Below the pieces are notes generated by a model, which did not search any database, was not told the origin of the DNA, and was given only the letters and a program-made list of their open reading frames with translations. DNA of 64,000 bases from Micromonospora sp. WMMD1102 (GTDB taxonomy: Bacteria; Actinomycetota; Actinomycetes; Mycobacteriales; Micromonosporaceae): positions 1,736,001 to 1,800,000 of the forward strand of contig NZ_JARUBN010000001.1 in the NCBI RefSeq assembly GCF_029626265.1. The letters run 5' to 3'. Within the stretch, counting starts at the first letter, position 1. Every line of letters starts with the position of its first letter. Below are positions 1 to 64,000 of the stretch, one piece after another. The position numbers and the translations under genes were made by a program.

Positions 1-2
1 AG

Positions 3-1508
3 ACCAGCTATCTGCTCGCGGTCGTCCTCTCGCTGGCCGGTACGGCCACCGCCTGGTACCTCTTCCTGTCCCGCCGGATCGTGGACTCCCGCCTCGGCGC
101 CGCCGTCGCCGGCCTGTTCTGCGGGTTCGCACCCGGGATGATCTCGCAGGCCACCGGGCACCTGCACATGATCGCCCAGTTCCTGGTACCGGCGATCCTG
201 GCGGTGGTCTTCGACCCGCGCACCGACCGGGTGGTGCGGCGCGGCGTACTGCTCGGCGTGCTGGTCAGCTACCAGGTCTTCCTCGGCGAGGAGGTACTGG
301 CCTTCCTGGTACTCGCCTGCGGGCTGTTCACCGTCGGCCACGCGGTCTCCGCCCCGCGTACCGCCCGGCGGCTCGCCCCGGCGTTCCTCGGCCGGCTCGG
401 CGTCGGCACGCTGGTTGGGGTGGTGCTGCTGGCGTACCCGCTGTGGTTCCAGTTCTTCGGCCCGGGGCACTATCGCGGGCTGCCGTTCGACCCGAAGGCG
501 TACCCGCTGGACCTGGCGTCGTTCACCGCCGCGTCCCGGCAGACGATCACCGGTCACGACTCGGTACCGGGCATGCTGTCGCCGAACCTGACCGAGGAGA
601 ACTCCTTCTTCGGGCTGGCGCTCATCGTGCTCTGCGCGGTGGTGGCGATCTGGTTGTGGCGCCGGCCGCTGGTTCGGGCGCTGGTGCTCTGCGTACTCGT
701 CTTCTCCGCGCTCTCCCTCGGCGAGGACCTGCGGCTGAACGGGGAGATCCTGGACGTGCCCGGCCCGTACCGGCTGGTCTCCGCGCTGCCGCCGATCGAC
801 CTGGCGGTGCCGGCCCGGTTCCCGCTGATCTGCGTACCGGCCCTGGCGATCCTGCTGGCGCTCTCCTTCGACGAGGTGTTCCGGCGGACCGCCGGCACCG
901 GTGCGACGGCGGGGGCCGGGGCGGGGGCGTCGTCCGGTGCCGCGACGGCGGCCGGGGCGGGGGTGGCCGGCGGGCGGGTGCCGGTCCGGCTGCTCTGGAC
1001 CGGGGCGGTGGCCGCCGCCCTGCTGCCACTGACCCCGACTCCGTTGCAGACCAGGCCGGTCTGGCCGGTACCGGACTTCGTCGCCAGCGGCGAGTGGCGC
1101 TCGTACGTGCCGCCGGGGCGCTCCCTCGTGGCGGTTCCGCCGACCCGGGGCGCCGAGGCGACCGCCGGGATGTTCTGGTCGGCCCGGACCGGGCTTGCCT
1201 TCACCACGCCGGGCGGCTACTTCATCGGACCCACCGGCCCGGATGATCCGCAGGGGCGCTGGGGTGCGCCGGACCGCCCGACGGCGGTGCTGCTGGACCG
1301 GGTGGCCGCCACCGGCGAGGTCCCGCCGATCGGTGACGTCGAACGACGGCAGGCGGTCGAGGACCTGCGGCACTGGCGGGCCGCGATCGTGGTGCAGGGC
1401 GGCCTGCACCGGGGCGTACCGGTCCGGGAGACCCTGGACCAGCTGCTCGGGCCGGGCCGGGACATCTCCGGCGCCTGGGTCTGGGACGTCCGCCCCCTCG
1501 TCGGCTGA
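3..1508 (+). CDS. Polytopic membrane protein, glycosyltransferase-like (5' end outside window)
   Basis: The reading frame is open from the first bases, so the N-terminus lies outside the window; about 500 residues are visible. The protein has many hydrophobic segments, a Gly/Ala-rich low-complexity stretch (about nt 895-975), then a last membrane segment and a soluble C-terminal domain ending in a VWDVRPL motif. It aligns by eye along its whole length with the protein encoded convergently at 1685-3811. Shared blocks include GFAPG, VSYQVF/VAYQIF followed by an EE pair, and the C-terminal RRQA-EDLR-W segment. The architecture resembles integral-membrane GT-C-type glycosyltransferases of actinomycetes, but I see no diagnostic catalytic motif, so the function is inferred and uncertain. 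Confidence 0.75.
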   Translation, partial: TSYLLAVVLSLAGTATAWYLFLSRRIVDSRLGAAVAGLFCGFAPGMISQATGHLHMIAQFLVPAILAVVFDPRTDRVVRRGVLLGVLVSYQVFLGEEVLAFLVLACGLFTVGHAVSAPRTARRLAPAFLGRLGVGTLVGVVLLAYPLWFQFFGPGHYRGLPFDPKAYPLDLASFTAASRQTITGHDSVPGMLSPNLTEENSFFGLALIVLCAVVAIWLWRRPLVRALVLCVLVFSALSLGEDLRLNGEILDVPGPYRLVSALPPIDLAVPARFPLICVPALAILLALSFDEVFRRTAGTGATAGAGAGASSGAATAAGAGVAGGRVPVRLLWTGAVAAALLPLTPTPLQTRPVWPVPDFVASGEWRSYVPPGRSLVAVPPTRGAEATAGMFWSARTGLAFTTPGGYFIGPTGPDDPQGRWGAPDRPTAVLLDRVAATGEVPPIGDVERRQAVEDLRHWRAAIVVQGGLHRGVPVRETLDQLLGPGRDISGAWVWDVRPLVG

Positions 1509-1550
1509 GTCGCCGACGGCTGACGCCGGTCTTCCCCAACTGCGGTAGCC

Positions 1551-1680
1551 GGCAACCGCGAGCCGGCAACCGCAAGCCGGGAGGCGGGAGCCGGGGACCG
1601 CAAGCCGCGAGCCGGAAACCGCGAGCCCGGGACCGCAAGCCGGGAGCCGCGGCCGGGAGCCGGGAGCCGGGAGCCGGGCG
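1551..1680. repeat. Degenerate GC-rich repeat between convergent genes
   Basis: Short variants of an accgcgagccgg/gggagccggg motif follow one another between the two stop codons. The last three gggagcc units are near perfect. It looks like slippage-derived filler and may form weak structure between the convergent transcripts. Confidence 0.7.
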
Positions 1681-1684
1681 GGCG

Positions 1685-3811
1685 TCAGTCGACGAGTGGG
1701 CGGACGTCCCAGAGCCAGACGTCGTCCACCCGCTGTCCCGGGCCGAGCAGTCCCGCCAGCAGGACGTGCAGGGCGGGCGCGGCCGGATGGTCACCGAGCA
1801 CGACCACCGAGGCCTTCCAGAACCGCAGGTCCTCGATCGCCTGCCGGCGGTTCTCCTCGGTGACCAGCGGTGCGGCGCCCCGGTCCATGGTCCCGTAGAT
1901 CAGCAGGCTGGTCGGCCGGGACGGCGCACCGAAGACCCCGAAGCCGTCGGCGTCCGGGCCGATGAAGTAGCCGGCCGGGATCGGGAACGTCTGTTGGGTC
2001 AGGGCGCTCCAGCGCAGTGTGGACAGGCCGTGCACGTTGCTCGGGATCGGCACCGGCACCAGGGTCCGGCCGGCCGGTACGTAGGGGCGCCAGGCTCCGG
2101 AGGTGATGAATGTCGGCGGCGGATCGACGTGCATCGCCGGCAGCGGGCGCGGGACGATCGGCAGCAGCGCGAGCACGATCGCGGCGTACGCCAGGATCCG
2201 CAGCCGCCGCGCGACCGGCCCGGCGCTGTCCGGGCGGCCTGGAGCGGTGCCGTTCGCGCTGGCCGGAGTCGGGGCGGCCTGGCCGGCCGCCGTCGTGCCG
2301 GTCGGGTCGGTCGTGCCGGTCTTGCCGATCGCAACGGTGTCGGCCGCGTCGGTCGATGCCGTGCCGTTGGATGCCGTGCCGTTCGACGTTATGCCGTTCG
2401 AACCGGCCGGCGCGGTGGTGTCCGCGTTCGCCGGTCGCGGTCGGGTCCTCGCGACCTCGTTCCAGGCGAGCGCGACCAGGATGCCGACGGTGGCGACCGT
2501 GACCAGGCTGAGCCGGGTCGGCATCATCATCTCGACCAGCGGCAGGTCCTCCGGCAGCAGGCGCCACGGCCCCTCGTGTTCGGTGAGCTGGCCGTCGTAG
2601 CGGATCTGCCGGCCCAGCGAGGCGAGCGCGAAACCGGCACCGAGCAGCGCGGCGATCCGGGCGGCGACGGAGCCCCGCCAGAGCAGCACCGCGACCAGTA
2701 CGACCAGCCCGACGAGGGGCCAGCCCAGCCAGGTGTTCTGCTCGGTCACCCCGATCGTCTTCTCCACCTCCGGCGAGCCGGCGATGGTGTCCCGGGAGTA
2801 GGTGACGAAGGCCCGCAGGTCCTCGCCCCAGTTGTGGAAGACGCCGCCCTGTAGGCCCCGGTAGGACTGCGGACCGTTGAACTGGTACCAGATCGGATAG
2901 CCGGCCAGCAGCAGCGCCAGCGCGCCGCCGACGCCGAGGCCGCGCAGGAAGGTCCAGATCCGGCTGCGCATCAGCGACCACCGGAAGGCGACGTAGAGCG
3001 GTACGGCCACCGCGCAGGCCAGCGCGGTGAGCAGCAGCATCTCCTCGTTGACGAAGATCTGGTACGCCACCAGCAGCCCCAGCACCAGCCCGTTGCGCGG
3101 CCAGCGCCCCGGCTCGCCGAGCCGGAACACCCGCACGACGATCAGCGGGAGCAGGAAGTTGGAGACGAAGTTCGGCTGCCCGTTGGCGTGGTGCACGATG
3201 CCGGGGGCGAAGCCGAGGAACGCCCCGCCGACGAACGCCGCACCCCGGGACCGGACCAGGTGCCGGGAGAGTGCCCAGTACGAGGTGGCCGCGGTCGCCG
3301 CCAGCGCCCCGCCGAGATACAGCGCGTACGTCACCTGCGGGCCGAACGCCCAGGTGAGCGGGGCCAGTGGCAGGGTCACGCCCAGCAGCGAGGTGTTGGC
3401 CATCATGTTCACCCCGTCCGGGGCGTTCTGCCGGGCGGAGAAGAGCGGATTCTCCAGATGCCGGACCGAGTACGCGCCATGCGCGAAGAGCCACTCGAAC
3501 CAGCTGTGGTCGGTCGGCAGGTGCGACGACACCCGGTGGTTCACGTCGACCCAGTAGTTGGCGCAGATGAAGACGCCGAGCAGGACGTACGCTCCGATGG
3601 CCAGTATGTCGATCCGGACCGGAGGGCGGAGAATCCGCCACTGTCGGGAGCGACCGACCTCGGTCGAGCTGGCTTCGGCGTCCGAAGAACTGTCCACCAC
3701 CGGAACTGCCACGAGGCGCCATCGTACAGGTGGCTTCGCGTCCGAATTGCCGGTACCCGCTCCGGTGTATCCGGAACGTGCCCGCGCAGGACGGCGGCCA
3801 TACCGGACCAT
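1685..3811 (-). CDS. Polytopic membrane protein, paralogue of the gene at 3-1508
   Basis: About 708 residues if the ATG at 3811 is used. An upstream ATG at 3988 would run into the divergent gene starting at 3896, and GTG codons near 3700 are also possible starts. After a charged N-terminus there are roughly ten hydrophobic segments, beginning with an AIGAYVLLGVFICANY helix. A low-complexity Thr/Asn/Gly linker (about nt 2240-2440) follows, then another helix and a soluble C-terminal domain ending in LWDVRPLVD. The first extracytoplasmic loop carries an acidic pair-type region typical of GT-C folds, but I cannot assign catalytic residues. Homology to the neighbouring convergent gene indicates a local duplication with inversion. 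The role is unknown; a cell-envelope sugar transfer function is only an inference. Confidence 0.75.
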   Translation of the reverse strand: MVRYGRRPARARSGYTGAGTGNSDAKPPVRWRLVAVPVVDSSSDAEASSTEVGRSRQWRILRPPVRIDILAIGAYVLLGVFICANYWVDVNHRVSSHLPTDHSWFEWLFAHGAYSVRHLENPLFSARQNAPDGVNMMANTSLLGVTLPLAPLTWAFGPQVTYALYLGGALAATAATSYWALSRHLVRSRGAAFVGGAFLGFAPGIVHHANGQPNFVSNFLLPLIVVRVFRLGEPGRWPRNGLVLGLLVAYQIFVNEEMLLLTALACAVAVPLYVAFRWSLMRSRIWTFLRGLGVGGALALLLAGYPIWYQFNGPQSYRGLQGGVFHNWGEDLRAFVTYSRDTIAGSPEVEKTIGVTEQNTWLGWPLVGLVVLVAVLLWRGSVAARIAALLGAGFALASLGRQIRYDGQLTEHEGPWRLLPEDLPLVEMMMPTRLSLVTVATVGILVALAWNEVARTRPRPANADTTAPAGSNGITSNGTASNGTASTDAADTVAIGKTGTTDPTGTTAAGQAAPTPASANGTAPGRPDSAGPVARRLRILAYAAIVLALLPIVPRPLPAMHVDPPPTFITSGAWRPYVPAGRTLVPVPIPSNVHGLSTLRWSALTQQTFPIPAGYFIGPDADGFGVFGAPSRPTSLLIYGTMDRGAAPLVTEENRRQAIEDLRFWKASVVVLGDHPAAPALHVLLAGLLGPGQRVDDVWLWDVRPLVD

Positions 3812-3895
3812 CCGGGCGCCGGTCGGCGGCGACCCGGGGGGCGACAGGGCGGCGGAAAGCGGTGTCGGGACGGAGAACGGGGGAGGAGCAGCAGG

Positions 3896-5275
3896 ATGCG
3901 CACGATCGAGCTCGGGGAGTTGCCCGCCGGGTCGGGTGGGCAACCGACCGGACCGGACCGGACGGCGGGGCACCGGACGGCGGTGCACCGGTCGGACCGG
4001 CGTCGAACGGCGAGGCGCCGGGCGGTCCGGCCGGGACTGCTGGGCGCGATGTTGATCGTCGTACTCGGCACCGTGGCGGCCGGAAATCCCTTCCCCCGGC
4101 CGTGGCCGGAAACGGTGCTACCGGCCCGGCTCGGCGCCACCGTCCTCGCCGACCGGGACTGGCTGATCGTCAGCGAACCCGACCGGTCCGGTCCGGGCGG
4201 CCGGGACGGTCGGGAACTGGTCGCCTACGAGCTGCCCGCGGTCGAGCCGCGCTGGCGGCTGTCGCCGCCCGACGGGGTCGACGATGTCCAGGTACTCGGT
4301 GACCGAGTGCTGCTGACGACCTACCCGGAAGCGTCGCTGGGTCGTAACGCCCGGCTGACCGTGCTGGACGTGCGGACCGGCACCCTGGCCTGGGAGCGCC
4401 AGGCGATCCTGATGGTCTCGAGCGACGGCGGCGACCTGGTGCTCTGGACGACGGCCGAGGACCGGCGGCCGGGGGTGCCGGCCGGGTCCGGCCGGCTGGA
4501 GGCGGTGGATCCGGCCACCGGCGCGGTGCGGTGGTCGCTGCCGGTGCCGGACGGCGTGTTGCCGCACTTCGACGCGACGTCGGCCGACCCGACGGCACTC
4601 GCCCGGGCGTCGACGCTGGTCCTGGCCCTGCCGTCCGGTCTGGTCGAGGTGCGGGACCTGGGCACCGGGGCCGTCGTCCGGCCGGTGCGGCTGCCGGTGC
4701 CGGTAACCGCTTCGCCGCCCCGCTTCGACGCCGAGGTCATCGCCGGGATGTTCCTGATGTACGACGAGAGCACGGTGACCGGGTACCAGCTACCGGAGCT
4801 GGACCGGCGCTGGTCCATGCGCACCGATCCGGAGATGGGACGCGGGCCGGTCGCCTGCGGGGCCGACCTGTGCAGTCTGTATCCCCAGCAGGGGATCCGG
4901 GTCTGGGACCCGCGAACCGGCGCGACCCGTTGGTCGGACGGGCGCTGGACCAGGCTCTGGACGATCGGCGACGCACTGGTCGCCGCCCAGGGCTCCGGCC
5001 CGAGCGGGACGCTGGCGGTGCTGGACCCGGCAACCGGGCGGGTGCTCGCCGACCTCGGTGCCCTGGGGCACCTGACGCCACGCGGATCGCAGCTCGACGG
5101 CGTCCGGTACGGCGCGGACCGGCGGGCCTGGGTGCTGGAGTTCGACCCGGCGACCTGGCGGGCCCGGCCGCTGGCCGTGCTCTCCGAGGTCTCCGGCGAC
5201 TGCCGGCTGAGCGCCACCGTGCTGCACTGCCGGCGGGTGGACGCCTCGATCGGGGTGTGGCGGCTGCCCGGATAA
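3896..5275 (+). CDS. Membrane-anchored PQQ-type beta-propeller protein
   Basis: 459 residues from an ATG preceded by a strong GGGGAGGAG ribosome site about 9 nt upstream. A basic N-terminus is followed by one membrane segment (PGLLGAMLIVVLGTVAAG), which suggests an outward-facing domain anchored to the membrane. The rest is built of beta-propeller blades with recurring LDxxTGxxxW signatures (VLDVRTGTLAWE, VDPATGAVRWS, VWDPRTGATRWS, LDPATGRVLA), as in PQQ-binding repeat or BamB-like proteins. No dehydrogenase motif is visible, so a binding or scaffolding role is more likely than catalysis. It is divergent from the membrane protein gene on its left and lies 88 nt before the two-component genes, which may or may not be its regulators. 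Confidence 0.85.
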   Translation: MRTIELGELPAGSGGQPTGPDRTAGHRTAVHRSDRRRTARRRAVRPGLLGAMLIVVLGTVAAGNPFPRPWPETVLPARLGATVLADRDWLIVSEPDRSGPGGRDGRELVAYELPAVEPRWRLSPPDGVDDVQVLGDRVLLTTYPEASLGRNARLTVLDVRTGTLAWERQAILMVSSDGGDLVLWTTAEDRRPGVPAGSGRLEAVDPATGAVRWSLPVPDGVLPHFDATSADPTALARASTLVLALPSGLVEVRDLGTGAVVRPVRLPVPVTASPPRFDAEVIAGMFLMYDESTVTGYQLPELDRRWSMRTDPEMGRGPVACGADLCSLYPQQGIRVWDPRTGATRWSDGRWTRLWTIGDALVAAQGSGPSGTLAVLDPATGRVLADLGALGHLTPRGSQLDGVRYGADRRAWVLEFDPATWRARPLAVLSEVSGDCRLSATVLHCRRVDASIGVWRLPG

Positions 5276-5363
5276 CCCCGGCCCGACGCCAACGGGCCGA
5301 CGCCAGCGGACTGTCACTTGTCGGGCGCGGATAGGTTGTCCCGTACAGGCAGCCGGGGAGGTC

Positions 5364-6053
5364 GTGGTGCGGGTACTTGTGGTTGAGGACGAGCGGAACC
5401 TGGCCGACGCGATCGTCCGGGGGCTGCGCCGACAGGGCATGGCGGTGGACGTCGCCTACGACGGCTCGACCGGACACGAGATGGCGTTCGTCACCCGGTA
5501 CGACGTGCTGGTGCTGGACCGGGACCTGCCCGGTGTGCACGGCGACCAGATCTGTGCCGACCTGGTCAGCTCCGGCACCCTGACCCGGGTGCTGATGCTG
5601 ACCGCCAGCGGTACGGTCGCCGACCGGGTGGAGGGGCTCCAACTCGGTGCCGACGACTACCTGCCGAAGCCGTTCGCCTTCGACGAGCTGGTCGCCCGGG
5701 TGCAGGCGCTCGGCCGCCGGGCCACCCCGGTCACCCCGCCGGTGCTGACCGTGGCCGACCTGTCGGTCGACCCGGCCCGGCGGGTCGCGACCCGGGGCGG
5801 TGCGGCGGTGGACCTGACCCGCAAGGAGTTCGGCGTGCTTGAGGAACTGGTCAAGGCGCGCGGGGCGGTGGTCTCCAGCGAGGAACTCCTGGAACGGGTC
5901 TGGGACGCCAACACCGACCCGTTCACCACCACGGTCCGGGTGACCGTGATGACCCTGCGGAAGAAACTCGGTGATCCGCCGCTGATCGAGACGGTGGTCG
6001 GCGCCGGCTACCGGGTGGCCGACCCGTACCTGCCGGGGCAGGTGAGCGCGTGA
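5364..6053 (+). CDS. OmpR-family response regulator
   Basis: 229 residues counted from the GTG at 5364; the GTG at 5367 fits the GGGGAGG ribosome site slightly better. The receiver domain holds the acidic pocket (VVEDE), the phosphoacceptor Asp52 in LVLDRDLPG, a Thr in MLTASG and Lys in LPKPF. The C-terminal winged-helix domain shows the usual DLTRKEFGVLEELV and TVRVTVMTLRKKLG elements. It binds DNA as a dimer after phosphorylation by the histidine kinase whose start overlaps its stop by 4 nt. The signal and target genes are not evident. The CutR/TcrA-like subgroup is the closest match I recognise. Confidence 0.95.
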   Translation: MVRVLVVEDERNLADAIVRGLRRQGMAVDVAYDGSTGHEMAFVTRYDVLVLDRDLPGVHGDQICADLVSSGTLTRVLMLTASGTVADRVEGLQLGADDYLPKPFAFDELVARVQALGRRATPVTPPVLTVADLSVDPARRVATRGGAAVDLTRKEFGVLEELVKARGAVVSSEELLERVWDANTDPFTTTVRVTVMTLRKKLGDPPLIETVVGAGYRVADPYLPGQVSA

Positions 6054-7444
6054 CCGTCTATCTGACCCGCCGCCGGCCCCGGGTGCGGCCCACCCTGCGG
6101 CTGCGGCTGACCCTGCTCAACGGGATCCTGCTGATCGGTGCCGGTGCGATCCTGGTGCTGCTCGCCTGGCTGCTGGTCCGGGACGCGCTGGCCCCGGACA
6201 TCCAGCTCCGGTCGAACCCCGATCTGGTGCTCTCGGACGGCCGGACGGTCGGCGCGATCCAGTGGCACCAGGAGATGGCCCAGGCCGCCACCAGGGAACT
6301 GCTGGTCAAGGCGCTGCTGGCGCTGCTGGTGATCAGCATCGTCGGGGTGGCCGGGGCGTACGCGGTGGCCGGCCGGGCGCTGCGCCCGCTGCACCAGGTC
6401 ACCTCGACGGCCCGCCGGCTCGGCGAGGCCACCCTCGACCAGCGGATCCGCTACTCCGGGGCGGACGACGAGGTGGCCGAGCTGGCCGGCACCTTCGACG
6501 CGATGCTGGACCGGATCGCCGACGCCTTCGAGGCGCAGAAGCGGTTCGTCGCAAACGCCTCGCACGAGCTGCGTACGCCGCTGGCGGTGATGCGTACCGA
6601 GATCGACGTGACGATGGCCGACGACGAGGCGGACGTGGCCGAGTACCGGCGGATGGCGACGGTGGTCCGGGACGCCTCGGAGCGGGCCAACAACCTGGTC
6701 GACGCGCTGCTGGTGCTGGCTCGCAGCGAGGCGCAGTCGGGCCGCCGGCTGGGCCGGAAGGCGCCGACCGACCTGGCCACCGGGGCCAGCGCGGCCCTCT
6801 CGGCGGTGCGCAACGAGACCAGCCGGCTCAAGCTCCAGGTCTCCACGGCGCTGGCCCCGGCGCCGGTGGTCGGCGATCCCGGCCTGCTGGAGCGGCTGGC
6901 CGGCAACCTGATCGAGAACGCGGTGCGCTACAACCACCTGCACGGCCGGATGTGGGTGCGGACCGGTTCGGGCCCCGAGCAGGCCTGGCTGGTGGTCGGC
7001 AACACCGGGTTCGAGGTGGAGCAGGCGGACGTACCCGGGTTGTTCGAGGCGTTCCGGCGGGGTGGCCGGGAGCGGACCGGCGCCCGTGGCTCAGGGCTGG
7101 GGCTGTCGATCGTCCGCGCCGTCTGCGACGCGCACGGCGGCACGGTCAGCGCGATCGCCCAGGACGGCGGCGGGTTGGAGGTGACCGTGACACTGCCGGC
7201 GGCCGAGACCACTCCGGTGGTGGCCGCCTCGGCGGCGGTGGGCGGCAACCCGGTCGCCGTGCCGGTTCGGCCGCTGCCACCGCCGCACGCGTTGAGCGCC
7301 GCCAGCACCGACCCGCTCGGCTCGGTCGCCGGCCGCACCACCCCGGCCGGGCTGGCGAGTTCGGGTACGCCGCCCCAGCCGACCGCCGGCACCCCGTCCG
7401 GCCCGGCCGAGCCGGGCCCCGGTGCGGCCTCGACGCCCGACTGA
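6050..7444 (+). CDS. Sensor histidine kinase (HAMP, HisKA, HATPase)
   Basis: 464 residues from a GTG that shares a GTGA overlap with the response regulator, so the two are translationally coupled. Two membrane helices (about residues 20-40 and 85-110) flank a short extracytoplasmic loop. A HAMP segment follows, then the H-box FVANASHELRTP with His172, the N-box (NLIENAVRYN) and the G-box (GARGSGLGLSIV). The F-box region is abbreviated. The last about 70 residues are Pro/Ala/Thr-rich low complexity without a recognised domain. The small sensor loop gives no hint of the ligand. Confidence 0.95.
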   Translation: MTVYLTRRRPRVRPTLRLRLTLLNGILLIGAGAILVLLAWLLVRDALAPDIQLRSNPDLVLSDGRTVGAIQWHQEMAQAATRELLVKALLALLVISIVGVAGAYAVAGRALRPLHQVTSTARRLGEATLDQRIRYSGADDEVAELAGTFDAMLDRIADAFEAQKRFVANASHELRTPLAVMRTEIDVTMADDEADVAEYRRMATVVRDASERANNLVDALLVLARSEAQSGRRLGRKAPTDLATGASAALSAVRNETSRLKLQVSTALAPAPVVGDPGLLERLAGNLIENAVRYNHLHGRMWVRTGSGPEQAWLVVGNTGFEVEQADVPGLFEAFRRGGRERTGARGSGLGLSIVRAVCDAHGGTVSAIAQDGGGLEVTVTLPAAETTPVVAASAAVGGNPVAVPVRPLPPPHALSAASTDPLGSVAGRTTPAGLASSGTPPQPTAGTPSGPAEPGPGAASTPD

Positions 7445-7545
7445 GCCTTGCTGGCGCCCACTGAGCCTTGCTGGCGCTCACCGAGCCTTGCTGGCGCCCA
7501 CTGAGCCTTGCTGGTGCCCGGTTGAGCCTCGCTGGTGCGCGGCGG
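7442..7545. repeat. Short tandem array after the histidine kinase
   Basis: About five copies of a 20-22 bp unit based on tgagccttgctggcgcccac start exactly at the kinase stop codon. Each copy supplies a TGA. Later copies diverge (tggtgcccg, tggtgcgcg). No inverted repeat strong enough for a terminator is visible inside the unit. Confidence 0.85.
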
Positions 7546-7574
7546 AGCCTTCAGGCGTTCAGACGTTCAAGCGT

Positions 7575-8600
7575 TCAGGCGACCAGGTCGAGGTCGCGTA
7601 CCTCGCGGCGGATCGCTCGCAGCCGGGCGGTGGTGATGCCGAGTTCCTGCGCCACGTCGGCGTCACTGGCCTCGGGGCGCTCCGCCTGGATCGCGGCGGC
7701 CAGTGCGGCGGTCTCGGTGATCGGGCGGCGTGGCCGTGCCTGGCTACCCGGCCTGGCCGCCCGGCCGGCCGAGCCGCGCTTCCGGACCGTCCCGCCCACT
7801 GTCCCAGCCGCTGCCGCGGCCAGGCCCGGCACCGGTGTCCCGGACCCGCCCGCTCCCGCGCTGGCGGCCCGGGCGGCACCCCTGCCGGCGGACCCGCCCG
7901 TTCCCAGGCTGGCTGGCCGGGCCACACCCGTGTCGGCTGGCCGGGCCCGTCCGGTGCTGACCGGCTGGGCCCGTCCGGTGCTGACCGGCCGGGCGGGTCC
8001 CGCAGCGGCGGGTCGGGTGGCGGCCGTGCTGGTGGGCTGGGCCGTTCCGGGGCTGGTGACGGCGGGTGCGATGGTGGTGACCTCGTCGCGGTTCCGGCCG
8101 GCCGGCTGGGTCGGGACGGCGGGCTCCACCGCCGGGGCCGACGGGATCGCCGTGGCCGTCGCGGCGGCGGTAGCCGTGCTGGCCGGGTCAGCCGTCGTGG
8201 CGGCCTGGGCGGCGGAGATCCGGCCGCCCAGCTCGACCAGGCAGATGCTGGCCACCACGATCAGCCCGTCGACCGAGAGCGGCAGCAGGTACGGCGAGGC
8301 GCCCGTCTCGCCGTACCGGGCGGCCACTCCGACCATGTGCCAGTACGACACCCAGGCGGCGATCCCGGCGATGGTGGCGGTGGCGGCCATCCGGGCGAAC
8401 GCCAGCGAGCGGCGGTGCACCGGCACCCGTGAGATCAACTCGACGGTGAGCAGCAGCGCCAGCGGCGGCCAGGCGGCGATGGCCTGGCTGATCGGGTTGT
8501 CCCGGGCGTGCAGGACGTTGGCGACCACCGAGGCGGCCACCCCGAGGGCCAGGGTGGCGCGTACGGCCCAGCGGACCCGGCGAAGCTGTGGGAGGGGCAC
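7575..8600 (-). CDS. DUF2637-domain membrane protein with C-terminal HTH-like segment
   Basis: 341 residues from the GTG at 8600, chosen because AAGGAG lies 6 nt upstream; an ATG at 8681 has only a poorly spaced site. The N-terminal 150 residues contain four membrane helices with the DUF2637 signature (SYWHMVGVAARYGE, LLPLSVDGLIVVAS). A long Ala/Pro/Gly/Arg-rich linker follows, then a C-terminal helix-turn-helix-like block (ASDADVAQELGITTARLRAI). DUF2637 proteins are common in actinomycetes, often near mobile or conjugative loci (family knowledge), but nothing else mobile is seen here. The HTH resembles those used in replication or plasmid-spread proteins. Function unknown. Confidence 0.85.
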   Translation of the reverse strand: MPLPQLRRVRWAVRATLALGVAASVVANVLHARDNPISQAIAAWPPLALLLTVELISRVPVHRRSLAFARMAATATIAGIAAWVSYWHMVGVAARYGETGASPYLLPLSVDGLIVVASICLVELGGRISAAQAATTADPASTATAAATATAIPSAPAVEPAVPTQPAGRNRDEVTTIAPAVTSPGTAQPTSTAATRPAAAGPARPVSTGRAQPVSTGRARPADTGVARPASLGTGGSAGRGAARAASAGAGGSGTPVPGLAAAAAGTVGGTVRKRGSAGRAARPGSQARPRRPITETAALAAAIQAERPEASDADVAQELGITTARLRAIRREVRDLDLVA

Positions 8601-9072
8601 CGATCGCTCCTTGCCTGTCGTCGTGCTTCCTCTCGGGCCGTCCCCCGGCACCGCAGCGGACCAGCCGGCCTGATCGTTCATCCTTGCGGCCGGAGCGGTC
8701 CAGCCGGTGTACCGGTCGAATTTCCGGCGTGTCGCTCACCGCCTGGTGGCCTTCCGTGTGCTTGGCGTTGCTGTCCGAGCGCCCACCGGAAGCGCCCACC
8801 GGAAGCGCCCACCGGAAGCGCCCACCGGAAGCGCCCACCGGAAGCGCCCACCGGAAGCGCCCACCGGAAGCGCCCACCGGAAGCGCCCACCCGGGCGGCG
8901 GGGAACCCGGGTTGCCAATCCCGTGGCGCTCGTGCAAAGCTTGCCGCCGTCAGCCCTGATCATGGGAGGGAGGTGCGGTGATGGTTTCCACGTCTTGTCC
9001 CGCGCCTCGCCTCGGCCACCGCTGACCGAACCGCGTTTCTCCGCGAGGCGCACACTTCCATCCGGAGGATCC
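8601..9072. other. Gene-poor 470-bp interval holding a 13-bp minisatellite
   Basis: This spacer separates the divergent DUF2637 and VOC genes. It contains the 13-bp tandem array at 8779-8891. The translations through it are repetitive and lack start signals, so I do not call a gene. Promoters for both flanking genes must lie here, but I cannot identify convincing hexamers. Confidence 0.6.
8779..8891. repeat. 13-bp minisatellite, 8.7 perfect copies
   Basis: The unit gcgcccaccggaa repeats at 8779, 8792, 8805, 8818, 8831, 8844, 8857 and 8870 without a mismatch, with a partial ninth copy from 8883. Because 13 is not a multiple of three, all frames on both strands read through as a 13-residue peptide repeat, which produces spurious open frames. 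Confidence 0.97.
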
Positions 9073-9456
9073 GTGAGTTCCACCATTCACAACGTGAGTT
9101 TCCACTGCGCCGACACGTACGAGTTGGCGCGCTTCTGGGCGGCCGTGCTGGGCCGGTCCCTGCGCCCGGAGGACCAGCCCGGTGACGACGAGATCACCCT
9201 GCTGGCGCCGGACGGCGTCGGACCGCAGGTCTTCTTCCAGCAGGTGCCGGAGGGCAGCTCGGGGGCGAACCGGCTGCACGTCTGCCTGCAACCGGCCGAC
9301 CGGACCCGGGACGAGGAGGTCGAGCGGCTGCTCGGACTGGGCGCGACCCTGGCCGCCGACCGTCGGCGGCCGGACGGCACCGGCTGGGCGGTGCTGGCCG
9401 ACCCGGAGGGCAACCAGTTCTGCGTGCTGCGCAGCGTCGCCGAGCGCACCGGCTGA
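9073..9456 (+). CDS. VOC-superfamily (glyoxalase-like) protein
   Basis: 127 residues from a GTG with GGAGG 5 nt upstream. One beta-alpha-beta-beta-beta module is present: the start NVSFHCADTYELARFW, the centre FFQQVPEG, the metal-side strand NRLHVCLQPADRT, and the end VLADPEGNQFCVLR. This matches the common actinobacterial glyoxalase/bleomycin-resistance-like family of about 120 residues. His, Gln and Glu side chains that could bind a metal are present, but the substrate cannot be inferred. It is a single-gene unit on the plus strand. Confidence 0.9.
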   Translation: MSSTIHNVSFHCADTYELARFWAAVLGRSLRPEDQPGDDEITLLAPDGVGPQVFFQQVPEGSSGANRLHVCLQPADRTRDEEVERLLGLGATLAADRRRPDGTGWAVLADPEGNQFCVLRSVAERTG

Positions 9457-9592
9457 GTCACCGGCCACCGTCGCGCCGCGCCGGAGACGACGTCGGTTGT
9501 GGCGCTGGTGTCGGTGAAGGGCGCGGCGGCGGCCGGCCGCCGCCGCGCCCGGCCGAGGGCCGCCCCGCACCGGCGGCGGTGCGCGGCGGTCC

Positions 9593-10345
9593 TCAGCCGG
9601 GCAGTCGGGCGAGCAGGGCGTACGCGTTGGGGAGCCGGCCCTGCCAGGCCGCCGCCGACACCCCCTCGGGCCGCCAGAACGGTTCCGGGAACTCGGCCAG
9701 GTGTCGCAGCTCCAGCCCGGCCGCGAGTACCGCGCCGACGGTCTCGCCCAGCGTCGACTGCCATTCCACCGCACCGTTCCCCGGGAAGGTGTCGTTGACG
9801 TGCGAGCGGCCGAAATAGCTGTGGTCCGGCCGGATCCGGGGCTCGTCGGCGTCCCAGCTCCACAGTGGAACCGCCGGATGGCCCTCGTAGACGAAGAGGT
9901 GCCCGCCGGGCCGGAGCAGCCGGGCGGCGTCCCGGGCCCAGGCCCGCAGGTCGGGCATCCAGATCAGCGCGCCCTTGCCGGTGTAGACCAGGTCGGCGCA
10001 GCCGTCCCGCAGCGGGGCACCGGGCAGCCGGGCGACGACGTAGCGGCAGGGGACCGCCAGCTCGGCGGCCCGGCGACCGGCGGCGGTGGCGGCGACCGAA
10101 CTGAAGTCGACGCCGACGACGGACCGGGCTCCGGCCCGGACCAGCGCCACGTCGTCGAGACCGTGCCCGCTCTGTAGGTGTACGACCTCGGGCGCCGAGC
10201 GCAGCAGCGGCCGGAGCAGGGCGAGTTCGGCCGGGAAGAGCGACGATTCCTCCCGGGCCTGTCGCAGCAGGTCCTGGTATTCCCGGACGTGTTTCTCGGA
10301 GGCGGTCTCCCAGGCGACCCGGTTCCGTCTCGTCTCAGGATCCAT
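9593..10345 (-). CDS. Class I SAM-dependent methyltransferase
   Basis: 250 residues. The ATG start lies inside the 3' end of the upstream radical SAM gene (11-nt overlap), so the two are translationally coupled. The SAM-binding motif I is the variant VVHLQSGHGLDD, followed by VVGVDFSSVA with the acidic residue that holds the ribose hydroxyls, and a YTGKGALIWMPD motif IV. A C-terminal substrate cap contains HSYFGRSHVND. The family is widespread in actinobacteria with unassigned small-molecule substrates. The coupling to a radical SAM enzyme suggests that both act on the same metabolite or peptide. Confidence 0.85.
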   Translation of the reverse strand: MDPETRRNRVAWETASEKHVREYQDLLRQAREESSLFPAELALLRPLLRSAPEVVHLQSGHGLDDVALVRAGARSVVGVDFSSVAATAAGRRAAELAVPCRYVVARLPGAPLRDGCADLVYTGKGALIWMPDLRAWARDAARLLRPGGHLFVYEGHPAVPLWSWDADEPRIRPDHSYFGRSHVNDTFPGNGAVEWQSTLGETVGAVLAAGLELRHLAEFPEPFWRPEGVSAAAWQGRLPNAYALLARLPG

Positions 10346-11942
10346 GTGACCGAATCTCGACCGGTACCGGCACCGGCGCAACCGGATTCATCCCGGCCCG
10401 GATCCCGCCGTCGCCGTCGCCTCCACCGCCCTGGCCGACCTCGGTCCCGACACCGCCCTGGCCGACCTCGGTCCCGACGCCGCTCCGGACGGCCCCGTTC
10501 TGGGCGCCGTCCGTGCCGGTGTCGGTCTGGGCGCCGCCCTCGCCGCCCCGGCCCGAGCGGCGCCCTGCGGCGGGGCGCTCGCCGAAGGCGCCGAGCACCG
10601 CCTCCAGCAGCGGCAGGGCGTGCAGCACCCGGCCGGCCCGGATCACCGCGTCCCAGGCCGGTTCGAACTTCTTCCAGCCGCCCGCGTAGGCGACGTGCCG
10701 GACCCGGCCGCGTACCGTGTCCTTCGTGGACGCGCCACGCCAGATCGCCGGCCAGCGGTAGAAGTCCTGGTACGCCCGCCGGTAGCCGTCGGCGAGTTGC
10801 GTCGGGGTGAGCCGCTTCGGCCGGTACACGACCTGGCGGGTGTCGTACCGGTCCCAGTCCCGGTGCAGGATGCGGTCCTGCGCGGCCATCCGGTCGTACA
10901 GTGCGGTCCCCGGGTACGGGGTGAGGATGTGGAAGGTGGCCGTCTCCACCCCCTGCGCAACCGCCCAGTCCACCGTACGGTCGAAGACGTCCGGCCCGTC
11001 GTCGTCCAGCCCGAAGACGAAGCTGCCGTTGACCATCACGCCGTGCTCGTGCAGCCGGCGTACCACCGCCGAGTAGTCCCGGCCGACGTTCTGCCGCTTG
11101 CGGGTGGCCGCCAGGTTGCCGTCGTTGACGGTCTCGAAGCCGACGAAGAGGCTGCGCAGCCCGGCGTCGACGGCCCGTTCCAGCAGGTCCGGCCCGAGCA
11201 CCGCGTCCACGGTCCCGGCGGCCTGCCAGAGCCGGTCCATCCCGGCCATCCCGTCGAAGAGGGCGCGGGCGAACCGCCGGTTGCCGAACAGGTGGTCGTC
11301 GAGGAAGTAGAGGTGCCGGCCGGGCAGCCGGTCGATCTCGGCGAGCGCGTCGTCGACCGCCTGGGTGTAGAACGACTTCCCGCCGCTGAAGAAGGCGTCC
11401 TTGTAGCAGAAGTCGCAGTGGTGCGGGCAGCCCCGGGAGACCACTATCGAGTTCGGCACCAGGTAGCGGTGCCGGGCGATCAGGTCCCGGCGCACCGGGG
11501 GGAGGCCGGCGAGGGTCCGGGTGGTGGAGACGTACCGGGGCTGCGGCTGGCGGCGGCGCAGGTCGGCGAGGAACCGCGGCCAGGTGTCCTCGCCGGGACC
11601 GAGGAAGATCGTGTCGGCGTGTCCGGCCGCCTCCTCCGGCAGCGCGGTGACGTGCAGTCCGCCGAGCACGACGTACGCGCCACGCGCCCGGTAGTGGTCG
11701 GCGATCTCGTACGACCGGCGGGCCGAGGTGATGTAGACCTGGATCACCACCAGGTCGGGTACCGTGTCGTCGTTCAGCTCCAGCCGTTCGACGTGCTCGT
11801 CGTGCAGGCTCATTTCGACGTCCTCGGGCAGGTAGCCGGCCAGGGTGGCCAGGCCCAGCGGCGGGAAGAGCGAGTACTTGATCGGTCGGAAGAACGGGCT
11901 GGTCGCCTCGGTCAGGGCCGGCAGGATCAGTTTGACGCGCAT
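10335..11942 (-). CDS. Radical SAM protein with N-terminal B12-binding-type domain
   Basis: 535 residues. Residues 1-130 form a Rossmann-like domain of the cobalamin-binding type (YSLFPPLGLATLAGYLP, VVLGGLHVTALPEEA); the DxHxxG cobalamin-ligand motif is not evident. The radical SAM core has the cluster motif CPHHCDFCY (CxxxCxxC) around residue 175, then GFETVND and a FGLDDDGPDVF element. The tail after about residue 450 is Gly/Gln-rich and contains a 27-bp tandem duplication. It resembles the B12-binding radical SAM proteins associated with a DUF4070-type C-terminal region. The reaction is unknown. The next gene is an overlapping methyltransferase. Confidence 0.9.
   Translation of the reverse strand: MRVKLILPALTEATSPFFRPIKYSLFPPLGLATLAGYLPEDVEMSLHDEHVERLELNDDTVPDLVVIQVYITSARRSYEIADHYRARGAYVVLGGLHVTALPEEAAGHADTIFLGPGEDTWPRFLADLRRRQPQPRYVSTTRTLAGLPPVRRDLIARHRYLVPNSIVVSRGCPHHCDFCYKDAFFSGGKSFYTQAVDDALAEIDRLPGRHLYFLDDHLFGNRRFARALFDGMAGMDRLWQAAGTVDAVLGPDLLERAVDAGLRSLFVGFETVNDGNLAATRKRQNVGRDYSAVVRRLHEHGVMVNGSFVFGLDDDGPDVFDRTVDWAVAQGVETATFHILTPYPGTALYDRMAAQDRILHRDWDRYDTRQVVYRPKRLTPTQLADGYRRAYQDFYRWPAIWRGASTKDTVRGRVRHVAYAGGWKKFEPAWDAVIRAGRVLHALPLLEAVLGAFGERPAAGRRSGRGGEGGAQTDTGTDGAQNGAVRSGVGTEVGQGGVGTEVGQGGGGDGDGGIRAGMNPVAPVPVPVEIRSHGS
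10426..10479. repeat. 27-bp tandem duplication inside the radical SAM tail
   Basis: Two 27-bp units (10426-10452 and 10453-10479) differ at one base and encode a repeated GVGTEVGQG peptide in the C-terminal tail of the radical SAM protein. The reading frame is preserved. Confidence 0.9.
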
Positions 11943-12102
11943 GTCAGGCGACGCTAGACCGCCGGTGCGGGGCGAAGGTGTGCCCGCCGTGCAGGCCGTG
12001 CGCGCTGTGCGGAACCGGTGAAGATTTCCGTCCGGGTCCTGCCGACGGGACGAATCCAGTCGGCGTCCAGTGATGGTTCAGTCCGGTACGCGAATCTCGA
12101 GT

Positions 12103-12137
12103 CCTGCCCGGCCGGCGCCCCCGCCCGGCCGGGCAGG
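12103..12137. terminator. GC-rich hairpin, 13-bp perfect stem
   Basis: Arms 12103-12115 and 12125-12137 are perfectly complementary (cctgcccggccgg and its complement) with a 9-nt loop. It lies 160 nt upstream of the radical SAM start and 160 nt downstream of the fad operon. It has no U-tract, so its assignment as a terminator is tentative. Confidence 0.5.
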
Positions 12138-12213
12138 CTCACCGCCACACCGAGGGCCGGCGGCTGCGGATCGGTTGACCCGCCGATCGGCGTACGCCGC
12201 CGGTGTCCGGGCA

Positions 12214-12288
12214 GATCGCGGTGATCAGGGACCGGGTCGCACAGCGCGCCGTGCGACCCGCCGGGACAGGTCCCTGGTCACCGCGATC
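12214..12288. terminator. Long nested inverted repeat downstream of the fad operon
   Basis: The outer arms 12214-12233 and 12269-12288 are 20 bp with a single mismatch. Inside them, a perfect 9-bp hairpin (gggtcgcac/gtgcgaccc, 12234-12259) is followed by 9 unpaired bases. It begins 10 nt after the stop of the fadB-like gene and probably ends that operon's transcripts. Confidence 0.7.
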
Positions 12289-12297
12289 GTCGGTCGG

Positions 12298-14397
12298 TCA
12301 GCCGGGCAGGCTGGCCACGCCCGGTGCCAGGAAGCGGCGGCCGGTGACCCGCTCGGCGGTGCCGGACCGGTCCAGGTACGGCGTGATCCCGCCGAGGTGG
12401 AACGGCCAGCCGGCGCCGAGCAGCATGCACAGGTCGATGTCCTGCGGCTGCGCCACCACACCCTCGTCCAGCATCAGCCGGATCTCTTCGGCGAGGGCGT
12501 CCAGCGCCCGCCGACGTACCTCCTCGGCGGTCAGCGGTGCGGAACCGACCTCCAGCAGCCCGGCCACCTCGGGGTTGACGTCGCCGTCGACCACCAGCGG
12601 CTTGCCGGACTCGGCGATCCGCCGCAGGTTCTCGCTGACCGCGAACCGGTCCGGGAAGGCGGCGTGCAGCGTCCCGCCGACGTGGTACGCCACCGCCGGC
12701 CCGACGAGTTGGAGCAGCGCCAGCGGGCGCATCGGCAGGCCGAGCGGGTCGAGCGCGGCGTCCGCCACCTCGGGTGGGGTGCCGGCGTCCACGGCCGCGA
12801 AGATCTCGCCGAGGAAGCGGGTCAGCAGCCGGTTCACCACGAAGGCCGGCGCGTCGGCCACGAGTACGCAGGACTTGCGCAGCTCCCTGCCGACCGCGAA
12901 GGCGGTGGCCAGGGTGGCGTCGTCGGTGCGCTCGCCCCGGACGATCTCCAGCAGTGGGAGCACCGCGACCGGGTTGAAGAAGTGGAATCCGACCACCCGT
13001 TCCGGGTGCTCCAGGTCGGCGGCCATCGCGCTCACCGAGAGCGAGGAGGTGTTGGTGGCGAGTACCGCCTCCGGAGAGACGATCTTCTCCAGCTCGGCCC
13101 AGACCTGCTTCTTCACGGCCAGGTCCTCGAAGACCGCCTCGATCACGAAGTCGGCGTCGGCGAAGACGGCCTTGTCGACCGAGCCGCTGACCAGGCCGCG
13201 CAGCTTGGCGGCCGTACCCTCCGGGAGCCGGCGCTTGCCGACCAGCTTGTCGATCTCGGCGTGCACGTAGCCGACGCCTTTGTCCACCCTGGACTGGTCC
13301 AGGTCGGTGAGCACCACCGGGACCTGGAGCCGGCGGGCGAAGAGCAGCGCGAGCTGCGAGGCCATCAGGCCGGCGCCGACGATGCCGACCTTCGTCACCG
13401 GCCGGGCCAGCCCCTTGTCCGGGGCGCCGGCCGGCCGCTTCGCCCGGCGCTGCACCAGGTCGAAGGAGTAGAGGCCGCTGCGCAGCTCCTCGCTGAACAC
13501 CAGGTCGGCCAGCGCCTCGACCTCGGCGGCCATCCCCTTCGGCAGCCCGTCCGGGTCGCCCTCGGCCGGCACGTCCGGCGCCTCGCGGGCCAGCTCCAGC
13601 AGCTCCAGCGCCCGGTAGGCGGACGGAACCGCGCCGTGCAGCCGCTCGTCCAGGGTCTTCCTGGCGAAGTAGAGGACGCCGTCCCACATCTCCCGGTCGA
13701 CCTCCGGCCGGGACACCTGGACCTCGCCGCGCACCACCTGGGCGGCCCACTCGAGCGAACGCTCCAGGAAGTCGGCCGGCTCGAAGAGCACGTCCGCGAT
13801 GCCCAGCTCGGCGGCCTGCTTCGGCTTGAGCATCCGGTTCTGCATCAGCGGGTTCTGGATGACCACCTGGGCGGCACCGGCGATGCCGATCAGGTTGGGC
13901 AGCAGTTGGGTGCCGCCCCAGCCGGGCACCAGGCCGAGGGAGACCTCGGGCAGGGCCAGCGCCGCCGCGCCGCCGGAGAGGGTCCGGTAGTGGCAGTGCA
14001 GCGCCAGTTCCAGCCCGCCGCCCATCGCGGCGCCGTTGACGAAGGCGAAGGTCGGCACGGTGCTGGTGCGCAGCCGGCCGAAGACCCGGTGGCCGAGCCG
14101 GCCGATCTGGCGGGCCTGGTCGCGGTCCGCGAGCAGCGGCAGGCCGGTCAGGTCGGCGCCGACGCAGAAGATGTACGGCTTGCCGGTCACCGCCACGAAC
14201 GCCGGCTCGGCGGCGAGTGCCGCGGTGACCGCCTCGTCCAGACTGGAGAGTCCGGCCGGGCCGAAGGTGTTCGGCCTGGTGTGGTCGAGTCCGTTGTCGA
14301 GGGTGATGAGTGCGGCCGGCCGGTCCAGCCCCGGCACCCGCACCAGGCGCAGCAGCGCCCGGGTGACCACCTCGTTCGGGTTCTGCGGGACCGTCAT
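12298..14397 (-). CDS. fadB: Fatty-acid oxidation complex alpha subunit (enoyl-CoA hydratase/3-hydroxyacyl-CoA dehydrogenase)
   Basis: 699 residues from the ATG that overlaps the thiolase stop by 4 nt (ATGA). The N-terminal crotonase domain shows GKPYIFCVGADL, the oxyanion-hole region VNGAAMGGGLELAL and the catalytic-glutamate segment LPEVSLGLVPGWGGT. From about residue 330 comes the NAD-binding Rossmann domain of 3-hydroxyacyl-CoA dehydrogenase (VGIVGAGLMASQLAL), then the catalytic segment RVVGFHFFNPV and two C-terminal helical domains. It hydrates enoyl-CoA and oxidises the 3-hydroxyacyl-CoA in beta-oxidation, together with the thiolase encoded just upstream. Length and domain order match actinobacterial FadB-type trifunctional alpha subunits. 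Confidence 0.95.
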   Translation of the reverse strand: MTVPQNPNEVVTRALLRLVRVPGLDRPAALITLDNGLDHTRPNTFGPAGLSSLDEAVTAALAAEPAFVAVTGKPYIFCVGADLTGLPLLADRDQARQIGRLGHRVFGRLRTSTVPTFAFVNGAAMGGGLELALHCHYRTLSGGAAALALPEVSLGLVPGWGGTQLLPNLIGIAGAAQVVIQNPLMQNRMLKPKQAAELGIADVLFEPADFLERSLEWAAQVVRGEVQVSRPEVDREMWDGVLYFARKTLDERLHGAVPSAYRALELLELAREAPDVPAEGDPDGLPKGMAAEVEALADLVFSEELRSGLYSFDLVQRRAKRPAGAPDKGLARPVTKVGIVGAGLMASQLALLFARRLQVPVVLTDLDQSRVDKGVGYVHAEIDKLVGKRRLPEGTAAKLRGLVSGSVDKAVFADADFVIEAVFEDLAVKKQVWAELEKIVSPEAVLATNTSSLSVSAMAADLEHPERVVGFHFFNPVAVLPLLEIVRGERTDDATLATAFAVGRELRKSCVLVADAPAFVVNRLLTRFLGEIFAAVDAGTPPEVADAALDPLGLPMRPLALLQLVGPAVAYHVGGTLHAAFPDRFAVSENLRRIAESGKPLVVDGDVNPEVAGLLEVGSAPLTAEEVRRRALDALAEEIRLMLDEGVVAQPQDIDLCMLLGAGWPFHLGGITPYLDRSGTAERVTGRRFLAPGVASLPG

Positions 14398-15587
14398 TTG
14401 TCGCCACCTTCCCAGGCCGGGTTCTCCCAGATGACCGTGCCGCCCATGCCGATGCCGATGCACATGGCGGTGATGCCGTACCGCACCTCGGGGTGCTCGG
14501 CGAACTGCCGGGCGAGCTGCGTCATCAGCCGTACCCCGGAGGAGGCGAGCGGGTGGCCGATGGCGATCGCCCCGCCCCACGGGTTGACCCGGGGGTCGTC
14601 GTCGGCGATGCCGAAGTGGTCGAGGAAGGCCAGCACCTGCACCGCGAACGCCTCGTTCAGCTCGAACAGGCCGATGTCGTCGATGGTGAGGCCGGCGATC
14701 CGCAGAGCCTTCTCAGTCGACGGGATCGGGCCGTACCCCATCACCTCCGGCTCCACCCCGACGAAGCCGTACGACACCAGCCGCATCGCCACCGGCAGCC
14801 CGAGTTCCCGGGCGACGTCCTCGGCGGCGAGCAGGCCGGCGGTGGCACCGTCGTTGAGTCCGGCGGCGTTGCCGGCGGTGACCCGGCCGTGCGGGCGGAA
14901 CGGGGTCTTCAGGGTGGACAGCTTCTCCAGGGAGGTCTCCCGGGGCGCCTCATCGACGGTGGCGAGTCCCCACCCGTTCTCCGGGTCCCGGACGGCCACC
15001 GGCACCAGGTCCGGCTGGAGCTTGCCGTCGGCGTACGCCTTGGCGGTCTTGACCTGCGAGGCGAGCGCGTACGTGTCGGCGCGTTCCCGGCTGATCTGCG
15101 GGAGCCGGTCGTGCAGGTTCTCGGCGGTGGAACCCATCACCAGGGCGGAGGGGTCGACCAGCTTCTCGGCCAGGATCCGCGGGTTCGGGTCCACGCCCTC
15201 GCCCATCGGGTGCCGGCCCATGTGCTCGACGCCGCCGGCGATCGCCACGTCGTAGGCGCCCATCGCGATCCCGCCGGCCACCGTGGTGACCGCGGTCATC
15301 GCCCCGGCGCACATCCGGTCGATGGCGTACCCGGGCACCGTCTTGGGCAGCCCGGCGAGCAGCGCGGCGGTACGGCCGATGGTGAGGCCCTGGTCGCCGG
15401 TCTGGGTGGTGGCGGCGATCGCCACCTCGTCGACCCGCTCCGGCGGCACGGGGTTGCGTCGCAGCAGTTCGCGGATGCAGCGGATCACCAGGTCGTCGGC
15501 GCGGGTGTGGGCGTACATCCCACCCGCCTTGCCGAACGGGGTGCGGACGCCGTCGACGAAGACGACGTCCCGGACTTCACGGGGCAC
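14394..15587 (-). CDS. fadA: Acetyl-CoA acyltransferase (thiolase)
   Basis: 397 residues from the GTG at 15587, chosen because AAGGAGG lies 5 nt upstream. Thiolase features are clear: the N-terminal VDGVRTPFGKAGG, the nucleophilic Cys in DRMCAGAM, the NEAFAVQ segment, the catalytic His in GGAIAIGHPLASSG and the second Cys in TAMCIGIGMGG. It cleaves 3-ketoacyl-CoA with CoA to acetyl-CoA and a shortened acyl-CoA. It is the first gene of a two-gene operon with fadB, overlapping by 4 nt. Confidence 0.95.
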   Translation of the reverse strand: MPREVRDVVFVDGVRTPFGKAGGMYAHTRADDLVIRCIRELLRRNPVPPERVDEVAIAATTQTGDQGLTIGRTAALLAGLPKTVPGYAIDRMCAGAMTAVTTVAGGIAMGAYDVAIAGGVEHMGRHPMGEGVDPNPRILAEKLVDPSALVMGSTAENLHDRLPQISRERADTYALASQVKTAKAYADGKLQPDLVPVAVRDPENGWGLATVDEAPRETSLEKLSTLKTPFRPHGRVTAGNAAGLNDGATAGLLAAEDVARELGLPVAMRLVSYGFVGVEPEVMGYGPIPSTEKALRIAGLTIDDIGLFELNEAFAVQVLAFLDHFGIADDDPRVNPWGGAIAIGHPLASSGVRLMTQLARQFAEHPEVRYGITAMCIGIGMGGTVIWENPAWEGGDK

Positions 15588-15635
15588 TGGAGCCTCCTTG
15601 CCGCAGGGGCCCGGGTGGGCGGGTACCACGGATGC

Positions 15636-15647
15636 TACTAGCCAGTA
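15636..15647. promoter_or_regulatory. Possible operator in the fadA promoter region
   Basis: The imperfect palindrome tactagccagta lies 49 nt upstream of the fadA start. It sits in a locally AT-richer stretch of the divergent fadA/galE spacer and could be a TetR-type fatty-acid regulator site. No matching regulator gene is adjacent, so this is weak. Confidence 0.3.
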
Positions 15648-15793
15648 ACTAAAGTCGTTCGCGCCCCCCGTGTGGCCCGGAACACATATCGTCCGGCTGG
15701 ATGGCCGCTGATCCTGCTATCACCGGCTAAACGCCGACTAACGCCGGTAAAGGCCACCAATCAGCCACACTTTCCGAATCTCCAGGAGTCCGG

Positions 15794-16837
15794 GTGAAGG
15801 TGCTGATCGCCGGCGGTGCCGGCTTCATCGGCAGCACCGTCGCGTCGGCCTGCCTCGACGACGGCATCGAGCCGGTCATCCTGGACAGCCTCTGCACCGG
15901 CCGGGCCGAGTTCACCCGGGGACGGACCTTCTACCGCGGCGACATCTCCGACGGGGCACTGTTGGACCGGATCTTCGCCGAGCATCCGGAGATCGGCGCG
16001 GTGCTGCACGCGGCGGCGCTGATCGTGGTGCCCGAGTCGGTGAGCCAGCCGCTGCGCTACTACCGGGAGAACGTCGCCAAGTCGCTGGACCTGCTCGAAC
16101 ACGTGATCCGCAACGGGGTCACCCGCTACGTCTTCAGCTCCTCGGCGGCGATCTACCGGGCCGGCGCCGATTTCTCGGTCGACGAGAGTTCACCGCTTGC
16201 GCCGGCCAGCCCGTACGCCCGGACCAAGGCGATGATGGAGACGGTGCTCGCGGACACCGCCGAGGCGACCGGGCTGCGGGCTCTCTCGCTGCGCTACTTC
16301 AACCCGGTCGGCGCCGATCCGCTGCTGCGTACCGGCCTCCAGCTGCCCCGCCCGACACACGCGCTGGGCAGGCTGATCGACGCCTGGACCGAGGGCGGGG
16401 AGTTCCTGATCACCGGCACCGGGTGGCCCACCAGGGACGGCTCGGGAGTCCGCGACTACGTGCACGTCTGGGACCTGGCCCGGGCACACGTGCGGGCGCT
16501 GCGCCGGTTCGACGAGATCCTGCCGGCCGGCGGCAGCCGCTCGGTGGAGGCGGTGAACCTCGGCACCGGGGACGGCACCACCGTCCGGGAACTCGTCGCC
16601 GCCTTCACCGAGACGGTCGGCCCGGTACGCACCCGGGACGCCCCGCCCCGCCCCGGCGACGGGGCCGGGGCCTTCACCCGGGGTACCCGGGCCCGGTTGC
16701 TGCTGGACTGGAAACCGGAGTACTCCGTCGCCGACGGCATCCGGGACGCCGTGCGGTGGTGCCGGATCCGCGACGAACTGCTCGGCCTCCGCCGACCCGC
16801 CCGGCACCTGCAACTACACGCCTCCGACGGCCGCTGA
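15794..16837 (+). CDS. galE: UDP-glucose 4-epimerase
   Basis: 347 residues from a GTG with an AGGAG site 7 nt upstream. The extended SDR fold is shown by the NAD motif GGAGFIGS at residues 6-13, the catalytic Ser in SSSAAIY and the YxxxK motif in SPYARTK. The sequence SLRYFNPVGADP is the typical GalE substrate segment. It interconverts UDP-glucose and UDP-galactose for cell-wall and exopolysaccharide sugars. The protein is slightly divergent from classical GalE (for example FITGTGWPTRDGSGVRDYVH), and 4-epimerases acting on UDP-GlcNAc are possible alternatives. It is monocistronic and convergent with rnd. Confidence 0.9.
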   Translation: MKVLIAGGAGFIGSTVASACLDDGIEPVILDSLCTGRAEFTRGRTFYRGDISDGALLDRIFAEHPEIGAVLHAAALIVVPESVSQPLRYYRENVAKSLDLLEHVIRNGVTRYVFSSSAAIYRAGADFSVDESSPLAPASPYARTKAMMETVLADTAEATGLRALSLRYFNPVGADPLLRTGLQLPRPTHALGRLIDAWTEGGEFLITGTGWPTRDGSGVRDYVHVWDLARAHVRALRRFDEILPAGGSRSVEAVNLGTGDGTTVRELVAAFTETVGPVRTRDAPPRPGDGAGAFTRGTRARLLLDWKPEYSVADGIRDAVRWCRIRDELLGLRRPARHLQLHASDGR

Positions 16838-16857
16838 CCGCCGCCGGCCCGGCCCGA

Positions 16858-16920
16858 CCGCCCGGATCGGATCGGATCGGTCCGGATCGGCCCGCCCGGA
16901 TCGGCTGGCGGGCCGGGTCG
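16858..16920. repeat. cggat microsatellite between convergent genes
   Basis: Repeats of cggat/cggtc type occupy the short spacer between galE and rnd. The flanking gc-rich blocks (cccggccc on the left, gggccggg on the right) could pair and help end both convergent transcripts. Confidence 0.5.
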
Positions 16921-16930
16921 GGTCGGTGGG

Positions 16931-18253
16931 TCAGGCGGTCGGCTCGACCAGGGCCGCCGCCAGCTCCTCGGCGATCAGGCCGACCTGCCAGCCCCGGGCG
17001 CCGTACCCGCGCAGCGTCTCGGCGACCGTATCCGCGGTGATCTCCTCGGGCGGGATCCAGGCCAGCCGGCGTACCGAGTCCGGGGTGATCAGGTTCTCCG
17101 GCGGCAGGGTGTGCGCCGCCGCGATCCGGGTCACCACATCCCGGCACCGGGTCAGCCGGCCGGCCGCCACCGGGTCCCGCTCGGCCCAGCGGTGCGGCGG
17201 GGGCGGGCCGTCGATCGTCGGACTCACCGGCAACGCGTCGTCCGGCAACTGCCGGGCGTCGGTGAGGGCGTCCAGCCAGGTCCGGGCGAGCCGGCGTACC
17301 GAACGGCCGCCGAAGCCGGGCAGCATCAGCAGGGTCCGTTCGTCCTTCGGGTCCAGCTCGGCGGCGGCGATGATCGCAGCGTCCGGAAGTACCCGGCCGG
17401 GTGCCGAGTCGCGGCGGGCGGCGATCTCGTCCCGGGCGTACCAGAGCGAGCGCACCCGGGCCTGCGCCCGTGCCCCCCGCACCCGGTGGATGCCGGAGGT
17501 CCGCCGCCACGGGTCCGGTCGCTGCCGGGCCGGCTGGGTGCCCCAGGCCACCAGCGCGGCGAACTCCTCCGCCGCCCACTTCGCCTTGCCCTGCCGGTCC
17601 AGCTCGGCCGCGAGCCTGTCCCGCAGCTCGACGAGCATCTCCACGTCCAGCGCGGCGTAGGTCAGCCATGACTCCGGCAGCGGCCGGGTGGACCAGTCTG
17701 CCGCCGAGTGGTGTTTCTCCAGGGTGAAGCCGAGCAGCTGCTCGGTCAGCGCGGCCAGGCCGACCCGTTCGAAACCGGCGAGCCGGGCGGCCAGCTCGGT
17801 GTCGAAGAGGCGTCTGGGGCGCAGCCCGATATCGGCGAGGCAGGCGAGATCCTGGCTGGCGGCGTGCAGCACCCACTCGGTGTCCGCGATCGCCTCGTCC
17901 AGGGTATGCAGGTCGCCCAGCGGCAGCGGGTCGATCAGCACGGTGCCGGCCCCGGCCCGCCGGAGCTGGACCAGGTAGGCCCGTTGGCTGTAGCGGTAGC
18001 CGGAGGCGCGTTCGGCGTCGACGGCGACCGGGCCGGTGCCGGCGGCGAACCGGGACACCAGCTCGGCCAGGCCGTCGGGTGTCTCGACGGGGGCCGGGGT
18101 GCCGTCGCGAGGGGCGAGAAGCGGTACGGGCCCGCCGGGCGTTGGGTCGGGCCCCACTGTCTCGGAATCCGGCGCGGTCACCGGAAGGCTGTGCGGCTCG
18201 TCCCCTGCTCGGCGTTGCGCGGCCCGACGGCGCAGGGGTGGTTCGTCGGTCAC
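16931..18253 (-). CDS. rnd: Ribonuclease D-like 3'-5' exoribonuclease (DnaQ fold plus HRDC)
   Basis: 440 residues from a GTG. After a 60-residue Pro-rich leader the exonuclease domain appears with motifs DEDD-y: VAVDAERASGYRY (motif I), the HAASQDLACL segment (motif II) and YAALDVEMLVELRD (motif III). The C-terminal region includes an HRDC-type helical domain (LTRCRDVVTRIAAAHTLPPENLITP). RNase D trims tRNA 3' ends. The neighbourhood rnd - DUF3000 - hemE is conserved in actinomycetes (family knowledge). Motif I has DAE where the canonical form is DTE, which keeps both acidic residues. Confidence 0.9.
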   Translation of the reverse strand: MTDEPPLRRRAAQRRAGDEPHSLPVTAPDSETVGPDPTPGGPVPLLAPRDGTPAPVETPDGLAELVSRFAAGTGPVAVDAERASGYRYSQRAYLVQLRRAGAGTVLIDPLPLGDLHTLDEAIADTEWVLHAASQDLACLADIGLRPRRLFDTELAARLAGFERVGLAALTEQLLGFTLEKHHSAADWSTRPLPESWLTYAALDVEMLVELRDRLAAELDRQGKAKWAAEEFAALVAWGTQPARQRPDPWRRTSGIHRVRGARAQARVRSLWYARDEIAARRDSAPGRVLPDAAIIAAAELDPKDERTLLMLPGFGGRSVRRLARTWLDALTDARQLPDDALPVSPTIDGPPPPHRWAERDPVAAGRLTRCRDVVTRIAAAHTLPPENLITPDSVRRLAWIPPEEITADTVAETLRGYGARGWQVGLIAEELAAALVEPTA

Positions 18254-18426
18254 CTGACAACCCTAGTCTTCGCCACGTTGGTGATCGTGCAGCCGGTCCG
18301 GCGAGTCGGGTCGGGTGGGGCGGCTGGGATCGGTGAAGCGGTTGGGACGCAGCGGGTTTCGGTGCGAGCCGGCGGGGCTCACCCGAGGTCAGGCGGTGCG
18401 GGGACTATCGCGTGGCGTCGGCGGGC

Positions 18427-18999
18427 TCAGGCGGCGCCGGCCGGCCGGGACTGCGGCAGCGCGGTGACACCCGGCGGCGGCAGCCCGGCGGTGGAGGCGA
18501 GCAGCGTGCACCAGGCCAGCAGGTGCGCCCGCAGGTCGTCGTCGGTCGGGGTCCAGGAGGCGCGGATCTCGATGTCACCGGCAGCCGGCGGGCCGGCCAG
18601 CTCGCCGAACCGGGTCGACATGGTCTGCGTCACCGTGCCGCCGAGCGCCCGGTAGGCCGCGTCCCGCGCCTGGAGGGCGTCGGTCAGCCAGGTCCAGCCG
18701 ACGCCCGGCAGCAGCGGGTCGGCGGCGAGGTCGATCTCCAGCTCGGCGGTGACGTAGGTGACCAGGCGCAGCGTTCCCTCCCAGCCCTCGTGCCCGGCCG
18801 GGTCGTGCAGCAGGATCAGGCGTCCGGTGGCCACCTCCTCGCCGTCGCGGCGCACGGTGGCGGCCAGCGCGAAGGCGTACGGAGCGAGCCGCTGCGGAGC
18901 GCCCACCTCCTCCAGCACGATCTCGGCGCGCGGCGCCGCCGACCGCAACCCGGCCACCGCGCGGGCGAAGGTCTCGGGCTGGACGATCGGGGAGGCCAT
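18427..18999 (-). CDS. DUF3000-domain protein
   Basis: 190 residues from an ATG (MASPIVQPETFARAV). The protein matches the actinobacterial DUF3000 family in length and signature: ALAATVRRDGEEVATGR, LLHDPAGHEGWEGT and FGELAGPPAAGDIEIRASWTP. There is no signal peptide or membrane helix, and the function is unknown. It is divergent from hemE and upstream of rnd, from which it is separated by 173 nt; this order is commonly conserved. Confidence 0.9.
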   Translation of the reverse strand: MASPIVQPETFARAVAGLRSAAPRAEIVLEEVGAPQRLAPYAFALAATVRRDGEEVATGRLILLHDPAGHEGWEGTLRLVTYVTAELEIDLAADPLLPGVGWTWLTDALQARDAAYRALGGTVTQTMSTRFGELAGPPAAGDIEIRASWTPTDDDLRAHLLAWCTLLASTAGLPPPGVTALPQSRPAGAA

Positions 19000-19083
19000 A
19001 TCCGCAGCCTAAGCCGATCGTCGGCGCCGTGGTGGGGCGCCGCGCCGGTCGGCCGGCCCCCGACGAACGGCCGGCCGCACCAC

Positions 19084-19143
19084 GGGTACGTCCGGTGCGG
19101 CACCGACGGGTACGTCCGCCGCCGCACCGGCGGGTCCGTCCGG
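19084..19143. repeat. 24-bp imperfect tandem repeat in the DUF3000/hemE spacer
   Basis: Units starting at 19084, 19108 and 19132 share gggtacgtccg or gggtccgtccg followed by cgccgcaccg-type sequence. They lie between the divergent DUF3000 and hemE promoters. Confidence 0.65.
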
Positions 19144-19204
19144 CAGGCCACAAAACCCGGCGGTGGGCGTCGCCGGGTTCGGAAGGCGTGGCACGATTGC
19201 GCCG

Positions 19205-20287
19205 ATGAGCACCACGACTGCGGGCAACGCGGCCCGAGACGACCAGCCGGCCACCGGTGGCCCGGCCGATTCGCCGTTCGTCCGGGCCTGCCGGCGGCAG
19301 CCGGTGCCGCACACCCCGGTCTGGTTCATGCGGCAGGCCGGGCGCTCGCTGCCCGAATACCGCGAGGTGCGGGCCGGGATACCGATGCTGGAATCCTGCC
19401 GCCGCCCCGAACTGGTCACCGAGATCACCCTCCAGCCGGTACGTCGGCACGGCGTCGACGCGGCGATCCTGTTCAGCGACATCGTCGTACCGGTGGCGGC
19501 GGCCGGGGTGGACCTGGACATCGTCCCCGGCACCGGCCCGGTGGTGGCCGAGCCGGTGCGCACCCTCGGCGACGTCGAGCGGATCCGGGTCATCGACCCG
19601 ACCGACGTCTCCTTTGTGGACGAAGCGGTACGCCTGCTCGTCGCCGAACTCGGCGACACCCCGCTGATCGGCTTCGCCGGGGCGCCCTTCACGCTGGCCA
19701 GCTATCTCGTCGAGGGCGGCCCGTCCCGCAACCACCTGCGGACCAAGGCGCTGATGCACGGCGCCCCGGACGTCTGGCACGCCCTGCTGGCCCGGCTGGC
19801 CGAGATCACCCTCGCCTTCCTGCGGGTGCAGGTCGGTGCCGGCGTCTCGGCGGTGCAGCTCTTCGACTCCTGGGCCGGGGCGCTCTCCGAGGCCGACTAC
19901 CGCCGGTTCGTACTGCCGCACTCGACGGCCGTGCTGCGCGGGCTGGCCGACGCGGGCGTGCCCCGGATCCACTTCGGGGTCGGCACCGCCGAGCTGCTCG
20001 GCGCGATGGGCGAGGCCGGCGCGGACGTGGTCGGGGTGGACTGGCGTACCCCGCTGGACGCGGCGACGGTGCGGATCGGGCAGGACAGGGCGGTGCAGGG
20101 CAACCTGGACCCGGCCGTACTCTTCGCGCCCTGGCCGGCGGTGCAGGCCGAGGTGCGCCGGGTGCTCGCCGAGGGCGCCGCCGCACCCGGGCACGTCTTC
20201 AACCTCGGGCACGGCGTGCTGCCGGAGACCGACCCGGACGTGCTGACCCGGGTCGTCGCCCTGGTCCACGAGGCGTCCGCGAGCTGA
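19205..20287 (+). CDS. hemE: Uroporphyrinogen decarboxylase
   Basis: 360 residues from the ATG of MSTTTAG; an in-frame ATG 42 nt earlier lacks a ribosome site. Signature segments are present: [16 protein letters not shown] (substrate-binding Arg residues), the [13 protein letters not shown] loop, [17 protein letters not shown] and the C-terminal [14 protein letters not shown]. It removes four acetate carboxyls from uroporphyrinogen III to give coproporphyrinogen III in the cytosol. It is the first gene of hemE-hemG-hemQ, with 20 nt between hemE and hemG. Confidence 0.97.
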
Positions 20288-20307
20288 GGCGGGAGGCGGG
20301 CACGCCG

Positions 20308-21822
20308 GTGAGTGACACCACCCGGGCCGACGGGTTCCGGATCGCCGTGGTCGGCGGCGGGATAACCGGGCTGGCCGCCGCGCTCCGGCTGCGGGACCGG
20401 CTCCCCGCCGACACCGAGATCACCGTGTACGAGCAGTCCGGCGCGCTCGGCGGCAAGCTGCGCACCGGGGAACTGGCCGGATCGACTGTCGAGTTCGGCG
20501 CCGAGGCGTTCCTGACCCGGGACCCGGCCGGCGGTGACTCGGCGGCGATCGCCCTGGCCCGCCGGGTGGGGCTGGCCGACGCGCTGGTGCACCCGGCGAC
20601 CGGCCGGGCGGCCCTGGCGATCGCCGGTGAACTGCGGCCGATGCCGCCGGGCACCCTGGTCGGGGTACCCGGTGACCTGACCGCGGTGGCTCCGGTGGCC
20701 CGGCCGGCGGCGGAGCGGGACGCCGACGGAGGCCACCCGCTGCTCGGCCCGGACGAGGACCCGACGGTCGGCGAGCTGGTCCGGCGCCGGCTCGGCGACG
20801 AGGTGGTGGACCGGCTCGTCGACCCGATGCTCGGCGGCGTCTACGCCGGCCGCGCCGACGAACTCTCGCTGGCCGCCACGATGCCGGGGCTGGCCCGGGC
20901 GGCCCGCGCCGAACCGACCCTGACCGGGGCGGTCCGGGCGGCGCTGGCCGCCGCGCCCCGGCCGGCGGGTACCCCCGTCTTCGCCACCGTCGACGGCGGG
21001 GTGAGCCGGCTGGTGGCGGCCGTGGTCGAGGCGGCCCGGGCCCGGATCAGGCTGGACGCGGCGGTCCGGGAGCTGCTGCCCGTCCCCGGCGGCTGGCGGC
21101 TGGTGATCGGCCCGACCCGCGACCCGGAACTGGTCGAGGTCGACGCGGTGCTGCTGGCCCTGCCGGCCCGGCCCGCCGCCCGGCTGCTCGGCGGGGTCGA
21201 CGTGGCGGCCGGCGCGCTGGTCGGCCGGCTCGACTACGCCAGCGTGGCGCTGGTCAGCCTGGCCCTGCCCGGCCCGGTGGCCGAAACCGGACCGGCCGGC
21301 GCCGGGCCGTCGGCACTGTCGGCCGCCGTCGCCCCGACCGCCGGCCGGGTCCCCGCGACCGGCACCGTCCCGGCCGACCTCTCCGGATTCCTGGTGCCGG
21401 CCGCCGAGGGCACCCTGGTCAAGGCGGCCACCTTCTTCACCAGCAAGTGGGCGCACCTGCGCCGGCCGGACGGCACCGTGCTGCTGCGCGCCTCGGTCGG
21501 CCGGTACGGCGAGGAGCACCTGCTGCAACGCGCCGACGACGAGCTGGTGACGGCGGTGCACCGGGAGCTGTCCGGGCTGCTCGGCGCGGCGCTGCCGGAG
21601 CCGGTCGACAGCCACGTGCAACGCTGGGGCGGCGCACTGCCGCAGTACGCCCCCGGTCACCTGGACCGGGTGGCGGCGGCCCGGGCGGCGCTGCGGACCG
21701 CGCATCCGACCCTGGCGTTGGCCGGCGCCGGCTACGACGGGGTGGGGATTCCGGTCTGCGTACGCTCCGGCGAGACCGCGGCCGAAGAGATCATCAAAGT
21801 GCTGGGAGTATCGAGGGCATGA
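20308..21822 (+). CDS. hemG: Coproporphyrinogen/protoporphyrinogen oxidase (HemY type)
   Basis: 504 residues from a GTG with GGGAGGCGGG upstream. The FAD dinucleotide motif [15 protein letters not shown] occupies residues 12-26. ALGGKLRT and the C-terminal [16 protein letters not shown] segment are typical of the oxygen-dependent HemY family. In actinobacteria this enzyme oxidises coproporphyrinogen III to coproporphyrin III in the coproporphyrin-dependent pathway (alternative names hemY, cgoX). An Ala/Pro/Gly-rich insertion of about 35 residues (nt 21280-21380) is unusual for the family. The stop overlaps the hemQ start by 4 nt. Confidence 0.95.
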
Positions 21823-22523
21823 CTGCGGAGCAGAGCAACGCGGCGCGGCTGCGCGAGCTGAACGAGAGCATCCGTTACACGATGTGGTCGGTGTTCCGGG
21901 CGACCGGGCCGCTGCCGGAGGCCCGGGAGGGTGTGGCCGCCGAGGTCGAGTCGCTTTTCGAGGAGTTGGCCGGCAAGGACGTGGTGGTGCGGGGCAGCTA
22001 CGACGTCTCCGGGCTGCGCGCCGACGCGGACGTACTCGTCTGGTGGCACTCGCCGTCCAGCGATGCCCTCCAGGACGCGTACGGGCGGCTGCGGCGCACC
22101 GCGCTCGGCCGGCAGTTGGCGCCGGTCTGGTCGCAGATGGCGTTGCACCGGCCGGCGGAGTTCAACAAGAGCCACATCCCGGCGTTCCTGGCCGGTGAGC
22201 CGGCCCGGGCCTACATCTGCGTCTACCCGTTCGTCCGCTCCTACGAGTGGTATCTGCTGCCCGACGCCGAGCGCCGGGAGATGCTGGCCGAGCACGGCAT
22301 GATGGCCCGGGGCTATCCGGACGTCCGGGCCAACACGGTCGCCTCGTTCGCGCTCGGCGACTACGAGTGGCTGCTCGCCTTCGAGGCCGACGAACTGCAC
22401 CGGATCGTCGACCTGATGCGTGACCTGCGCGCCTCCGGGGCCCGCCGGCACGTCCGCGAGGAGGTGCCGTTCTACACCGGCCGGCGCCGCAGCATCGGCG
22501 AGCTGGTGAACGGGCTGCCGTAG
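21819..22523 (+). CDS. hemQ: Coproheme decarboxylase (HemQ)
   Basis: 234 residues from the ATG inside the hemG stop (ATGA). The chlorite-dismutase-like fold is recognisable: [13 protein letters not shown], the [17 protein letters not shown] strand, the catalytic Tyr region [15 protein letters not shown] and the proximal His segment [15 protein letters not shown]. It converts coproheme to haem b by two oxidative decarboxylations. With hemE and hemG it marks the Gram-positive coproporphyrin branch of haem synthesis (gene also called chdC). A 27-bp tandem duplication spans its stop codon. Confidence 0.96.
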
Positions 22524-22565
22524 CGGTCACGCCCGGCGGGGCTGCCGTAGCGGTCACGCCCGGCG
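22512..22565. repeat. 27-bp perfect tandem duplication across the hemQ stop
   Basis: Two identical units, 22512-22538 and 22539-22565, each contain the codons for GLP and the TAG stop. The second copy lies wholly after the stop but keeps the same frame, so a second in-frame TAG occurs at 22548-22550. Confidence 0.97.
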
Positions 22566-22574
22566 GGGCCGTCG

Positions 22575-24053
22575 TCAGGCTTCCTGCCGGCGGCGCCGGG
22601 TCAGCACGACGCAGAGCACACCGGCGGTCACCAGCAACGTCCCGAACGTCGCCGTCGGACCGGTCGGCGTGCCGGTGATCGGCAGCTCGTCAGCGCCGCC
22701 GCCCCCGCCGTCGTCGAACGTGATCGTCGCCGTGTTGTTCGCGGTCTCCAGGTCCTGCACGCCGCCGTCCACGACGATCGAGCCGGCGGCACCGGCCGGG
22801 CCGGCGACCTCGGCGGCGAACTCGAAGTGGACGGTGGCCCCGGCGCGCAGCGGGTCGGCGGGATAGCAGCGGTAGCGGAGCCCGCCGGTGCCGTCCGCTT
22901 CGCACTCCGCCGGGAAGCGTTGCACGCTGAGGCCCTCGGGGATGGTGACCAGCGCCGAGGGTCGCCACGGCTCGACGTCGGGCAGCAGCACGTCGGCCGG
23001 CCCGTCGTTGCGGATGCCGACCCGGACCGTCTTCGTCACGCCCAGCGGGCCGCTGACACTGGCGCCGAGCGCGACGCTGTCCGCCGGGTTCAGCGGCACC
23101 CGGATGCTGACCAGGCTGGTGTTGTCGTCCTCGTTGACGTCCTCGACCGGCACCCGCGCCGCGGTGCTGGCCGGGACCAGCCGGAGCTGCCGTCCGCCGG
23201 ACCGCCCGGCGGAGTCGGGTTCGGGCAGCGGAGGCTCCTCGTCCACGTACGGATAGGCGGACACCTTGCCCCGGTAGGTGTACGGTCCGGGAGCGTTCGC
23301 CGCGACCTTGACCAGCAGCGGGGTCGCCGGATCGACGACCAGGGTCTCGCCCGGGGCGAGCGGCTGGTCCACCCGGCAGATCAGCGTCCGGTTGGGTGCG
23401 AAGTACTCGCAGTTGCCGTAGGGGTCGGGTGTCTCCAGCGGAGCGAAGACCTGCACGCCGATGCTCACCGAGGAGACGGTGGCGCTGCCCTCGTTGCGGA
23501 TCGCCACCGGCAGCTCGGCCGTCTTGCCGGCCGCCAGCTCGAACTCGTCGATCGCCGCGACGAAGAGGTCGTGGCGGCTGCCCCGGACCAGTGCCACCTG
23601 GGTGGTGGCGGGGTAGGACTCGGCGGCGTTGTCCGCCCGCGATTTGGCGGTGATCGTGCCGGACCGGGCGCCGGCCCCGGGTGCGGGCAGTACGCCGACG
23701 GTGAAGGTGTGTGCGCTGCCCGCCGCGAGTTCCGGCAGGGTGCAGACGATCTCCTCGACCTGGCGGCAGCCCCGCTCCTCGGCCGGGATCACCGTCGTGA
23801 TGGTGTCCGGTAGGCCGGCGACGTCGATCCGCACCGAGACGTTCCGGGCGGTCTGCCCGGACGGGTTCTCGATCAGGAACTTGGCCGACTTGGGGCTGGT
23901 GGTGGCCTCCGGCACCCGGACCTGGCTCGGTGCGGTGAGGGCGACCACGGCTGCCGGTTCGCGGGCCTCGGCGGGACTGCCGACGGCCGGCGAGAGCAGC
24001 CCGGCCAGCGAGACGGCCAGGCCGATCCGGAACATCTGTCGGAGGGAACGCAC
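22575..24053 (-). CDS. Secreted, LPxTG-like cell-surface protein with repeated Ig-like/DUF11-type domains
   Basis: 492 residues from the GTG at 24053, which has GGGAGG 5 nt upstream. The N-terminus RSLRQMFRIGLAVSLAGLLSP ends in an AEA cleavage-like site (signal peptide). The body consists of beta-rich modules of the kind found in bacterial adhesin-like domains: FLIENPSGQTARNVSVRID, VAIRNEGSATVSSVSIGVQ and VGIRNDGPADVLLPDV. The C-terminus has LPITGTPTG, a hydrophobic helix and TRRRR, which is the sorting signal arrangement for sortase anchoring. No sortase is in the window. Paired Cys residues in the modules suggest disulphides. Confidence 0.85.
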   Translation of the reverse strand: MRSLRQMFRIGLAVSLAGLLSPAVGSPAEAREPAAVVALTAPSQVRVPEATTSPKSAKFLIENPSGQTARNVSVRIDVAGLPDTITTVIPAEERGCRQVEEIVCTLPELAAGSAHTFTVGVLPAPGAGARSGTITAKSRADNAAESYPATTQVALVRGSRHDLFVAAIDEFELAAGKTAELPVAIRNEGSATVSSVSIGVQVFAPLETPDPYGNCEYFAPNRTLICRVDQPLAPGETLVVDPATPLLVKVAANAPGPYTYRGKVSAYPYVDEEPPLPEPDSAGRSGGRQLRLVPASTAARVPVEDVNEDDNTSLVSIRVPLNPADSVALGASVSGPLGVTKTVRVGIRNDGPADVLLPDVEPWRPSALVTIPEGLSVQRFPAECEADGTGGLRYRCYPADPLRAGATVHFEFAAEVAGPAGAAGSIVVDGGVQDLETANNTATITFDDGGGGGADELPITGTPTGPTATFGTLLVTAGVLCVVLTRRRRQEA

Positions 24054-24196
24054 GGACGCCTCCCGGAGAGGTGGACGGCGAAGCAGGCGCAGCCTGGCTG
24101 ACGGCCCGAGCCTAGACAGCGCCACTCGGTGCGGCGACCCCGACCGAACAATCCCGACCGGCCGGACAACCGGCAGTATTCATCGGAAACGGCGTG

Positions 24197-24679
24197 CTAC
24201 ACCGGCTCGCGGCGCATCGGCACGTGCGCGATGCCGTCCTCGACGTACTCGGGGCCGCTGACCGTGAAGCCGTAGCGGGCGTAGAAGTCGGCCAGGTGCG
24301 CCTGGGCGTCGAGTACGCAGGGCCGGGCGCCGACCAGGGCCAGCGCCTCGGTCATCAGGCGTCCGGCGTACCCGCCGCCGCGGGCCTCGGGGGCCACCAC
24401 CACCCGGCCGATCCGTTCCACCCCGCCCGGGTCGGCGAGCAGTCGCAGGTACGCCACCGGCCGGCCGCCCCGGCTGAACCAGAGGTGCCGGGTGCCCGGC
24501 TCGACGTCCCGGCCGTCGAGTTCGGGATAGGCGGCCTCCTGCTCGACCACGAAGACGTCGACCCGCAGCTTCAGCAGGTCGTGCAGGGTCCGGGCGTCGA
24601 GGTCGGCGAAGGATGCGACCCGGAACTTCTCCCGGCTGGCGGGGTCCGCCGCCAGCGATGGCGTCTGCGACTGGTGCAT
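24197..24679 (-). CDS. GNAT acetyltransferase, ElaA-type
   Basis: 160 residues from an ATG. The sequence DLLKLRVDVFVVEQEAAYPELDGRD is the ElaA hallmark (shown here as LRVDVFVVEQE and LDGRD), followed by HLWFSRGGRPVAYLRLL and the acetyl-CoA loop RIGRVVVAPEARGGGYAGRLM. C-terminal FYARYGFTVSGPEYVEDGI is typical. It transfers acetyl from acetyl-CoA to an unknown amine. It is preceded by a strong hairpin belonging to the next gene upstream. Confidence 0.92.
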   Translation of the reverse strand: MHQSQTPSLAADPASREKFRVASFADLDARTLHDLLKLRVDVFVVEQEAAYPELDGRDVEPGTRHLWFSRGGRPVAYLRLLADPGGVERIGRVVVAPEARGGGYAGRLMTEALALVGARPCVLDAQAHLADFYARYGFTVSGPEYVEDGIAHVPMRREPV

Positions 24680-24728
24680 CCCGCGATGGTAGGCGCCGAC
24701 CATGCCCACGCCGCCGCTGAGGGTGTTA

Positions 24729-24774
24729 GGAAGGGCCCCCGCATCTACAGAATCCGCTAAAAAGGGGCCCTTCC
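24729..24774. terminator. 11-bp perfect hairpin below the zinc-protein gene
   Basis: Arms ggaagggcccc (24729-24739) and ggggcccttcc (24764-24774) enclose a 24-nt loop. It begins 7 nt after the stop of the gene at 24781-25044, so it probably serves as that gene's terminator. The arm sequence resembles a recurrent intergenic element of Micromonospora genomes, from memory and unverified. Confidence 0.7.
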
Positions 24775-24780
24775 TTCCCG

Positions 24781-25044
24781 TCAGGCGGGGCGGGCGCCGA
24801 CGGCGTCGCGGATCTCCGCCCCCCGCTCGCCCTCGACCGCGCGGGCACAGTGCCCGCAGCAGAAGAACCGGCCGGAGACCTCGACGCCGTGCCCCATGAT
24901 CCGGATTCCGCAGTGCTCGCAGACCGGGGCGAGCTTGTGCGCCGCGCACTCGAACGAGTCGAAGGTGTGCACGTCCCCGCTGGTGGTGCGGACCTCGAAC
25001 GCCATCCAGTAGTCGTTGCCGCAGACCTCGCAGGTGGTCGCCAT
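24781..25044 (-). CDS. Small Cys-rich zinc-binding protein (metallothionein-like family)
   Basis: 87 residues from an ATG. Two pairs of Cys motifs are visible: CEVCGNDY near the start, then CEHCGIRIMGHGVEVSGRFFCCGHCARA, with further Cys and His residues (FECAAHK). This is the pattern of a double zinc ribbon, as in small actinobacterial proteins often labelled prokaryotic metallothionein. There is no membrane segment. It likely stores or senses zinc, but no experiment is implied. It stands alone, with a hairpin just downstream. Confidence 0.75.
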   Translation of the reverse strand: MATTCEVCGNDYWMAFEVRTTSGDVHTFDSFECAAHKLAPVCEHCGIRIMGHGVEVSGRFFCCGHCARAVEGERGAEIRDAVGARPA

Positions 25045-25088
25045 GTCGAATCCCCCGTATTCCCCGTTTCACCGCAGATGGGGCAATT

Positions 25089-25517
25089 CTACGTGGTCGA
25101 CGGGTCCAGGCGCATCGAGATCGAGTTGATGCAGTACCGGGCGTTGGTCGGGGTGAAGCCCTCGCCGTCGAAGCGGTGCCCGAGGTGGGAGTCGCAGTTG
25201 GCGCAGCGCACCTCGATCCGGACCATGCCGAGCGAGCGGTCCTCCAGATAGCGGATCGCGCCGGGCAGCGCCCGGTCGAAGCTGGGCCAGCCGCAGTGCG
25301 AGTCGAACTTGGTGTCGCTGGCGAAGAGTTCCGCCCCGCACGCCCGGCAGTGGTAGGTGCCGGGGGTCTTGGTGTCCACGTACTCGCCGGTCCAGGGCCG
25401 TTCGGTGCCCGCCTTGCGGAGCACGGTGAACTCCTCCGGAGTGAGCCGGACCCGCCACTCCTCCTCGTTGCTGGGCAGGGGGGTGTTCCCCCGGTCGTCC
25501 CGGGTGCTGTCAGCCAT
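25089..25517 (-). CDS. msrB: Peptide-methionine (R)-S-oxide reductase
   Basis: 142 residues from an ATG. MsrB features are complete: [37 protein letters not shown] (a CxxC pair completing the zinc site) and the catalytic Cys in RYCINSISM. It reduces methionine-R-sulphoxide in proteins using thioredoxin. The zinc-protein gene follows 44 nt downstream on the same strand and could be co-transcribed. Confidence 0.97.
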
Positions 25518-25628
25518 GCTCCTACGGTACGGCGGAGATCGTCAGGCGGCGAAGTGCCGTGAAGACTTGCGAAAACAGCGGGAAACAACTGGTAAATCAC
25601 CGGCCGGCGGCCGGATCGTTGACAGGAC

Positions 25629-26168
25629 ATGCGAACCGCCACCTGGCCGGGCGGGAGTAGACGGCGTCGCGAGCACCGGCCGGTGCTCGCCGAGTTCCGG
25701 CTGACCTGGCGGCAGGCGGTGGTCCGGGGACTGCGCTGGGGCGGACTGGGCAGCGGCGCCGCGATCGTGATCGCGGGTGCCCTGCCCGGCCAGGGGGACC
25801 TCGGCGAACTGGGCTGGGTCGCCGTGTTGGCGCCGCTGCCGCTCGGAGTGCTCTGCGGCACCGCCGACCGGCTCCGCACCCGGGTCCGGCTGGACGAGGC
25901 GGGACTGTGCGGCCGGGCGTACCGGTCGTGCGCGTTCGTGGCCTGGTCGCGGGTGGCCGACGTGCGGGCGGAGCGGCGCCGTGGCCGTACCGTCGTGGCG
26001 GTCTATCTCGACGACGCCGCGCCGTTGCGGCTTCCCGCCCCGTACGACGGCGGCCTCTTCGACCGTGATCCCCGGTTCGAGCAGAAGCTGGTGCTGCTCT
26101 GCCAGGTCTGGGAGGCGCACCGGCACGGCAGTTGGGAGCCGGAGCCGGAGCCGCGACCGCTGCGCTGA
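25629..26168 (+). CDS. Small membrane protein with PH-like domain
   Basis: 179 residues from an ATG. After about 45 mostly basic residues there are two hydrophobic segments (GLGSGAAIVIAGALPG and WVAVLAPLPLGVLCG). A C-terminal PH-like block then follows: RVRLDEAGLCGRAYRS, FVAWSRVADVRAER and VYLDDAAPLRLPAP. This is the common layout of actinobacterial PH-domain-containing (bPH2-type) proteins. The function is unknown. It stands alone between divergent msrB and the polymerase gene. Confidence 0.7.
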   Translation: MRTATWPGGSRRRREHRPVLAEFRLTWRQAVVRGLRWGGLGSGAAIVIAGALPGQGDLGELGWVAVLAPLPLGVLCGTADRLRTRVRLDEAGLCGRAYRSCAFVAWSRVADVRAERRRGRTVVAVYLDDAAPLRLPAPYDGGLFDRDPRFEQKLVLLCQVWEAHRHGSWEPEPEPRPLR

Positions 26169-26210
26169 GCTGGGCTGCACTGAGCTGGGCTGGGCTGGGC
26201 TGAGCTGGGC
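26160..26210. repeat. gctgggct microsatellite
   Basis: Repeats of gctgggct/gagctgggct follow the stop of the PH-like gene. It looks like a slippage tract with no coding signal. Confidence 0.7.
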
Positions 26211-26278
26211 AGGTGTGCCGCCCGACGGCGTCTCCGGGTCGGGCCGCGGGTGTCGTACCGGTGGCATAGGGTCGGCGC

Positions 26279-27310
26279 ATGGCTGGTGGGAGCGCGAAGG
26301 CGAAGCCCGTCGAGGTCGAGGTGGCCGGGCACACGGTGCGGCTGAGCAGCCCGGACCGGGTCTACTTCCCCCGTCGCGGGTTCACCAAGAAGGACATGTT
26401 CGACTACTACCTCGCGGTCGGCGACGGGATCGTGCGGGCGCTGGGCAACCGGCCGACGGCGTTGCAGCGCTTCCCGGAGGGCATCGAGGGGGAGATGTTC
26501 TACCAGAAGCGGGTGCCGGCCCGGGGTGTGCCGCCCTGGATCCAGACCGCCAGGATCCAGTTCCCGAGTGGCCGGAGCGCCGACGAGCTGTGCCCGGCCG
26601 ACCTGGCGCACGTCGCCTGGGCGGCCCAGATGGGGACGGTGGTCTTCCATCCCTGGCCGGTCCGGGGCGGCGACGTCGACCGTCCCGACGAGTTGCGCAT
26701 CGACCTCGACCCGCAGCCGGGCACCGACTTCGCCGACGCGGTGGAGGCGGCCGGCGAGGTGCGGGCGATCCTCGACGAGTTGGGCGCGACCGGCTGGCCG
26801 AAGACCTCCGGCGGCCGGGGTGTGCACGTCTACCTGCGGATCGAGCCCCGCTGGACCTTCACCGAGGTGCGCCGGGCGGTGATCGCGTTCGCCCGGGAGG
26901 TGGAGCGGCGCCGCCCCGATCTGGTCACCACCGCCTGGTGGAAGGAGCAGCGCGGCGAGAAGGTCTTCGTCGACTACAACCAGATGGCCCGGGACCGCAC
27001 GATCGCCTGTGCCTACTCGCTGCGGGCCAACGCCCGGGCCACCGTCTCCACCCCGGTGACCTGGGACGAGCTGCCGGACGTGGAGCCGGACGACTTCGAC
27101 CTGCGGACGGTGCCGGAGCGGATCGCGAAGATCGGCGACCCGCACGCCGGCATCGACGACGCACCGTGGGACATCGGCCCGCTGCTGGAGTGGGCCGACC
27201 GGGACGACCGGGACGGTTCCGGTGACCTGCCCTATCCGCCGGACCACCCGAAAATGCCGGGGGAGCCGAAGCGGGTCCAGCCGTCCCGGGACCGCGACCG
27301 CAAGGATTGA
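26279..27310 (+). CDS. Stand-alone LigD-type polymerase/primase (NHEJ)
   Basis: 343 residues from an ATG. It is the archaeo-eukaryotic-primase-like polymerase domain of LigD: SSPDRVYFPRRGFTKKD, FYQKRVPARG, the catalytic Asp pair in LRIDLDPQPG, the SGGRGVHVYLRI segment and FVDYNQMARDRTIACAYS. There is no nuclease or ligase domain attached; actinobacteria often encode the LigD parts separately. It adds nucleotides (often ribonucleotides) at broken ends during non-homologous end joining. A separate ATP-dependent ligase lies at 31964-33058, and no Ku gene is in the window. The C-terminus is highly charged (PSRDRDRKD). Confidence 0.95.
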   Translation: MAGGSAKAKPVEVEVAGHTVRLSSPDRVYFPRRGFTKKDMFDYYLAVGDGIVRALGNRPTALQRFPEGIEGEMFYQKRVPARGVPPWIQTARIQFPSGRSADELCPADLAHVAWAAQMGTVVFHPWPVRGGDVDRPDELRIDLDPQPGTDFADAVEAAGEVRAILDELGATGWPKTSGGRGVHVYLRIEPRWTFTEVRRAVIAFAREVERRRPDLVTTAWWKEQRGEKVFVDYNQMARDRTIACAYSLRANARATVSTPVTWDELPDVEPDDFDLRTVPERIAKIGDPHAGIDDAPWDIGPLLEWADRDDRDGSGDLPYPPDHPKMPGEPKRVQPSRDRDRKD

Positions 27311-27330
27311 CCGACTGGTGCCGCGTCGAC

Positions 27331-28221
27331 TCACCCGTCGTCGTGGCTGGGCCTGCGGAACTGCTCGATCATCGCCGCGTAGTCGCTGTCGGCGTGCCCG
27401 TCGGCGACGGCCCGGTCCGCCATCGCTTTCAGCAGCCTCGGCAGTTCGGCGTCGATTCCCAGCGACTCGCTCTCGTGCACCAGGTGCGCCATCGCGCCCA
27501 GGTGGGTGCCGATGGTCGCGTCCCGCGCCGTGTATTCGCGCTTGTCGATCTGCTGTGCCAGGTCGGGCAGCCAGTCGCGTACCGTCCCGATCAGCGGGCC
27601 GGCGAACGAGGCGAAGGTAGCGGCGTCCACGCCGGCCGTGCCGACCAGGGCGGCGCCCTGGAAAAAGCTGTTCAGCACGCTCCACATCGCCCCGAGCATC
27701 GCCACGTCGTGCAGCGACGACAACCCGTGGTCGGCACCCAGATATGTCGTGCCGGCGCCGAGCAGCCGCAGCGTCGGTTCGTGCCGGTCGAAGGCGGCCC
27801 GGGGGCCGCTGTAGAAGAGGGTGGCCTCGGCCGTGCCGATCGCCGGCGGGACCGCCATGATCGCCCCGTCCAGATAGCTGCCGCCCCGCCGGGTCAGCCA
27901 CTCGGCGGTCCGCCGGGCCTCCTCGGAGGTACCCGAGGTCAGGTTCACCAGGACCCGCCCGCCGAGGCTGTCGCCCAGCGGTTCCAGGAGTTCGCGTACG
28001 GCGGCGTAGTCCGACACGCAGACGATCACGAGCGGGCTGGCCGCCACCGCCTGGGCGGGCGAGCCGGCGAGCCGCGCCCCCTCGGCGACGAGTTCGGCGG
28101 CCCTCGCCGTGGTCCGGTTCCACACGGTGGTGGGGTGACCGGCGCGCAGGAACGTTCCGGCCAGCGCCCGGCCCATCAGGCCCAGGCCGACGACGGTCAC
28201 CGGAGTCTTGTCGATGTTCAT
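27331..28221 (-). CDS. NADP-dependent imine-reductase-like / beta-hydroxyacid dehydrogenase family protein
   Basis: 296 residues from the ATG at 28221. The upstream ATG at 28242 lies inside the promoter/operator and is unlikely. The Rossmann motif VTVVGLGLMGRALAG with WNRTTARA suggests NADPH. SGTSEEARRTAEWL and the helical C-terminal domain (DVAMLGAMWSVLNSFFQGAAL) resemble imine reductases and 3-hydroxyisobutyrate dehydrogenase relatives. The catalytic Lys of the hydroxyacid dehydrogenases is not evident, which favours an imine-reductase-like enzyme. It is divergent from a MerR regulator, with which it shares a 50-bp regulatory region. Confidence 0.85.
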   Translation of the reverse strand: MNIDKTPVTVVGLGLMGRALAGTFLRAGHPTTVWNRTTARAAELVAEGARLAGSPAQAVAASPLVIVCVSDYAAVRELLEPLGDSLGGRVLVNLTSGTSEEARRTAEWLTRRGGSYLDGAIMAVPPAIGTAEATLFYSGPRAAFDRHEPTLRLLGAGTTYLGADHGLSSLHDVAMLGAMWSVLNSFFQGAALVGTAGVDAATFASFAGPLIGTVRDWLPDLAQQIDKREYTARDATIGTHLGAMAHLVHESESLGIDAELPRLLKAMADRAVADGHADSDYAAMIEQFRRPSHDDG

Positions 28222-28227
28222 GGCAGG

Positions 28228-28259
28228 ATCATCGACGTTCACACCGATATGAAGGTCAA
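28228..28259 (-). promoter_or_regulatory. MerR-type promoter with elongated spacer and dyad operator
   Basis: On the minus strand TTGACC (28259-28254) and GATGAT (28233-28228) are 20 bp apart. Between them lies a dyad with half sites GACcTTCA and TGAAcGTC (28257-28234), the layout used by MerR-family activators that untwist an over-long spacer. The predicted transcription start is about 28221, which is the ATG of the reductase, so the mRNA would be leaderless. Confidence 0.7.
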
Positions 28260-28271
28260 GGAGGCGTGACC

Positions 28272-28667
28272 GTGCTGATCGGGGAGCTGAGCCGGCAGAC
28301 CGGAGTCAACACGCACCAGTTGCGCTACTACGAGGCCCAGGGCCTGCTCGAACCCGCACGGGCCAGCAGCGGCTACCGGGAGTACGGCGACGGCGACGTG
28401 GTGACCGTCACCCAGATCAGGAGACTGCTCGAAGCCGGACTCTCCACACAGGAGATCGGATTCCTGCTGCCCTGCGCCACCGGTACGGCCCCGGAACTCG
28501 AACCCTGCCCCGAACTGCTGGACACGTTGCGGGCCCGGCTGCACGGGTTGGACGACCGGACCGACACGCTCACCCGCTCCCGGCAGGCGCTTGTCGACTA
28601 CATCGCGGTCACCGAGCGGCGGGTGTCGACGTACCCGGGCGGTTCCGGCGTCTGCCCGACGGAGTGA
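28272..28667 (+). CDS. MerR-family transcriptional regulator
   Basis: 131 residues from the GTG at 28272, because AAGGAGG (28258-28264) is 7 nt away; the GTG at 28266 is only 1 nt from it. The winged HTH is clear: LIGELSRQTGVNTHQLRYYEAQGLL, followed by SGYREYGDGDV and the coiled-coil dimer helix. Two Cys (LPCATG and EPCPELL) occur in the C-terminal part, but the spacing does not match a known metal site. It probably controls the divergent imine-reductase-like gene through the operator in the shared spacer. Confidence 0.92.
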   Translation: MLIGELSRQTGVNTHQLRYYEAQGLLEPARASSGYREYGDGDVVTVTQIRRLLEAGLSTQEIGFLLPCATGTAPELEPCPELLDTLRARLHGLDDRTDTLTRSRQALVDYIAVTERRVSTYPGGSGVCPTE

Positions 28668-28692
28668 GCCGCGTGCTCGCGTGCCCGCCCGG

Positions 28693-28881
28693 TCAGTCCC
28701 GGGACACCTCGGCCAGGAAGGACCGCCAGGCGTCCGGGCCGAAGGCCAGCACCGGCCCGGACCGGTCCTTGCTGTCCCGGACGAGCACCCGGCCGGGCAG
28801 GTTGCCGGTCACCTCCACGCAGTTGCCGGCGTTGGGGCTGGATCGGGTCGACTTGCGCCACCGGGCCTCTGCTACGTCCAT
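28693..28881 (-). CDS. DUF397-domain protein
   Basis: 62 residues from the ATG at 28881. The DUF397 signature WRKSTRSSPNAGNCVEV, then VRDSKDRSGPVLAFGPDAWRSFL, is complete. These small proteins are usually encoded right after an XRE/DUF5753 regulator, as here, with a 10-nt overlap with the regulator remnant. They are abundant in actinomycetes and linked to development and possibly toxin-antitoxin-like control (family knowledge). Confidence 0.9.
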   Translation of the reverse strand: MDVAEARWRKSTRSSPNAGNCVEVTGNLPGRVLVRDSKDRSGPVLAFGPDAWRSFLAEVSRD

Positions 28882-29385
28882 GTCTCCGCCACTTCCCTGA
28901 TCAACTCGATGGACTGTTGCACAGGCAGTGCAACGCCGCGCACCTTCTCCCACGCCTCACGGACGAGCAGGAGATCGTCCCGGCCGCTCCGAGACCAGCC
29001 CCTGGAGTTGGTGGTCGAGATAGACCAGGTCCCGGCAGTCCGCCAGCGTGGCGATCGCGAACGCACCGGCCAGTCCAACGTACGCCCCGGTGGCGGCCGG
29101 GACTATATGGATGTTCACATTCGGTCGCTCCGCCATCACCAACAGATGTTCGAGCTGTTCCCGCATCACCGCCGGGCCGCCGACGCAGCGGCGTAGCACA
29201 GCCTCGTCCAGCACCGCGAAGACCAGCGGCGGCTTCTCCCGGCCGTCCTCGGTCGGTGGCCGTTGCCTGGTCTCCACGGACGAGACATGACTTCCCGAAT
29301 ACGTGATCGCCTTTCCGAAGTCCTCCTGACTCAAGCCGCGTGACGTGCGTAGGATCCGCAGTTCCGTGATCAGGAATTCCGACAT
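28872..29385 (-). pseudogene. XRE/DUF5753 regulator, remnant with internal deletion and frameshift
   Basis: The N-terminal HTH (LRTSRGLSQEDFGKAITYSGSHVSS) is followed directly by the late DUF5753 part (REKPPLVFAVLDEAVLRRCVGG). About 110 residues normally found between RPPTED and REKPP are missing. The frame then breaks after LVSER: an extra G in the tract ccc at 28979-28981 (plus strand) shifts the reading. The proper C-terminus DDLLLVREAWEKV to IREVAETWT continues in another frame to a TAG at 28872. The full-length family is about 280 residues. The following DUF397 gene is intact. A base-call error in the G-run is an alternative for the frameshift but not for the deletion. Confidence 0.8.
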
Positions 29386-29605
29386 GCCGCCCACGATCGC
29401 TCACTCCCCACAGAAGATGTCGGCGCGGGTCCGATCCGCTGGCACACGGGACGGTCCTGGTAGGACTCCCGACCTTAGGGGTGGTGACCAGGGCTGTAAA
29501 CACCGAACCGCCGTGCGACGATATGTTGAGGAACGGCTGAGCAACGATTGCTCATGATCGGGCGAGTAACAGTGTTGCGGTCGGAGCGGCGATTCGCTAA
29601 GCGCG

Positions 29606-30073
29606 TCAGAGCGACAGTTTCATGCCCTCGTGACTGGCCCGGAAGCCGAGTCCGGCATAGAAGCGGTGCGCGTCCGTACGCCGCTTGTCGGTGGTCAACT
29701 GGACCAGCCGGCAGCCGCGTTCCCGGGCCTGGTCCACCGCCCAGGTCATCATCCGCCGCCCGATGCCGTCGCCGCGCCGGTCGGAGCGGACCCGGACAGC
29801 CTCGATCTGCATCCGTTCGGCGCCGCGCCGGCTCACTCCGGGGATGAAGGTGAGCTGCATGGTGCCGATCGGCTCGCCGTCGAGTTCGGCGACGACCAGT
29901 TCGTTGCGCGGGTCGGAGTCGACCGCCTCGAAGCCGGCCCAGTAGGCGGCGTCGACCTCCTCGCCGGTCGGCTCCGCCGGCTCCCGGCTCACGGCCACCT
30001 CGTCGTCGAGCAGCATCGCGACGATCGCCGGCACGTCCTCGCGGCGGGCGGTTCGGAAGATCAGCTCAGCCAT
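29606..30073 (-). CDS. GNAT-family N-acetyltransferase
   Basis: 155 residues from the ATG of MAELIFRTAR. GNAT core elements are visible: FRTARREDVPAIVAML, the core strand GTMQLTFIPGVSRRG, the pyrophosphate loop RVRSDRRGDGIGRRMM and HRFYAGLGFRASHEG at the end. It resembles small-molecule or aminoglycoside-like acetyltransferases, but the substrate is unknown. It is a single gene. Confidence 0.92.
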   Translation of the reverse strand: MAELIFRTARREDVPAIVAMLLDDEVAVSREPAEPTGEEVDAAYWAGFEAVDSDPRNELVVAELDGEPIGTMQLTFIPGVSRRGAERMQIEAVRVRSDRRGDGIGRRMMTWAVDQARERGCRLVQLTTDKRRTDAHRFYAGLGFRASHEGMKLSL

Positions 30074-30354
30074 GCGGGTCAGCCTGGCACATCGCACCTG
30101 CTGGTGCCGCTACCGAATGGGCGGATCCGGGCGGACCGCCATGGCCTGGCGGTCGGCAGGTAGTCGCAGCGCAGACTGTCGAGCTGCTCCGTTCGTGCGC
30201 CCGCTGCAGTGCGGTGCGTGTGGGCCTGCTGTCGGGCGGTGCGTGTGCGCCGGCTGCCCCGTTTGTGCACCCAGCTCGACAGTCTGCCCGAGAGGTTGGG
30301 TCCGGGCGCCCGGACCGCCCCACCCGCCCAGGAGAGACGCTCGGACCCCGGGTG
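30074..30354. other. 280-bp intergenic region with long-range inverted repeat
   Basis: Contains perfect 16-bp inverted arms gcagactgtcgagctg (30171-30186) and its complement (30272-30287), about 85 bp apart. Between them gcggtgcgtgtg occurs twice, at 30211 and 30236. It could fold into a single large stem-loop. No gene is seen; the promoter of the GNAT is probably at the left end. Confidence 0.7.
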
Positions 30355-31929
30355 TCAGCGGGCGGGGCAGGTGGTGCCGCCGCTCGGCGGCTTGAGGTCG
30401 ATCAGGTAGTCGTCGACGGCGTCGGTTATGCAGCGGGTCTGCGGATAGGCGGTGTGTCCCTCGCCCTGCCAGGTCAGCACCACGCCGACGTCGAGCATCT
30501 CGGCCAGCTTCGGCGTCTGCTCGTAGGGCGTGGCCGGGTCGCCGGTGGTGCCGACCACGACGATCGGCGGGGCGCCGGTCGCCGGGCCGGTCGGGTACGG
30601 GTCCCGCTGTCCCGGCCAGAACTCGCAGCTCAGCATGCCGACTGCCAGCGGGGCGCCGAAGAGCGGGTACTTCTCACGCCACTCCGACTGCAACGACCGG
30701 ATCCGCTCCACCCCGACCCTGCCCTCCTCGTCGGCGCAGTTCACCGAGAGGTTCGCGTCGAACAGGTTCGTGTAGGTCCCGTTCTCGCCCCGCTCGGCGT
30801 AGGCGTCGGCGAGTTCGAAGACCTCCTTCGGGTCGCCCGCGCCGAGCGAGTCGATCGCGGCGGCGAGCTTCTGCCAACCGGACTCGGTGTAGAGCGAGGA
30901 GATCACGGCGTAGAAGATCCAGCCGGCGGTCGCATCCCGGCCGCCCTCGCCGCGTACCGGATTCACCCGGGCCTTCTCCAGGGCGTCGGTCACCGCACCC
31001 CGGGCGTCCGGGGCGATCGGGCAGCGGCCCGGCGTCTGCCGGCACCAGGTGGTGAAGTTGGTGAAGGCCCGCTCGAAGCCCTTGGCCTGGCTCTCCGAGC
31101 CGGCCACGATGTCCTGCTTCGGGTCGACCGCGCCGTCCAGCACCAGCGCCCGGACATTGCGCGGGAAGAGCTGGGCGTACGTCGCGCCGAGCAGGGTGCC
31201 GTAGGAGTAGCCGAGGTAGCTCAGCTTCTCGTCGCCGACGGCGGTGCGGATCGCGTCCATGTCGTGCGCGGCCTGCTCGGTGGAGAAGAGCCGCAGCCGT
31301 TCGCCGTACCTGCTGCCGCAGGTGTCGCCGATCCTGCGGTTCAGCGCCACCAGCTCGTCGAACTCGGCCTGGTCGGCCGGGTCGGGCTCGAAGCCGAAGG
31401 TGCTGTCCAGGTCGGCGTCGGAGACGCACTTGACGGGGGAGGAGCGGGACACTCCGCGAGGGTCGAAGCCGATGACGTCGAAACGCCGGGTCACCTCGTC
31501 GGGCAGCCCGCCGAAGCTGGCCCCGAACGACAGGTAGACCGCCGAGTCGACGCCGGAACCGCCGGGCCCGCCGGGGTTGACCAGCAGCGAGCCGATCCGG
31601 TCCTGCTGCTTCGCCGAGCGGATCCGCAGCAGCGAGATCTCCAGCTTGTCGCCGCCCGCGCCGGCACCGCCGGGCGTGTTCCAGTCCGCGGGTACGGCGA
31701 TGGTGGCACAGTCGTACCGCATGCCGGACGCGGCCCGGCCGACCAGCTTGCGCGGCACCTCCGGGCAGGGCTTCCAGTCCGCGGCGGCGGCGCCGTTGGG
31801 CTGCGCCGCCGGCCCACCGCGCTCGCCCGCGTCGTCCGGCCGGAACAGCGGGATGGTGCAGCCGGCGACCAGCAGCACGGCGACGAGGAGACCGGCCAGG
31901 GGCAGTCGGCGAAGGTGCGAGCGGGGCAA
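30355..31929 (-). CDS. Secreted alpha/beta-hydrolase lipoprotein (tripeptidyl aminopeptidase-like)
   Basis: 524 residues from a TTG at 31929 with GGAGG 8 nt upstream; no ATG or GTG fits the signal peptide. The N-terminus has RRLPLAGLLVAVLLVAGC, a lipobox with Cys21. The catalytic domain follows: oxyanion segment LLVNPGGPGGSG, DVIGFDPRGVSRSS, nucleophile elbow YLGYSYGTLLGA (Ser), and a C-terminal TAP-like domain with VVGTTGDPATPYEQ (Asp) and WQGEGHTAYPQTRC (His). This is the Streptomyces SlpD/SlpE family, which cleaves tripeptides from N-termini outside the cell. Confidence 0.93.
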   Translation of the reverse strand: MPRSHLRRLPLAGLLVAVLLVAGCTIPLFRPDDAGERGGPAAQPNGAAAADWKPCPEVPRKLVGRAASGMRYDCATIAVPADWNTPGGAGAGGDKLEISLLRIRSAKQQDRIGSLLVNPGGPGGSGVDSAVYLSFGASFGGLPDEVTRRFDVIGFDPRGVSRSSPVKCVSDADLDSTFGFEPDPADQAEFDELVALNRRIGDTCGSRYGERLRLFSTEQAAHDMDAIRTAVGDEKLSYLGYSYGTLLGATYAQLFPRNVRALVLDGAVDPKQDIVAGSESQAKGFERAFTNFTTWCRQTPGRCPIAPDARGAVTDALEKARVNPVRGEGGRDATAGWIFYAVISSLYTESGWQKLAAAIDSLGAGDPKEVFELADAYAERGENGTYTNLFDANLSVNCADEEGRVGVERIRSLQSEWREKYPLFGAPLAVGMLSCEFWPGQRDPYPTGPATGAPPIVVVGTTGDPATPYEQTPKLAEMLDVGVVLTWQGEGHTAYPQTRCITDAVDDYLIDLKPPSGGTTCPAR

Positions 31930-31963
31930 GGGAACGTCCTCCGTGTTCGTGTCGACGGTCAGG

Positions 31964-33058
31964 CTACGCGCCGGAGGCGAGCGGGTCGCCCCGGAGCACC
32001 TGGTCGACGTCGAACCGGATCGGACGGTCGAGTTGGTCGTACCCGCAGGAGGCCGGCTCCCGGTCGGGCCGCCAGCGGACGAACTGGGCGGTGTGCCGGA
32101 ACCTGTCCCCCTCCATCGCGTCGTAGCCGACCTCGACCACCAGCTCCGGCCGCAGTGGCACCCACTCCAGGCTCTTGGTGCCGGACCACCGGCTCGGACC
32201 GCCCGGGATGCGCTGCCCGGCGGTGTGGTCGCCGTGCACCCAGGGATGCTCCTCGACACCCTCGCGGTACGGCGCCAGCTCGTCCAGCAGCTCGACCCGG
32301 CGGGCGGCGGTGAACGACGCCGAGACGCCGACGTGGTGCAGCGTGCCCGCCTCGTCGTAGAGCCCGAGCAGCAGCGAGCCGACCACCGGGCCGGACTTGT
32401 GCCAGCGGAAGCCGGCCACCACCACGTCGGCGGTGCGGGTGTGCTTGACCTTGAACATCAGCCGCTTGCCCGGCTCGTACGGGATGTCGGCGGGCTTGGC
32501 GACCAGCCCGTCCAGCCCGGCTCCCTCGAAGATCTCGAACCACCGGGCCGCCGTCTCCGGGTCGCTGGTGGTCTGGGTGACGTGCACCGGGGGTACGACG
32601 TCGCGCAGCTCCTCGACCAGCCGGGCCCGGCGCTCCTGGTAGGGCCGGTCGACAAGCGACTCGTCGCCGACCGCGAGCAGGTCGAAGGCGACCAGGTCGG
32701 CCGGGGTCGTCTCGGCCAGCATGTTGACCCGGGAGGCGGCCGGGTGGATGCGCTGGCTGAGCAGTTCGAAGTCGAGCCTCGGCTCGCCGTCCGGGCCGTC
32801 CCGGCGGATCACGACCAGCTCGCCGTCGACCGCGCAGCGGGTCGGCAACTGCCTCCGGGCCTGCGCGACGACCTCGGGGAAATACCGGGTCAGCGTCTTG
32901 CCGCCCCGGCTGGCCAGCTCGACCTCGTCACCGTCCCGGAAGACGATGCAGCGGAAGCCGTCCCACTTCGGCTCGTAACTCATCCCGGGCCCGGTGGGGA
33001 TCTTCGGCACGCTCCTGGCCAGCATCGGTTCGACCGGCGGGTTGATCGGCAGCTCCAC
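31964..33058 (-). CDS. ATP-dependent DNA ligase (LigD ligase-domain type)
   Basis: 364 residues from a GTG. The nucleotidyltransferase motif I is EPKWDGFRC with the AMP-accepting Lys near residue 30. Motifs III (DGELVVI), IIIa (LVAFDLLAV), IV (DGLVAKP) and V (LMFKVKHTRTADVVV) are intact, and a C-terminal OB fold ends with WRPDREPASC. It corresponds to the ligase domain of LigD or LigC without polymerase or nuclease domains. It seals breaks in NHEJ or base excision repair. The polymerase part is encoded apart at 26279-27310. It lies 34 nt upstream of the peptidase gene on the same strand. Confidence 0.93.
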   Translation of the reverse strand: MELPINPPVEPMLARSVPKIPTGPGMSYEPKWDGFRCIVFRDGDEVELASRGGKTLTRYFPEVVAQARRQLPTRCAVDGELVVIRRDGPDGEPRLDFELLSQRIHPAASRVNMLAETTPADLVAFDLLAVGDESLVDRPYQERRARLVEELRDVVPPVHVTQTTSDPETAARWFEIFEGAGLDGLVAKPADIPYEPGKRLMFKVKHTRTADVVVAGFRWHKSGPVVGSLLLGLYDEAGTLHHVGVSASFTAARRVELLDELAPYREGVEEHPWVHGDHTAGQRIPGGPSRWSGTKSLEWVPLRPELVVEVGYDAMEGDRFRHTAQFVRWRPDREPASCGYDQLDRPIRFDVDQVLRGDPLASGA

Positions 33059-33199
33059 CCGGCCAAGTCAACCAGATGGGCGACGGGCCGGGGTGCCCTG
33101 CGGCCGTACCCGGTGTCACATCCGCCCCAACTGGCCCGCCAGTCTCGCCTCGGGTACCTCGACCGAGGAGTTTTCGCAGTTCAGAGCTATCTTCGCCGG

Positions 33200-33424
33200 A
33201 TGCGGGGCTGGGTCTGCACCTGCTGCGGGCGGTGGCAGGTGACCGTCGAGCGGCTTGCCGGGAGGTACCTCTACCGGCTGGCGTACGCCTATCGGGGGGA
33301 GGTGGGCGGGGTGGACGTGGTCGGCGAGGTGGGTACGGTCGCGGCGCTGGAGCGGCTGCTGCTGGCCCGTACCCCGGTGACCCTGGCCGACCTGCGCGAA
33401 CGTCCGGCCGGCCGGGCCTCGTGA
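33200..33424 (+). CDS. Small hypothetical protein with CxxC pair
   Basis: 74 residues if the ATG of MRGWVCTCCGRW is used. It has a CTCC motif near the start and then a helical, acidic-basic segment ending in ERPAGRAS. No family recognised. It lies between the ligase gene (divergent) and a small gene on the other strand. The GC bias of third positions supports coding, but the start is uncertain. Confidence 0.5.
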   Translation: MRGWVCTCCGRWQVTVERLAGRYLYRLAYAYRGEVGGVDVVGEVGTVAALERLLLARTPVTLADLRERPAGRAS

Positions 33425-33456
33425 ACCGACGATGTCTATCGGGGGGCTGCGCGTCC

Positions 33457-33660
33457 CTACAGCGTCTTCGCGATCTCGGCCAGTACGTCGGCCGGCACCT
33501 CCACCGCTGTTTCGTGCGCCGGGATGTCGAGCTGGGCCAGCGCCTCCGGGTCCGCGACGCGCCAGCCCTGCACGATGAAGGTGTCACGGTCCGTGCGGTA
33601 CAGCGACGGGCAGTTGTTGACCTGGGACTGCGCCGTCTTGCGAATGAAAGTGAGCTTCAC
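33457..33660 (-). CDS. Small conserved actinobacterial protein
   Basis: 67 residues from a GTG. The sequence LTFIRKTAQSQVNNCPSLY, then RDTFIVQGWRVADPEALAQL and EVPADVLAEIAKTL, belongs to a small family abundant in actinomycetes and often near XRE/DUF397 genes. No catalytic or membrane features. The role is unknown; the AT-richer DNA upstream (33661-33800) probably holds its promoter. Confidence 0.8.
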   Translation of the reverse strand: MKLTFIRKTAQSQVNNCPSLYRTDRDTFIVQGWRVADPEALAQLDIPAHETAVEVPADVLAEIAKTL

Positions 33661-33852
33661 GATCGGGCCTTTCGCTCCTTTTAGCCGCTTTTGGGGCGGA
33701 TGCCCCTGCGGTCCGTGTTGCATTATGCGGCTAATCGGGACGTTCGGGCACGGATTACGGCACCGTGGTGGCGTGAATGTAGGTGAATGGTCGATTCATC
33801 TCGCGCCGGATACGGGGCTTTTTCTGCTATTGGGGTGCCCCGGGGCGGCGGC

Positions 33853-35025
33853 TCAGTCGCGGGCTTCGGCCGGCGGGCGCCAGTCCGCGTACCGGGCCAT
33901 CGAGCGGAGCGCGACCCGGGGTGGCGTGAGCCGCATCGTCACGTTGCGTAGTCCTACCGCCAGTGGGTTGCGCAGCTGCTGTCCGAACCGGCCGACCAGG
34001 TAGGAGGCGCGGGCCACCTGCTGACTGCGCGGGCGGCGCTGCGCGTCGTACCGGGCGAGACCGGTCGACACCTCGGTGCCGTCCGGCAGGCTGGACCCGA
34101 GCACCACCGCGTCCTCGACGGCCTGTGCGGCACCCTGGCCCAGGTTGGGTGTCATGGCGTGCGCGGCATCGCCGAGCAGCGCCACCGCCCCCGTCACGTA
34201 GCTGCCCAGCGGGGTGCCGAGGTGGTAGAGGTCGTTGCGCAGCACCCCCTGCGGCCCTGTCGCGTCCAGCAGCGCCGGGATCGGCGCGTGCCAGGACCCG
34301 AACCGCTCCCGGACCGCCCGCAACTCGTCCGGCGCCCGTCCGCCCTCCGGGGCGTTCACCGCACCGAACCAGTAGACCCGGCCGTCGCCGAGCGGCACCA
34401 TCCCGAACTCGGCACCCGGGGCCCAGGTGATCGCCACCAGCAGCTCACCGGTCCACGGTGCGGCGGTCACCCCCCGCCAGGCGGTGCTGCCGACGTACGC
34501 CGGGGCGGGGGCGTCCGGCCACAGGCTGCGGCGTACCGCGCTGCGCAGCCCGTCCGCCCCGACCACCAGGTCGGCCCGGAGCGTGTCGCGGACGCCGCCG
34601 GAGACGTAGGTGACCTCGGCGGGTGGTCCGGCGACCAGCTCGACCACCTCCGCCCCGGTGTGCACGGCCGTGCCCTCGGGGAGGGCGGCGCGGAGGATCT
34701 CGTGCAGCGTCGCCCGGTGGATGCCCAGCGACTCCGTGCCGAGCTGGCCGGCCAGGTCGGCGGCGTCGAGCCGGGACAGCCACCGGCCGTCGGCGGTCCG
34801 GGTCCCGCCGGCCGCCTCCACCCGGCCGGCGGCCCGGATCCGCTCGTCGAGGCCGAGCGCCGCCAGCCCGGTCAGCGCGTTGGACAGCAGGGTGATTCCC
34901 GCGCCGACCGCCCCGAACGCGGGCGCCCGTTCCAGGACTGTCACCTGCCACCCGTGCCGGCGCAGCGCCAGGGCCGCGCAGAGACCGCCGATTCCGGCCC
35001 CGACCACCACTGCGGTCCGATCCAT
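33853..35025 (-). CDS. FAD-dependent aromatic-type monooxygenase
   Basis: 390 residues from the ATG of MDRTAVVVG. The FAD motif VVVGAGIGGLCAALAL is at the N-terminus, the DG motif is VVGADGLRSAVRRSLW, and the second FAD motif is LLGDAAHAMTPNLGQGAAQA. It matches single-component class A flavin hydroxylases (PHBH fold). The substrate is unknown. It is divergent from a TetR regulator, with two operator-like palindromes in between, so the enzyme is probably induced by its substrate or a related aromatic or antibiotic. Confidence 0.93.
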   Translation of the reverse strand: MDRTAVVVGAGIGGLCAALALRRHGWQVTVLERAPAFGAVGAGITLLSNALTGLAALGLDERIRAAGRVEAAGGTRTADGRWLSRLDAADLAGQLGTESLGIHRATLHEILRAALPEGTAVHTGAEVVELVAGPPAEVTYVSGGVRDTLRADLVVGADGLRSAVRRSLWPDAPAPAYVGSTAWRGVTAAPWTGELLVAITWAPGAEFGMVPLGDGRVYWFGAVNAPEGGRAPDELRAVRERFGSWHAPIPALLDATGPQGVLRNDLYHLGTPLGSYVTGAVALLGDAAHAMTPNLGQGAAQAVEDAVVLGSSLPDGTEVSTGLARYDAQRRPRSQQVARASYLVGRFGQQLRNPLAVGLRNVTMRLTPPRVALRSMARYADWRPPAEARD

Positions 35026-35050
35026 CCCGCCCACCTCCGAGAACTGGCCC

Positions 35051-35087
35051 TTCTACATCTGTAGAAGGCCATACTACAGCCGTAGAA
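35051..35087. promoter_or_regulatory. Twin TetR operators between monooxygenase and regulator
   Basis: Palindrome 1, ttctacatctgtagaa (35051-35066), is perfect with 7-bp arms. Palindrome 2, tactacagccgtagaa (35072-35087), matches it with two changes. Centres are 21 bp apart, two turns of the helix. Both lie in the short divergent spacer, as expected for TetR control of both genes. Confidence 0.85.
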
Positions 35088-35109
35088 ACGACATCGGAGG
35101 GAGCACCGG

Positions 35110-35799
35110 GTGACCGCAGGACGGGACCGGTTCGCCGTGATCACCGACGCCGCGATCGAACTGGTGGCGGAACTCGGCATGCGCGGACTCACCCACCGGG
35201 CCGTGGACGCCCGCGCCGGGCTGCCGCTCGGCTCGACCTCGGTGTACTTCCGGACCCGCAAGGCGCTGATCGAGGCGGTGGTACGCCGCCTCGCCGACCT
35301 TGACCGGGCCGACCTCGAAGCCACCGACCTGCCCACCGAGCCACCCGCCGAGTCACCCACCGAGCCACCCGCCGAGTCGCCTGCCTGGGGTGGACCGCTC
35401 GGACCCCGGGAACTCGACCAGCTCGCCGGCCGGATCGCGAACGTGCTCGACCACTGGCTGACCGCCGGACGCACCCGGACGCTGGCCCGGTACGCCTGCC
35501 TGCTGGAGGCCACCCACCACCCCGAGCTGCGGGAGATCCTCGCCTACGGCACCGCGTCCCGGAACCAGGCGCGGGCACTGCTCGCCCAGGCGGGTGCGGC
35601 GGACCCGGAGCGCAGCGGCAACCACCTCGTCGCCTGCGTGGACGGGCTGCTCTTCGACCGCCTGGCCGGGGCCGGTTCGCTTACCGCCCCGCCCCCCGGC
35701 AGCGAGCAGAACCGGCAGGACCTCCAGCAGGCCGTCCGCACCGTACTGTTCGCACTGGCCGGCGCCGACCCCTCGGCGCCGCCAGAGCCTGACCGGTGA
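35110..35799 (+). CDS. TetR-family transcriptional regulator
   Basis: 229 residues from a GTG with GGAGGGAG upstream. The HTH is near residues 10-50 (AAIELVAELGMRGLTHRAVDARAGL, then LGSTSVYFRTRKALIEAVV). A linker contains a duplicated TEPPAESP. The C-terminal ligand domain is helical with TLARYACLLEATHHPELREIL. It probably represses the divergent monooxygenase gene. Confidence 0.92.
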   Translation: MTAGRDRFAVITDAAIELVAELGMRGLTHRAVDARAGLPLGSTSVYFRTRKALIEAVVRRLADLDRADLEATDLPTEPPAESPTEPPAESPAWGGPLGPRELDQLAGRIANVLDHWLTAGRTRTLARYACLLEATHHPELREILAYGTASRNQARALLAQAGAADPERSGNHLVACVDGLLFDRLAGAGSLTAPPPGSEQNRQDLQQAVRTVLFALAGADPSAPPEPDR

Positions 35800-35826
35800 C
35801 GGTGACGGTGACGGTGACGGTGACGA
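35796..35826. repeat. ggtgac microsatellite over the TetR stop
   Basis: Five copies of ggtgac start at the TetR stop codon TGA, each containing a TGA. This hexanucleotide slippage tract does not alter the protein end. Confidence 0.85.
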
Positions 35827-35848
35827 CGCGGCGGTGAGCGTTCAGCGG

Positions 35849-35965
35849 TCAGCGGCGCCGGCCGCGCCGACCGGTCGGCCCGGCTCGCCGGCCGGCGAGC
35901 ACGGCCGCCGCGCAGGTGCCGAGCACGATGCCGGCGAACGGCAGGAACCGGAGCACCGCCTTCAC
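35849..35965 (-). CDS. 38-residue membrane peptide at the end of the formate dehydrogenase operon
   Basis: A GTG start overlaps the stop of the NrfD-like gene by 4 nt (GTGA). The peptide has a short basic N-terminus, one membrane helix (FLPFAGIVLGTCAAAVLAG) and a very basic C-terminus (GPTGRRGRRR). Coupled position and clean hydrophobicity argue that it is real. It could be a small accessory subunit of the membrane enzyme. I do not recognise a named family. Confidence 0.6.
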   Translation of the reverse strand: MKAVLRFLPFAGIVLGTCAAAVLAGRRAGPTGRRGRRR

Positions 35966-37077
35966 GGGTTCCGCCTGCGCCGGCCGGTACGCGCCGCCAC
36001 CCGGTCCCGCTGCGGCTGCACCGTGTACTTCGGATCACGCGCCGACGCCACCCCGGCCTGGAAGACGCCGAACCGGAGACAGACCGAACCGGCCAGCATC
36101 GCCACCGCGCCGGCCACCGTCGCCACTCGCCCGCCGGCCACCGTCGCCATCCGGCCGCCGGTCACCGTGGCGACCCGGCCGCCAATGCCCGGCCGCTCCC
36201 GCTGCCGTTGTCGGCCGGTCGGCCCGGCGCCGGCCGCCACCGCCAGGGCGCCGGCCGTGCTGAGCAGCCGGCCGGCCCGGAGCAGCCCGCCGGCCAACCC
36301 CTGCCGCATCGGCTCGGCCAGCATGCCGAGCCGGCGCTCCATCCGGTACGCCGCAGCCAGCTCGCCGGCCACACCGAGCAGCGCGGCCCGGCGGGCGGGA
36401 CCGGCCTCGGACGCGGGAGCGGCGAGCAGCCCGAGCGCACCGGCCGAGGCCGCCGCCGAGCTCGCGAAGAGCACCGGCAGTTCCCGGTACGCCTCGTGCC
36501 AGGCCGGTACGGCGGTGTCCGCGACGAGCGTCGCCGTGTACGAGGCGACAGCCGGCCCGAGCACGGCCGCGCCCAGCGTGCCGAGCCGGCCCAGCCGGGG
36601 CAGCCGACCGGTCACCGCGCTGCCGGCGGCGACAAGCGTCAGCGGGCCGTACCCGGCGAGCAGCCAGGAGCCGATGCTCATCGGCGAGGTCACCTTCACC
36701 ACCCGCAGCATGTGCAGGAACCGTTCCGGGCGACCCAGGTCGTGCACCAGCGAGTAGAGCGACCCGGCCAGCGCCACCCCGGCACCGGCCTTGAGCCCGG
36801 CGGCCAGCCTCGGCCGGCCGGTGAGTTCGGCGGCGGCGGCAAGCGTCGACGAGGCGCCGGCCAGCCCGCCCAGGAAGAGGTAGCCGGCGATGTCCGCCGC
36901 CTCCCAGGGCGGCGGCTTGAGCACCGGCCGGCCGTAGTAGGACCGGAACTCGGCCCGAGGCACCATCAGCCGCTCGCCGCGCTGCCGCCGACCGGGCCGG
37001 CCGGCCGAGCCGACCAGCGCGTCCCGCTCGACCGGCAGGTCCGGCGCGGCATCGAGGCGTACGTCGGTGTGCGTCAT
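35962..37077 (-). CDS. NrfD/PsrC-type membrane subunit of the formate dehydrogenase
   Basis: 371 residues from an ATG overlapping the FdhB stop by 4 nt. After PRAEFRSYYGRPVLKPPPWE come the hallmark AADIAGYLFLGGLAGASSTL and HDLGRPERFLHMLRVVKVTSPMS of NrfD proteins, with about eight membrane helices. A near-duplicated segment (VATVTGG, MATVAGG, VATVAGA) lies before the last helix. NrfD subunits bind quinone and receive electrons from the iron-sulphur subunit, here FdhB. Confidence 0.92.
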   Translation of the reverse strand: MTHTDVRLDAAPDLPVERDALVGSAGRPGRRQRGERLMVPRAEFRSYYGRPVLKPPPWEAADIAGYLFLGGLAGASSTLAAAAELTGRPRLAAGLKAGAGVALAGSLYSLVHDLGRPERFLHMLRVVKVTSPMSIGSWLLAGYGPLTLVAAGSAVTGRLPRLGRLGTLGAAVLGPAVASYTATLVADTAVPAWHEAYRELPVLFASSAAASAGALGLLAAPASEAGPARRAALLGVAGELAAAYRMERRLGMLAEPMRQGLAGGLLRAGRLLSTAGALAVAAGAGPTGRQRQRERPGIGGRVATVTGGRMATVAGGRVATVAGAVAMLAGSVCLRFGVFQAGVASARDPKYTVQPQRDRVAARTGRRRRNP

Positions 37078-38054
37078 CGGCGACCTCCGGGCAGGGCGGT
37101 GGCGGCCAGGGCGGCGAGCAGCCCGGCGGCGACAAGTGCGGTCCGGCGCCACATCGCCGGCAGGTCCCGGGTGGTGACCACCGGGTCGGGTGGCAGCCCG
37201 TACACCTCGGGCTCGTCCAGCAGCAGGAAGAACGCGCCCGCCCCGCCGACCCCGTCGTACGGGTCGGCGCCGTAGAGCCGGGCGTCGGTCACCCCGGCCG
37301 CCTGTAGCGCGTCCACCCGGGCGGCGGCCCTGGCCCGCAGCTCGGACAGCTCACCGAACTGGATCGAGTCCGTCGGGCAGCTCTTGGCGCAGGCCGGTTC
37401 CTGGCCGACCGAGAGCCGGTCGTAGCAGAGGGTGCACTTCCAGACCCGGCCGTCCCGCTCGCGCTTCTCGATCACCCCGTACGGGCAGGCCGGCACGCAG
37501 TAGCCGCAGCCGTTGCAGATGTCCTGCTGCACCACCACGGTGCCGAACTCGGTGCGGAACAGCGAACCGGTCGGGCAGACGTCCAGGCAGGCCGCGTGCG
37601 TGCAGTGCTTGCACACGTCCGACGACATCAGCCAGCGGAAGTCCATCCCGGGTACGGCGTCCACGTGCCCGTCCGGCGGTGCCGACCCCGGCATCCCGAG
37701 CGAGACGGCGGTCCGGCCGCCGGCCGCCCGGCGCAGCGCCTCGGGGACCTCGGCCGGGGCGAGCTGGGCCTCCTGCCGGCCGAGCCGGCGGGGCTGCTCG
37801 ACGAAGGCGACGTGCCGCCAGGAGTTCGCGCCGAGCTGGCCGGTGTTGTCGTACGACATGCCGGTGAAGTTCAGCCCGTCCTCGGGTACCGCGTTCCACT
37901 CCTTGCAGGCCACCTCGCACGCCTTGCAGCCGATGCAGACGCTGGTGTCGGTGAAGAAGCCGACCCGTTCCGGCGGCTGCGAATATCCGCCGGCGGTGGC
38001 CGGATCGCGCCGGTCCCCGGTCGTCTCGCGCAGGTCCGGAGCCACCGGCGTCAC
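37074..38054 (-). CDS. fdhB: Formate dehydrogenase iron-sulphur (beta) subunit
   Basis: 326 residues from a GTG overlapping the FdhA stop by 4 nt. Ferredoxin-type motifs for four [4Fe-4S] clusters are visible: CIGCKACEVACKEW, CKHCTHAACLDVCPTG, CNGCGYCVPACPYG and CTLCYDRL with CAKSCPTDSI. A C-terminal hydrophobic helix (TALVAAGLLAALAATALP) anchors it. It carries electrons from FdhA to the NrfD-like subunit. Confidence 0.95.
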   Translation of the reverse strand: MTPVAPDLRETTGDRRDPATAGGYSQPPERVGFFTDTSVCIGCKACEVACKEWNAVPEDGLNFTGMSYDNTGQLGANSWRHVAFVEQPRRLGRQEAQLAPAEVPEALRRAAGGRTAVSLGMPGSAPPDGHVDAVPGMDFRWLMSSDVCKHCTHAACLDVCPTGSLFRTEFGTVVVQQDICNGCGYCVPACPYGVIEKRERDGRVWKCTLCYDRLSVGQEPACAKSCPTDSIQFGELSELRARAAARVDALQAAGVTDARLYGADPYDGVGGAGAFFLLLDEPEVYGLPPDPVVTTRDLPAMWRRTALVAAGLLAALAATALPGGRR

Positions 38055-41000
38055 ACCTCGGTCCCGGTCGACGTGGTGACCCCGGCCCGGCGCTGGTAGT
38101 CCCGGACCAGCGCCACCCGCTCCGGGCCGCGTGGCCGCCGGCCGGGGCGGATGTCGGCGGAGAACGCCTTGCTCTCCTGGATGTGCGAGTTCGGGTCCAG
38201 CGAGATCGAGGTGAGTTCGTTGGCCGCGTCGCCCCGGCTGTGTCCGTTCGGTCCCCAGTGGAACGGCAGGCCGATCTGGTGCACCACCCGGCCGTCGACG
38301 CGCAGCGGCGCGATCCGCTCGGTCACCAGCACCCGGGCCTCGACCGCACCCCGGGCGGTGACGATGGTGGCCCAGCCGCAGTGCACCAGCCCGCGTTCGG
38401 CGGCCAGCTCGGGGGAGACCTCGCAGAAGAACTCCGGCTGCAACTCCGCCAGGTACGGCGTGAACCGGCTCATCCCGCCGGCCGTGAAGTGCTCGGTGAG
38501 CCGGTAGGTGGTGACGACGTACGGGAAGGTCTGCGTGCCGCGCTGCGAGCCGTTCGGGTGGTACCTGTTCTGCTCGTGCGGCCGGAGCAGCCGGGCCGGG
38601 TTGCGCTGCTGGCCGTAGAGCGGATTGTCCACAGGGGAGTCCTGTGGCTCGTAGTGCGTGGGCAGCGGGCCGTCCAGCACACCTGTCGGCGCGAAGAGCC
38701 AGCCGAGCCCGTCGGCCTGCATGATGAACGCGTCGGTGCCGCGCAGCGCGGCGATCCCCCTGGCGTCGGCCGGCGGCTCGTAGTCGGGTGGCTTGGTCGG
38801 CTCGAAGTCCGGCACGTCGTACCCGGTCCACCGGCCGGCGTCGGCGTCCCACCAGACGTACTTCTTCCGCTCGCTCCACGGCCGGCCGTCCGGCCGGGCC
38901 GAGGCCCGGTTGTAGAGCAGCCGCCGGTTCGCCGGCCAGGCCCACGCCCACTCCGGCGAGACCCAGTGCTGCTCCTCGGCCGGCCTGCGCCGGGCGGCCT
39001 GGTTGATCCCGTCGGAGTACACCCCGCAGTAGATCCAGCAGCCGCAGACCGTCGACCCGTCCTCGGCCAGCTCGGTGTACGTCGACAGCGGCCGGCCGTC
39101 GGCGTCCCAGCCGTTGATCTCGGCGAGTACCGCCTCGGAGTCCGGCTCGGCGGCCCGCCCCACGGTCGGATAGTCCCAGGTCAGGTCGAGAATCGGCCGG
39201 TCCTTCGGATCGGTCGAGCCGGCCAGCTTCTGCCGGATGAGCCGGCCCAGGTGGTACATGAACCAGAGGTCGCTGCGCCGGTCGTCGGCCGGCTCGACCG
39301 CCTGGTGGTGCCATTGCAGCAGCCGGTTGGTGTTGGTGAAGCTGCCGTCCTTCTCGGTGTGCGCCGCCGCCGGAAGCACGAAGACCTCGGTGCCGATCCG
39401 CTCGGTGGCCAGTTCGCCCGAGGCGATCTCCGGCCCGTCCTTCCACCACGTCGCGCTCTCGATCATGCTGAGGTCCCGGACCACCAGCCAGTCCAGCTTG
39501 GCCATGCCGAGCCGCTGCATCCGGGCGTTCGCCGAGCCGACCGCCGGGTTCTCGCCGAGCAGGAAGTAGCCCTTGCAGGTGCCGTTGAGCTGTTCGAAGA
39601 CAGTGTCGTAGTGCGAGTGGCTGCCGGTCAGCCGGGGCAGGTAGTCGAAGCAGAAGTCGTTCTCCGCCGTCGCCGCCGCCCCCCACCACGCCTTGAGCAG
39701 GCTCACCGTGTAGGCCCGCATGTTCGCCCAGAACCCCTTGCGGGCGGCGTCGGCGACGATGAAGTCGGCCAGGGTCTGCGTCTGGTGCGCGTGCGGCATC
39801 GGGATGTAGCCGGGCAGCAGGTTGAACAGCGTCGGTACGTCGGTCGAGCCCTGGATGCTGGCGTGCCCGCGCAGCGCCTGGATGCCGCCGCCGGGCCGGC
39901 CGATGTTGCCGAGCAGCAGTTGCAGGATGCTGGCCGCCCGGATGAACTGCGAGCCGTCGGAGTGCTGGGTCCAGCCGACCGCGTAGACGAACTCGCTGGT
40001 CCGCTCCGGGCCGGAGTTCTCCACCAGGTGCCGGCAGACCTGGGCGAAGACCTCCGGCGGAATGCCGCAGATCCGCTCGACCATCTCGGGGGTGTAGCGG
40101 GCGAAGTGCCGCTTGAGGATCTGGTAGACGCAGTGCGGGTCGGCCAGCGTCGGATCGCGGCGGGGCTGGCCGTCCAGGGCCGCGGTGCCGGAGCCGAACT
40201 TCTCGCCCCGGCCCGAGCCGCGCCCGTCCCGCTCCGCCGCACCCGCCGGCTCGTCACGGGCGCGTCCGGCCGCCACCCGGGCCTCGAACTGCCGGTCCCG
40301 CTCGCCGGTCGCCGAGACCAGCTGCACGCCCTCGTACTGCCAGCTCTCCTCCCGGTAGGTGTGGCTGTCCGGGTCGAAGCCGGAGAAGAGCCCGTCGAGG
40401 TCCTCGGTGTCCCGGAACCGCTCGTCGACGATCGTCGCGGCGTTCGTGTACGCCAGCACGTACTCCCGGAAGTCCCGGCCCTCGCTGAGTACGTGGTTGA
40501 TGATCCCGCCGAGGAAGGCGACGTCGGTGCCGGCCCGGATCGGCACGTACAGGTCGGCCAGCGCGCTGGTCCGGGTGAACCGCGGGTCGACGTGGATCAC
40601 GGTGGCGCCGCGGGCCTTGGCCGCCAGCACCCACTGGAAGCCGACCGGGTGCGCCTCGGCGAAGTTGGAGCCCTCGATCACGATGCAGTCGGCGTGCTGG
40701 AGGTCCTGCATGAAGGTGGTGGCCCCGCCGCGCCCGAACGAGGTGCCGAGGCCGATCACGGTGGAGCTGTGGCAGACCCGGGCCTGGTTCTCCACCTGGA
40801 TCACCCCGAGCGCGGTGAAGAGCTTCTTGATCAGGTAGTTCTCCTCGTTGTCCAGGGTGGCGCCGCCGAGGCTGGCGATCCCCATCGTGCGGGCCACCCG
40901 GGTCCCCTCGTGCTCCTCCTGCCAGGTCTGCTGCCGGGTCCGGACCACCCGCTCGGCGATCATCTCCATCGCGGTGTCGAGGTCGAGGTCCTGCCAGTCG

Positions 41001-41335
41001 GTCGCGTACGGCGAGCGGTAACGCACCTTGGACAGCCGACCCGGGTCGGTGGTCAGTTGCAGCGAGGCGGCGCCCTTCGGGCAGAGCCGTCCCCGGCTCA
41101 CCGGCGAGTCGGGGTCGCCCTCGATCTGCACCACCCGCTCGGCCGAGACGTAGACGTTCTGCGCGCAGCCGACCGCGCAGTACGGGCAGACGGACTTGAC
41201 CACCCGGTCGGCGTCGGCGGTCCGGGTGTGCAGGTCGGCGCTGTGCCGCGACTTCACCGAGGCGGCCCGGCCGGTCCGGTCCGGACCGGTGAGCTGGCGC
41301 CAGACCGGCCACGAGCCGATCGGTACTCCGCGCAC
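38051..41335 (-). CDS. fdhA: Formate dehydrogenase alpha subunit (Mo/W-bis-MGD), cysteine form
   Basis: 1094 residues from the GTG at 41335, which has AGGAGG 5 nt upstream. The [4Fe-4S] motif CPYCAVGC to LCPKGAASL is near residues 50-90. The metal-ligand position has Cys in NQARVCHSST (about residue 188; TGC codon at 40774-40772), where FdnG has selenocysteine. MGD-binding blocks include GSNFAEAHPVGF, GENPAVGSANARM and FVLPAAAHTEKDGSFTNTNR. No twin-arginine signal is visible, so the catalytic side appears to face the cytoplasm. A charged insertion (about nt 40180-40270) is unusual. It oxidises formate to CO2. Confidence 0.95.
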   Translation of the reverse strand: MRGVPIGSWPVWRQLTGPDRTGRAASVKSRHSADLHTRTADADRVVKSVCPYCAVGCAQNVYVSAERVVQIEGDPDSPVSRGRLCPKGAASLQLTTDPGRLSKVRYRSPYATDWQDLDLDTAMEMIAERVVRTRQQTWQEEHEGTRVARTMGIASLGGATLDNEENYLIKKLFTALGVIQVENQARVCHSSTVIGLGTSFGRGGATTFMQDLQHADCIVIEGSNFAEAHPVGFQWVLAAKARGATVIHVDPRFTRTSALADLYVPIRAGTDVAFLGGIINHVLSEGRDFREYVLAYTNAATIVDERFRDTEDLDGLFSGFDPDSHTYREESWQYEGVQLVSATGERDRQFEARVAAGRARDEPAGAAERDGRGSGRGEKFGSGTAALDGQPRRDPTLADPHCVYQILKRHFARYTPEMVERICGIPPEVFAQVCRHLVENSGPERTSEFVYAVGWTQHSDGSQFIRAASILQLLLGNIGRPGGGIQALRGHASIQGSTDVPTLFNLLPGYIPMPHAHQTQTLADFIVADAARKGFWANMRAYTVSLLKAWWGAAATAENDFCFDYLPRLTGSHSHYDTVFEQLNGTCKGYFLLGENPAVGSANARMQRLGMAKLDWLVVRDLSMIESATWWKDGPEIASGELATERIGTEVFVLPAAAHTEKDGSFTNTNRLLQWHHQAVEPADDRRSDLWFMYHLGRLIRQKLAGSTDPKDRPILDLTWDYPTVGRAAEPDSEAVLAEINGWDADGRPLSTYTELAEDGSTVCGCWIYCGVYSDGINQAARRRPAEEQHWVSPEWAWAWPANRRLLYNRASARPDGRPWSERKKYVWWDADAGRWTGYDVPDFEPTKPPDYEPPADARGIAALRGTDAFIMQADGLGWLFAPTGVLDGPLPTHYEPQDSPVDNPLYGQQRNPARLLRPHEQNRYHPNGSQRGTQTFPYVVTTYRLTEHFTAGGMSRFTPYLAELQPEFFCEVSPELAAERGLVHCGWATIVTARGAVEARVLVTERIAPLRVDGRVVHQIGLPFHWGPNGHSRGDAANELTSISLDPNSHIQESKAFSADIRPGRRPRGPERVALVRDYQRRAGVTTSTGTEV

Positions 41336-41354
41336 CTGCGCCTCCTGTCCTCGG

Positions 41355-41441
41355 GTCACCGGCCGGGTCGACTAAGCCCGTCCGTCACCGGCCGGCTCGA
41401 CCCAGCCCGTCGGTCACCGGCCGGGTCGACCGAGCCCGTCG
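41355..41441. repeat. 29-bp tandem triplication between the small HTH gene and fdhA
   Basis: Units starting at 41355, 41384 and 41413 are 29 bp long and differ at a few bases (gtcaccggccgggtcgac core). The third unit contains the stop codon of the upstream small gene. Confidence 0.93.
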
Positions 41442-41704
41442 GCATGGGCCCGCTCCCGCATCCAGTCGTGCACCCGGGACGACGAGGTCGGGTTGGCCTC
41501 GCGCGGGTTCACCAGGGCCTGGGAGCGGGACGGCAGGACGCCGGGCCGCTGCCGCTGCGCCCGGGTGACCGTGCCGCCGCCGTCGGCGGGGAGGCCGGTG
41601 CCGACCAGGTACGCCTGCCCGGCCGGGATGCCCAGCTCCGCGCCGATCTCCTGGTAGCCGCGCCCCTGGCCGACCAGGTGCAGCACCATCTCCTTGCTCG
41701 CCAC
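41414..41704 (-). CDS. Small HTH-like protein of the formate dehydrogenase operon
   Basis: 96 residues from a GTG. The N-terminus VASKEMVLHLVGQGRGYQEIGAELGIPAGQAYLVGTG resembles a resolvase-like helix-turn-helix (shown in part: YQEIGAELGIPAGQAYLV). The C-terminal part is Arg/Ala-rich and basic, with RVHDWMRERA. It is encoded directly upstream of fdhA on the same strand, so it probably belongs to the operon and may regulate or assist it. I recall similar small proteins next to actinobacterial formate dehydrogenases. Confidence 0.7.
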   Translation of the reverse strand: MASKEMVLHLVGQGRGYQEIGAELGIPAGQAYLVGTGLPADGGGTVTRAQRQRPGVLPSRSQALVNPREANPTSSSRVHDWMRERAHADGLGRPGR

Positions 41705-41803
41705 GCGGCCCCCGCTCGCCGTGCCGGCCCGGCACCTGCCGGCCGACCGCCTATCGCCGACAAGCCTCTCATTCCGCCCAGGCCACCGGAGCGGGTTTGC
41801 CGG

Positions 41804-41854
41804 CACGGACGGGGCCCCCGCCGGTCGTTTTCACACCGGCGGGGCCCGTCCGTG
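41804..41854. terminator. Long hairpin below the hydroquinone reductase gene
   Basis: Arms 41804-41825 and 41835-41854 pair over about 20 bp with two single-base bulges (cacggacggg...gccggt core). The loop is cgttttcac. It starts 7 nt after the stop of the gene at 41861-42943 and is probably its terminator. Confidence 0.8.
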
Positions 41855-41860
41855 GCGATC

Positions 41861-42943
41861 TCAGCCGGCCAGCGGGGTGTGCCCGGCCGGCACGGTCTCG
41901 TCGGCACGCGGCGGTGGCGGCGGGGTGCCGTCCCCGAACGGACGCCCGCCGAGCGCCTCCCGGCCGTGCGGTTCCAGCCAGTTGTCCAGCTCCGGCCCGA
42001 GCGGTACGACCCCGGTCGGGTTGATGTCCCGGTGCACCTCGTAGTAGTGCCGCTTGATGTGGTCGAAGTCGATGGTGTCGCCGAATCCGGGTGTGCCGAA
42101 CAGATCCCGGGCGTACGCCCACAGCACCGGCTGCTCGGTCAGCTTCTGCCGGTTGCACTTGAAGTGCCCGTGGTAGACCGCGTCGAACCGGACCAGGGTG
42201 GTGAAGAGCCGGACGTCGGCCTCGGTGATGGTGTCGCCGACCAGGTAGCGCTGCCCCTCCAGCCGGGCCGAGAGCCAGTCCAGCCGGTCGAAGAGCCGCC
42301 GGTACGCCCGCTCGTACGCCTGCTGGCTGCCGGCGAAGCCGCACCGGTACACCCCGTTGTTGACGTCCTTGAAGACGACGCCGTTCACCTCGTCGATCTC
42401 CTCCCGCAGCGCCTCCGGATAGAGGTCGGGTGCACCGGGCCGGTGGTACGCCCGCCACTGCGTCGACAGGTCCAGGGTGATCTGGGCGTAGTCGTTCGTC
42501 ACCACCTGCCCGGTCGGCACGTCGACGATCGCCGGCACGGTGATCCCGCGCTCGTAGCCGGGGAACCGGGCGAAGAACGCCTCCTGGAGCCGCTCGATGC
42601 CGAGCACCGGGTCGCGCCCGCCCGGGTCGAGGTCGAAGGTCCAGCTCCGGGCGTCGTGGGTCGGTCCGGCGACCCCCATCGACAGCACGTCCTCCAGCCC
42701 GAGCAGCCGACGGACGATGATCACCCGGTTCGCCCACGGACAGGCCCGGCTCACCACCAGCCGGTAGCGGCCGGGCTCCACCGGATAGCCGTCCCGCCCG
42801 TCGGTGGTGATCCGGGTGGCGATGTATCGCTGGTCCCGGGTGAACTCGCCGCCCGGGTTGACGTAGCTGCCCTTGGCGCCGCTGCCGCCCTCGGTGGTGC
42901 TGTCCCCGTCGGCGCTGCTGTTGCCCTCTGCGGTGTTCGACAT
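41861..42943 (-). CDS. Glutathionyl-hydroquinone reductase-like protein (Xi-class GST, ECM4 family)
   Basis: 360 residues from the ATG of MSNTAEG. The Xi-class active site is RACPWANR (CPWA), followed by RPGAPDLYPEALREEID and VNNGVYRCGFAGSQQAYE, with GST C-terminal helices and YYEVHRDINPTGVVPLGP. Family members reductively remove glutathione from hydroquinone conjugates. Actinomycetes make mycothiol rather than glutathione, so the partner thiol here may differ. The N-terminus is a low-complexity Ser/Gly/Asp stretch. Confidence 0.93.
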   Translation of the reverse strand: MSNTAEGNSSADGDSTTEGGSGAKGSYVNPGGEFTRDQRYIATRITTDGRDGYPVEPGRYRLVVSRACPWANRVIIVRRLLGLEDVLSMGVAGPTHDARSWTFDLDPGGRDPVLGIERLQEAFFARFPGYERGITVPAIVDVPTGQVVTNDYAQITLDLSTQWRAYHRPGAPDLYPEALREEIDEVNGVVFKDVNNGVYRCGFAGSQQAYERAYRRLFDRLDWLSARLEGQRYLVGDTITEADVRLFTTLVRFDAVYHGHFKCNRQKLTEQPVLWAYARDLFGTPGFGDTIDFDHIKRHYYEVHRDINPTGVVPLGPELDNWLEPHGREALGGRPFGDGTPPPPPRADETVPAGHTPLAG

Positions 42944-43052
42944 CCCGCTATCGTTCCCCAAAATTTCTTCGGATCCACCGCCGATACTCCCCGTAGGTGG
43001 TCGACCACCCCCGACGGACCGGCCGGCAGGCGGCGCGGGCACCGCGGTCAGC

Positions 43053-43102
43053 CGCGCATCAGCTCGTTCAACGCCCCGTATCGCGCATCAGCTCGTTCAA
43101 CG
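43053..43102. repeat. 29-bp tandem duplication over the PEP-mutase gene end
   Basis: The block cgcgcatcagctcgttcaac occurs at 43053-43072 and 43082-43101, period 29. The upstream copy encodes LNELMR in frame. Because 29 is not a multiple of three, the second copy is read in another frame and gives the stop codon. Confidence 0.95.
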
Positions 43103-43895
43103 TTCCGTAGTCCAGGCCACCGTCGAGGGCGTCGTAGCCGCCCGCACCATACGTCTGGGTGGCGGCCCGCCGGACCACCGCGTACGCCGCCGCGGCCACC
43201 GACGAACCGAGGCTGACCCGGCCGACCCCGAGCCCGGCCAGTTCGGGCACGGTCGGGGCACCCGGGCCGGCGAGGACGTTCACCGGGGCCGGGATGCCGA
43301 CGACAAGTGCCGTCACGGTGTCCGGGTCGACCACCCCGGGCACGAAGATGCCGTCGGCGCCGGCCCGGAGGTACTCGGCCGCCCGGTCCAGCGTCTCCGG
43401 CAGCCCGCCGGCACCGCGCAGGAAGGTGTCGACGCGGGCGTTCACGTACAGCGGCACCCCGGCCTCGTCCGCAGCGGCCCGGGCGGCGGCCAGCCGGGCG
43501 GACTGGTCGGCGACGTCGCGCAACCCGGCTGTGCCGGCCGGCGCCACGTCCTCCAGGTTCACCCCGACCGCGCCGGCCGCCAGTACCGCGCGGACGGTCC
43601 CGGCGACCTCCTCCGGGGTGGTCCCGAAACCGGACTCGATGTCGGCGGTGACCGGCAGCGGCACCGCGGCGACGACCCGCCCGACGAGTTCGGTGGCCAG
43701 TTCCCGGCCGAGGGCGTCCCCGTCCGGGGCGCCGAGGCTCCACGCCACCCCGGCGCTGGTGGTGGCGACGGCCCGCGCACCGGCGGCGGCCACGATCCGG
43801 GCGCTGGCCGCATCCCAGGCGTTGACCAGGACGACCGGGTTCCCCGGGACATGCAGGGAGCGGAACAGTTCGGCGCGGCTGCGTTGATCACTCAT
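43068..43895 (-). CDS. Isocitrate lyase/PEP-mutase-family protein
   Basis: 275 residues from an ATG. The TIM-barrel PEP-mutase/ICL core is clear: FRSLHVPGNPVVLVNAWDAASAR, ATTSAGVAWSLG, the metal-site strand TADIESGFG, GVNLEDVAP and the flexible loop VNARVDTFLRG. The catalytic Cys of isocitrate lyases (KKCGH loop) is absent, so it is not an isocitrate or methylisocitrate lyase. Such proteins are broadly present with unknown substrate (oxaloacetate-type or phosphonate-type lyases). The last four residues result from the 29-bp duplication. Confidence 0.9.
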   Translation of the reverse strand: MSDQRSRAELFRSLHVPGNPVVLVNAWDAASARIVAAAGARAVATTSAGVAWSLGAPDGDALGRELATELVGRVVAAVPLPVTADIESGFGTTPEEVAGTVRAVLAAGAVGVNLEDVAPAGTAGLRDVADQSARLAAARAAADEAGVPLYVNARVDTFLRGAGGLPETLDRAAEYLRAGADGIFVPGVVDPDTVTALVVGIPAPVNVLAGPGAPTVPELAGLGVGRVSLGSSVAAAAYAVVRRAATQTYGAGGYDALDGGLDYGTLNELMRDTGR

Positions 43896-44033
43896 GCGGG
43901 TAGTCTCCGCCCGCCCGCCCGACCCGCCGTATTCTTTCAGCCCTGCCTAAAACGTAAACGAGGGTCCCGCCCGGGGCGAAGACCCGGGCGCGGACGGACG
44001 GCCGCGACGGTTCGCGGCAGCGGAGGGGGTGTC

Positions 44034-45041
44034 GTGGTCTCCATCGGCCTGCCGGGTGGCGCCGTGGCCCGGATCCGGTTCGCCGTCTCCTGCCTCTGGG
44101 AGGTCGCGACAAGCGTCCGGGTGCTGCGCGACGCCGGCGACCACGCCGTGCACCTGCCCTGGGCGACCCGGGTACGACCCCGGCTCGCCGACGCCGGCCT
44201 GATCCCCCCGGCCACCGCCGCGTTCCCCGGAGATTCCGCCGGCGGGCTGCTCTGGCAGCTGATTCCGGCCGGCCCGCACTATCTGCCCGACTTCCTCACC
44301 CCGGCTCCCGAAGGGCTGAACCCCGACCTGGACACCGAACTCGGCAGGCTCCTGGCCACCCCGGTCGAGGTGGTCCGGGCCGACCTCGACAGCTACGCCG
44401 GCCGGCACTCCCCGGCGGTCCGCGACCTGTACGCCGATCCGGTCGCCGGGCTGCGCCGGCTCGCCGACGAGATCGTCCGGTACTGGCGGATCGCGCTCGC
44501 CCCGGACTGGGCCCGGCTCCGGCTGCTGCTCGACGCCGAGGTGCACCGCCGGGCCCGCCGGCTCGCCGCCGACGGGGCCGCCGGACTCCTCAACGACCTG
44601 CACCGGCAGGTGCGCTGGGAGGGCGAGACACTGGCGATCGCCCAGCAGCACTGCACCGCCGCCGACGTGCCGGACGGGAACGGGCTGGTGCTGATCCCGT
44701 CGGTCTTCGTCTGGCCGTCGGTGTTGAGCGTCGCCGCCGGTCCGGCGCCGCAGCTGGCGTACCCGGCCCGGGGCGTCGCCACGCTGTGGGAGACGCCCCG
44801 GCAGTCGTCCGACAGTCTGGCGGCGGTGCTCGGGCGGGGCCGGGCCCGGGTACTCGCCGAGATGCGGGCACCGGTCTCCACCACCGAGCTGGCCCGGCGT
44901 ACCGGCCTCTCCGCCGGGGGCGTGTCGCAGCATCTCGCCGTGCTCCGGGCTGCCGGCCTGGTGACCACGCACCGTAGCGGCCGGACCGTGCTGAACAGTC
45001 GTACCACGGTCGCCGAGGCGCTGCTCTCGGTGGCCGGCTGA
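44034..45041 (+). CDS. ArsR/SmtB-type regulator with long N-terminal domain
   Basis: 335 residues from a GTG with GGAGGGGG upstream. The N-terminal 240 residues are a helical domain with SCLWEVATSVRVLRD and a PAGPHYLPDFLTP segment. The C-terminus is an ArsR-like winged helix (VSTTELARRTGLSAGGVSQHL, then LRAAGLVTTHRSGRTVLN). This is the DUF5937-type architecture common in actinomycetes. Ligand and target are unknown. It is alone, divergent from the PEP-mutase gene. Confidence 0.88.
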   Translation: MVSIGLPGGAVARIRFAVSCLWEVATSVRVLRDAGDHAVHLPWATRVRPRLADAGLIPPATAAFPGDSAGGLLWQLIPAGPHYLPDFLTPAPEGLNPDLDTELGRLLATPVEVVRADLDSYAGRHSPAVRDLYADPVAGLRRLADEIVRYWRIALAPDWARLRLLLDAEVHRRARRLAADGAAGLLNDLHRQVRWEGETLAIAQQHCTAADVPDGNGLVLIPSVFVWPSVLSVAAGPAPQLAYPARGVATLWETPRQSSDSLAAVLGRGRARVLAEMRAPVSTTELARRTGLSAGGVSQHLAVLRAAGLVTTHRSGRTVLNSRTTVAEALLSVAG

Positions 45042-45093
45042 CCCCCGACCCAGTGCACCCGGCCGTCGACCGTTTACTGGGCGGGTGGCCCGG

Positions 45094-45780
45094 TCAGCAG
45101 CGGTACTTCTCCAGGTAGACCAGCCCCGGGCCGGTGTCGAGCGGCCGGTGCGCGTAGTCGACGTACCCGTGCCGGCGGTAGAGCCGCAGGTTCTCCGCGC
45201 TGTCGGCTCCGGTGAACAGCTCGAACCGGCGTATCCGGCGCGGGCTGGCCGCCTCCGCCGCGCGCAGCAGTCGACTGCCGATGCCCTGCCCCTGCACGTC
45301 GGGCGCGACGGCGAGCCGACCGAGCTGCCCGGTGCCGACCTGCCCGGTGCCGTCCTGCCCGGTGCCGTCCTGCCCGGTGCCGTCCTGCCCGGTGCCGTCC
45401 TGCCCCGTACCGTCCTGCCCGGTGCCGTCCTCGAACCGGACCCGGACGGCACCGACGAGGCGGGTACCGAGCCGGGCGACAAGCACGACACCGCCCTCGG
45501 ACGGCCGCGCCAGTACGGCCCGGAGCTGGGCCAGCGTCTCGGACAGCGGCGGCAACCACGGGTCCGAGTAGCGTTGCGCCTCGCGCAGGTAGGCGGCCCG
45601 CTGCACGGTCAGGATCTCGCCGGCATCGGCCACCGTGGCCGGCGAGACGACGACCGCTCCGGCGGTGTCGGCGGTGCCTCCGGAGGTGTCGCCGGTGGTG
45701 TCTCCGGCGGTGTCGGCCGAGGTGTCTTCGGCGGTGTCGGTGGTGTCTGCGGCGCTCGGTGCGGGAAGCTCTGTGGACAT
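45094..45780 (-). CDS. GNAT acetyltransferase carrying a seven-copy pentapeptide insertion
   Basis: 228 residues from the ATG of MSTELPAP. The first 45 residues are Asp/Thr/Ala-rich low complexity. The GNAT core runs from VVVSPATVADAGEILTVQRA to the final VYLEKYRC. The acetyl-CoA loop is LAVAPDVQGQGIGSRLL. Between the core strand VGAVRVRFE and the strand LGRLAVAP lie six DGTGQ repeats and one VGTGQ, an insertion of 35 residues that normal GNATs lack. C-terminal ENLRLYRRHGYVDYAHRP is normal. Confidence 0.88.
   Translation of the reverse strand: MSTELPAPSAADTTDTAEDTSADTAGDTTGDTSGGTADTAGAVVVSPATVADAGEILTVQRAAYLREAQRYSDPWLPPLSETLAQLRAVLARPSEGGVVLVARLGTRLVGAVRVRFEDGTGQDGTGQDGTGQDGTGQDGTGQDGTGQVGTGQLGRLAVAPDVQGQGIGSRLLRAAEAASPRRIRRFELFTGADSAENLRLYRRHGYVDYAHRPLDTGPGLVYLEKYRC
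45325..45429. repeat. 15-bp minisatellite inside the GNAT gene, seven copies
   Basis: Units ctgcccggtgccgtc start at 45325, 45340, 45355, 45370, 45385, 45400 and 45415; the first and sixth carry substitutions. Each unit is five codons, so the frame is preserved and copy-number change would only alter the length of the loop. Confidence 0.97.
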
Positions 45781-45926
45781 GCCGTCAGGCAACCAGGTGG
45801 GCCGCGATCCCGGCCATCCCGGGGGCGCGGGTGTCCCAGCGGTTAGGCTGCGCACGCGACGCCGCGACGCCATCGACAGGTAGCCCCGGTCATCCGGTGA
45901 TACCTCTGGGGAGGAGCCACCAGGCG

Positions 45927-46427
45927 ATGTCCGGACCGACCTATCCGGAGGTCGGCGCCACCCGTACCGGCCGGCTGCCATCCGGTTACCGGCACCTGCG
46001 GTACCGTGCCGCCCTGCCGCCCGGCGGCTTCGAGGTGGCGGGCGAGGCGGTGCTCTGCTGGCGGATGCACCGGGCCATGGGGGTGCGCATCGACGCCAGC
46101 GCGCCCCGGGCCGCGCCCGGGGTGACGGTCACCGCCGGGCTCGGACTGGGCCGCTTCCGGCTGGCCGCACCCTGCGAGGTGGTCTGGACGGTACGCGACG
46201 ACCGGCGTGCCGGCTTCGGCTACGGCACCCTTCCCGGCCACCCCGTACGGGGCGAGGAGGCGTTCCTGGTCGAGCGCGCCGACGACGGCCGGGTCTGGTT
46301 CACCCTCACCGCGTTCAGCCGGCCCGCCAGTCTGCTGACCCGGACCGCCGGCCCGCTGCTACCGCTCTTCCAGCGCGGCTACGCCTGGCGGTGCGCCTCG
46401 ACCCTGCGCCGGCTGGTGGTCCGTTGA
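45927..46427 (+). CDS. DUF1990-family protein
   Basis: 166 residues from an ATG with GAGGAG upstream. DUF1990 features are present: GFEVAGEAVLCWRMHRAMGVR, the GLGRFRLAAPCEVVWTV strand, GFGYGTLPGHPVRGEEAF and VWFTLTAFSRPASLLTR. There is no signal peptide. The family is of unknown function and found in actinobacteria and plants. It stands alone. Confidence 0.93.
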   Translation: MSGPTYPEVGATRTGRLPSGYRHLRYRAALPPGGFEVAGEAVLCWRMHRAMGVRIDASAPRAAPGVTVTAGLGLGRFRLAAPCEVVWTVRDDRRAGFGYGTLPGHPVRGEEAFLVERADDGRVWFTLTAFSRPASLLTRTAGPLLPLFQRGYAWRCASTLRRLVVR

Positions 46428-46481
46428 CCGGCCGTCGGTCGACTGCCTGATGCGCCGCCGGTCGGCCGATCCCCGGCTGGG

Positions 46482-47402
46482 TCAGAACCGGGCGAAGGAG
46501 CGGATCGGCATCCGGGGGCCGAACCGGGGCGCGTGGTGGCCGCCGGCCTCCAGCAGCACGCAGACCCGGGCACGGTGCCCCCGGAACGGCTCCAGCAGGT
46601 CCAGCATCCGGGCGTCGTCGCCGCGAGCCTCCCCGGCCAGCGCCCAGGCCACCGTGTTCGGGATGTGGTAGTCGCCGACGCTCACCGCGTCCGGGTCCCC
46701 GAAGGCGATCCGGACCACCTCGGCGGCGGTCCACGGGCCGATCCCGGCGATGGCGGTGAGCCGGCGGCTCGCCTCGGCCGAGTCGGCGCACCGTTCCAGC
46801 CGGTCCGCCTCGCCCGCCGCCCGGCGCAGCGTCTCGGCCCGCCGCTGCTCCACCCCGAAGGGATGGAACACCCAGTACGGCTGGGCGGCGACCACCTCCG
46901 GTTCCGGCGGCGCCCAGAGCCGGGGCAGCGGCCCGGGGGCAGGTACGCCGAACCGGCGCACCGTCGCCGAGTACGCCCGGAACGCCTCCTTGCCGGTGAC
47001 CTTCTGTTCCAGGACCGCCCGGAGCAGTCGGGGGAAGATCTGCCCGGTGGCCGGTAGCCGGAGCCCTCGGTGGATGCTGGCCAGCCTGGCCACCAGCGGG
47101 TGCCCGGCGGCGAGCCGGTCGAAGCCGGTCAGGTCGTCGCGGAGCCCGGCCACGGCATCGGCCCGGTCCACCACCCAACCGCCGCCCGGCCCGTAGCCGT
47201 CGGCGACCAGGTCGCCAGCGACCCGGCGCAGCGCCAACGTCCCCGGCCCGTCCGGGGTACGGGTGGCCCACCAGAAGGTGTCGCCGACGAACCGGGCGCA
47301 GGGGTCGTGCGCGCCCATCGCCAGCGACCGGAGCGAGCCGCCGAACCGGTAGGGCTCGGGCGGGCGCAGCAGCCGGCTCGCGCTCGGCCCGGTGTCGGTC
47401 AC
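46482..47402 (-). CDS. AlkA-like DNA-3-methyladenine glycosylase (HhH-GPD)
   Basis: 306 residues from a GTG. The HhH motif LTAIAGIGPWTAAEVV is followed by the catalytic Asp in SVGDYHIPN, the signature of the HhH-GPD superfamily. Upstream is an N-terminal domain (LRSLAMGAHDPCARF) of the AlkA type. It removes alkylated bases and starts base-excision repair. It lacks the four-Cys iron-sulphur cluster of endonuclease III. Alone, convergent with DUF1990. Confidence 0.9.
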   Translation of the reverse strand: MTDTGPSASRLLRPPEPYRFGGSLRSLAMGAHDPCARFVGDTFWWATRTPDGPGTLALRRVAGDLVADGYGPGGGWVVDRADAVAGLRDDLTGFDRLAAGHPLVARLASIHRGLRLPATGQIFPRLLRAVLEQKVTGKEAFRAYSATVRRFGVPAPGPLPRLWAPPEPEVVAAQPYWVFHPFGVEQRRAETLRRAAGEADRLERCADSAEASRRLTAIAGIGPWTAAEVVRIAFGDPDAVSVGDYHIPNTVAWALAGEARGDDARMLDLLEPFRGHRARVCVLLEAGGHHAPRFGPRMPIRSFARF

Positions 47403-47522
47403 CCGGACACTCTGCCACGCCCGACCGGGAAACCCGCCGACGGCAGGTGTCCGCCACCCGTACCGGAACGCCCGCCGAGTCGACGGGTAGGGGACCGTGG
47501 GGGCCGACGATGGGGACGGGGG

Positions 47523-47578
47523 CGTGGGACGGCTGGCGGTGGGACGGGGGCGTGGGACGGCTGGCGGTGGGACGGGGA
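47523..47578. repeat. 28-bp tandem duplication
   Basis: Two copies of a 28-bp unit beginning cgtgggacggctggcggtgg (47523 and 47551) lie upstream of the glycosylase start. Intergenic, no coding signal. Confidence 0.9.
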
Positions 47579-47596
47579 GCGTGGGCGGATATGACA

Positions 47597-47636
47597 GGAC
47601 GGCACCGGAACGCCCGTGCGCGTTCCGGTGCCGTCC
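47597..47636. terminator. 16-bp perfect hairpin
   Basis: Arms ggacggcaccggaacg (47597-47612) and cgttccggtgccgtcc (47621-47636) with an 8-nt loop. It lies 36 nt after the stop of the secreted-protein gene on the minus strand and is a strong terminator candidate. Confidence 0.85.
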
Positions 47637-47664
47637 GGCCTGTAGCGGGCCGGTCGTTCAGCCG

Positions 47665-47692
47665 GTGCGGATCACCGGACGGTGATCCGCAC
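47665..47692. terminator. 12-bp perfect hairpin over the stop codon
   Basis: Arms gtgcggatcacc (47665-47676) and ggtgatccgcac (47681-47692) with a 4-nt loop. The stop codon of the secreted-protein gene (47672-47674) lies inside the left arm. Confidence 0.8.
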
Positions 47693-48640
47693 TACGTCGA
47701 AGGCCGGCACCTGGTTGGCGCGGGTCATCATCGGGATCCGGTGCGAGCCGTCGCCGGCCCAGACCGCGCACTGCGCGGTACCCCGCTGGGTCAGGCCCGG
47801 CACGGTCACCGTGACGGTGTCCGGCTGGGCGCCGCCGTTACCGTCCTCGGTGGCCACGAAGAAGGCCGGAACCGGCGCCGGGTCCGGCGCGTTGCGGGTG
47901 CTGGTCAGCATCCGGCAGGCGGAGTGGAAGTGGCCGCGGACCAGGCCCTCGTCGGTCAGGAACGAGCTCTCCTTGTAGTAGCCGCCCTGGGCGGCCGGCA
48001 GGAACCGGTCCCGGACCAGGTTGCGGGTGCTGACCCGGAGCGTGAACTGCTGGTTGACCCGGACCGAGTTCGGCGCCTGGGTGATCAGCAGGGTCGGGTT
48101 CTGCTCCGGCGCGCCGACCTCGCCGAACGCGGTGCCGACACAGCGCGGCCCGTTCTGGAAGCCGTCGTGCCCCTGGAGGTCGCTGTCGGAGCAGTCGGCG
48201 GCGAGCGGTTCGAGCGCGGCCGGGTTGCCCGGCGCGGGGCTGCCGCTGGTGCCCGGGCTCGGGGTGCAGTTCGCGCCGCCGCCGGGGCGACCACGCTGCG
48301 CCAGAGTGCCCGGCTCCTGCCCGTCACCGGGGTGCTGGACGGCACCGTGGTCGTGGTACGACCGGGTCTGCGGCTTCGCCGCCGTGCCAGGACCCTCGGC
48401 GACCGCCGAGGCGGACGGGCTCGGCGCACCCGGGGCGCTGGTCGCCGGGGCCGGGGCGGTCGGGCAGGGCTTGGACGCCGTGGGCCGGCCGAACCGGTTC
48501 CACGTGCCGGCGTTCGAAACCTGGGTCACGGTGACGATCGCGCCGAACACGCCCAGCGTGGCCAGCACGGCGATCAGGCGCTTGTTGCGTGGGGGTTTGT
48601 TCGAGCGCCGCCGTGAGGAGCGGACGGGGGTGTTCTTCAC
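47672..48640 (-). CDS. Secreted hypothetical protein with Pro/Ser linker
   Basis: 322 residues from a GTG. A basic N-terminus (RRRSNKPPRNKR) and a helix (LIAVLATLGVFGAIVTV) form a signal anchor. A Pro/Ala/Ser/Gly-rich linker of about 90 residues follows, then a C-terminal domain with paired Cys, FLTDEGLVRGHFHSACRML and TAQCAVWAGDGSHRIPM. I do not recognise the domain. The gene may be co-transcribed with the small gene just upstream at 48671-48898 (30-nt gap). Confidence 0.75.
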   Translation of the reverse strand: MKNTPVRSSRRRSNKPPRNKRLIAVLATLGVFGAIVTVTQVSNAGTWNRFGRPTASKPCPTAPAPATSAPGAPSPSASAVAEGPGTAAKPQTRSYHDHGAVQHPGDGQEPGTLAQRGRPGGGANCTPSPGTSGSPAPGNPAALEPLAADCSDSDLQGHDGFQNGPRCVGTAFGEVGAPEQNPTLLITQAPNSVRVNQQFTLRVSTRNLVRDRFLPAAQGGYYKESSFLTDEGLVRGHFHSACRMLTSTRNAPDPAPVPAFFVATEDGNGGAQPDTVTVTVPGLTQRGTAQCAVWAGDGSHRIPMMTRANQVPAFDVVRITVR

Positions 48641-48670
48641 GTGGTGCCACCTCTTCCTTAGAGGGTTCGG

Positions 48671-48898
48671 TCAGCGAGGTCGGAACTCAGCGGGACCAGG
48701 GCGGTGATGCCGGGGCCACGGGGGGCTTCCGGCCGGATCGCCGATGCTGGGTGGGCCGGCGCTGCGGCGGGCCCGGAAGCCGGCGATCGGCGTGCTGTTG
48801 GCCCGGCGGGGGTCATCGGGCGCGGCGCTGGCCACGGAAAACGGCGAAGTGGACGGACGATCGTAGTCGCCGGGTGGCAACCCGTATATCGTCTCCAT
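48671..48898 (-). CDS. Possible small peptide gene
   Basis: 75 residues from an ATG with AAAGG 7 nt upstream (METIYGLPPGDYDRP...). It has no membrane helix. The sequence is Pro-, Ser- and Arg-rich after residue 20. It sits directly before the secreted-protein gene, after the most AT-rich stretch of the window (48900-49030). It may be a leader or precursor peptide, or only an untranslated leader region. I recognise no family. Confidence 0.35.
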   Translation of the reverse strand: METIYGLPPGDYDRPSTSPFSVASAAPDDPRRANSTPIAGFRARRSAGPPSIGDPAGSPPWPRHHRPGPAEFRPR

Positions 48899-49305
48899 CT
48901 TCCTGCCTTTCCGAATATTCAGCCGGTAACGGTGCGAAAAAAACCGTACGGAATGCATTGCCTGAGAGTCAAACCGGAGTAGAGAAGATAGGAATCTCTT
49001 GAGGTCCACTTAAAAGGAAATTATGTTTCCGAGGGCGAACCATCGGCGGGGGGCGTCGCGGCGGTCCCCGGAGCCCGTAACGCCGCGTCGTGTCCGTCCA
49101 CTGTGGGCAGTCGGCGCCGGGGCTGAACAGGCCGCGACGCCGGGGCTGAACAGGCCGCGACGCCGGCCCCGAGCAGGGCCGGCGTCACAGCCGGACGGCG
49201 ACGGTTGCCGCGCGTCGCGTCCGGAATCACGGCGGCGACCGACCGCGCCCACCCTGGCAACGACCGGCCGCCGCGACTGTGGGGACAGCATCCGTGGCGG
49301 GACGC
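48899..49305. other. AT-rich regulatory-looking island
   Basis: The stretch 48900-49030 has runs of A and T that stand out against the rest of the window (for example gaaaaaaaccg near 48936 and ttaaaaggaaattatg near 49010). A TTGACT hexamer on the minus strand is at 48972-48967. It likely holds the promoter for the small and secreted-protein genes. From 49070 to 49300 the DNA is GC-rich, with a short direct repeat of ggggctgaacaggccgcgac near 49118 and 49140. No gene seen. Confidence 0.55.
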
Positions 49306-49938
49306 TCAGTAACTCAGCGGAGCCTGCTCCTCTTCCTCTCCGTCGGCCGGCGGCGGGGCGACCGGCTTCGGCGTACCGGTCGGCAGGCAGCTCAGGTTCT
49401 TGGCGCCGGTCGGGGTCACCACGAACCAGGTACCGCCGACACCCTGGCCCTTCCACTGTCCGGGCGACTTGTCACCGATGTAGCGGTACACCGGCCAGCC
49501 GCCGATGGTGATCTGCCTGGTGCCGTCGGGGCGGGCGACCGTACCGACCCGGTCCGCGGCGACGCCCTTGAGCGCCGGCTTGCCGTTGGTCAGCGCCGGC
49601 GGCCAGAGCCGGGCGCACTCGCCGGCACAGTTCGTCTTCGGCGGCTTCGCCGAATCCCGGTCGAAGCGGTAGAGCACGAAGCCCTTGTCGTCGGTGACCA
49701 CCTGCCCCATCCGGGGGACCCGCTTGCCGACCAGGCCGGCGGTCACGTCCACATCGGCCACCTCGACCGGGGTCGGCACGGGGCTGGGCTCGGCGGTCGG
49801 CTCGGCGGCCGCGTTCGCCGCCGGCTGCGCGTTGCCGGCGACACTGGTGTTCGGGGTGGTTCCCGCTGGTGCGCAGGCCGTCATCGCGGCCAGTGCCGCG
49901 CCGACCAGGACGACGCCGGTCCGCTTCGTCGGTGCCAC
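49306..49938 (-). CDS. Lipoprotein with two Yx(F/W/Y)xxD repeats
   Basis: 210 residues from a GTG with GGAGGGG upstream. The lipobox is LAAMTAC. A Pro/Glu/Ala-rich linker follows, then two PF03640-type repeats with VLYRFDRDS and VYRYIGDKS and their NCAGECARLWPP and TWFVVTPTG partners. The tail is acidic (DGEEEEQAPL). The function of this secreted repeat family is unknown. It lies 308 nt downstream of the anti-sigma gene on the same strand and may be a target of the adjacent sigma factor. Confidence 0.92.
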   Translation of the reverse strand: MAPTKRTGVVLVGAALAAMTACAPAGTTPNTSVAGNAQPAANAAAEPTAEPSPVPTPVEVADVDVTAGLVGKRVPRMGQVVTDDKGFVLYRFDRDSAKPPKTNCAGECARLWPPALTNGKPALKGVAADRVGTVARPDGTRQITIGGWPVYRYIGDKSPGQWKGQGVGGTWFVVTPTGAKNLSCLPTGTPKPVAPPPADGEEEEQAPLSY

Positions 49939-50246
49939 GTCCCCTCCTTCGCTGGACAGGTTGCCGGGAAGTACGGCCGGCCCGGCCGCCCGGATGAGCC
50001 AATTTGCAGTGGACAATTTCACAGCGAAACGTTGAACTTCCCCGCCGTGCGGCACGTACAAATCAGAAGCCGTCCGGCCGTCCGCCGTTCCGAGTGCTGT
50101 CGCAACGTCGACGAGTCGACCCGCGACCCGATTTTCGGCACGCAATTGTTCGAGGAGTGGCGCCGCCGGAACAATGCGTGTCGGGCGGTGCCGGACCAAC
50201 AGCCGCACGGGTGGGACCGACCACCGGTGGTGACCGGCCGGCGTGG
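49939..50246. other. 308-bp spacer, lipoprotein promoter region
   Basis: It separates the anti-sigma gene from the lipoprotein gene on the minus strand. The stretch 49990-50040 is relatively AT-rich and probably carries the lipoprotein promoter; I cannot pick convincing ECF-type hexamers. No gene seen. Confidence 0.5.
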
Positions 50247-50999
50247 TCAGGCCGGCACGGTCACCAGCGGCTCGGTCGTACCGTCGTCGTCGATGACCTG
50301 CACCTGGATCCGGTCGATGTCGTCCTGACCGGCGAAGGTGGCAGTCTCCAGCATCAGCGGGTTGGGCTGGGCCGCGGTGCCGTACCCGTTCCGGGGCACC
50401 TTCCAGCTGGACAGCGCCTCGGCCTGCCCGTTCTTGTGCAGCAGCACCAGCCGGCAGGTCTTCGGGCCGGACAGTCCGCTCAGCGAATACCAGATTCGGG
50501 TGCCCCAGGCGGTCGAGCCGAGGACCACCTCCATCTTCACCCCGCTGGTCGGGTCGGTAGCGGTGAACCGCTCGCCGGTCGGGCTGGGCCGGCCGCCGGC
50601 TCCCGGGCTGGCGGACGTGCCGGTCTGCGGCGGCTTGGCGGTGGTCGTACCCGGGTCGGCGAACCGGGTCCCGGCGAACAGCGCCAGACCGGTCAGCATC
50701 GCCACCAGCACCACCCCGGCGGCGAGGCTGTAGAGCCGCCGGCTGCGGGCCCGCCGCCGGTCCGCGCCGACCGCCGCGGCGACCCGCTCGAACAGCAGCC
50801 CGTCGGACTCGGCGCGCTCGGCGATCATCAGGTCGCGGCCGTCGACCTCGCCCAACATCTCCGCCACCGGCAGCAGCGACTCCAGCTCCAGCCCGCACTG
50901 CGGACAGCTCGCCAGATGCTCCTCGAAACGCACGGTGTCCCGCTCGTCCAGGACGCCGAGCGCGTACGACGCGACGTCCCAGTGGATCTCGGCGCTCAC
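50247..50999 (-). CDS. Zinc-binding-type anti-sigma factor (membrane)
   Basis: 250 residues from a GTG that overlaps the sigma-factor stop by 4 nt. The N-terminal anti-sigma domain has HWDVASYALGVLD and the ZAS motif EEHLASCPQC (HxxxCxxC). One membrane helix follows (LAAGVVLVAMLTGLALFAG), then an extracytoplasmic C-terminal domain with VVLGSTAWGTRIWYSLSG, the anti-sigma-K-type tail. It holds the ECF sigma factor inactive at the membrane, and redox or zinc release would free it. Confidence 0.95.
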   Translation of the reverse strand: MSAEIHWDVASYALGVLDERDTVRFEEHLASCPQCGLELESLLPVAEMLGEVDGRDLMIAERAESDGLLFERVAAAVGADRRRARSRRLYSLAAGVVLVAMLTGLALFAGTRFADPGTTTAKPPQTGTSASPGAGGRPSPTGERFTATDPTSGVKMEVVLGSTAWGTRIWYSLSGLSGPKTCRLVLLHKNGQAEALSSWKVPRNGYGTAAQPNPLMLETATFAGQDDIDRIQVQVIDDDGTTEPLVTVPA

Positions 51000-51556
51000 T
51001 CGGTCACCCCCCGCTCCAGCAGGGCCGCGCGGAGCGCCCGGAGCGCGTAGTAGACCCGGGACTTGGCGGTGCCGAGCGGCAGCCCCAACTCCTCGGCCGC
51101 CTCCGGCACGGTGCGCCCCTGGAAGTACGTCGCCACCAGCACCTCCCGGTGCGGCTGGCTCAACGTGCGCAGGGCGTCCGTGATGGTCATCATCCGCAGC
51201 ACCCGATCCGTGTCGTCCGACTCGGAGAACCCCTCGAGATCACGGTCGTACGTCTCGGCGGGCCGGGCCTGCTCGCTGCGGTGGTCGTCGATCACGATCC
51301 GCCGGGCCACCGTCACCAACCAGGGGCGCAGTGACGTCTGGCCGTGGGTGCCGAGTCGATGTGCGTTGCGCCAGGCGCGCAACAGGGTTTCCTGTACCAC
51401 GTCCTCGGCGCGCTGCCGGTCGCCGCCGGTCAGCCGCAGGACGAACATCAGCAGAGGTTTGGCATGTTCCTCGTAGAGCACTCGAACGAGTTCGTCGGAG
51501 TGCCTCGTCTCGGCGGGGGTCGAATTGTGGCGGCCGGCAGCCGGTCGCGGTGTCAC
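50996..51556 (-). CDS. ECF RNA polymerase sigma factor (SigL/ECF39-like)
   Basis: 186 residues from the GTG at 51556; longer in-frame starts lack ribosome sites. Region 2 contains LYEEHAKPLLMFVLRLTG, RAEDVVQETLLRAWRN and WLVTVARRIVIDDHRS. Region 4 is LSQPHREVLVATYFQGRTVPEAAEELGLPLGTAKSRVYYALRALR (core: PEAAEELGLPLGTAKSRVYY). The end RAALLERGVTE resembles mycobacterial SigL. It is the first gene of a sigma/anti-sigma pair, possibly including the lipoprotein. Confidence 0.95.
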   Translation of the reverse strand: MTPRPAAGRHNSTPAETRHSDELVRVLYEEHAKPLLMFVLRLTGGDRQRAEDVVQETLLRAWRNAHRLGTHGQTSLRPWLVTVARRIVIDDHRSEQARPAETYDRDLEGFSESDDTDRVLRMMTITDALRTLSQPHREVLVATYFQGRTVPEAAEELGLPLGTAKSRVYYALRALRAALLERGVTE

Positions 51557-51961
51557 CGGCCCATCATTCCGTCCGTTGGGCCGCGCGTCGAGACTTTTCC
51601 GGTGCCGAATTGACCGGCGTTGCGAGGTGGCGCACATTCGCCCCGGCATGACCGTGTCGCCATACCATCTGCCGGCTACCGCCTGCATCCCACCCATACC
51701 TCCGCGTCGAAGGCGCGCGTGCCCGGCCCCACACCCGAGGCCCGGTCGATCTCGCCGCCCGGATGTACGGATTCCGGCTCGGGCCGGATCAACGCAGCTC
51801 GGAGAAGTTGGCGCCGGCGGCGGCAGCCCGGCGACGGTTCATCCATCGATGTCCGACTAGATGGGGATGTCGAGGGATGCCGGACGCGTGAGTGGACGGC
51901 GACGTCGACGCATCCGCCGGTGTCCGCCGGACGGCGACGTCCAAGGATCCCGGACGTCCGG
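51557..51961. other. 400-bp spacer with degenerate repeats
   Basis: Between the sigma gene start and the spermidine-synthase-like gene end. From 51845 to 51985 the motif tagatggsgatgtygasg and a related cggacggcgacgtc motif recur about four times; the last copy is the 3' end of the next gene. The stretch 51640-51720 probably holds the sigma-gene promoter. Confidence 0.6.
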
Positions 51962-52816
51962 CTAGATGGCGATGTTGACGCTGCCCGGCGGCGGGGTGGA
52001 GGGTCGGGCGGCGGTGTCGGCGACCACCCGGGCACCGTCGGCGAACCGGTCCAGGTCGGCCCCGGCCAGCACCCGGCCGGGAAACCAGTCCCCGGCGGCG
52101 CGCCGGAGCAGCTCCGGCACCGGCAGCTCGGCCCGGCTGGCGGCGAGCACCAGGTTGCCGTACCGGCGGCCGCGCAGCACCGCCGAGTCGGCGATCAGGC
52201 AGGCCTCGGGGAGTACGGCCCGGACGGTGGCGACCTGGGAGCGGGCGTACCGCAGCGGCGGGCCGTCCGCCACGTTGACCACGTACACGCCGTCGGGGCG
52301 CAACACCCGGGCCGCCTCGGCGGCGAACTCCACCGAGGAGAGGTGTGCCGGGGTGCGGGCCCCGGCGAAGACGTCGGCGACCACGACGTCGGAACTGCCG
52401 CCCCGGGCCGTGCCGAGCACCTCCCGGGCGTCGCCGATCCGGACCCGCAGCCGGGAGTCCGCGGGCCAGGGGAGCTTCTCCCGGACCAGGTCGACCAGGC
52501 CGGCGTCGATCTCCACGACCCGCTGAGTCGAGCCGGGCCGGGTGGCCGAGAGGTACCGGGGCAGGGTCAGCGCACCACCGCCGAGGTGGAGCACCCGCAG
52601 CGGCTCGCCGGAGGGCGCGACGAGGTCGAGCACGATGGCGATCCGGCGGACGTACTCGAACTCCAGGTGGGTCGGGTCGGCGAGGTCGACGTGCGACTGC
52701 GGCGCCCCGTCGACGAGCAGGGTGTACGACTCGGGCCGGTCCGGGTCCGGGCGCAGTTCCGCCAGCCCGCTCGCCACCTTGACCGCCAGCGCGTCGGTCC
52801 GCCTCTTCCGCCCCAC
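51962..52816 (-). CDS. Spermidine-synthase-like methyltransferase-fold protein
   Basis: 284 residues from an ATG. The fold is recognisable from SHVDLADPTHLEFEYVRRI, LRVLHLGGGALTLPRYL, the acidic VVEIDAGLVDL and GDAREVL, with the DVVVADVFAG motif. It lacks membrane helices. Such stand-alone actinobacterial proteins are often annotated as fused-MFS or spermidine synthase, but true polyamine activity is doubtful: the catalytic Asp/Tyr pair of SpeE is not obvious. The C-terminal residues belong to the degenerate repeat region. Confidence 0.85.
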   Translation of the reverse strand: MGRKRRTDALAVKVASGLAELRPDPDRPESYTLLVDGAPQSHVDLADPTHLEFEYVRRIAIVLDLVAPSGEPLRVLHLGGGALTLPRYLSATRPGSTQRVVEIDAGLVDLVREKLPWPADSRLRVRIGDAREVLGTARGGSSDVVVADVFAGARTPAHLSSVEFAAEAARVLRPDGVYVVNVADGPPLRYARSQVATVRAVLPEACLIADSAVLRGRRYGNLVLAASRAELPVPELLRRAAGDWFPGRVLAGADLDRFADGARVVADTAARPSTPPPGSVNIAI

Positions 52817-52861
52817 CGGTGAAGTATCCCGCCGAACCGTCCGACCTGGTCCGGCGGGTCA

Positions 52862-52950
52862 GCGGGGTCGGCGGCGGGTCAGCAGCGGGTCGGCGAGGGA
52901 GGCCGGCGGGTCACCGGGGGAGACCGGCGGGTCACCGGGGGAGGCCGGTG
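52862..52950. repeat. gcgggtca-type tandem repeat
   Basis: Short imperfect repeats of ggcgggtcagc/ggcgggtcaccgggggag lie between the divergent spermidine-synthase-like gene start and the end of nurA. Slippage tract, with no gene. Confidence 0.75.
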
Positions 52951-53900
52951 GCGGCTCGGCTGGTGGCCAGGGTGAGGGCGCGGTGCAGCAGCCGGCCGTC
53001 GCCGAGCCGGGCCCGCAGCCGGCGCTCCAGACCGGCGATCGGGATCAGGTTCTGCGGTGCCCGGGGGTCCTTGTAGGGGGTGGAGGCGAATTTCGGCAGC
53101 GTGGCCAGGGAGAGGTCGGCCAGCTCGATCGCCTGCCGCTCGGCCAGCTCGGCCGAGCACTCGACCCGGACGATCCCGGCCCACGGGCCGCGCCCCGAGC
53201 CGGGCAGCCGCAGATACCACGAGTAGCCGCCCCACGCGGTGCCGAGCCGGAAGACCGGGGAGCGTTCCCGGGCGGCCAGCCCGGTGACCAGCGCGGTGTG
53301 CCGGGCGTCCAGGTACTGGCTGTGCTGGGTCTTGATGTAGCCGATGGTGCGCGGCAGTTGCCGCCGGCTGCGCAGCGGGCCGTCCACCACCAGCAGGTCG
53401 CCGTCGTCCCGGACCGCACCGGAGACCTTCACCTCCAGCGCGGTCAGCGGCCCCTGGACCGCCGCCGGCAACTTGCTCAGCTCCCCGGTCCCGCTCAACC
53501 GGTGTACGGCGTACCGGATCTGCCCGGCGACCACGTCCTGCGCCGACGGGCTGGCGGTGAAGAGCCCCCGCTCGACCTCGGCGCCGGCCAGCTCGGCGGC
53601 GCCCCGGCGCAGGTCGCAGCGGACCACTCCGGCGGCGTACGAGGCGGCCAGTCCCGGGAAGGAGGTGCCGTCCGGCTCCTCGGTCCAGACGCTGGCGTCG
53701 ATCCGGCGTACCCCGTCGACAAGTAGCACCACGTCCGGCGGCTCGACGGTGTCCGGGGCGGCGATCGGCCGCCACTCGTCGGCGGGCAGCTCCACGTCGG
53801 TCCGCACCTGGGCGCTGGACGGTGCCGCCGGGCCGCCGGCCGCCTCGAACGAGGCACCGTAGGCGGGATCCCAGGCGTCGACGAAGAGCCGGGTGCTCAC
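52932..53900 (-). CDS. nurA: NurA-family 5'-3' nuclease
   Basis: 322 residues from a GTG overlapping the sbcC stop by 4 nt. NurA-domain features occur in the right order: VVLLVDGVRRIDASVW (motif I, Asp-Gly), GDLLVVDGPLRS (second acidic DG motif), TIGYIKTQHSQYL (Lys motif), YLRLPG...GIVRVECS strand, and the C-terminal PQNLIPIAGLERRLRARLGD. The protein length matches NurA (about 330). In archaea NurA works with HerA, Mre11 and Rad50 in DNA-end resection. Here it is the last gene of the same four-gene set. The NurA assignment rests on motifs and context. Confidence 0.8.
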   Translation of the reverse strand: MSTRLFVDAWDPAYGASFEAAGGPAAPSSAQVRTDVELPADEWRPIAAPDTVEPPDVVLLVDGVRRIDASVWTEEPDGTSFPGLAASYAAGVVRCDLRRGAAELAGAEVERGLFTASPSAQDVVAGQIRYAVHRLSGTGELSKLPAAVQGPLTALEVKVSGAVRDDGDLLVVDGPLRSRRQLPRTIGYIKTQHSQYLDARHTALVTGLAARERSPVFRLGTAWGGYSWYLRLPGSGRGPWAGIVRVECSAELAERQAIELADLSLATLPKFASTPYKDPRAPQNLIPIAGLERRLRARLGDGRLLHRALTLATSRAATGLPR

Positions 53901-56380
53901 CGGCCGGTCCGTTCCACCCGGGAGCTGCGGGCGTCCTTGCGTACCTCGAACCGGACCGGGATCCGCTCGGCCAGCGCCGGCACGTGGGTGACCACCCCGA
54001 CCATCCGGTCGCCCCGGGCGGCGAGATTTTCCAGGGTGGCGGCCACCGTGTCCAGAGTGGCCGCGTCGAGGGTGCCGAAGCCCTCGTCGAGGACGATCGA
54101 CTCCAGGCTGGCGGTGGTGGTCGACAGCCCGGCGAGCTGTTCGGAGAGGGCCAGCGCCAGCGCCAGCGACGCCTGGAAGGTCTCGCCGCCGGAGAGCGTC
54201 CGGACCGCCCGGCGCAGCCCGGCGTCGTGGTGGTCGACGACGAAGAACTCGCCCTTGTCGTGCGCCAGGTCGTATTGCCCGCCGGTCAGCTCGCGCAGGA
54301 TCCGGGAGGCGCCGTCGACAAGCATGTCGAGCGCCTCGGCCAGCAGCCAGCGCTCGAAGTTGTTCGCCCGCAGATGTCCGGCGAGCGCCTTGGCGACCCG
54401 GGACTCCCGCTCGTGCCCGGCCCGCTGCTCGGTCAGCTCCCGGAGCTGTTCCCGGCGTTCGACCAGCCGCCGGTGCTCGGCGTCGGCCCGCTCGGCGGCG
54501 ACCACCGCCAGCCGTACCGGATCGGTGTCCGCGCCCGGCCGGTCCAGCCCGACGGCGGTGAAGAGCCCGGCGATCCGCTCGGCGACCGCGTCGACGGCGG
54601 CGTGTGCCCCGGTCACCGCCGAGGCGGCGTCGGCCCGCCCCGCCCGCCGCTCGTCGGTGGCCCGGGCGGCCCAGTCGGCGAGCCCGGCCCAGGCGGCGGT
54701 CACGTCCGTCCGGTCGGCGGCCGGCGGGCCGAGCCGGGCCAGCCCGTCCCGGGCGGTGTCGAAGGCGTGCCAGGCGCCGCGCAGCCGCTCCTCGGCCGCG
54801 GTCACGCCGGACTGGGCCCGCCGGGCCGCCTCCCGGGCGGACCGGACCGCCGCACCGGCCGCCTCGAGGTCGCGGCGCAGCCCGGCGATCCGGTCGAGTT
54901 CCCGGCGCAGTGCGGCCGGGCCGGGGGAGTCGGCGAGTCGGGTGTCGAGTTCGGCGAGCCGGCCGGTGAGCTGCTCGTGCCGGGCCCGCGCCTGGTGCAG
55001 GGTGCGTTCCAGCTCCCGGGCGGCGGTGTCCCGCTGGCCGACCAGCCGGTCGGCGGCGTCGGCGGCGGTCCGGGCGGCCTCGCCGGCCTGCTTGGCGGCG
55101 GCCACCGCCGAGCCGGCCGGCAGCTCCGGTATCTCGGTCACCGGCTGGGTGCAGACCGGGCAGGGCGCCCCGGGATGCAGGTGGGCGCGGAGCGCGGCGG
55201 CCCGGTCGGCGGTCTGCGCCTCCTGGTAGGCGGCCCGGGCCGCCTCCAGTTCCGCACCGGCCCGCTGCGCCTGCGCGCGGGCCTGGTCCAGTGCGGCCAC
55301 CGCCGCGGCGTGGTCGGCGTCGGCGCCGGCCAGCGCGTCGGCCAGGGTCGCGGCCTCGTCGGCGACCCGCAACCGGTCGGCGTGCGCCTGCTGGAGCAGC
55401 CGCAGCGCCGCCGGGTCGCCGGCACCGGCCAGCTCGCCCCGGAGCTTCTCCTCGCGCTCCTCGGCGACGGTCACCGCCGCGGTGGCCTCGGTCGCCCCGG
55501 TCCGGGCCAGCGTCAACGCCTCGGCGACGGTGCCGAGGTCGCCGGGTGGGCGGACCCGGGCCAGTTCGGCGAGTTCGGCGTCGAGCCCGGCCAGCGCCGC
55601 CTCGGCGTCCGTCGCGGCGGTCCGGGCGGCCCGGAGTTCGGGTACGGCGGCGTCCACCCCGGCGGCCAGCTCCCGCATCGCGTCGACCCGGGCGGCGGCA
55701 GCGGCCAGCGTCTCGTCGTCGACCTCGCCGAGCCCCTGCCGCATCCGGTCCACCGCGTCCAGCGCGGCGTCGGCCCTGCCGGCCCGGGCGGTGGCCCGCT
55801 TCTGCACCTCCTCGTACACGCCGAGGCCGAGCAGGTTGACCAGGATCTGCTGCCGGGTCGCCGGCTTGGCGTGCAGGAAGTCGGCGAACTGCCCCTGCGG
55901 CAGCAGTACGCAGCTGGTGAACTGCTCGTACGGCAACCCGACCGCCTCCAGCACCGCGTCGTCCATCTCGGCCGGGGTGCCGGCGACCACCTCGCCGAGA
56001 TCCTCCGGGCTCAGCCCGGTGTCCAGCTTCGTCACGTCGAACCCGGGCGGCATCAGTTGCAGCCCGGCGTTGCCGGTCTTGACGTTGCCCCGGCTGTCCC
56101 GACGGACCACCCGGGTCGCCACGTACCGCGCGCCGGCCGACTCGAAGACCAGCCGGACCCGGGCCTCGTTCGCCGAAGGTGCCAGCGCGTTCGCGATGCC
56201 CCGGGCGCCACCCCAGCGCGGCACCGTGCCGTAGAGCGCGAAGCAGATCGCGTCGAGCACGCTGGACTTGCCCGAGCCGGTCGGCCCGACCAGGGCGAAG
56301 AAGTCCGCGTCGGTGAAGTCGACGGTGGTGGCGTCCCGGAAGGCGGTGAAGCCGGCCAGGTCGAGCCGGAGCGGACGCAC
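53897..56380 (-). CDS. sbcC: SbcC/Rad50-type ATPase
   Basis: 827 residues from a GTG; a GGAGG site is 10 nt upstream. The N-terminal ATPase half has Walker A VGPTGSGKSSVLDAI and the Q-loop segment. A long coiled coil follows, interrupted by the zinc hook HPGAPCPVCTQPV (CxxC) near residue 415. The C-terminal half has the signature RTLSGGETFQASLALAL and Walker B SIVLDEGFGTLD. It tethers and opens DNA ends for the SbcD nuclease. Slightly shorter than E. coli SbcC, as is usual in actinobacteria. Confidence 0.95.
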   Translation of the reverse strand: MRPLRLDLAGFTAFRDATTVDFTDADFFALVGPTGSGKSSVLDAICFALYGTVPRWGGARGIANALAPSANEARVRLVFESAGARYVATRVVRRDSRGNVKTGNAGLQLMPPGFDVTKLDTGLSPEDLGEVVAGTPAEMDDAVLEAVGLPYEQFTSCVLLPQGQFADFLHAKPATRQQILVNLLGLGVYEEVQKRATARAGRADAALDAVDRMRQGLGEVDDETLAAAAARVDAMRELAAGVDAAVPELRAARTAATDAEAALAGLDAELAELARVRPPGDLGTVAEALTLARTGATEATAAVTVAEEREEKLRGELAGAGDPAALRLLQQAHADRLRVADEAATLADALAGADADHAAAVAALDQARAQAQRAGAELEAARAAYQEAQTADRAAALRAHLHPGAPCPVCTQPVTEIPELPAGSAVAAAKQAGEAARTAADAADRLVGQRDTAARELERTLHQARARHEQLTGRLAELDTRLADSPGPAALRRELDRIAGLRRDLEAAGAAVRSAREAARRAQSGVTAAEERLRGAWHAFDTARDGLARLGPPAADRTDVTAAWAGLADWAARATDERRAGRADAASAVTGAHAAVDAVAERIAGLFTAVGLDRPGADTDPVRLAVVAAERADAEHRRLVERREQLRELTEQRAGHERESRVAKALAGHLRANNFERWLLAEALDMLVDGASRILRELTGGQYDLAHDKGEFFVVDHHDAGLRRAVRTLSGGETFQASLALALALSEQLAGLSTTTASLESIVLDEGFGTLDAATLDTVAATLENLAARGDRMVGVVTHVPALAERIPVRFEVRKDARSSRVERTGR

Positions 56381-56387
56381 TATCGGG

Positions 56388-56444
56388 TCGCCTCCTCGTC
56401 CATCACTTGCTCGCCTCCTCGGTCACGCCTTGCTCGCCTCGTCG
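56388..56444. repeat. 23-bp imperfect triplication at the sbcD 3' end
   Basis: The block tcgcctcctcg recurs at 56388, 56411 and 56434 (the last reads tcgcctcgtcg), period 23. The sbcD stop is inside the third copy (read on plus). It also supplies the GGAGG site of sbcC. Confidence 0.85.
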
Positions 56445-57571
56445 TAGAGTTCGTCGAAGAGTTCGCGTACCCCGTCGTCGGCCTGACCCCGGCTGGTCAG
56501 GTAGTCGCCGAACAGCTCCCGGGGGGAGCGGCCGGCGCGCTGGGCGGCCCGGGTCGCACCGGTGTCGGGCAGCATCTCCGGGTCGATCCGCACCTCCAGT
56601 GCCCGGGGCAGCAGCTCCTGCACCTCCTCGCGCAGCCCGGCTCGCGGCGCCTCCCGGACGTAGACCCGCAGCCAGGCCGTCGGGTCGTCGACCTTGGCCA
56701 GCTCGGCCAGGGTGCCGCGTACGGTACGCAGCGGCGCCGCCGCCGTGATCGGCACCTCCCGGACCCGGGCGGCCGTCCGGGTGCCCACCTCGACGATGCT
56801 TACCGAGGGGCGGTTCTCCTCCTCCCCGAAGTCGATCGGCAGCGGGCTGCCGCTGTAGCGGATGTGGCACGGGCCGAGCACCTGCTGGGCCCGGTGCAGG
56901 TGCCCCAGTGCCACGTAGTGCGCGTTGCCCGGGAAGACCGAGGCCGGTACGGCGTAGTTGAGCACCGTGTGCGCCTCCCGCTCGCCGCCGCCGGTGCGCG
57001 CACCGACCACTGTCAGGTGGCCGGTGACCAGGTGCACCCGGTCGGCGGAGTCGAAGCTCTCGGTCAGCCGCCCGAGCACCCGGCCGACGTGGTCGGCGTA
57101 CGTCTGCACCGCCTCGGCGGCGGTCAGCTCGTACATCTCGACGGCGCGGACCGCGTACCGCTGGGAGAGGAACGGCAGGGCGACCAGCCGCCACTCCTCG
57201 CCGTCGGCGGTGCTGCCGTCGATGACGTGCTCGGCCGGGTTGTCCCGGACGCTGCCCCGCAGGGCGATCCCGGCCGCGTCGGCCCAGGGGCGCAGCGCGT
57301 CCAGCGCCGGGCCGTTGTCGTGGTTGCCGCCGATCGCCACCACCTGCGCGCCGGTGCGGCGCAGCGCGGAGAGCGCCCGGGTGACCAGCCGGGTCGCCTC
57401 CGGGGTCGGCGCGGCGGTGTCGTAGAGGTCACCGGCGACGATCACCAGGTCGGGGGACTCGGCCTGGGCGACCTCGACCAGTTGGGCGAGAGCGTCCCGG
57501 TGTTCGCCGGTCCGGGACTGTCCCTTGAGGACCTTGCCGACGTGCCAGTCGGAGGTGTGCAGGATCTTCAC
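56423..57571 (-). CDS. sbcD: SbcD/Mre11-type nuclease
   Basis: 382 residues from a GTG, 17 nt after herA. Calcineurin-like phosphoesterase motifs: LHTSDWHVGK (DxH), VIVAGDLYD (GDxxD), IGGNHDN (GNHD), LVTGHLTVV and ALGHLHRAQ (GHxH). It is the Mn-dependent nuclease that acts with SbcC. The last codons lie in a 23-bp imperfect triplication, which also spans the spacer to sbcC. Confidence 0.96.
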   Translation of the reverse strand: MKILHTSDWHVGKVLKGQSRTGEHRDALAQLVEVAQAESPDLVIVAGDLYDTAAPTPEATRLVTRALSALRRTGAQVVAIGGNHDNGPALDALRPWADAAGIALRGSVRDNPAEHVIDGSTADGEEWRLVALPFLSQRYAVRAVEMYELTAAEAVQTYADHVGRVLGRLTESFDSADRVHLVTGHLTVVGARTGGGEREAHTVLNYAVPASVFPGNAHYVALGHLHRAQQVLGPCHIRYSGSPLPIDFGEEENRPSVSIVEVGTRTAARVREVPITAAAPLRTVRGTLAELAKVDDPTAWLRVYVREAPRAGLREEVQELLPRALEVRIDPEMLPDTGATRAAQRAGRSPRELFGDYLTSRGQADDGVRELFDELYDEASKA

Positions 57572-57588
57572 GCCTCACCCGTCGTTTT

Positions 57589-59346
57589 CTAGAAGGGGAT
57601 GTCGTCGTCGGAGAGCGTGCCGGCCCGGGAGCCGACCACCGCGAACGGGTCGGCGGCCTGCGTGATCGACCGGAGCGTCCCGGTCGGCGCGGCGCCGGCC
57701 TCGGAGACCCGGGTCGCCCAGGCCGGGAAGGGGAAGTCCAGGCAGAGCGGCACCGGGATGTCCGGCTGGTTGACGAACATGGTGCCGGGTTTGGCCAGCA
57801 GCGCCCGCTGCCGCTGCGCGGCGGGGAGGAAGCCGTACTCCGGGCGGGACGCCTCGGCCGGGTCGAGCCGGCCGACCACCCGGATCGCCGAGTTGGTGAC
57901 GATCCGCCGCTCCACCTCGCTGGCGGTCTGCTGCGCCCCGATCAGGATCACCCCGAGCGAGCGGCCCCGCTCGGCGATGTCCAGCAGCACCTCCTTGATC
58001 GGCGAGGACCCCTCCCGGGGGGCGTACTTGTTCAGCTCGTCGAGGACGACGAAGAGCAGCGGCTTGGCGGTGCCGGCCTTCTCCTTGCGCTCGAACTCGG
58101 TCTTCAGGGTCACCCCGACCACGAACCGCTGGGCCCGGTCCGGCAGGTTGTGCAGGTCGACCACTGTCACCTGGGCGCTCTCGGCGGTGTTCACGCTGTG
58201 CGGCCGGCGGGTGGCCAGATCTCCCCGGATGAGTCTGGCCAGGTCCTTCTTGCTGCCGATCAGCCGGCGGGCGAAGGCGTTGACGGTGCCCATGTTGACC
58301 GCGCTGCCGGCCCACTCCGAGCGGGTCTCGTCGTCGGTGAGCTGCTCGACGACGTGGTCGACCAGGTCGGGGTAGGAGTGGATCCGCACCCCGTCGACGC
58401 TCACCCCGCCGTCGGCGGGCTGGGCGTACCGGGCCAGGTGGGCGGCGACCGAGTGCACCACCATGGTGTATTGCTGGCGCTCGTCGTCGGCGTCGGCGAA
58501 GACGTACGGCAGCAGCCGGTCAGCACAGAACTCGGTGAGCGTCCAGTAGAAGCTGTCCACCCCGGCGAGCCGGCTGCTCACGTCCGGGGTGCCGGAGGAG
58601 TCGCCGGCCCGGGGCGGCGCGTAGACCCGGACGTCCGGGAAGGCGCCCGCGTCGAGTCCCAGCTTCGCGTACGTCTCGGTGGTGGCGGCGTCGAGCCGGC
58701 TGTTCGGGTGGTCGAGGAAGAGCAGGTCCTCGCCCTTGACGTTGAAGATCAGTGCCTTGGCGTTCACCGCGTCGCCGCCGAGCACCCCGGAGCGGAACAC
58801 CGAGTAGAGCAGGAAGGTGGCGAAGCTGGTCTTGGTGGCCACCCCGGAGATGCCGGAGATCGAGACGTGCGCACCGCGCGAGCCGTCCAGGAAGTCGGCG
58901 TTCAGGAAGACCGGCACGCCGTCCCGGCCGATCCCCATCGGCACCCGGCGCTCCATCCGGTCGAAGTGCAGCGCCGCCGACCGGGCCTCGCCCTCGGCCC
59001 GGTGCACCACCGCACCTGGTGACGGCGGCACGTAGAGCTCCGGGTCGACCCGGGTGGTGGTGATCTCGGCGGCCTCCTGCACCATCGCCGGCAGGGTGCC
59101 GTCGGCGATGGCGAAGACGTCGGAGTCGAACTGCGCGCCCTCGTGCCGGGCCCGGACCTGGGTGACCACCCCGGCGATGGTGACCGGCTCCCGGTCGGGC
59201 AGCTCGCGACGGGTCACCACCACGTCGTCGAGCTGGAGGTAGCTGCCGGGGTTGACGGCGGTCCAGAACTGCAACGGGGTGGCGTCGGCGGTGCCGAGCA
59301 CCCGGCCGACCACCGGACCCGGACCCTCCGGTGGACTGTCGGTCAC
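57589..59346 (-). CDS. herA: HerA-type hexameric DNA-translocase ATPase
   Basis: 585 residues from a GTG. The N-terminal HAS-barrel-type domain (GRVLGTADATPLQFW, VVTQVRARHEGAQFD) precedes a RecA/FtsK-like ATPase. The P-loop is ISGISGVATKTSFA, a variant with Thr in place of the last Gly before Lys. Walker B is LLFVVLDELNKYAP. The following IAERGRSLGVILIGAQQTASEVERR has the sensor and arginine-finger region. It is the first gene of the herA-sbcD-sbcC-nurA operon. In archaea HerA drives NurA along DNA during end resection. Confidence 0.9.
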   Translation of the reverse strand: MTDSPPEGPGPVVGRVLGTADATPLQFWTAVNPGSYLQLDDVVVTRRELPDREPVTIAGVVTQVRARHEGAQFDSDVFAIADGTLPAMVQEAAEITTTRVDPELYVPPSPGAVVHRAEGEARSAALHFDRMERRVPMGIGRDGVPVFLNADFLDGSRGAHVSISGISGVATKTSFATFLLYSVFRSGVLGGDAVNAKALIFNVKGEDLLFLDHPNSRLDAATTETYAKLGLDAGAFPDVRVYAPPRAGDSSGTPDVSSRLAGVDSFYWTLTEFCADRLLPYVFADADDERQQYTMVVHSVAAHLARYAQPADGGVSVDGVRIHSYPDLVDHVVEQLTDDETRSEWAGSAVNMGTVNAFARRLIGSKKDLARLIRGDLATRRPHSVNTAESAQVTVVDLHNLPDRAQRFVVGVTLKTEFERKEKAGTAKPLLFVVLDELNKYAPREGSSPIKEVLLDIAERGRSLGVILIGAQQTASEVERRIVTNSAIRVVGRLDPAEASRPEYGFLPAAQRQRALLAKPGTMFVNQPDIPVPLCLDFPFPAWATRVSEAGAAPTGTLRSITQAADPFAVVGSRAGTLSDDDIPF

Positions 59347-59482
59347 CGTGCCACCCCGATCCGTGTCGCGCCGGCCCGTGCCGCCCCGGTCAGGGTGGGA
59401 ATCAGGTCAAGACACACGAGTCGCATCCTGCCTCACTAGTACGACACCGTGCCACGCGGCGCGGCGGTGCCCGGCCCGGCGA

Positions 59483-59534
59483 GCGGGCTGACGGTGCGAA
59501 ACCGCCGGGCGGGCCGACGGTGCGGAACCGCCGG
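59483..59534. repeat. 26-bp tandem duplication in the herA/GDPD spacer
   Basis: Two 26-bp units (59483-59508 and 59509-59534) differ at two bases. They lie in the 292-bp divergent spacer between herA and the glycerophosphodiesterase gene, which should hold both promoters. Confidence 0.9.
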
Positions 59535-59638
59535 GCGGTCGCCGGCTTCGTCCCGCGCTCGGCCGTACCCGGTCGGTTCGCAACACGTTAACCTGATCTT
59601 GGCGGTCCGCTCCCGCTGCCCGGCTAACCTCCGTGGCC

Positions 59639-61177
59639 ATGATGACCCTCGATCCGGCGCGAGCCGGAGGCAACACGCCGGTCGCGGGGCGGCAGCCTCT
59701 CCGCCGGAGTGCCGCGAGCCGCCGGAGTCCGGGTGCCCGGCCGGGACGACCCGGCATCCGACGCGGCCGGCAGGCCCCGGCGTTCGCCGCCGCGCTGCTG
59801 CTGGCCGTCGCCGCCGGCACCGGAGCCGCCGCCACCGCCGAGCCGGGACCGGCCGCCGCCGAGCCGGGCCGGGTGCATGTCGCGGAGAACTTCGACGGCG
59901 GCACGCTGCCGGCCGGTTGGCGGGCGGTGGACGGCAGTTGGCAGGTGCGGGACGGCCGGCTGTACGGCACCTCGACCGGCTCCGGGCAGAACAACAAGAT
60001 CACATTTGGCGCGTACCTGGAGCACTTCCGGTTCGAGGCGACCGTACGCTTCGAGTCCGTGACCGCCAGCACCCGCTGGGCCGCGCTCGGCCTCGACGTA
60101 CCGGCCACCGGGGCGACGCCGTGGTGGATCGCCACCGTGCGCAGCGGCACCACCGCGGCCAACGGGCTGGAGTTCGCCGAGCGCACCGCCGGGAACGCCT
60201 GGAACGTCACGGACACCGCCGCCGCGCCGACCGCCGCCGGCACCGGCCGGGACGTCCGGGTGGCGATCGACGTGCACGGCAGCCAGGCCCGGTGGTCCTT
60301 CGACGGCCGGGAACTGCTCCGGACCGGCAGCCTGCGCCGCTCGGGCAGCGCCGGGCAGGCGCTCTTCGTCAACGGCGCCACCGTCTCCTTCGACGACGTA
60401 CGGATCACCGAGCTGGCCCCGAGCGCGCTGCTCCGGCCGCCGGGCAGCCCGGTCGCGGTGATCGCGCACCGGGGCGCCTCGGCGGCGGCACCGGAGAACA
60501 CCCTCGTCGCCCAGGAGATCGCCCGGCGCGGCGGCGCCGACTGGATCGAGAACGACGTGCAGCCGAGCAGCGACGGTGTGCCGTTCGTGCTGCACGACGC
60601 GACGGTGGACCGCACCACCGACGGCACCGGGGCGGTCCGCACGCTGACCAGCAGCCGGCTCAGGGCGCTGGACGCCGGCTCCTGGTTCGCCCCGCACTAC
60701 GCCGGGGTCCGGATGCCGACCCTGGCCGAGCAGTTGGCGGACCTGCGTACCCGGGGCGGCCGCCTGGTGCTGGAAATCAAGGGCGCGCACAGCCGGGCCG
60801 AGGTCGCCCGGATCGTCTCGGTGGTCCGCGAGCAGCAGATGGCCGACCGGGTACTGGTGCAGAGCTTCGAGGTCGACGTGCTGCGGTACAGCCGCGAACT
60901 CGCCCCGGAGCTGCCGCTCGGGCTGCTCCGCAGCACGCTGGACGCCGACCCGGTGGCCGTCGCCGCCGAGCTGGGGCTGGCCACCTACAACCCGTCGTCG
61001 TCGGCGCTGCTCGGCCGGCCGGCGGTCGTCGGCGACCTGCACCGGGCCGGGATCGCGCTGATGGTCTGGACGGTCGACACCCCGGCCGGCTGGCGCCAGC
61101 TCGACGACCTGGGGGTGGACGGGATCATCACCAACCGTCCGGCCGAGCTGGTCGGCTGGAACGCCGCCCGGCGGTAG
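59639..61177 (+). CDS. Secreted glycerophosphodiester phosphodiesterase with N-terminal lectin-like domain
   Basis: 512 residues from the ATG at 59639; another ATG follows directly and a GTG precedes it by 6 nt. The N-terminus is basic, then a hydrophobic signal helix (FAAALLLAVAAGTGAAATA). Residues about 80-260 form a jelly-roll-like domain (ENFDGGTLPAGWRAVDGSW). The catalytic GDPD barrel starts at VIAHRGASAAAPENT with the HR and ENDVQ motifs, then VLHDATVDRTTDGTG and LEIKG. It hydrolyses glycerophosphodiesters outside the cell. Confidence 0.93.
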   Translation: MMTLDPARAGGNTPVAGRQPLRRSAASRRSPGARPGRPGIRRGRQAPAFAAALLLAVAAGTGAAATAEPGPAAAEPGRVHVAENFDGGTLPAGWRAVDGSWQVRDGRLYGTSTGSGQNNKITFGAYLEHFRFEATVRFESVTASTRWAALGLDVPATGATPWWIATVRSGTTAANGLEFAERTAGNAWNVTDTAAAPTAAGTGRDVRVAIDVHGSQARWSFDGRELLRTGSLRRSGSAGQALFVNGATVSFDDVRITELAPSALLRPPGSPVAVIAHRGASAAAPENTLVAQEIARRGGADWIENDVQPSSDGVPFVLHDATVDRTTDGTGAVRTLTSSRLRALDAGSWFAPHYAGVRMPTLAEQLADLRTRGGRLVLEIKGAHSRAEVARIVSVVREQQMADRVLVQSFEVDVLRYSRELAPELPLGLLRSTLDADPVAVAAELGLATYNPSSSALLGRPAVVGDLHRAGIALMVWTVDTPAGWRQLDDLGVDGIITNRPAELVGWNAARR

Positions 61178-61226
61178 GTGGTGTGCGGCGGCGCCCCGGG
61201 CACCGGGCCGGGGCACCACCGCCGGC

Positions 61227-61970
61227 TCACTCCCGGACGTACCGGAGCAGCAGTTCGTCCCCGGCGGCGAGCACGTGCCGCAGCGTCATCCCGTGCGGTC
61301 TGGTGGTGGGTCCGGCGGTGATCCGGCCGGCGCCCGGACCGGTGAGCATCGGCGCCACGGTCAGGCAGACCTCGTCGACCAGGCCGGCGGCGGTCAGCGA
61401 ACCGAACAGGTGCGGCCCGCCCTCGCAGAGCAGTTGGTGCTGCCCCCGGCGGTGCAGCTCGGCCAGTCCGGCGGCCAGGTCGACCTGCTCCTCGCCCCGG
61501 CGCAGCAGCTCGGCGACCCCGGCGAGCCCGGCCGGGGCCTCGGCCCGCCCGGTCGTGAGCACCACCGGCCGGACCGGGGCGTCCGCGAAGGCCGCCGACT
61601 CCGGGTCGAGGTGCAGCGTCCGGGAGACCACCACCAGCGTCGGGTACTCGGCCAGCCCGTGCTCCCGCCGCCACGCCCGGCGCCGCTCGTCCAGCCGAAG
61701 CCCTCGGTACCCCTCGTGCCGCAGCGTCCCGGCGCCGACCAGCAGCACGTCGCAGAGCATCCGGAGCAGTCCGAAGACCCGCTTGTCCGGCCCGCTGGAG
61801 AGCCCGGCGGAGTGCCCGTCCAGTTCCACCGCACCGTCGACGCTCGTCACGAAGTTCATCCGCAGGTGTGGCCGGTCGGCGCGCGGATAGAGCGCGATCA
61901 GTGCCGGTGAGTCCAGCGGAGTCGCCGTCGGGGCAGGCCAGAGCCGGGATATTCCGACATTCCCGCTCAT
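61227..61970 (-). CDS. RibD C-terminal-type reductase (pyrimidine reductase family)
   Basis: 247 residues from the ATG that overlaps the stop of the upstream mini-gene by 4 nt. The DHFR-like RibD_C fold is shown by RPHLRMNFVTSVDGAVE, FGLLRMLCDVLLVGAGTLR, LVVVSRTLHLD and LLCEGGPHLFGSLTAAGLVDEVCLT. The deaminase half of RibD is absent. Such stand-alone proteins reduce riboflavin-precursor-like or other substrates with NADPH. The true substrate is uncertain. Confidence 0.92.
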   Translation of the reverse strand: MSGNVGISRLWPAPTATPLDSPALIALYPRADRPHLRMNFVTSVDGAVELDGHSAGLSSGPDKRVFGLLRMLCDVLLVGAGTLRHEGYRGLRLDERRRAWRREHGLAEYPTLVVVSRTLHLDPESAAFADAPVRPVVLTTGRAEAPAGLAGVAELLRRGEEQVDLAAGLAELHRRGQHQLLCEGGPHLFGSLTAAGLVDEVCLTVAPMLTGPGAGRITAGPTTRPHGMTLRHVLAAGDELLLRYVRE

Positions 61971-62086
61971 TCGCTGGCCGGACCGGTGACCGGAGGGACG
62001 GGTGCGGGGGTACGGTGCTGGCAGTCGCACCAGTTGCGGCCCCGGCACTCGTCGTGTCTGTCGTCCCGGCAGGCTCGGCAGATCAT
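61967..62086 (-). CDS. 39-residue Cys-rich mini-protein coupled to the RibD-like gene
   Basis: An ATG at 62086 opens a 39-codon gene whose stop overlaps the RibD-like start (ATGA). The peptide has five Cys and two His in CRACRDDRHDECRGRN and WCDCQH, which could bind one zinc ion. The C-terminus is Pro-rich. Similar Cys-rich mini-proteins occur in other actinomycetes (from memory). Function unknown. Confidence 0.7.
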   Translation of the reverse strand: MICRACRDDRHDECRGRNWCDCQHRTPAPVPPVTGPASE

Positions 62087-62119
62087 GCCGGTAAGCCTAT
62101 GCCGAGAGGGTGGGAGACG

Positions 62120-62665
62120 ATGCGCCGTCAGATCTTCCAGCTCAAGGTGTCGCTCGCCGACGTCACACCGCCGGTCTGGCGGCGGGTGCTGGTGCCGGGC
62201 GGCTACACCCTGGACCGGGTGCACCGGGTGTTCCAGTCCGTACTGGGCTGGCAGAACTGCCACCTGCACTCGTTCGACATCGACGGTGCCCAGTACGGCG
62301 TACCGGACCCCGAGGGGGAGTTGACGCTCCGGGACGAGCTGGACACCCGGCTGGACGCGGTGGCGACCAAGGGCGGACGGTTCCTCTACACCTACGACTT
62401 CGGCGACTGGTGGGAACACGACGTGACCGTCGAGGACGTCTTCGGCGCCGACCCGGAGGAGCGCTATCCGGTCTGTTCCGCCGGCGAGGGGGCCTGCCCG
62501 CCCGAGGACGTCGGCGGCCCGTTCGGCTACCGGCAGTTCCTCGCCGCGATGGCCGACCCGGGGCATCCGGAGCACGACTCGTTGCGGGCCTGGCTCGGCC
62601 GGCCCTTCGAGCCGTCGAGTTTCGACCCCGGCCGGGCCAGCACCCTGGCCCGCTGGCTCAGCTGA
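62120..62665 (+). CDS. Plasmid pRiA4b ORF-3-like protein
   Basis: 181 residues from the ATG at 62120; an ATG at 62099 is an alternative. The family signature is full: FQLKVSLADVTPPVWRRVLVP, HRVFQSVLGWQNCHLHSFDI, YTYDFGDWWEHDVTVE and GEGACPPEDVGGPFGYRQFL. The family (MM3350-like fold) is widespread and uncharacterised. It is monocistronic and divergent from the mini-protein. Confidence 0.93.
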   Translation: MRRQIFQLKVSLADVTPPVWRRVLVPGGYTLDRVHRVFQSVLGWQNCHLHSFDIDGAQYGVPDPEGELTLRDELDTRLDAVATKGGRFLYTYDFGDWWEHDVTVEDVFGADPEERYPVCSAGEGACPPEDVGGPFGYRQFLAAMADPGHPEHDSLRAWLGRPFEPSSFDPGRASTLARWLS

Positions 62666-63157
62666 CCCGGATCCGGGCCGGCACCGACGCTCCACCGCCA
62701 CGTCGTTCCGCCGCTCCACAGTGAACTCCCGGACGCCCGGGACCGGGCCCCTTCTCGACGTCGGGTGCGGAACCCGTCCTGCGGCGGGGGCACCCGGGCC
62801 GGTCTGGTTACCCGCCGGTCAGCTTCCGCGTTACCTCGGGGATAACGCCCGCTTTGCGGGTGAGTGACCCGGCGCCGACGGTAACGAAATGGGAACGCTC
62901 CCAGATGCCCATTGACACCCCCGAAACGTCCCGGCAATCTCATGGGAGCGCTCCCGAGGGTTGTGGCCCAAGCCACAGAAGCCACGTCGAGGCGTCGAAC
63001 CGAATCCCCAACGCACGGCGCCGAGCCATCAGCCCGGCGCCGCTCGGCGGGCGGACATACGCACCTTCCCGCACCGGGAAACGCACCAGCAGCACCGTCG
63101 GACACACGAAATCTCCGCCACCACAACACGAGTTAACCCACCTGAGAGGGGTCAGGG
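62666..63157. other. 490-bp upstream region of the sugar transporter
   Basis: It contains the operator-promoter block at 62890-62956 and then a leader of about 200 nt before the ATG at 63158. I see no upstream gene. The long leader has no obvious riboswitch, only GC-rich partial repeats (ggcgccgagccatcagcccggcgccg at about 63019-63044, shown in description only). Confidence 0.6.
62890..62956 (+). promoter_or_regulatory. Promoter bracketed by two CebR-type operators
   Basis: Operator 1 is tgggaacgctccca (62890-62903), operator 2 is tgggagcgctcccg (62943-62956). Between them lie TTGACA (62912-62917) and CAATCT (62935-62940), spacing 17 bp. The consensus TGGGAGCGCTCCCA is that of the LacI-family cellobiose repressor CebR (established in Streptomyces). 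Operator 2 would cover the transcription start. Confidence 0.85.
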
Positions 63158-64000
63158 ATGAGCGTCATCAGGCGCCGGCTCCGCACCGTCGCGGTCGCCG
63201 CGCTCGCCGCGGGCGTGGCTCTCGGCAGCACGGCGTGCAGCAAGAGCGACAACGAGGGGTCCTCCGGCGAAGGGGGACAGGTCAAGCTGGTCCTGCAGAC
63301 CTTCCAGAACTTCGGCTACGACCAGGCGATCAAGGACTTCGAGGCCGCCAACCCGAACATCAAGGTCGAGCACCAGAAGATGGGCGAGCTGCGCGACTTC
63401 CAGCCGAAGCTGGTGCAGTGGCTCGCCGCGGGCAGCGGTGCCGGCGACGTGGTCGGGCTCGAAGAGGGTGTCCTGCTGGGTTACGTGCAGAACCACGACA
63501 AGTTCGCCAACCTGCTGGAACTCGGGGCCGACGAGCTGAAGTCCAGCTTCCCGGAGTGGAAGTGGAACAACGCCCTCACCCCGGACGGCAAGAAGCTGAT
63601 CGGGCTCGGCACCGACGTCGGCGGCCTGGCCATGTGCTACCGCAAGGACCTGTTCGAGCAGGCCGGTCTGCCGACCGACCGCGAGCAGGTCTCGCAGCGG
63701 ATCAGCACCTGGCAGGACTACATCGCGCTGGGCAAGGAGTTCAAGGCCAGCGGCAAGGTCAAGGCCGCCTGGCTGGACAGCGCCACCAGCCTGATGCAGC
63801 CGCACGTCATGCAGAACTCCGAGACGTTCTTCTTCGACAAGGACAACAAGTTCATCGGTGACACCAACCCGGTCGTCAAGCAGACCTGGGACATGGGCCT
63901 GCAGATGGCGGCCGACGGGCTGACCGCCAAGGCGCAGCGCTGGAGCGCCGACTGGGACGCCGCCTTCAAGAACTCGGCGTTCGCCACCATCCCCTGCCCG
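63158..64000 (+). CDS. Sugar ABC transporter substrate-binding lipoprotein (CebE-like; 3' end outside window)
   Basis: 281 residues are visible and the frame is open to the window end. The N-terminus is RRRLRTVAVAALAAGVALGSTAC, a lipoprotein signal (lipobox LGSTAC, shown in parts). The mature protein has the family-1 solute-binding fold: VLQTFQNFGYDQAIKDFE, AAGSGAGDVVGLEEG and IGLGTDVGGLAMCYRKDLF. The CebR-type operators upstream suggest cello-oligosaccharide uptake (cebEFG-type operon). The transporter genes would follow outside the window. Confidence 0.9.
   Translation, partial: MSVIRRRLRTVAVAALAAGVALGSTACSKSDNEGSSGEGGQVKLVLQTFQNFGYDQAIKDFEAANPNIKVEHQKMGELRDFQPKLVQWLAAGSGAGDVVGLEEGVLLGYVQNHDKFANLLELGADELKSSFPEWKWNNALTPDGKKLIGLGTDVGGLAMCYRKDLFEQAGLPTDREQVSQRISTWQDYIALGKEFKASGKVKAAWLDSATSLMQPHVMQNSETFFFDKDNKFIGDTNPVVKQTWDMGLQMAADGLTAKAQRWSADWDAAFKNSAFATIPCP

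Follow-up and report, generated by a model that had tools for sequence, protein, structure and literature searches.

A conserved bacterial herA-sbcD-sbcC-nurA operon in Actinomycetota with a putative PafBC-type promoter

Here, we describe a quartet of genes that forms a real, conserved and probably damage-inducible bacterial operon for the processing of DNA ends. The quartet lies in a 64-kb window, the whole stretch of DNA that we analysed, of the 8.9-Mb genome of a soil actinomycete, where four minus-strand genes running from position 59346 to 52932 encode HerA, SbcD, SbcC and a NurA-type nuclease (Table 1). The kind is already known from an archaeal operon, a gene pair of Deinococcus radiodurans and one published Thermales cluster. 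As far as our searches show, its breadth across the phylum, a switch in its gene order and its PafBC-type promoter are new; we recognised no description of the quartet in Actinomycetota in the literature searched, whose coverage excludes most subscription journals.

Table 1. Genes of the quartet and the upstream element, in window positions
Feature	Position	Strand	Basis
herA, Deinococcus-type predicted hexameric DNA translocase, GTG start, 585 aa	57589..59346	-	ORF and 7F6D similarity
sbcD, Mre11-type nuclease, 382 aa	56423..57571	-	ORF and family profiles
sbcC, Rad50-type ATPase, 827 aa	53897..56380	-	ORF and family profiles
nurA-type nuclease gene, RNase H-like fold, 322 aa	52932..53900	-	ORF, DrNurA similarity and fold
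Putative PafBC-type promoter element TGTC-N12-CAGGAT, at least 79 nt 5' of the herA start codon	59425..59446	-	motif and six-Micromonosporaceae alignment

The four genes and their protein families

The initial annotation had read the order and strand of the genes, two intergenic gaps (17 and 42 nt) and one 4-nt overlap, and the open reading frames bear out each of these, with sbcC and nurA sharing the letters GTGA. Its four protein identities are likewise correct, as judged by family profiles, the match of HerA to PDB 7f6d and the match of the nuclease to D. radiodurans NurA (DrNurA). In the genome, SbcD is matched once (E<=1e-10) and HerA once (E<=1e-30), in both cases within the quartet; since the SbcD match is the only one found by profile, the quartet's SbcCD is the cell's SbcCD, with no spare copy. 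Judged by its nearest named proteins (96-97% identity), the genome probably belongs to Plantactinospora. Profile searches with Pfam, NCBIfam and PADLOC gave no named system for the quartet, with PADLOC returning only weak matches for its proteins and none for the NurA-like protein.

HerA aligns with 7f6d_B, the HerA of D. radiodurans (DrHerA), over residues 11-313 and 317-550 (E 2.6e-149), has no usable Pfam match, and scores only 14.9 bits against the archaeal HerA model NF040819, indicating that it is of the Deinococcus type and not of the archaeal lineage. The protein retains its Walker B motif (VVLDELNKYAP), while its Walker A motif is a variant, GISGVATKTS, with letters identical to those of DrHerA; the textbook P-loop is GxxGxGK[ST]. 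SGVATKT or SGIATKT is found in all 45 relatives with an aligned P-loop, SGVATKT is invariant across the 32 members of a separate alignment, and GxxGxxTK[ST] is kept by the most distant HerA members. Because the variant is conserved in relatives, in DrHerA and in these distant members, we read it as a family signature and not as decay. In the part of the published account available to us, K175 and T176 of DrHerA contact ADP and Mg, and the enzyme is reported to be a weak Mg-ATPase (PMC9960219); that this weak activity is related to the variant P-loop is speculation.

SbcD scores 178.8 bits against TIGR00619 (cut-off 77.65) and at most 49 bits against archaeal Mre11 models. For SbcC the best model is TIGR00618, at 255.6 bits below its cut-off of 478.5; the Pfam models SbcC_Walker_B (42 bits, cut-off 27) and AAA_23 are both above cut-off, and the archaeal Rad50 model gives 80.4 bits. 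These profile scores place SbcCD in the bacterial lineage. The label 'archaeal-style' that the locus first received fits the gene set but not the lineage of its proteins, with HerA and NurA of the Deinococcus type and SbcCD bacterial.

The fourth protein had been called NurA-like, and comparison with Pfam NurA (PF09376) is borderline: the window protein scores 13.5 bits (E 0.05, cut-off 21), a PF09376 search of its own genome returns zero matches, and 27 of 41 orthologues match at E<=1, the best at 2.1e-6. It matches DrNurA at E 2.4e-20 and has the RNase H-like NurA fold, and its residues D62, E156 and D173, which from NurA work we take to be the metal site, are invariant in 41 and in 58 aligned sequences and are matched in DrNurA and TM1739. 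By sequence and fold we assign the protein to NurA, and we predict that it acts as a nuclease together with HerA.

The window had also been thought to contain split NHEJ genes. A LigD-type primase-polymerase gene is present (26279-27310), with no ligase domain in the scanned ORFs beside it, but the genome's only Ku match lies outside the window at 6.98 Mb, adjoining another LigD polymerase match.

Distribution, gene order and inheritance

Across 296 Actinomycetota genomes, drawn evenly, NurA is found in 65 and HerA in 91, or in 67 after exclusion of 24 genomes of one family (f18) whose partial HerA matches span only model positions ~316-540. HerA and NurA occur together in 64 genomes, HerA alone in three, NurA alone in one and neither in 228; two of the three HerA-only genomes carry HerA on short contigs (12 and 4.7 kb), and the single NurA-only match is very weak (20 bits). 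SbcD is listed in 64 of the 67 HerA genomes and lies within 5 kb of HerA on the same strand in 57 of them. The co-occurrence that the initial annotation proposed checking across actinobacterial genomes is thus found, mostly with SbcD alongside, and its statement that bacterial genomes usually have SbcCD alone, or HerA/NurA in a separate context, needs correcting for this phylum, where HerA-NurA, if present, usually lies beside SbcCD. HerA and SbcD are 14.2 kb apart in genome G051 and 10.7 kb apart in G075, and on separate contigs in G183, G258, G267 and G287; HerA and NurA are on separate contigs in G097, G183, G200, G245 and G258. SbcD occurs without HerA in 52 of the 296 genomes, so that SbcCD is often alone in this sample and HerA-NurA rarely so.

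All four genes lie on one strand in 60 of the 70 Actinomycetota loci that we fetched, and several of the ten incomplete loci (L038, L043, L046, L048, L065, L067, L072, L083, L086 and L087) end at contig edges. When strict HMM scores are applied, the quartet is complete in 109 of 150 loci (57 of 70 unnamed and 52 of 80 named loci). A spermidine-synthase-like gene downstream is common to only four of the 70 loci, and its rare retention indicates that it is the quartet itself that is linked. Among genomes of the same order, HerA is matched in 79 that belong to the same family (split over two frames in G530), and no same-family genome appears among the 20 HerA-lacking genomes listed, closest kin first; outside the family, a HerA match below E 1e-200 is found in 13 of 318 genomes. 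In the phylum of locus L103 (Dehalococcoidia by title), HerA occurs in 12 of 201 genomes, and 8 of the 11 loci fetched there have all four genes. Streptomyces sp. BB1-1-1 carries the quartet on a 452-kb plasmid and Sphaerospermopsis (Cyanobacteriota) on a conjugative plasmid with nurA first; nurA is also first on a Chloroflexota plasmid, and a Marinitoga virus carries nurA-herA. Proteins that at present carry the label 'ATP-binding protein' or 'hypothetical protein' could receive names if the quartet is indeed a damage-induced unit.

Only two gene orders occur among the 109 complete loci, herA-sbcD-sbcC-nurA (57) and nurA-herA-sbcD-sbcC (52), and the order of the herA-sbcD-sbcC core is the same in all of them. 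We built trees of 64 non-redundant loci, one tree per protein, with SbcC under the simpler LG+G4 model; none of the four trees includes archaeal, Deinococcus or Thermus sequences. The NurA, SbcD and SbcC trees each require one change of order and the HerA tree two, the extra one resting on a fork with support below 80, while 500 shuffles of the labels require at least 15-16 changes. Distances correlate between trees with r of 0.79-0.94 (permutation maxima 0.16-0.29). The four genes are co-inherited, which does not itself show joint function.

Five full quartets with titles from other phyla have nurA first (L103 Dehalococcoidia, L110 Gemmatimonadetes, L111 Pseudomonadales, L114 Longimicrobiales and L119 Spirochaetaceae). 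L175 (Gammaproteobacteria by title) is an exception, being herA first and falling inside an actinobacterial clade of the HerA tree; L172 (Acidobacteria by title) likewise falls inside an actinobacterial clade, and L137, also titled Acidobacteria, was removed from that tree as redundant. The titles of some MAGs, such as L101 (Pseudonocardia) and L175, conflict with the HerA tree and may reflect mis-binning; both loci were retained in the trees. Because the other-phylum loci, the two plasmids and an Oceanithermus cluster all have nurA first, we infer that this order is the older one and that nurA relocated once en route to actinomycetes. The authors who described the Oceanithermus cluster explain its SbcCD, in the one section considered here, as a later recruitment (PMC5448004 section 14); loss of SbcCD in Thermus and Deinococcus is at least as plausible, our trees being drawn without those genomes.

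A broader evolutionary scenario is conceivable, though short of probable: an old bacterial Mre11-Rad50-HerA-NurA resection machine would survive as one co-inherited operon in Actinomycetota and in the phylum to which the Dehalococcoidia-titled genome belongs, as well as on a plasmid of Cyanobacteriota and, by title, in several other phyla, and would have been wired in Actinomycetota into the DNA-damage regulon of PafBC. The herA-first order would then stem from the single relocation of nurA, its likeness to the archaeal order would be convergent, and in Deinococcus and Thermus the lone nurA-herA pairs would be what is left of the quartet and not a separate archaeal gift.

Promoter motif and proposed function

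The strongest hint of function, absent from the initial annotation, is a predicted promoter motif. The PafBC motif of M. tuberculosis is given as TGTCGG, TGTCAG or TGTCAC, then N10, TA, N3 and T (PMC8151990), which is equivalent to TGTC-N12-TANNNT, our strict motif. PafBC governs a LexA/RecA-independent damage response, and its promoter is described as reaching other Actinobacteria (PMC8223512). Alignment of six Micromonosporaceae upstream regions reveals a conserved block before herA, with TGTC-N12-CA[GC]GAT in five and AGTC in the sixth. The window copy has a degenerate -10 element, CAGGAT instead of TANNNT, and a relaxed pattern allowing [TC]ANNNT matches the window four times with 2.8 matches expected, so that the promoter call in the window rests on place and conservation.

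Among 105 scored upstream regions (five of 110 loci, with less than 200 nt upstream, were omitted), the relaxed motif is found in 33 of 58 herA-first and 21 of 47 nurA-first loci, where a Markov model gives means of 0.9 and 0.8, and the strict motif in 23 and 20, respectively. When redundancy is removed, leaving 62 upstream regions (the 64 loci minus two with less than 200 nt upstream), 25 carry the strict motif, where its density across the loci would predict 0.5, and 37 do not; TGTC at spacing 12 is the commonest of all 4-mer/spacing pairs before TANNNT, with other TGTC spacings seen 0-1 times. As a control, other long ORFs of the same loci were scored, and 6 of 372 carry the motif (23 of 679 when quartet ORFs are included), giving an odds ratio of 41 and a p of 2e-18 that is nominal, as the sequences are related. 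As a positive control, the strict motif lies upstream of all 27 scored recA genes, the window's own genome included; 30 were fetched, and three that lacked the RecA P-loop pattern went unscored. The relaxed motif is found in none of the five full quartets chosen by non-actinobacterial title, a list that leaves out L172, where the motif is present, as well as L137 and L175. The window's only strict motif (26251-26272) lies 6 nt before the ATG of the LigD primase-polymerase gene; about half of shuffled windows contain one such motif, so only its place speaks for it. LexA control of the quartet was rejected: allowing one mismatch, no GAAC-N4-GTTC box lies directly upstream of herA, and the window has 21 matches with 16.4 expected. 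From the PafBC-type motif we infer that damage would induce the operon in this strain.

We propose, with somewhat more confidence than doubt, that the operon serves DNA double-strand end processing, is switched on by DNA damage and works stepwise, through SbcCD and then HerA-NurA. DNA damage would activate transcription via the PafBC-type promoter; SbcCD, the bacterial Mre11-Rad50, would recognise ends and open or clean blocked ones; a HerA hexamer, as an ATP-driven pump for duplex DNA, would dock with a NurA dimer and feed the end into it; and cutting by NurA would produce 3' single-stranded tails for RecA or remove unusable ends. The hand-off from SbcCD to HerA-NurA, the polarity of resection and the physical cooperation of the four proteins are presumed in this model. 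Published work, as partially available, points both ways: in Sulfolobus, HerA co-precipitates Mre11 (PMC2288612), and in Sulfolobus islandicus herA, nurA, mre11 and rad50 are all essential (PMC4351679); against the model, HerA and NurA add little to the radiation resistance of D. radiodurans (PMC4663267), and work from 2026 on HerA-NurA of T. kodakarensis had difficulty in explaining end resection and suggested antiviral or other roles (PMC12977600).

The operon would coexist with PF12705-type (AdnAB/AddB-like) nucleases, and part of the phylum would, if the model is true, have an extra end-processing route beside them. PF12705 nucleases occur in 277 of the 296 sampled genomes; this shows no replacement pattern, and we reject the idea that the quartet replaces AdnAB/AddAB-type enzymes. 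In the window's own genome, two adjacent genes at 297-301 kb encode PF12705 proteins, a pair that resembles AdnAB in its arrangement alone, and there are two further matches.

Rather unlikely, in our judgement, is an arrangement of two separate machines in one regulated operon, in which SbcCD would deal with hairpins and blocked ends, HerA-NurA would carry out resection, and the two would not hand over ends physically. The 52 sampled genomes with SbcCD and no HerA would agree with such a division, as would nurA-herA pairs without SbcCD in reach in Eremiobacterota-titled loci (L104-L106) and the published nurA-herA of Thermus, described without SbcCD (PMC5448004 section 14), yet Actinomycetota HerA-NurA is almost always accompanied by SbcCD, and the herA-sbcD-sbcC core is kept in 109 of 109 complete loci. 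The plasmid-borne copies would fit a quartet devoted mainly to anti-phage or anti-plasmid DNA degradation, of the HerA-plus-nuclease kind, but we consider this improbable: HerA is present in the 79 same-family genomes with none of that family among the misses listed, the promoter motif is the same as that of recA, and among solved structures the D. radiodurans HerA-NurA is the closest, with antiviral HerAs matching the window HerA in its Walker B part alone (E 0.008). On the strength of the family distribution and the recA-type promoter motif, we favour repair over defence. That the whole operon was recently acquired from archaea, where these four functions also share an operon (PMC4351679, PMC2288612), is scarcely credible, as SbcD, SbcC and HerA most resemble bacterial proteins and the operon occurs across the phylum with trees that agree, albeit trees without archaeal sequences.

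Comparison with known systems

The archaeal operon of Sulfolobus and Pyrococcus comprises herA, mre11, rad50 and nurA, and its four linked, co-directional genes have their counterpart in the window; the archaeal Mre11, Rad50 and HerA models, however, score the window proteins far below bacterial models. The TdpAB, HerA-Sir2 and HerA-DUF4297 defence systems show weak similarity confined to part of HerA, and we know of no SbcCD partner in any of them. HerA-NurA is commonly portrayed as an archaeal system that a few bacteria have borrowed (e.g. PMC12977600, PMC4641729, as far as consulted). Should the quartet prove to be a damage-induced unit of bacteria, actinomycetes that can be cultured would offer test beds for cooperation between Mre11-Rad50 and HerA-NurA, which is hard to study in Sulfolobus islandicus, where the four genes are essential (PMC4351679).

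The HerA-NurA pair of D. radiodurans (PDB 7F6D; 7WRW and 7WRX for HerA) has been studied as a nurA-herA operon (PMC9960219) and without a possible SbcCD partner, its link to sbcCD being left open in the portion of the work available to us (PMC4663267). In Oceanithermus profundus, the same four bacterial genes are clustered as nurA-hepA-sbcD-sbcC, the order of 52 of our 109 complete loci. This cluster, likened to ours by published gene order (PMC5448004 section 14), is a single Thermales case with nurA first, whereas in the window nurA comes last.

Chromosomal and plasmid-borne quartets

The four-gene set of herA, sbcD, sbcC and nurA varies in its internal spacing, and in loci L039, L045, L050, L066, L073, L076, L116 and L152 the stretch from herA to sbcD measures 1.5 to 4.3 kb; apart from this separation, these quartets are intact. 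The spermidine-synthase-like gene that follows nurA in the window is retained in only 4 of the 70 fetched Actinomycetota loci, each of them from Micromonosporaceae. One actinobacterial genome (G146, contig 15, locus L201) carries, besides its usual quartet, a divergent second set in the order nurA-herA-sbcD-sbcC, whose HerA has the P-loop GIAGAGTKSS.

Plasmids of Streptomyces, Sphaerospermopsis and Chlorohelix (L234, L236, L237) also bear the quartet, annotated there as SbcCD plus hypothetical or ATP-binding proteins, and the genes nearby include TIGR02680/TIGR02678/DUF2397, ImmA/IrrE, TIR and HEPN.

The recA and LigD-type genes

Locations of the tabulated features
Feature	Location	Strand	Remark
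Spermidine-synthase-like gene	window 51962-52816	-	next after nurA
LigD-type primase-polymerase gene with upstream motif	window 26251-27310	+	ATG at 26279
recA, own genome	L233, contig 1, 1636924-1637529		RecA model match

The recA of the source genome lies in a frame of 736 codons, matched by the RecA model over positions 1-202 only, and looks as if it were split by an intein; the same match pattern recurs in genomes G289, G189 and G103. Upstream of the LigD-type gene, a strict PafBC-type motif (TGTC-N12-TANNNT) ends 6 nt from the ATG, a spacing that makes the transcript appear as if it were leaderless. The Ku gene lies elsewhere in the same genome, away from this LigD-type gene.

nurA-herA pairs

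Three loci assigned by title to Eremiobacterota (L104, L105, L106) contain nurA-herA, with no match to SbcD or SbcC within the fetched stretch. Adjacent nurA and herA genes are likewise carried by a phage, Marinitoga camini virus 1 (L238).
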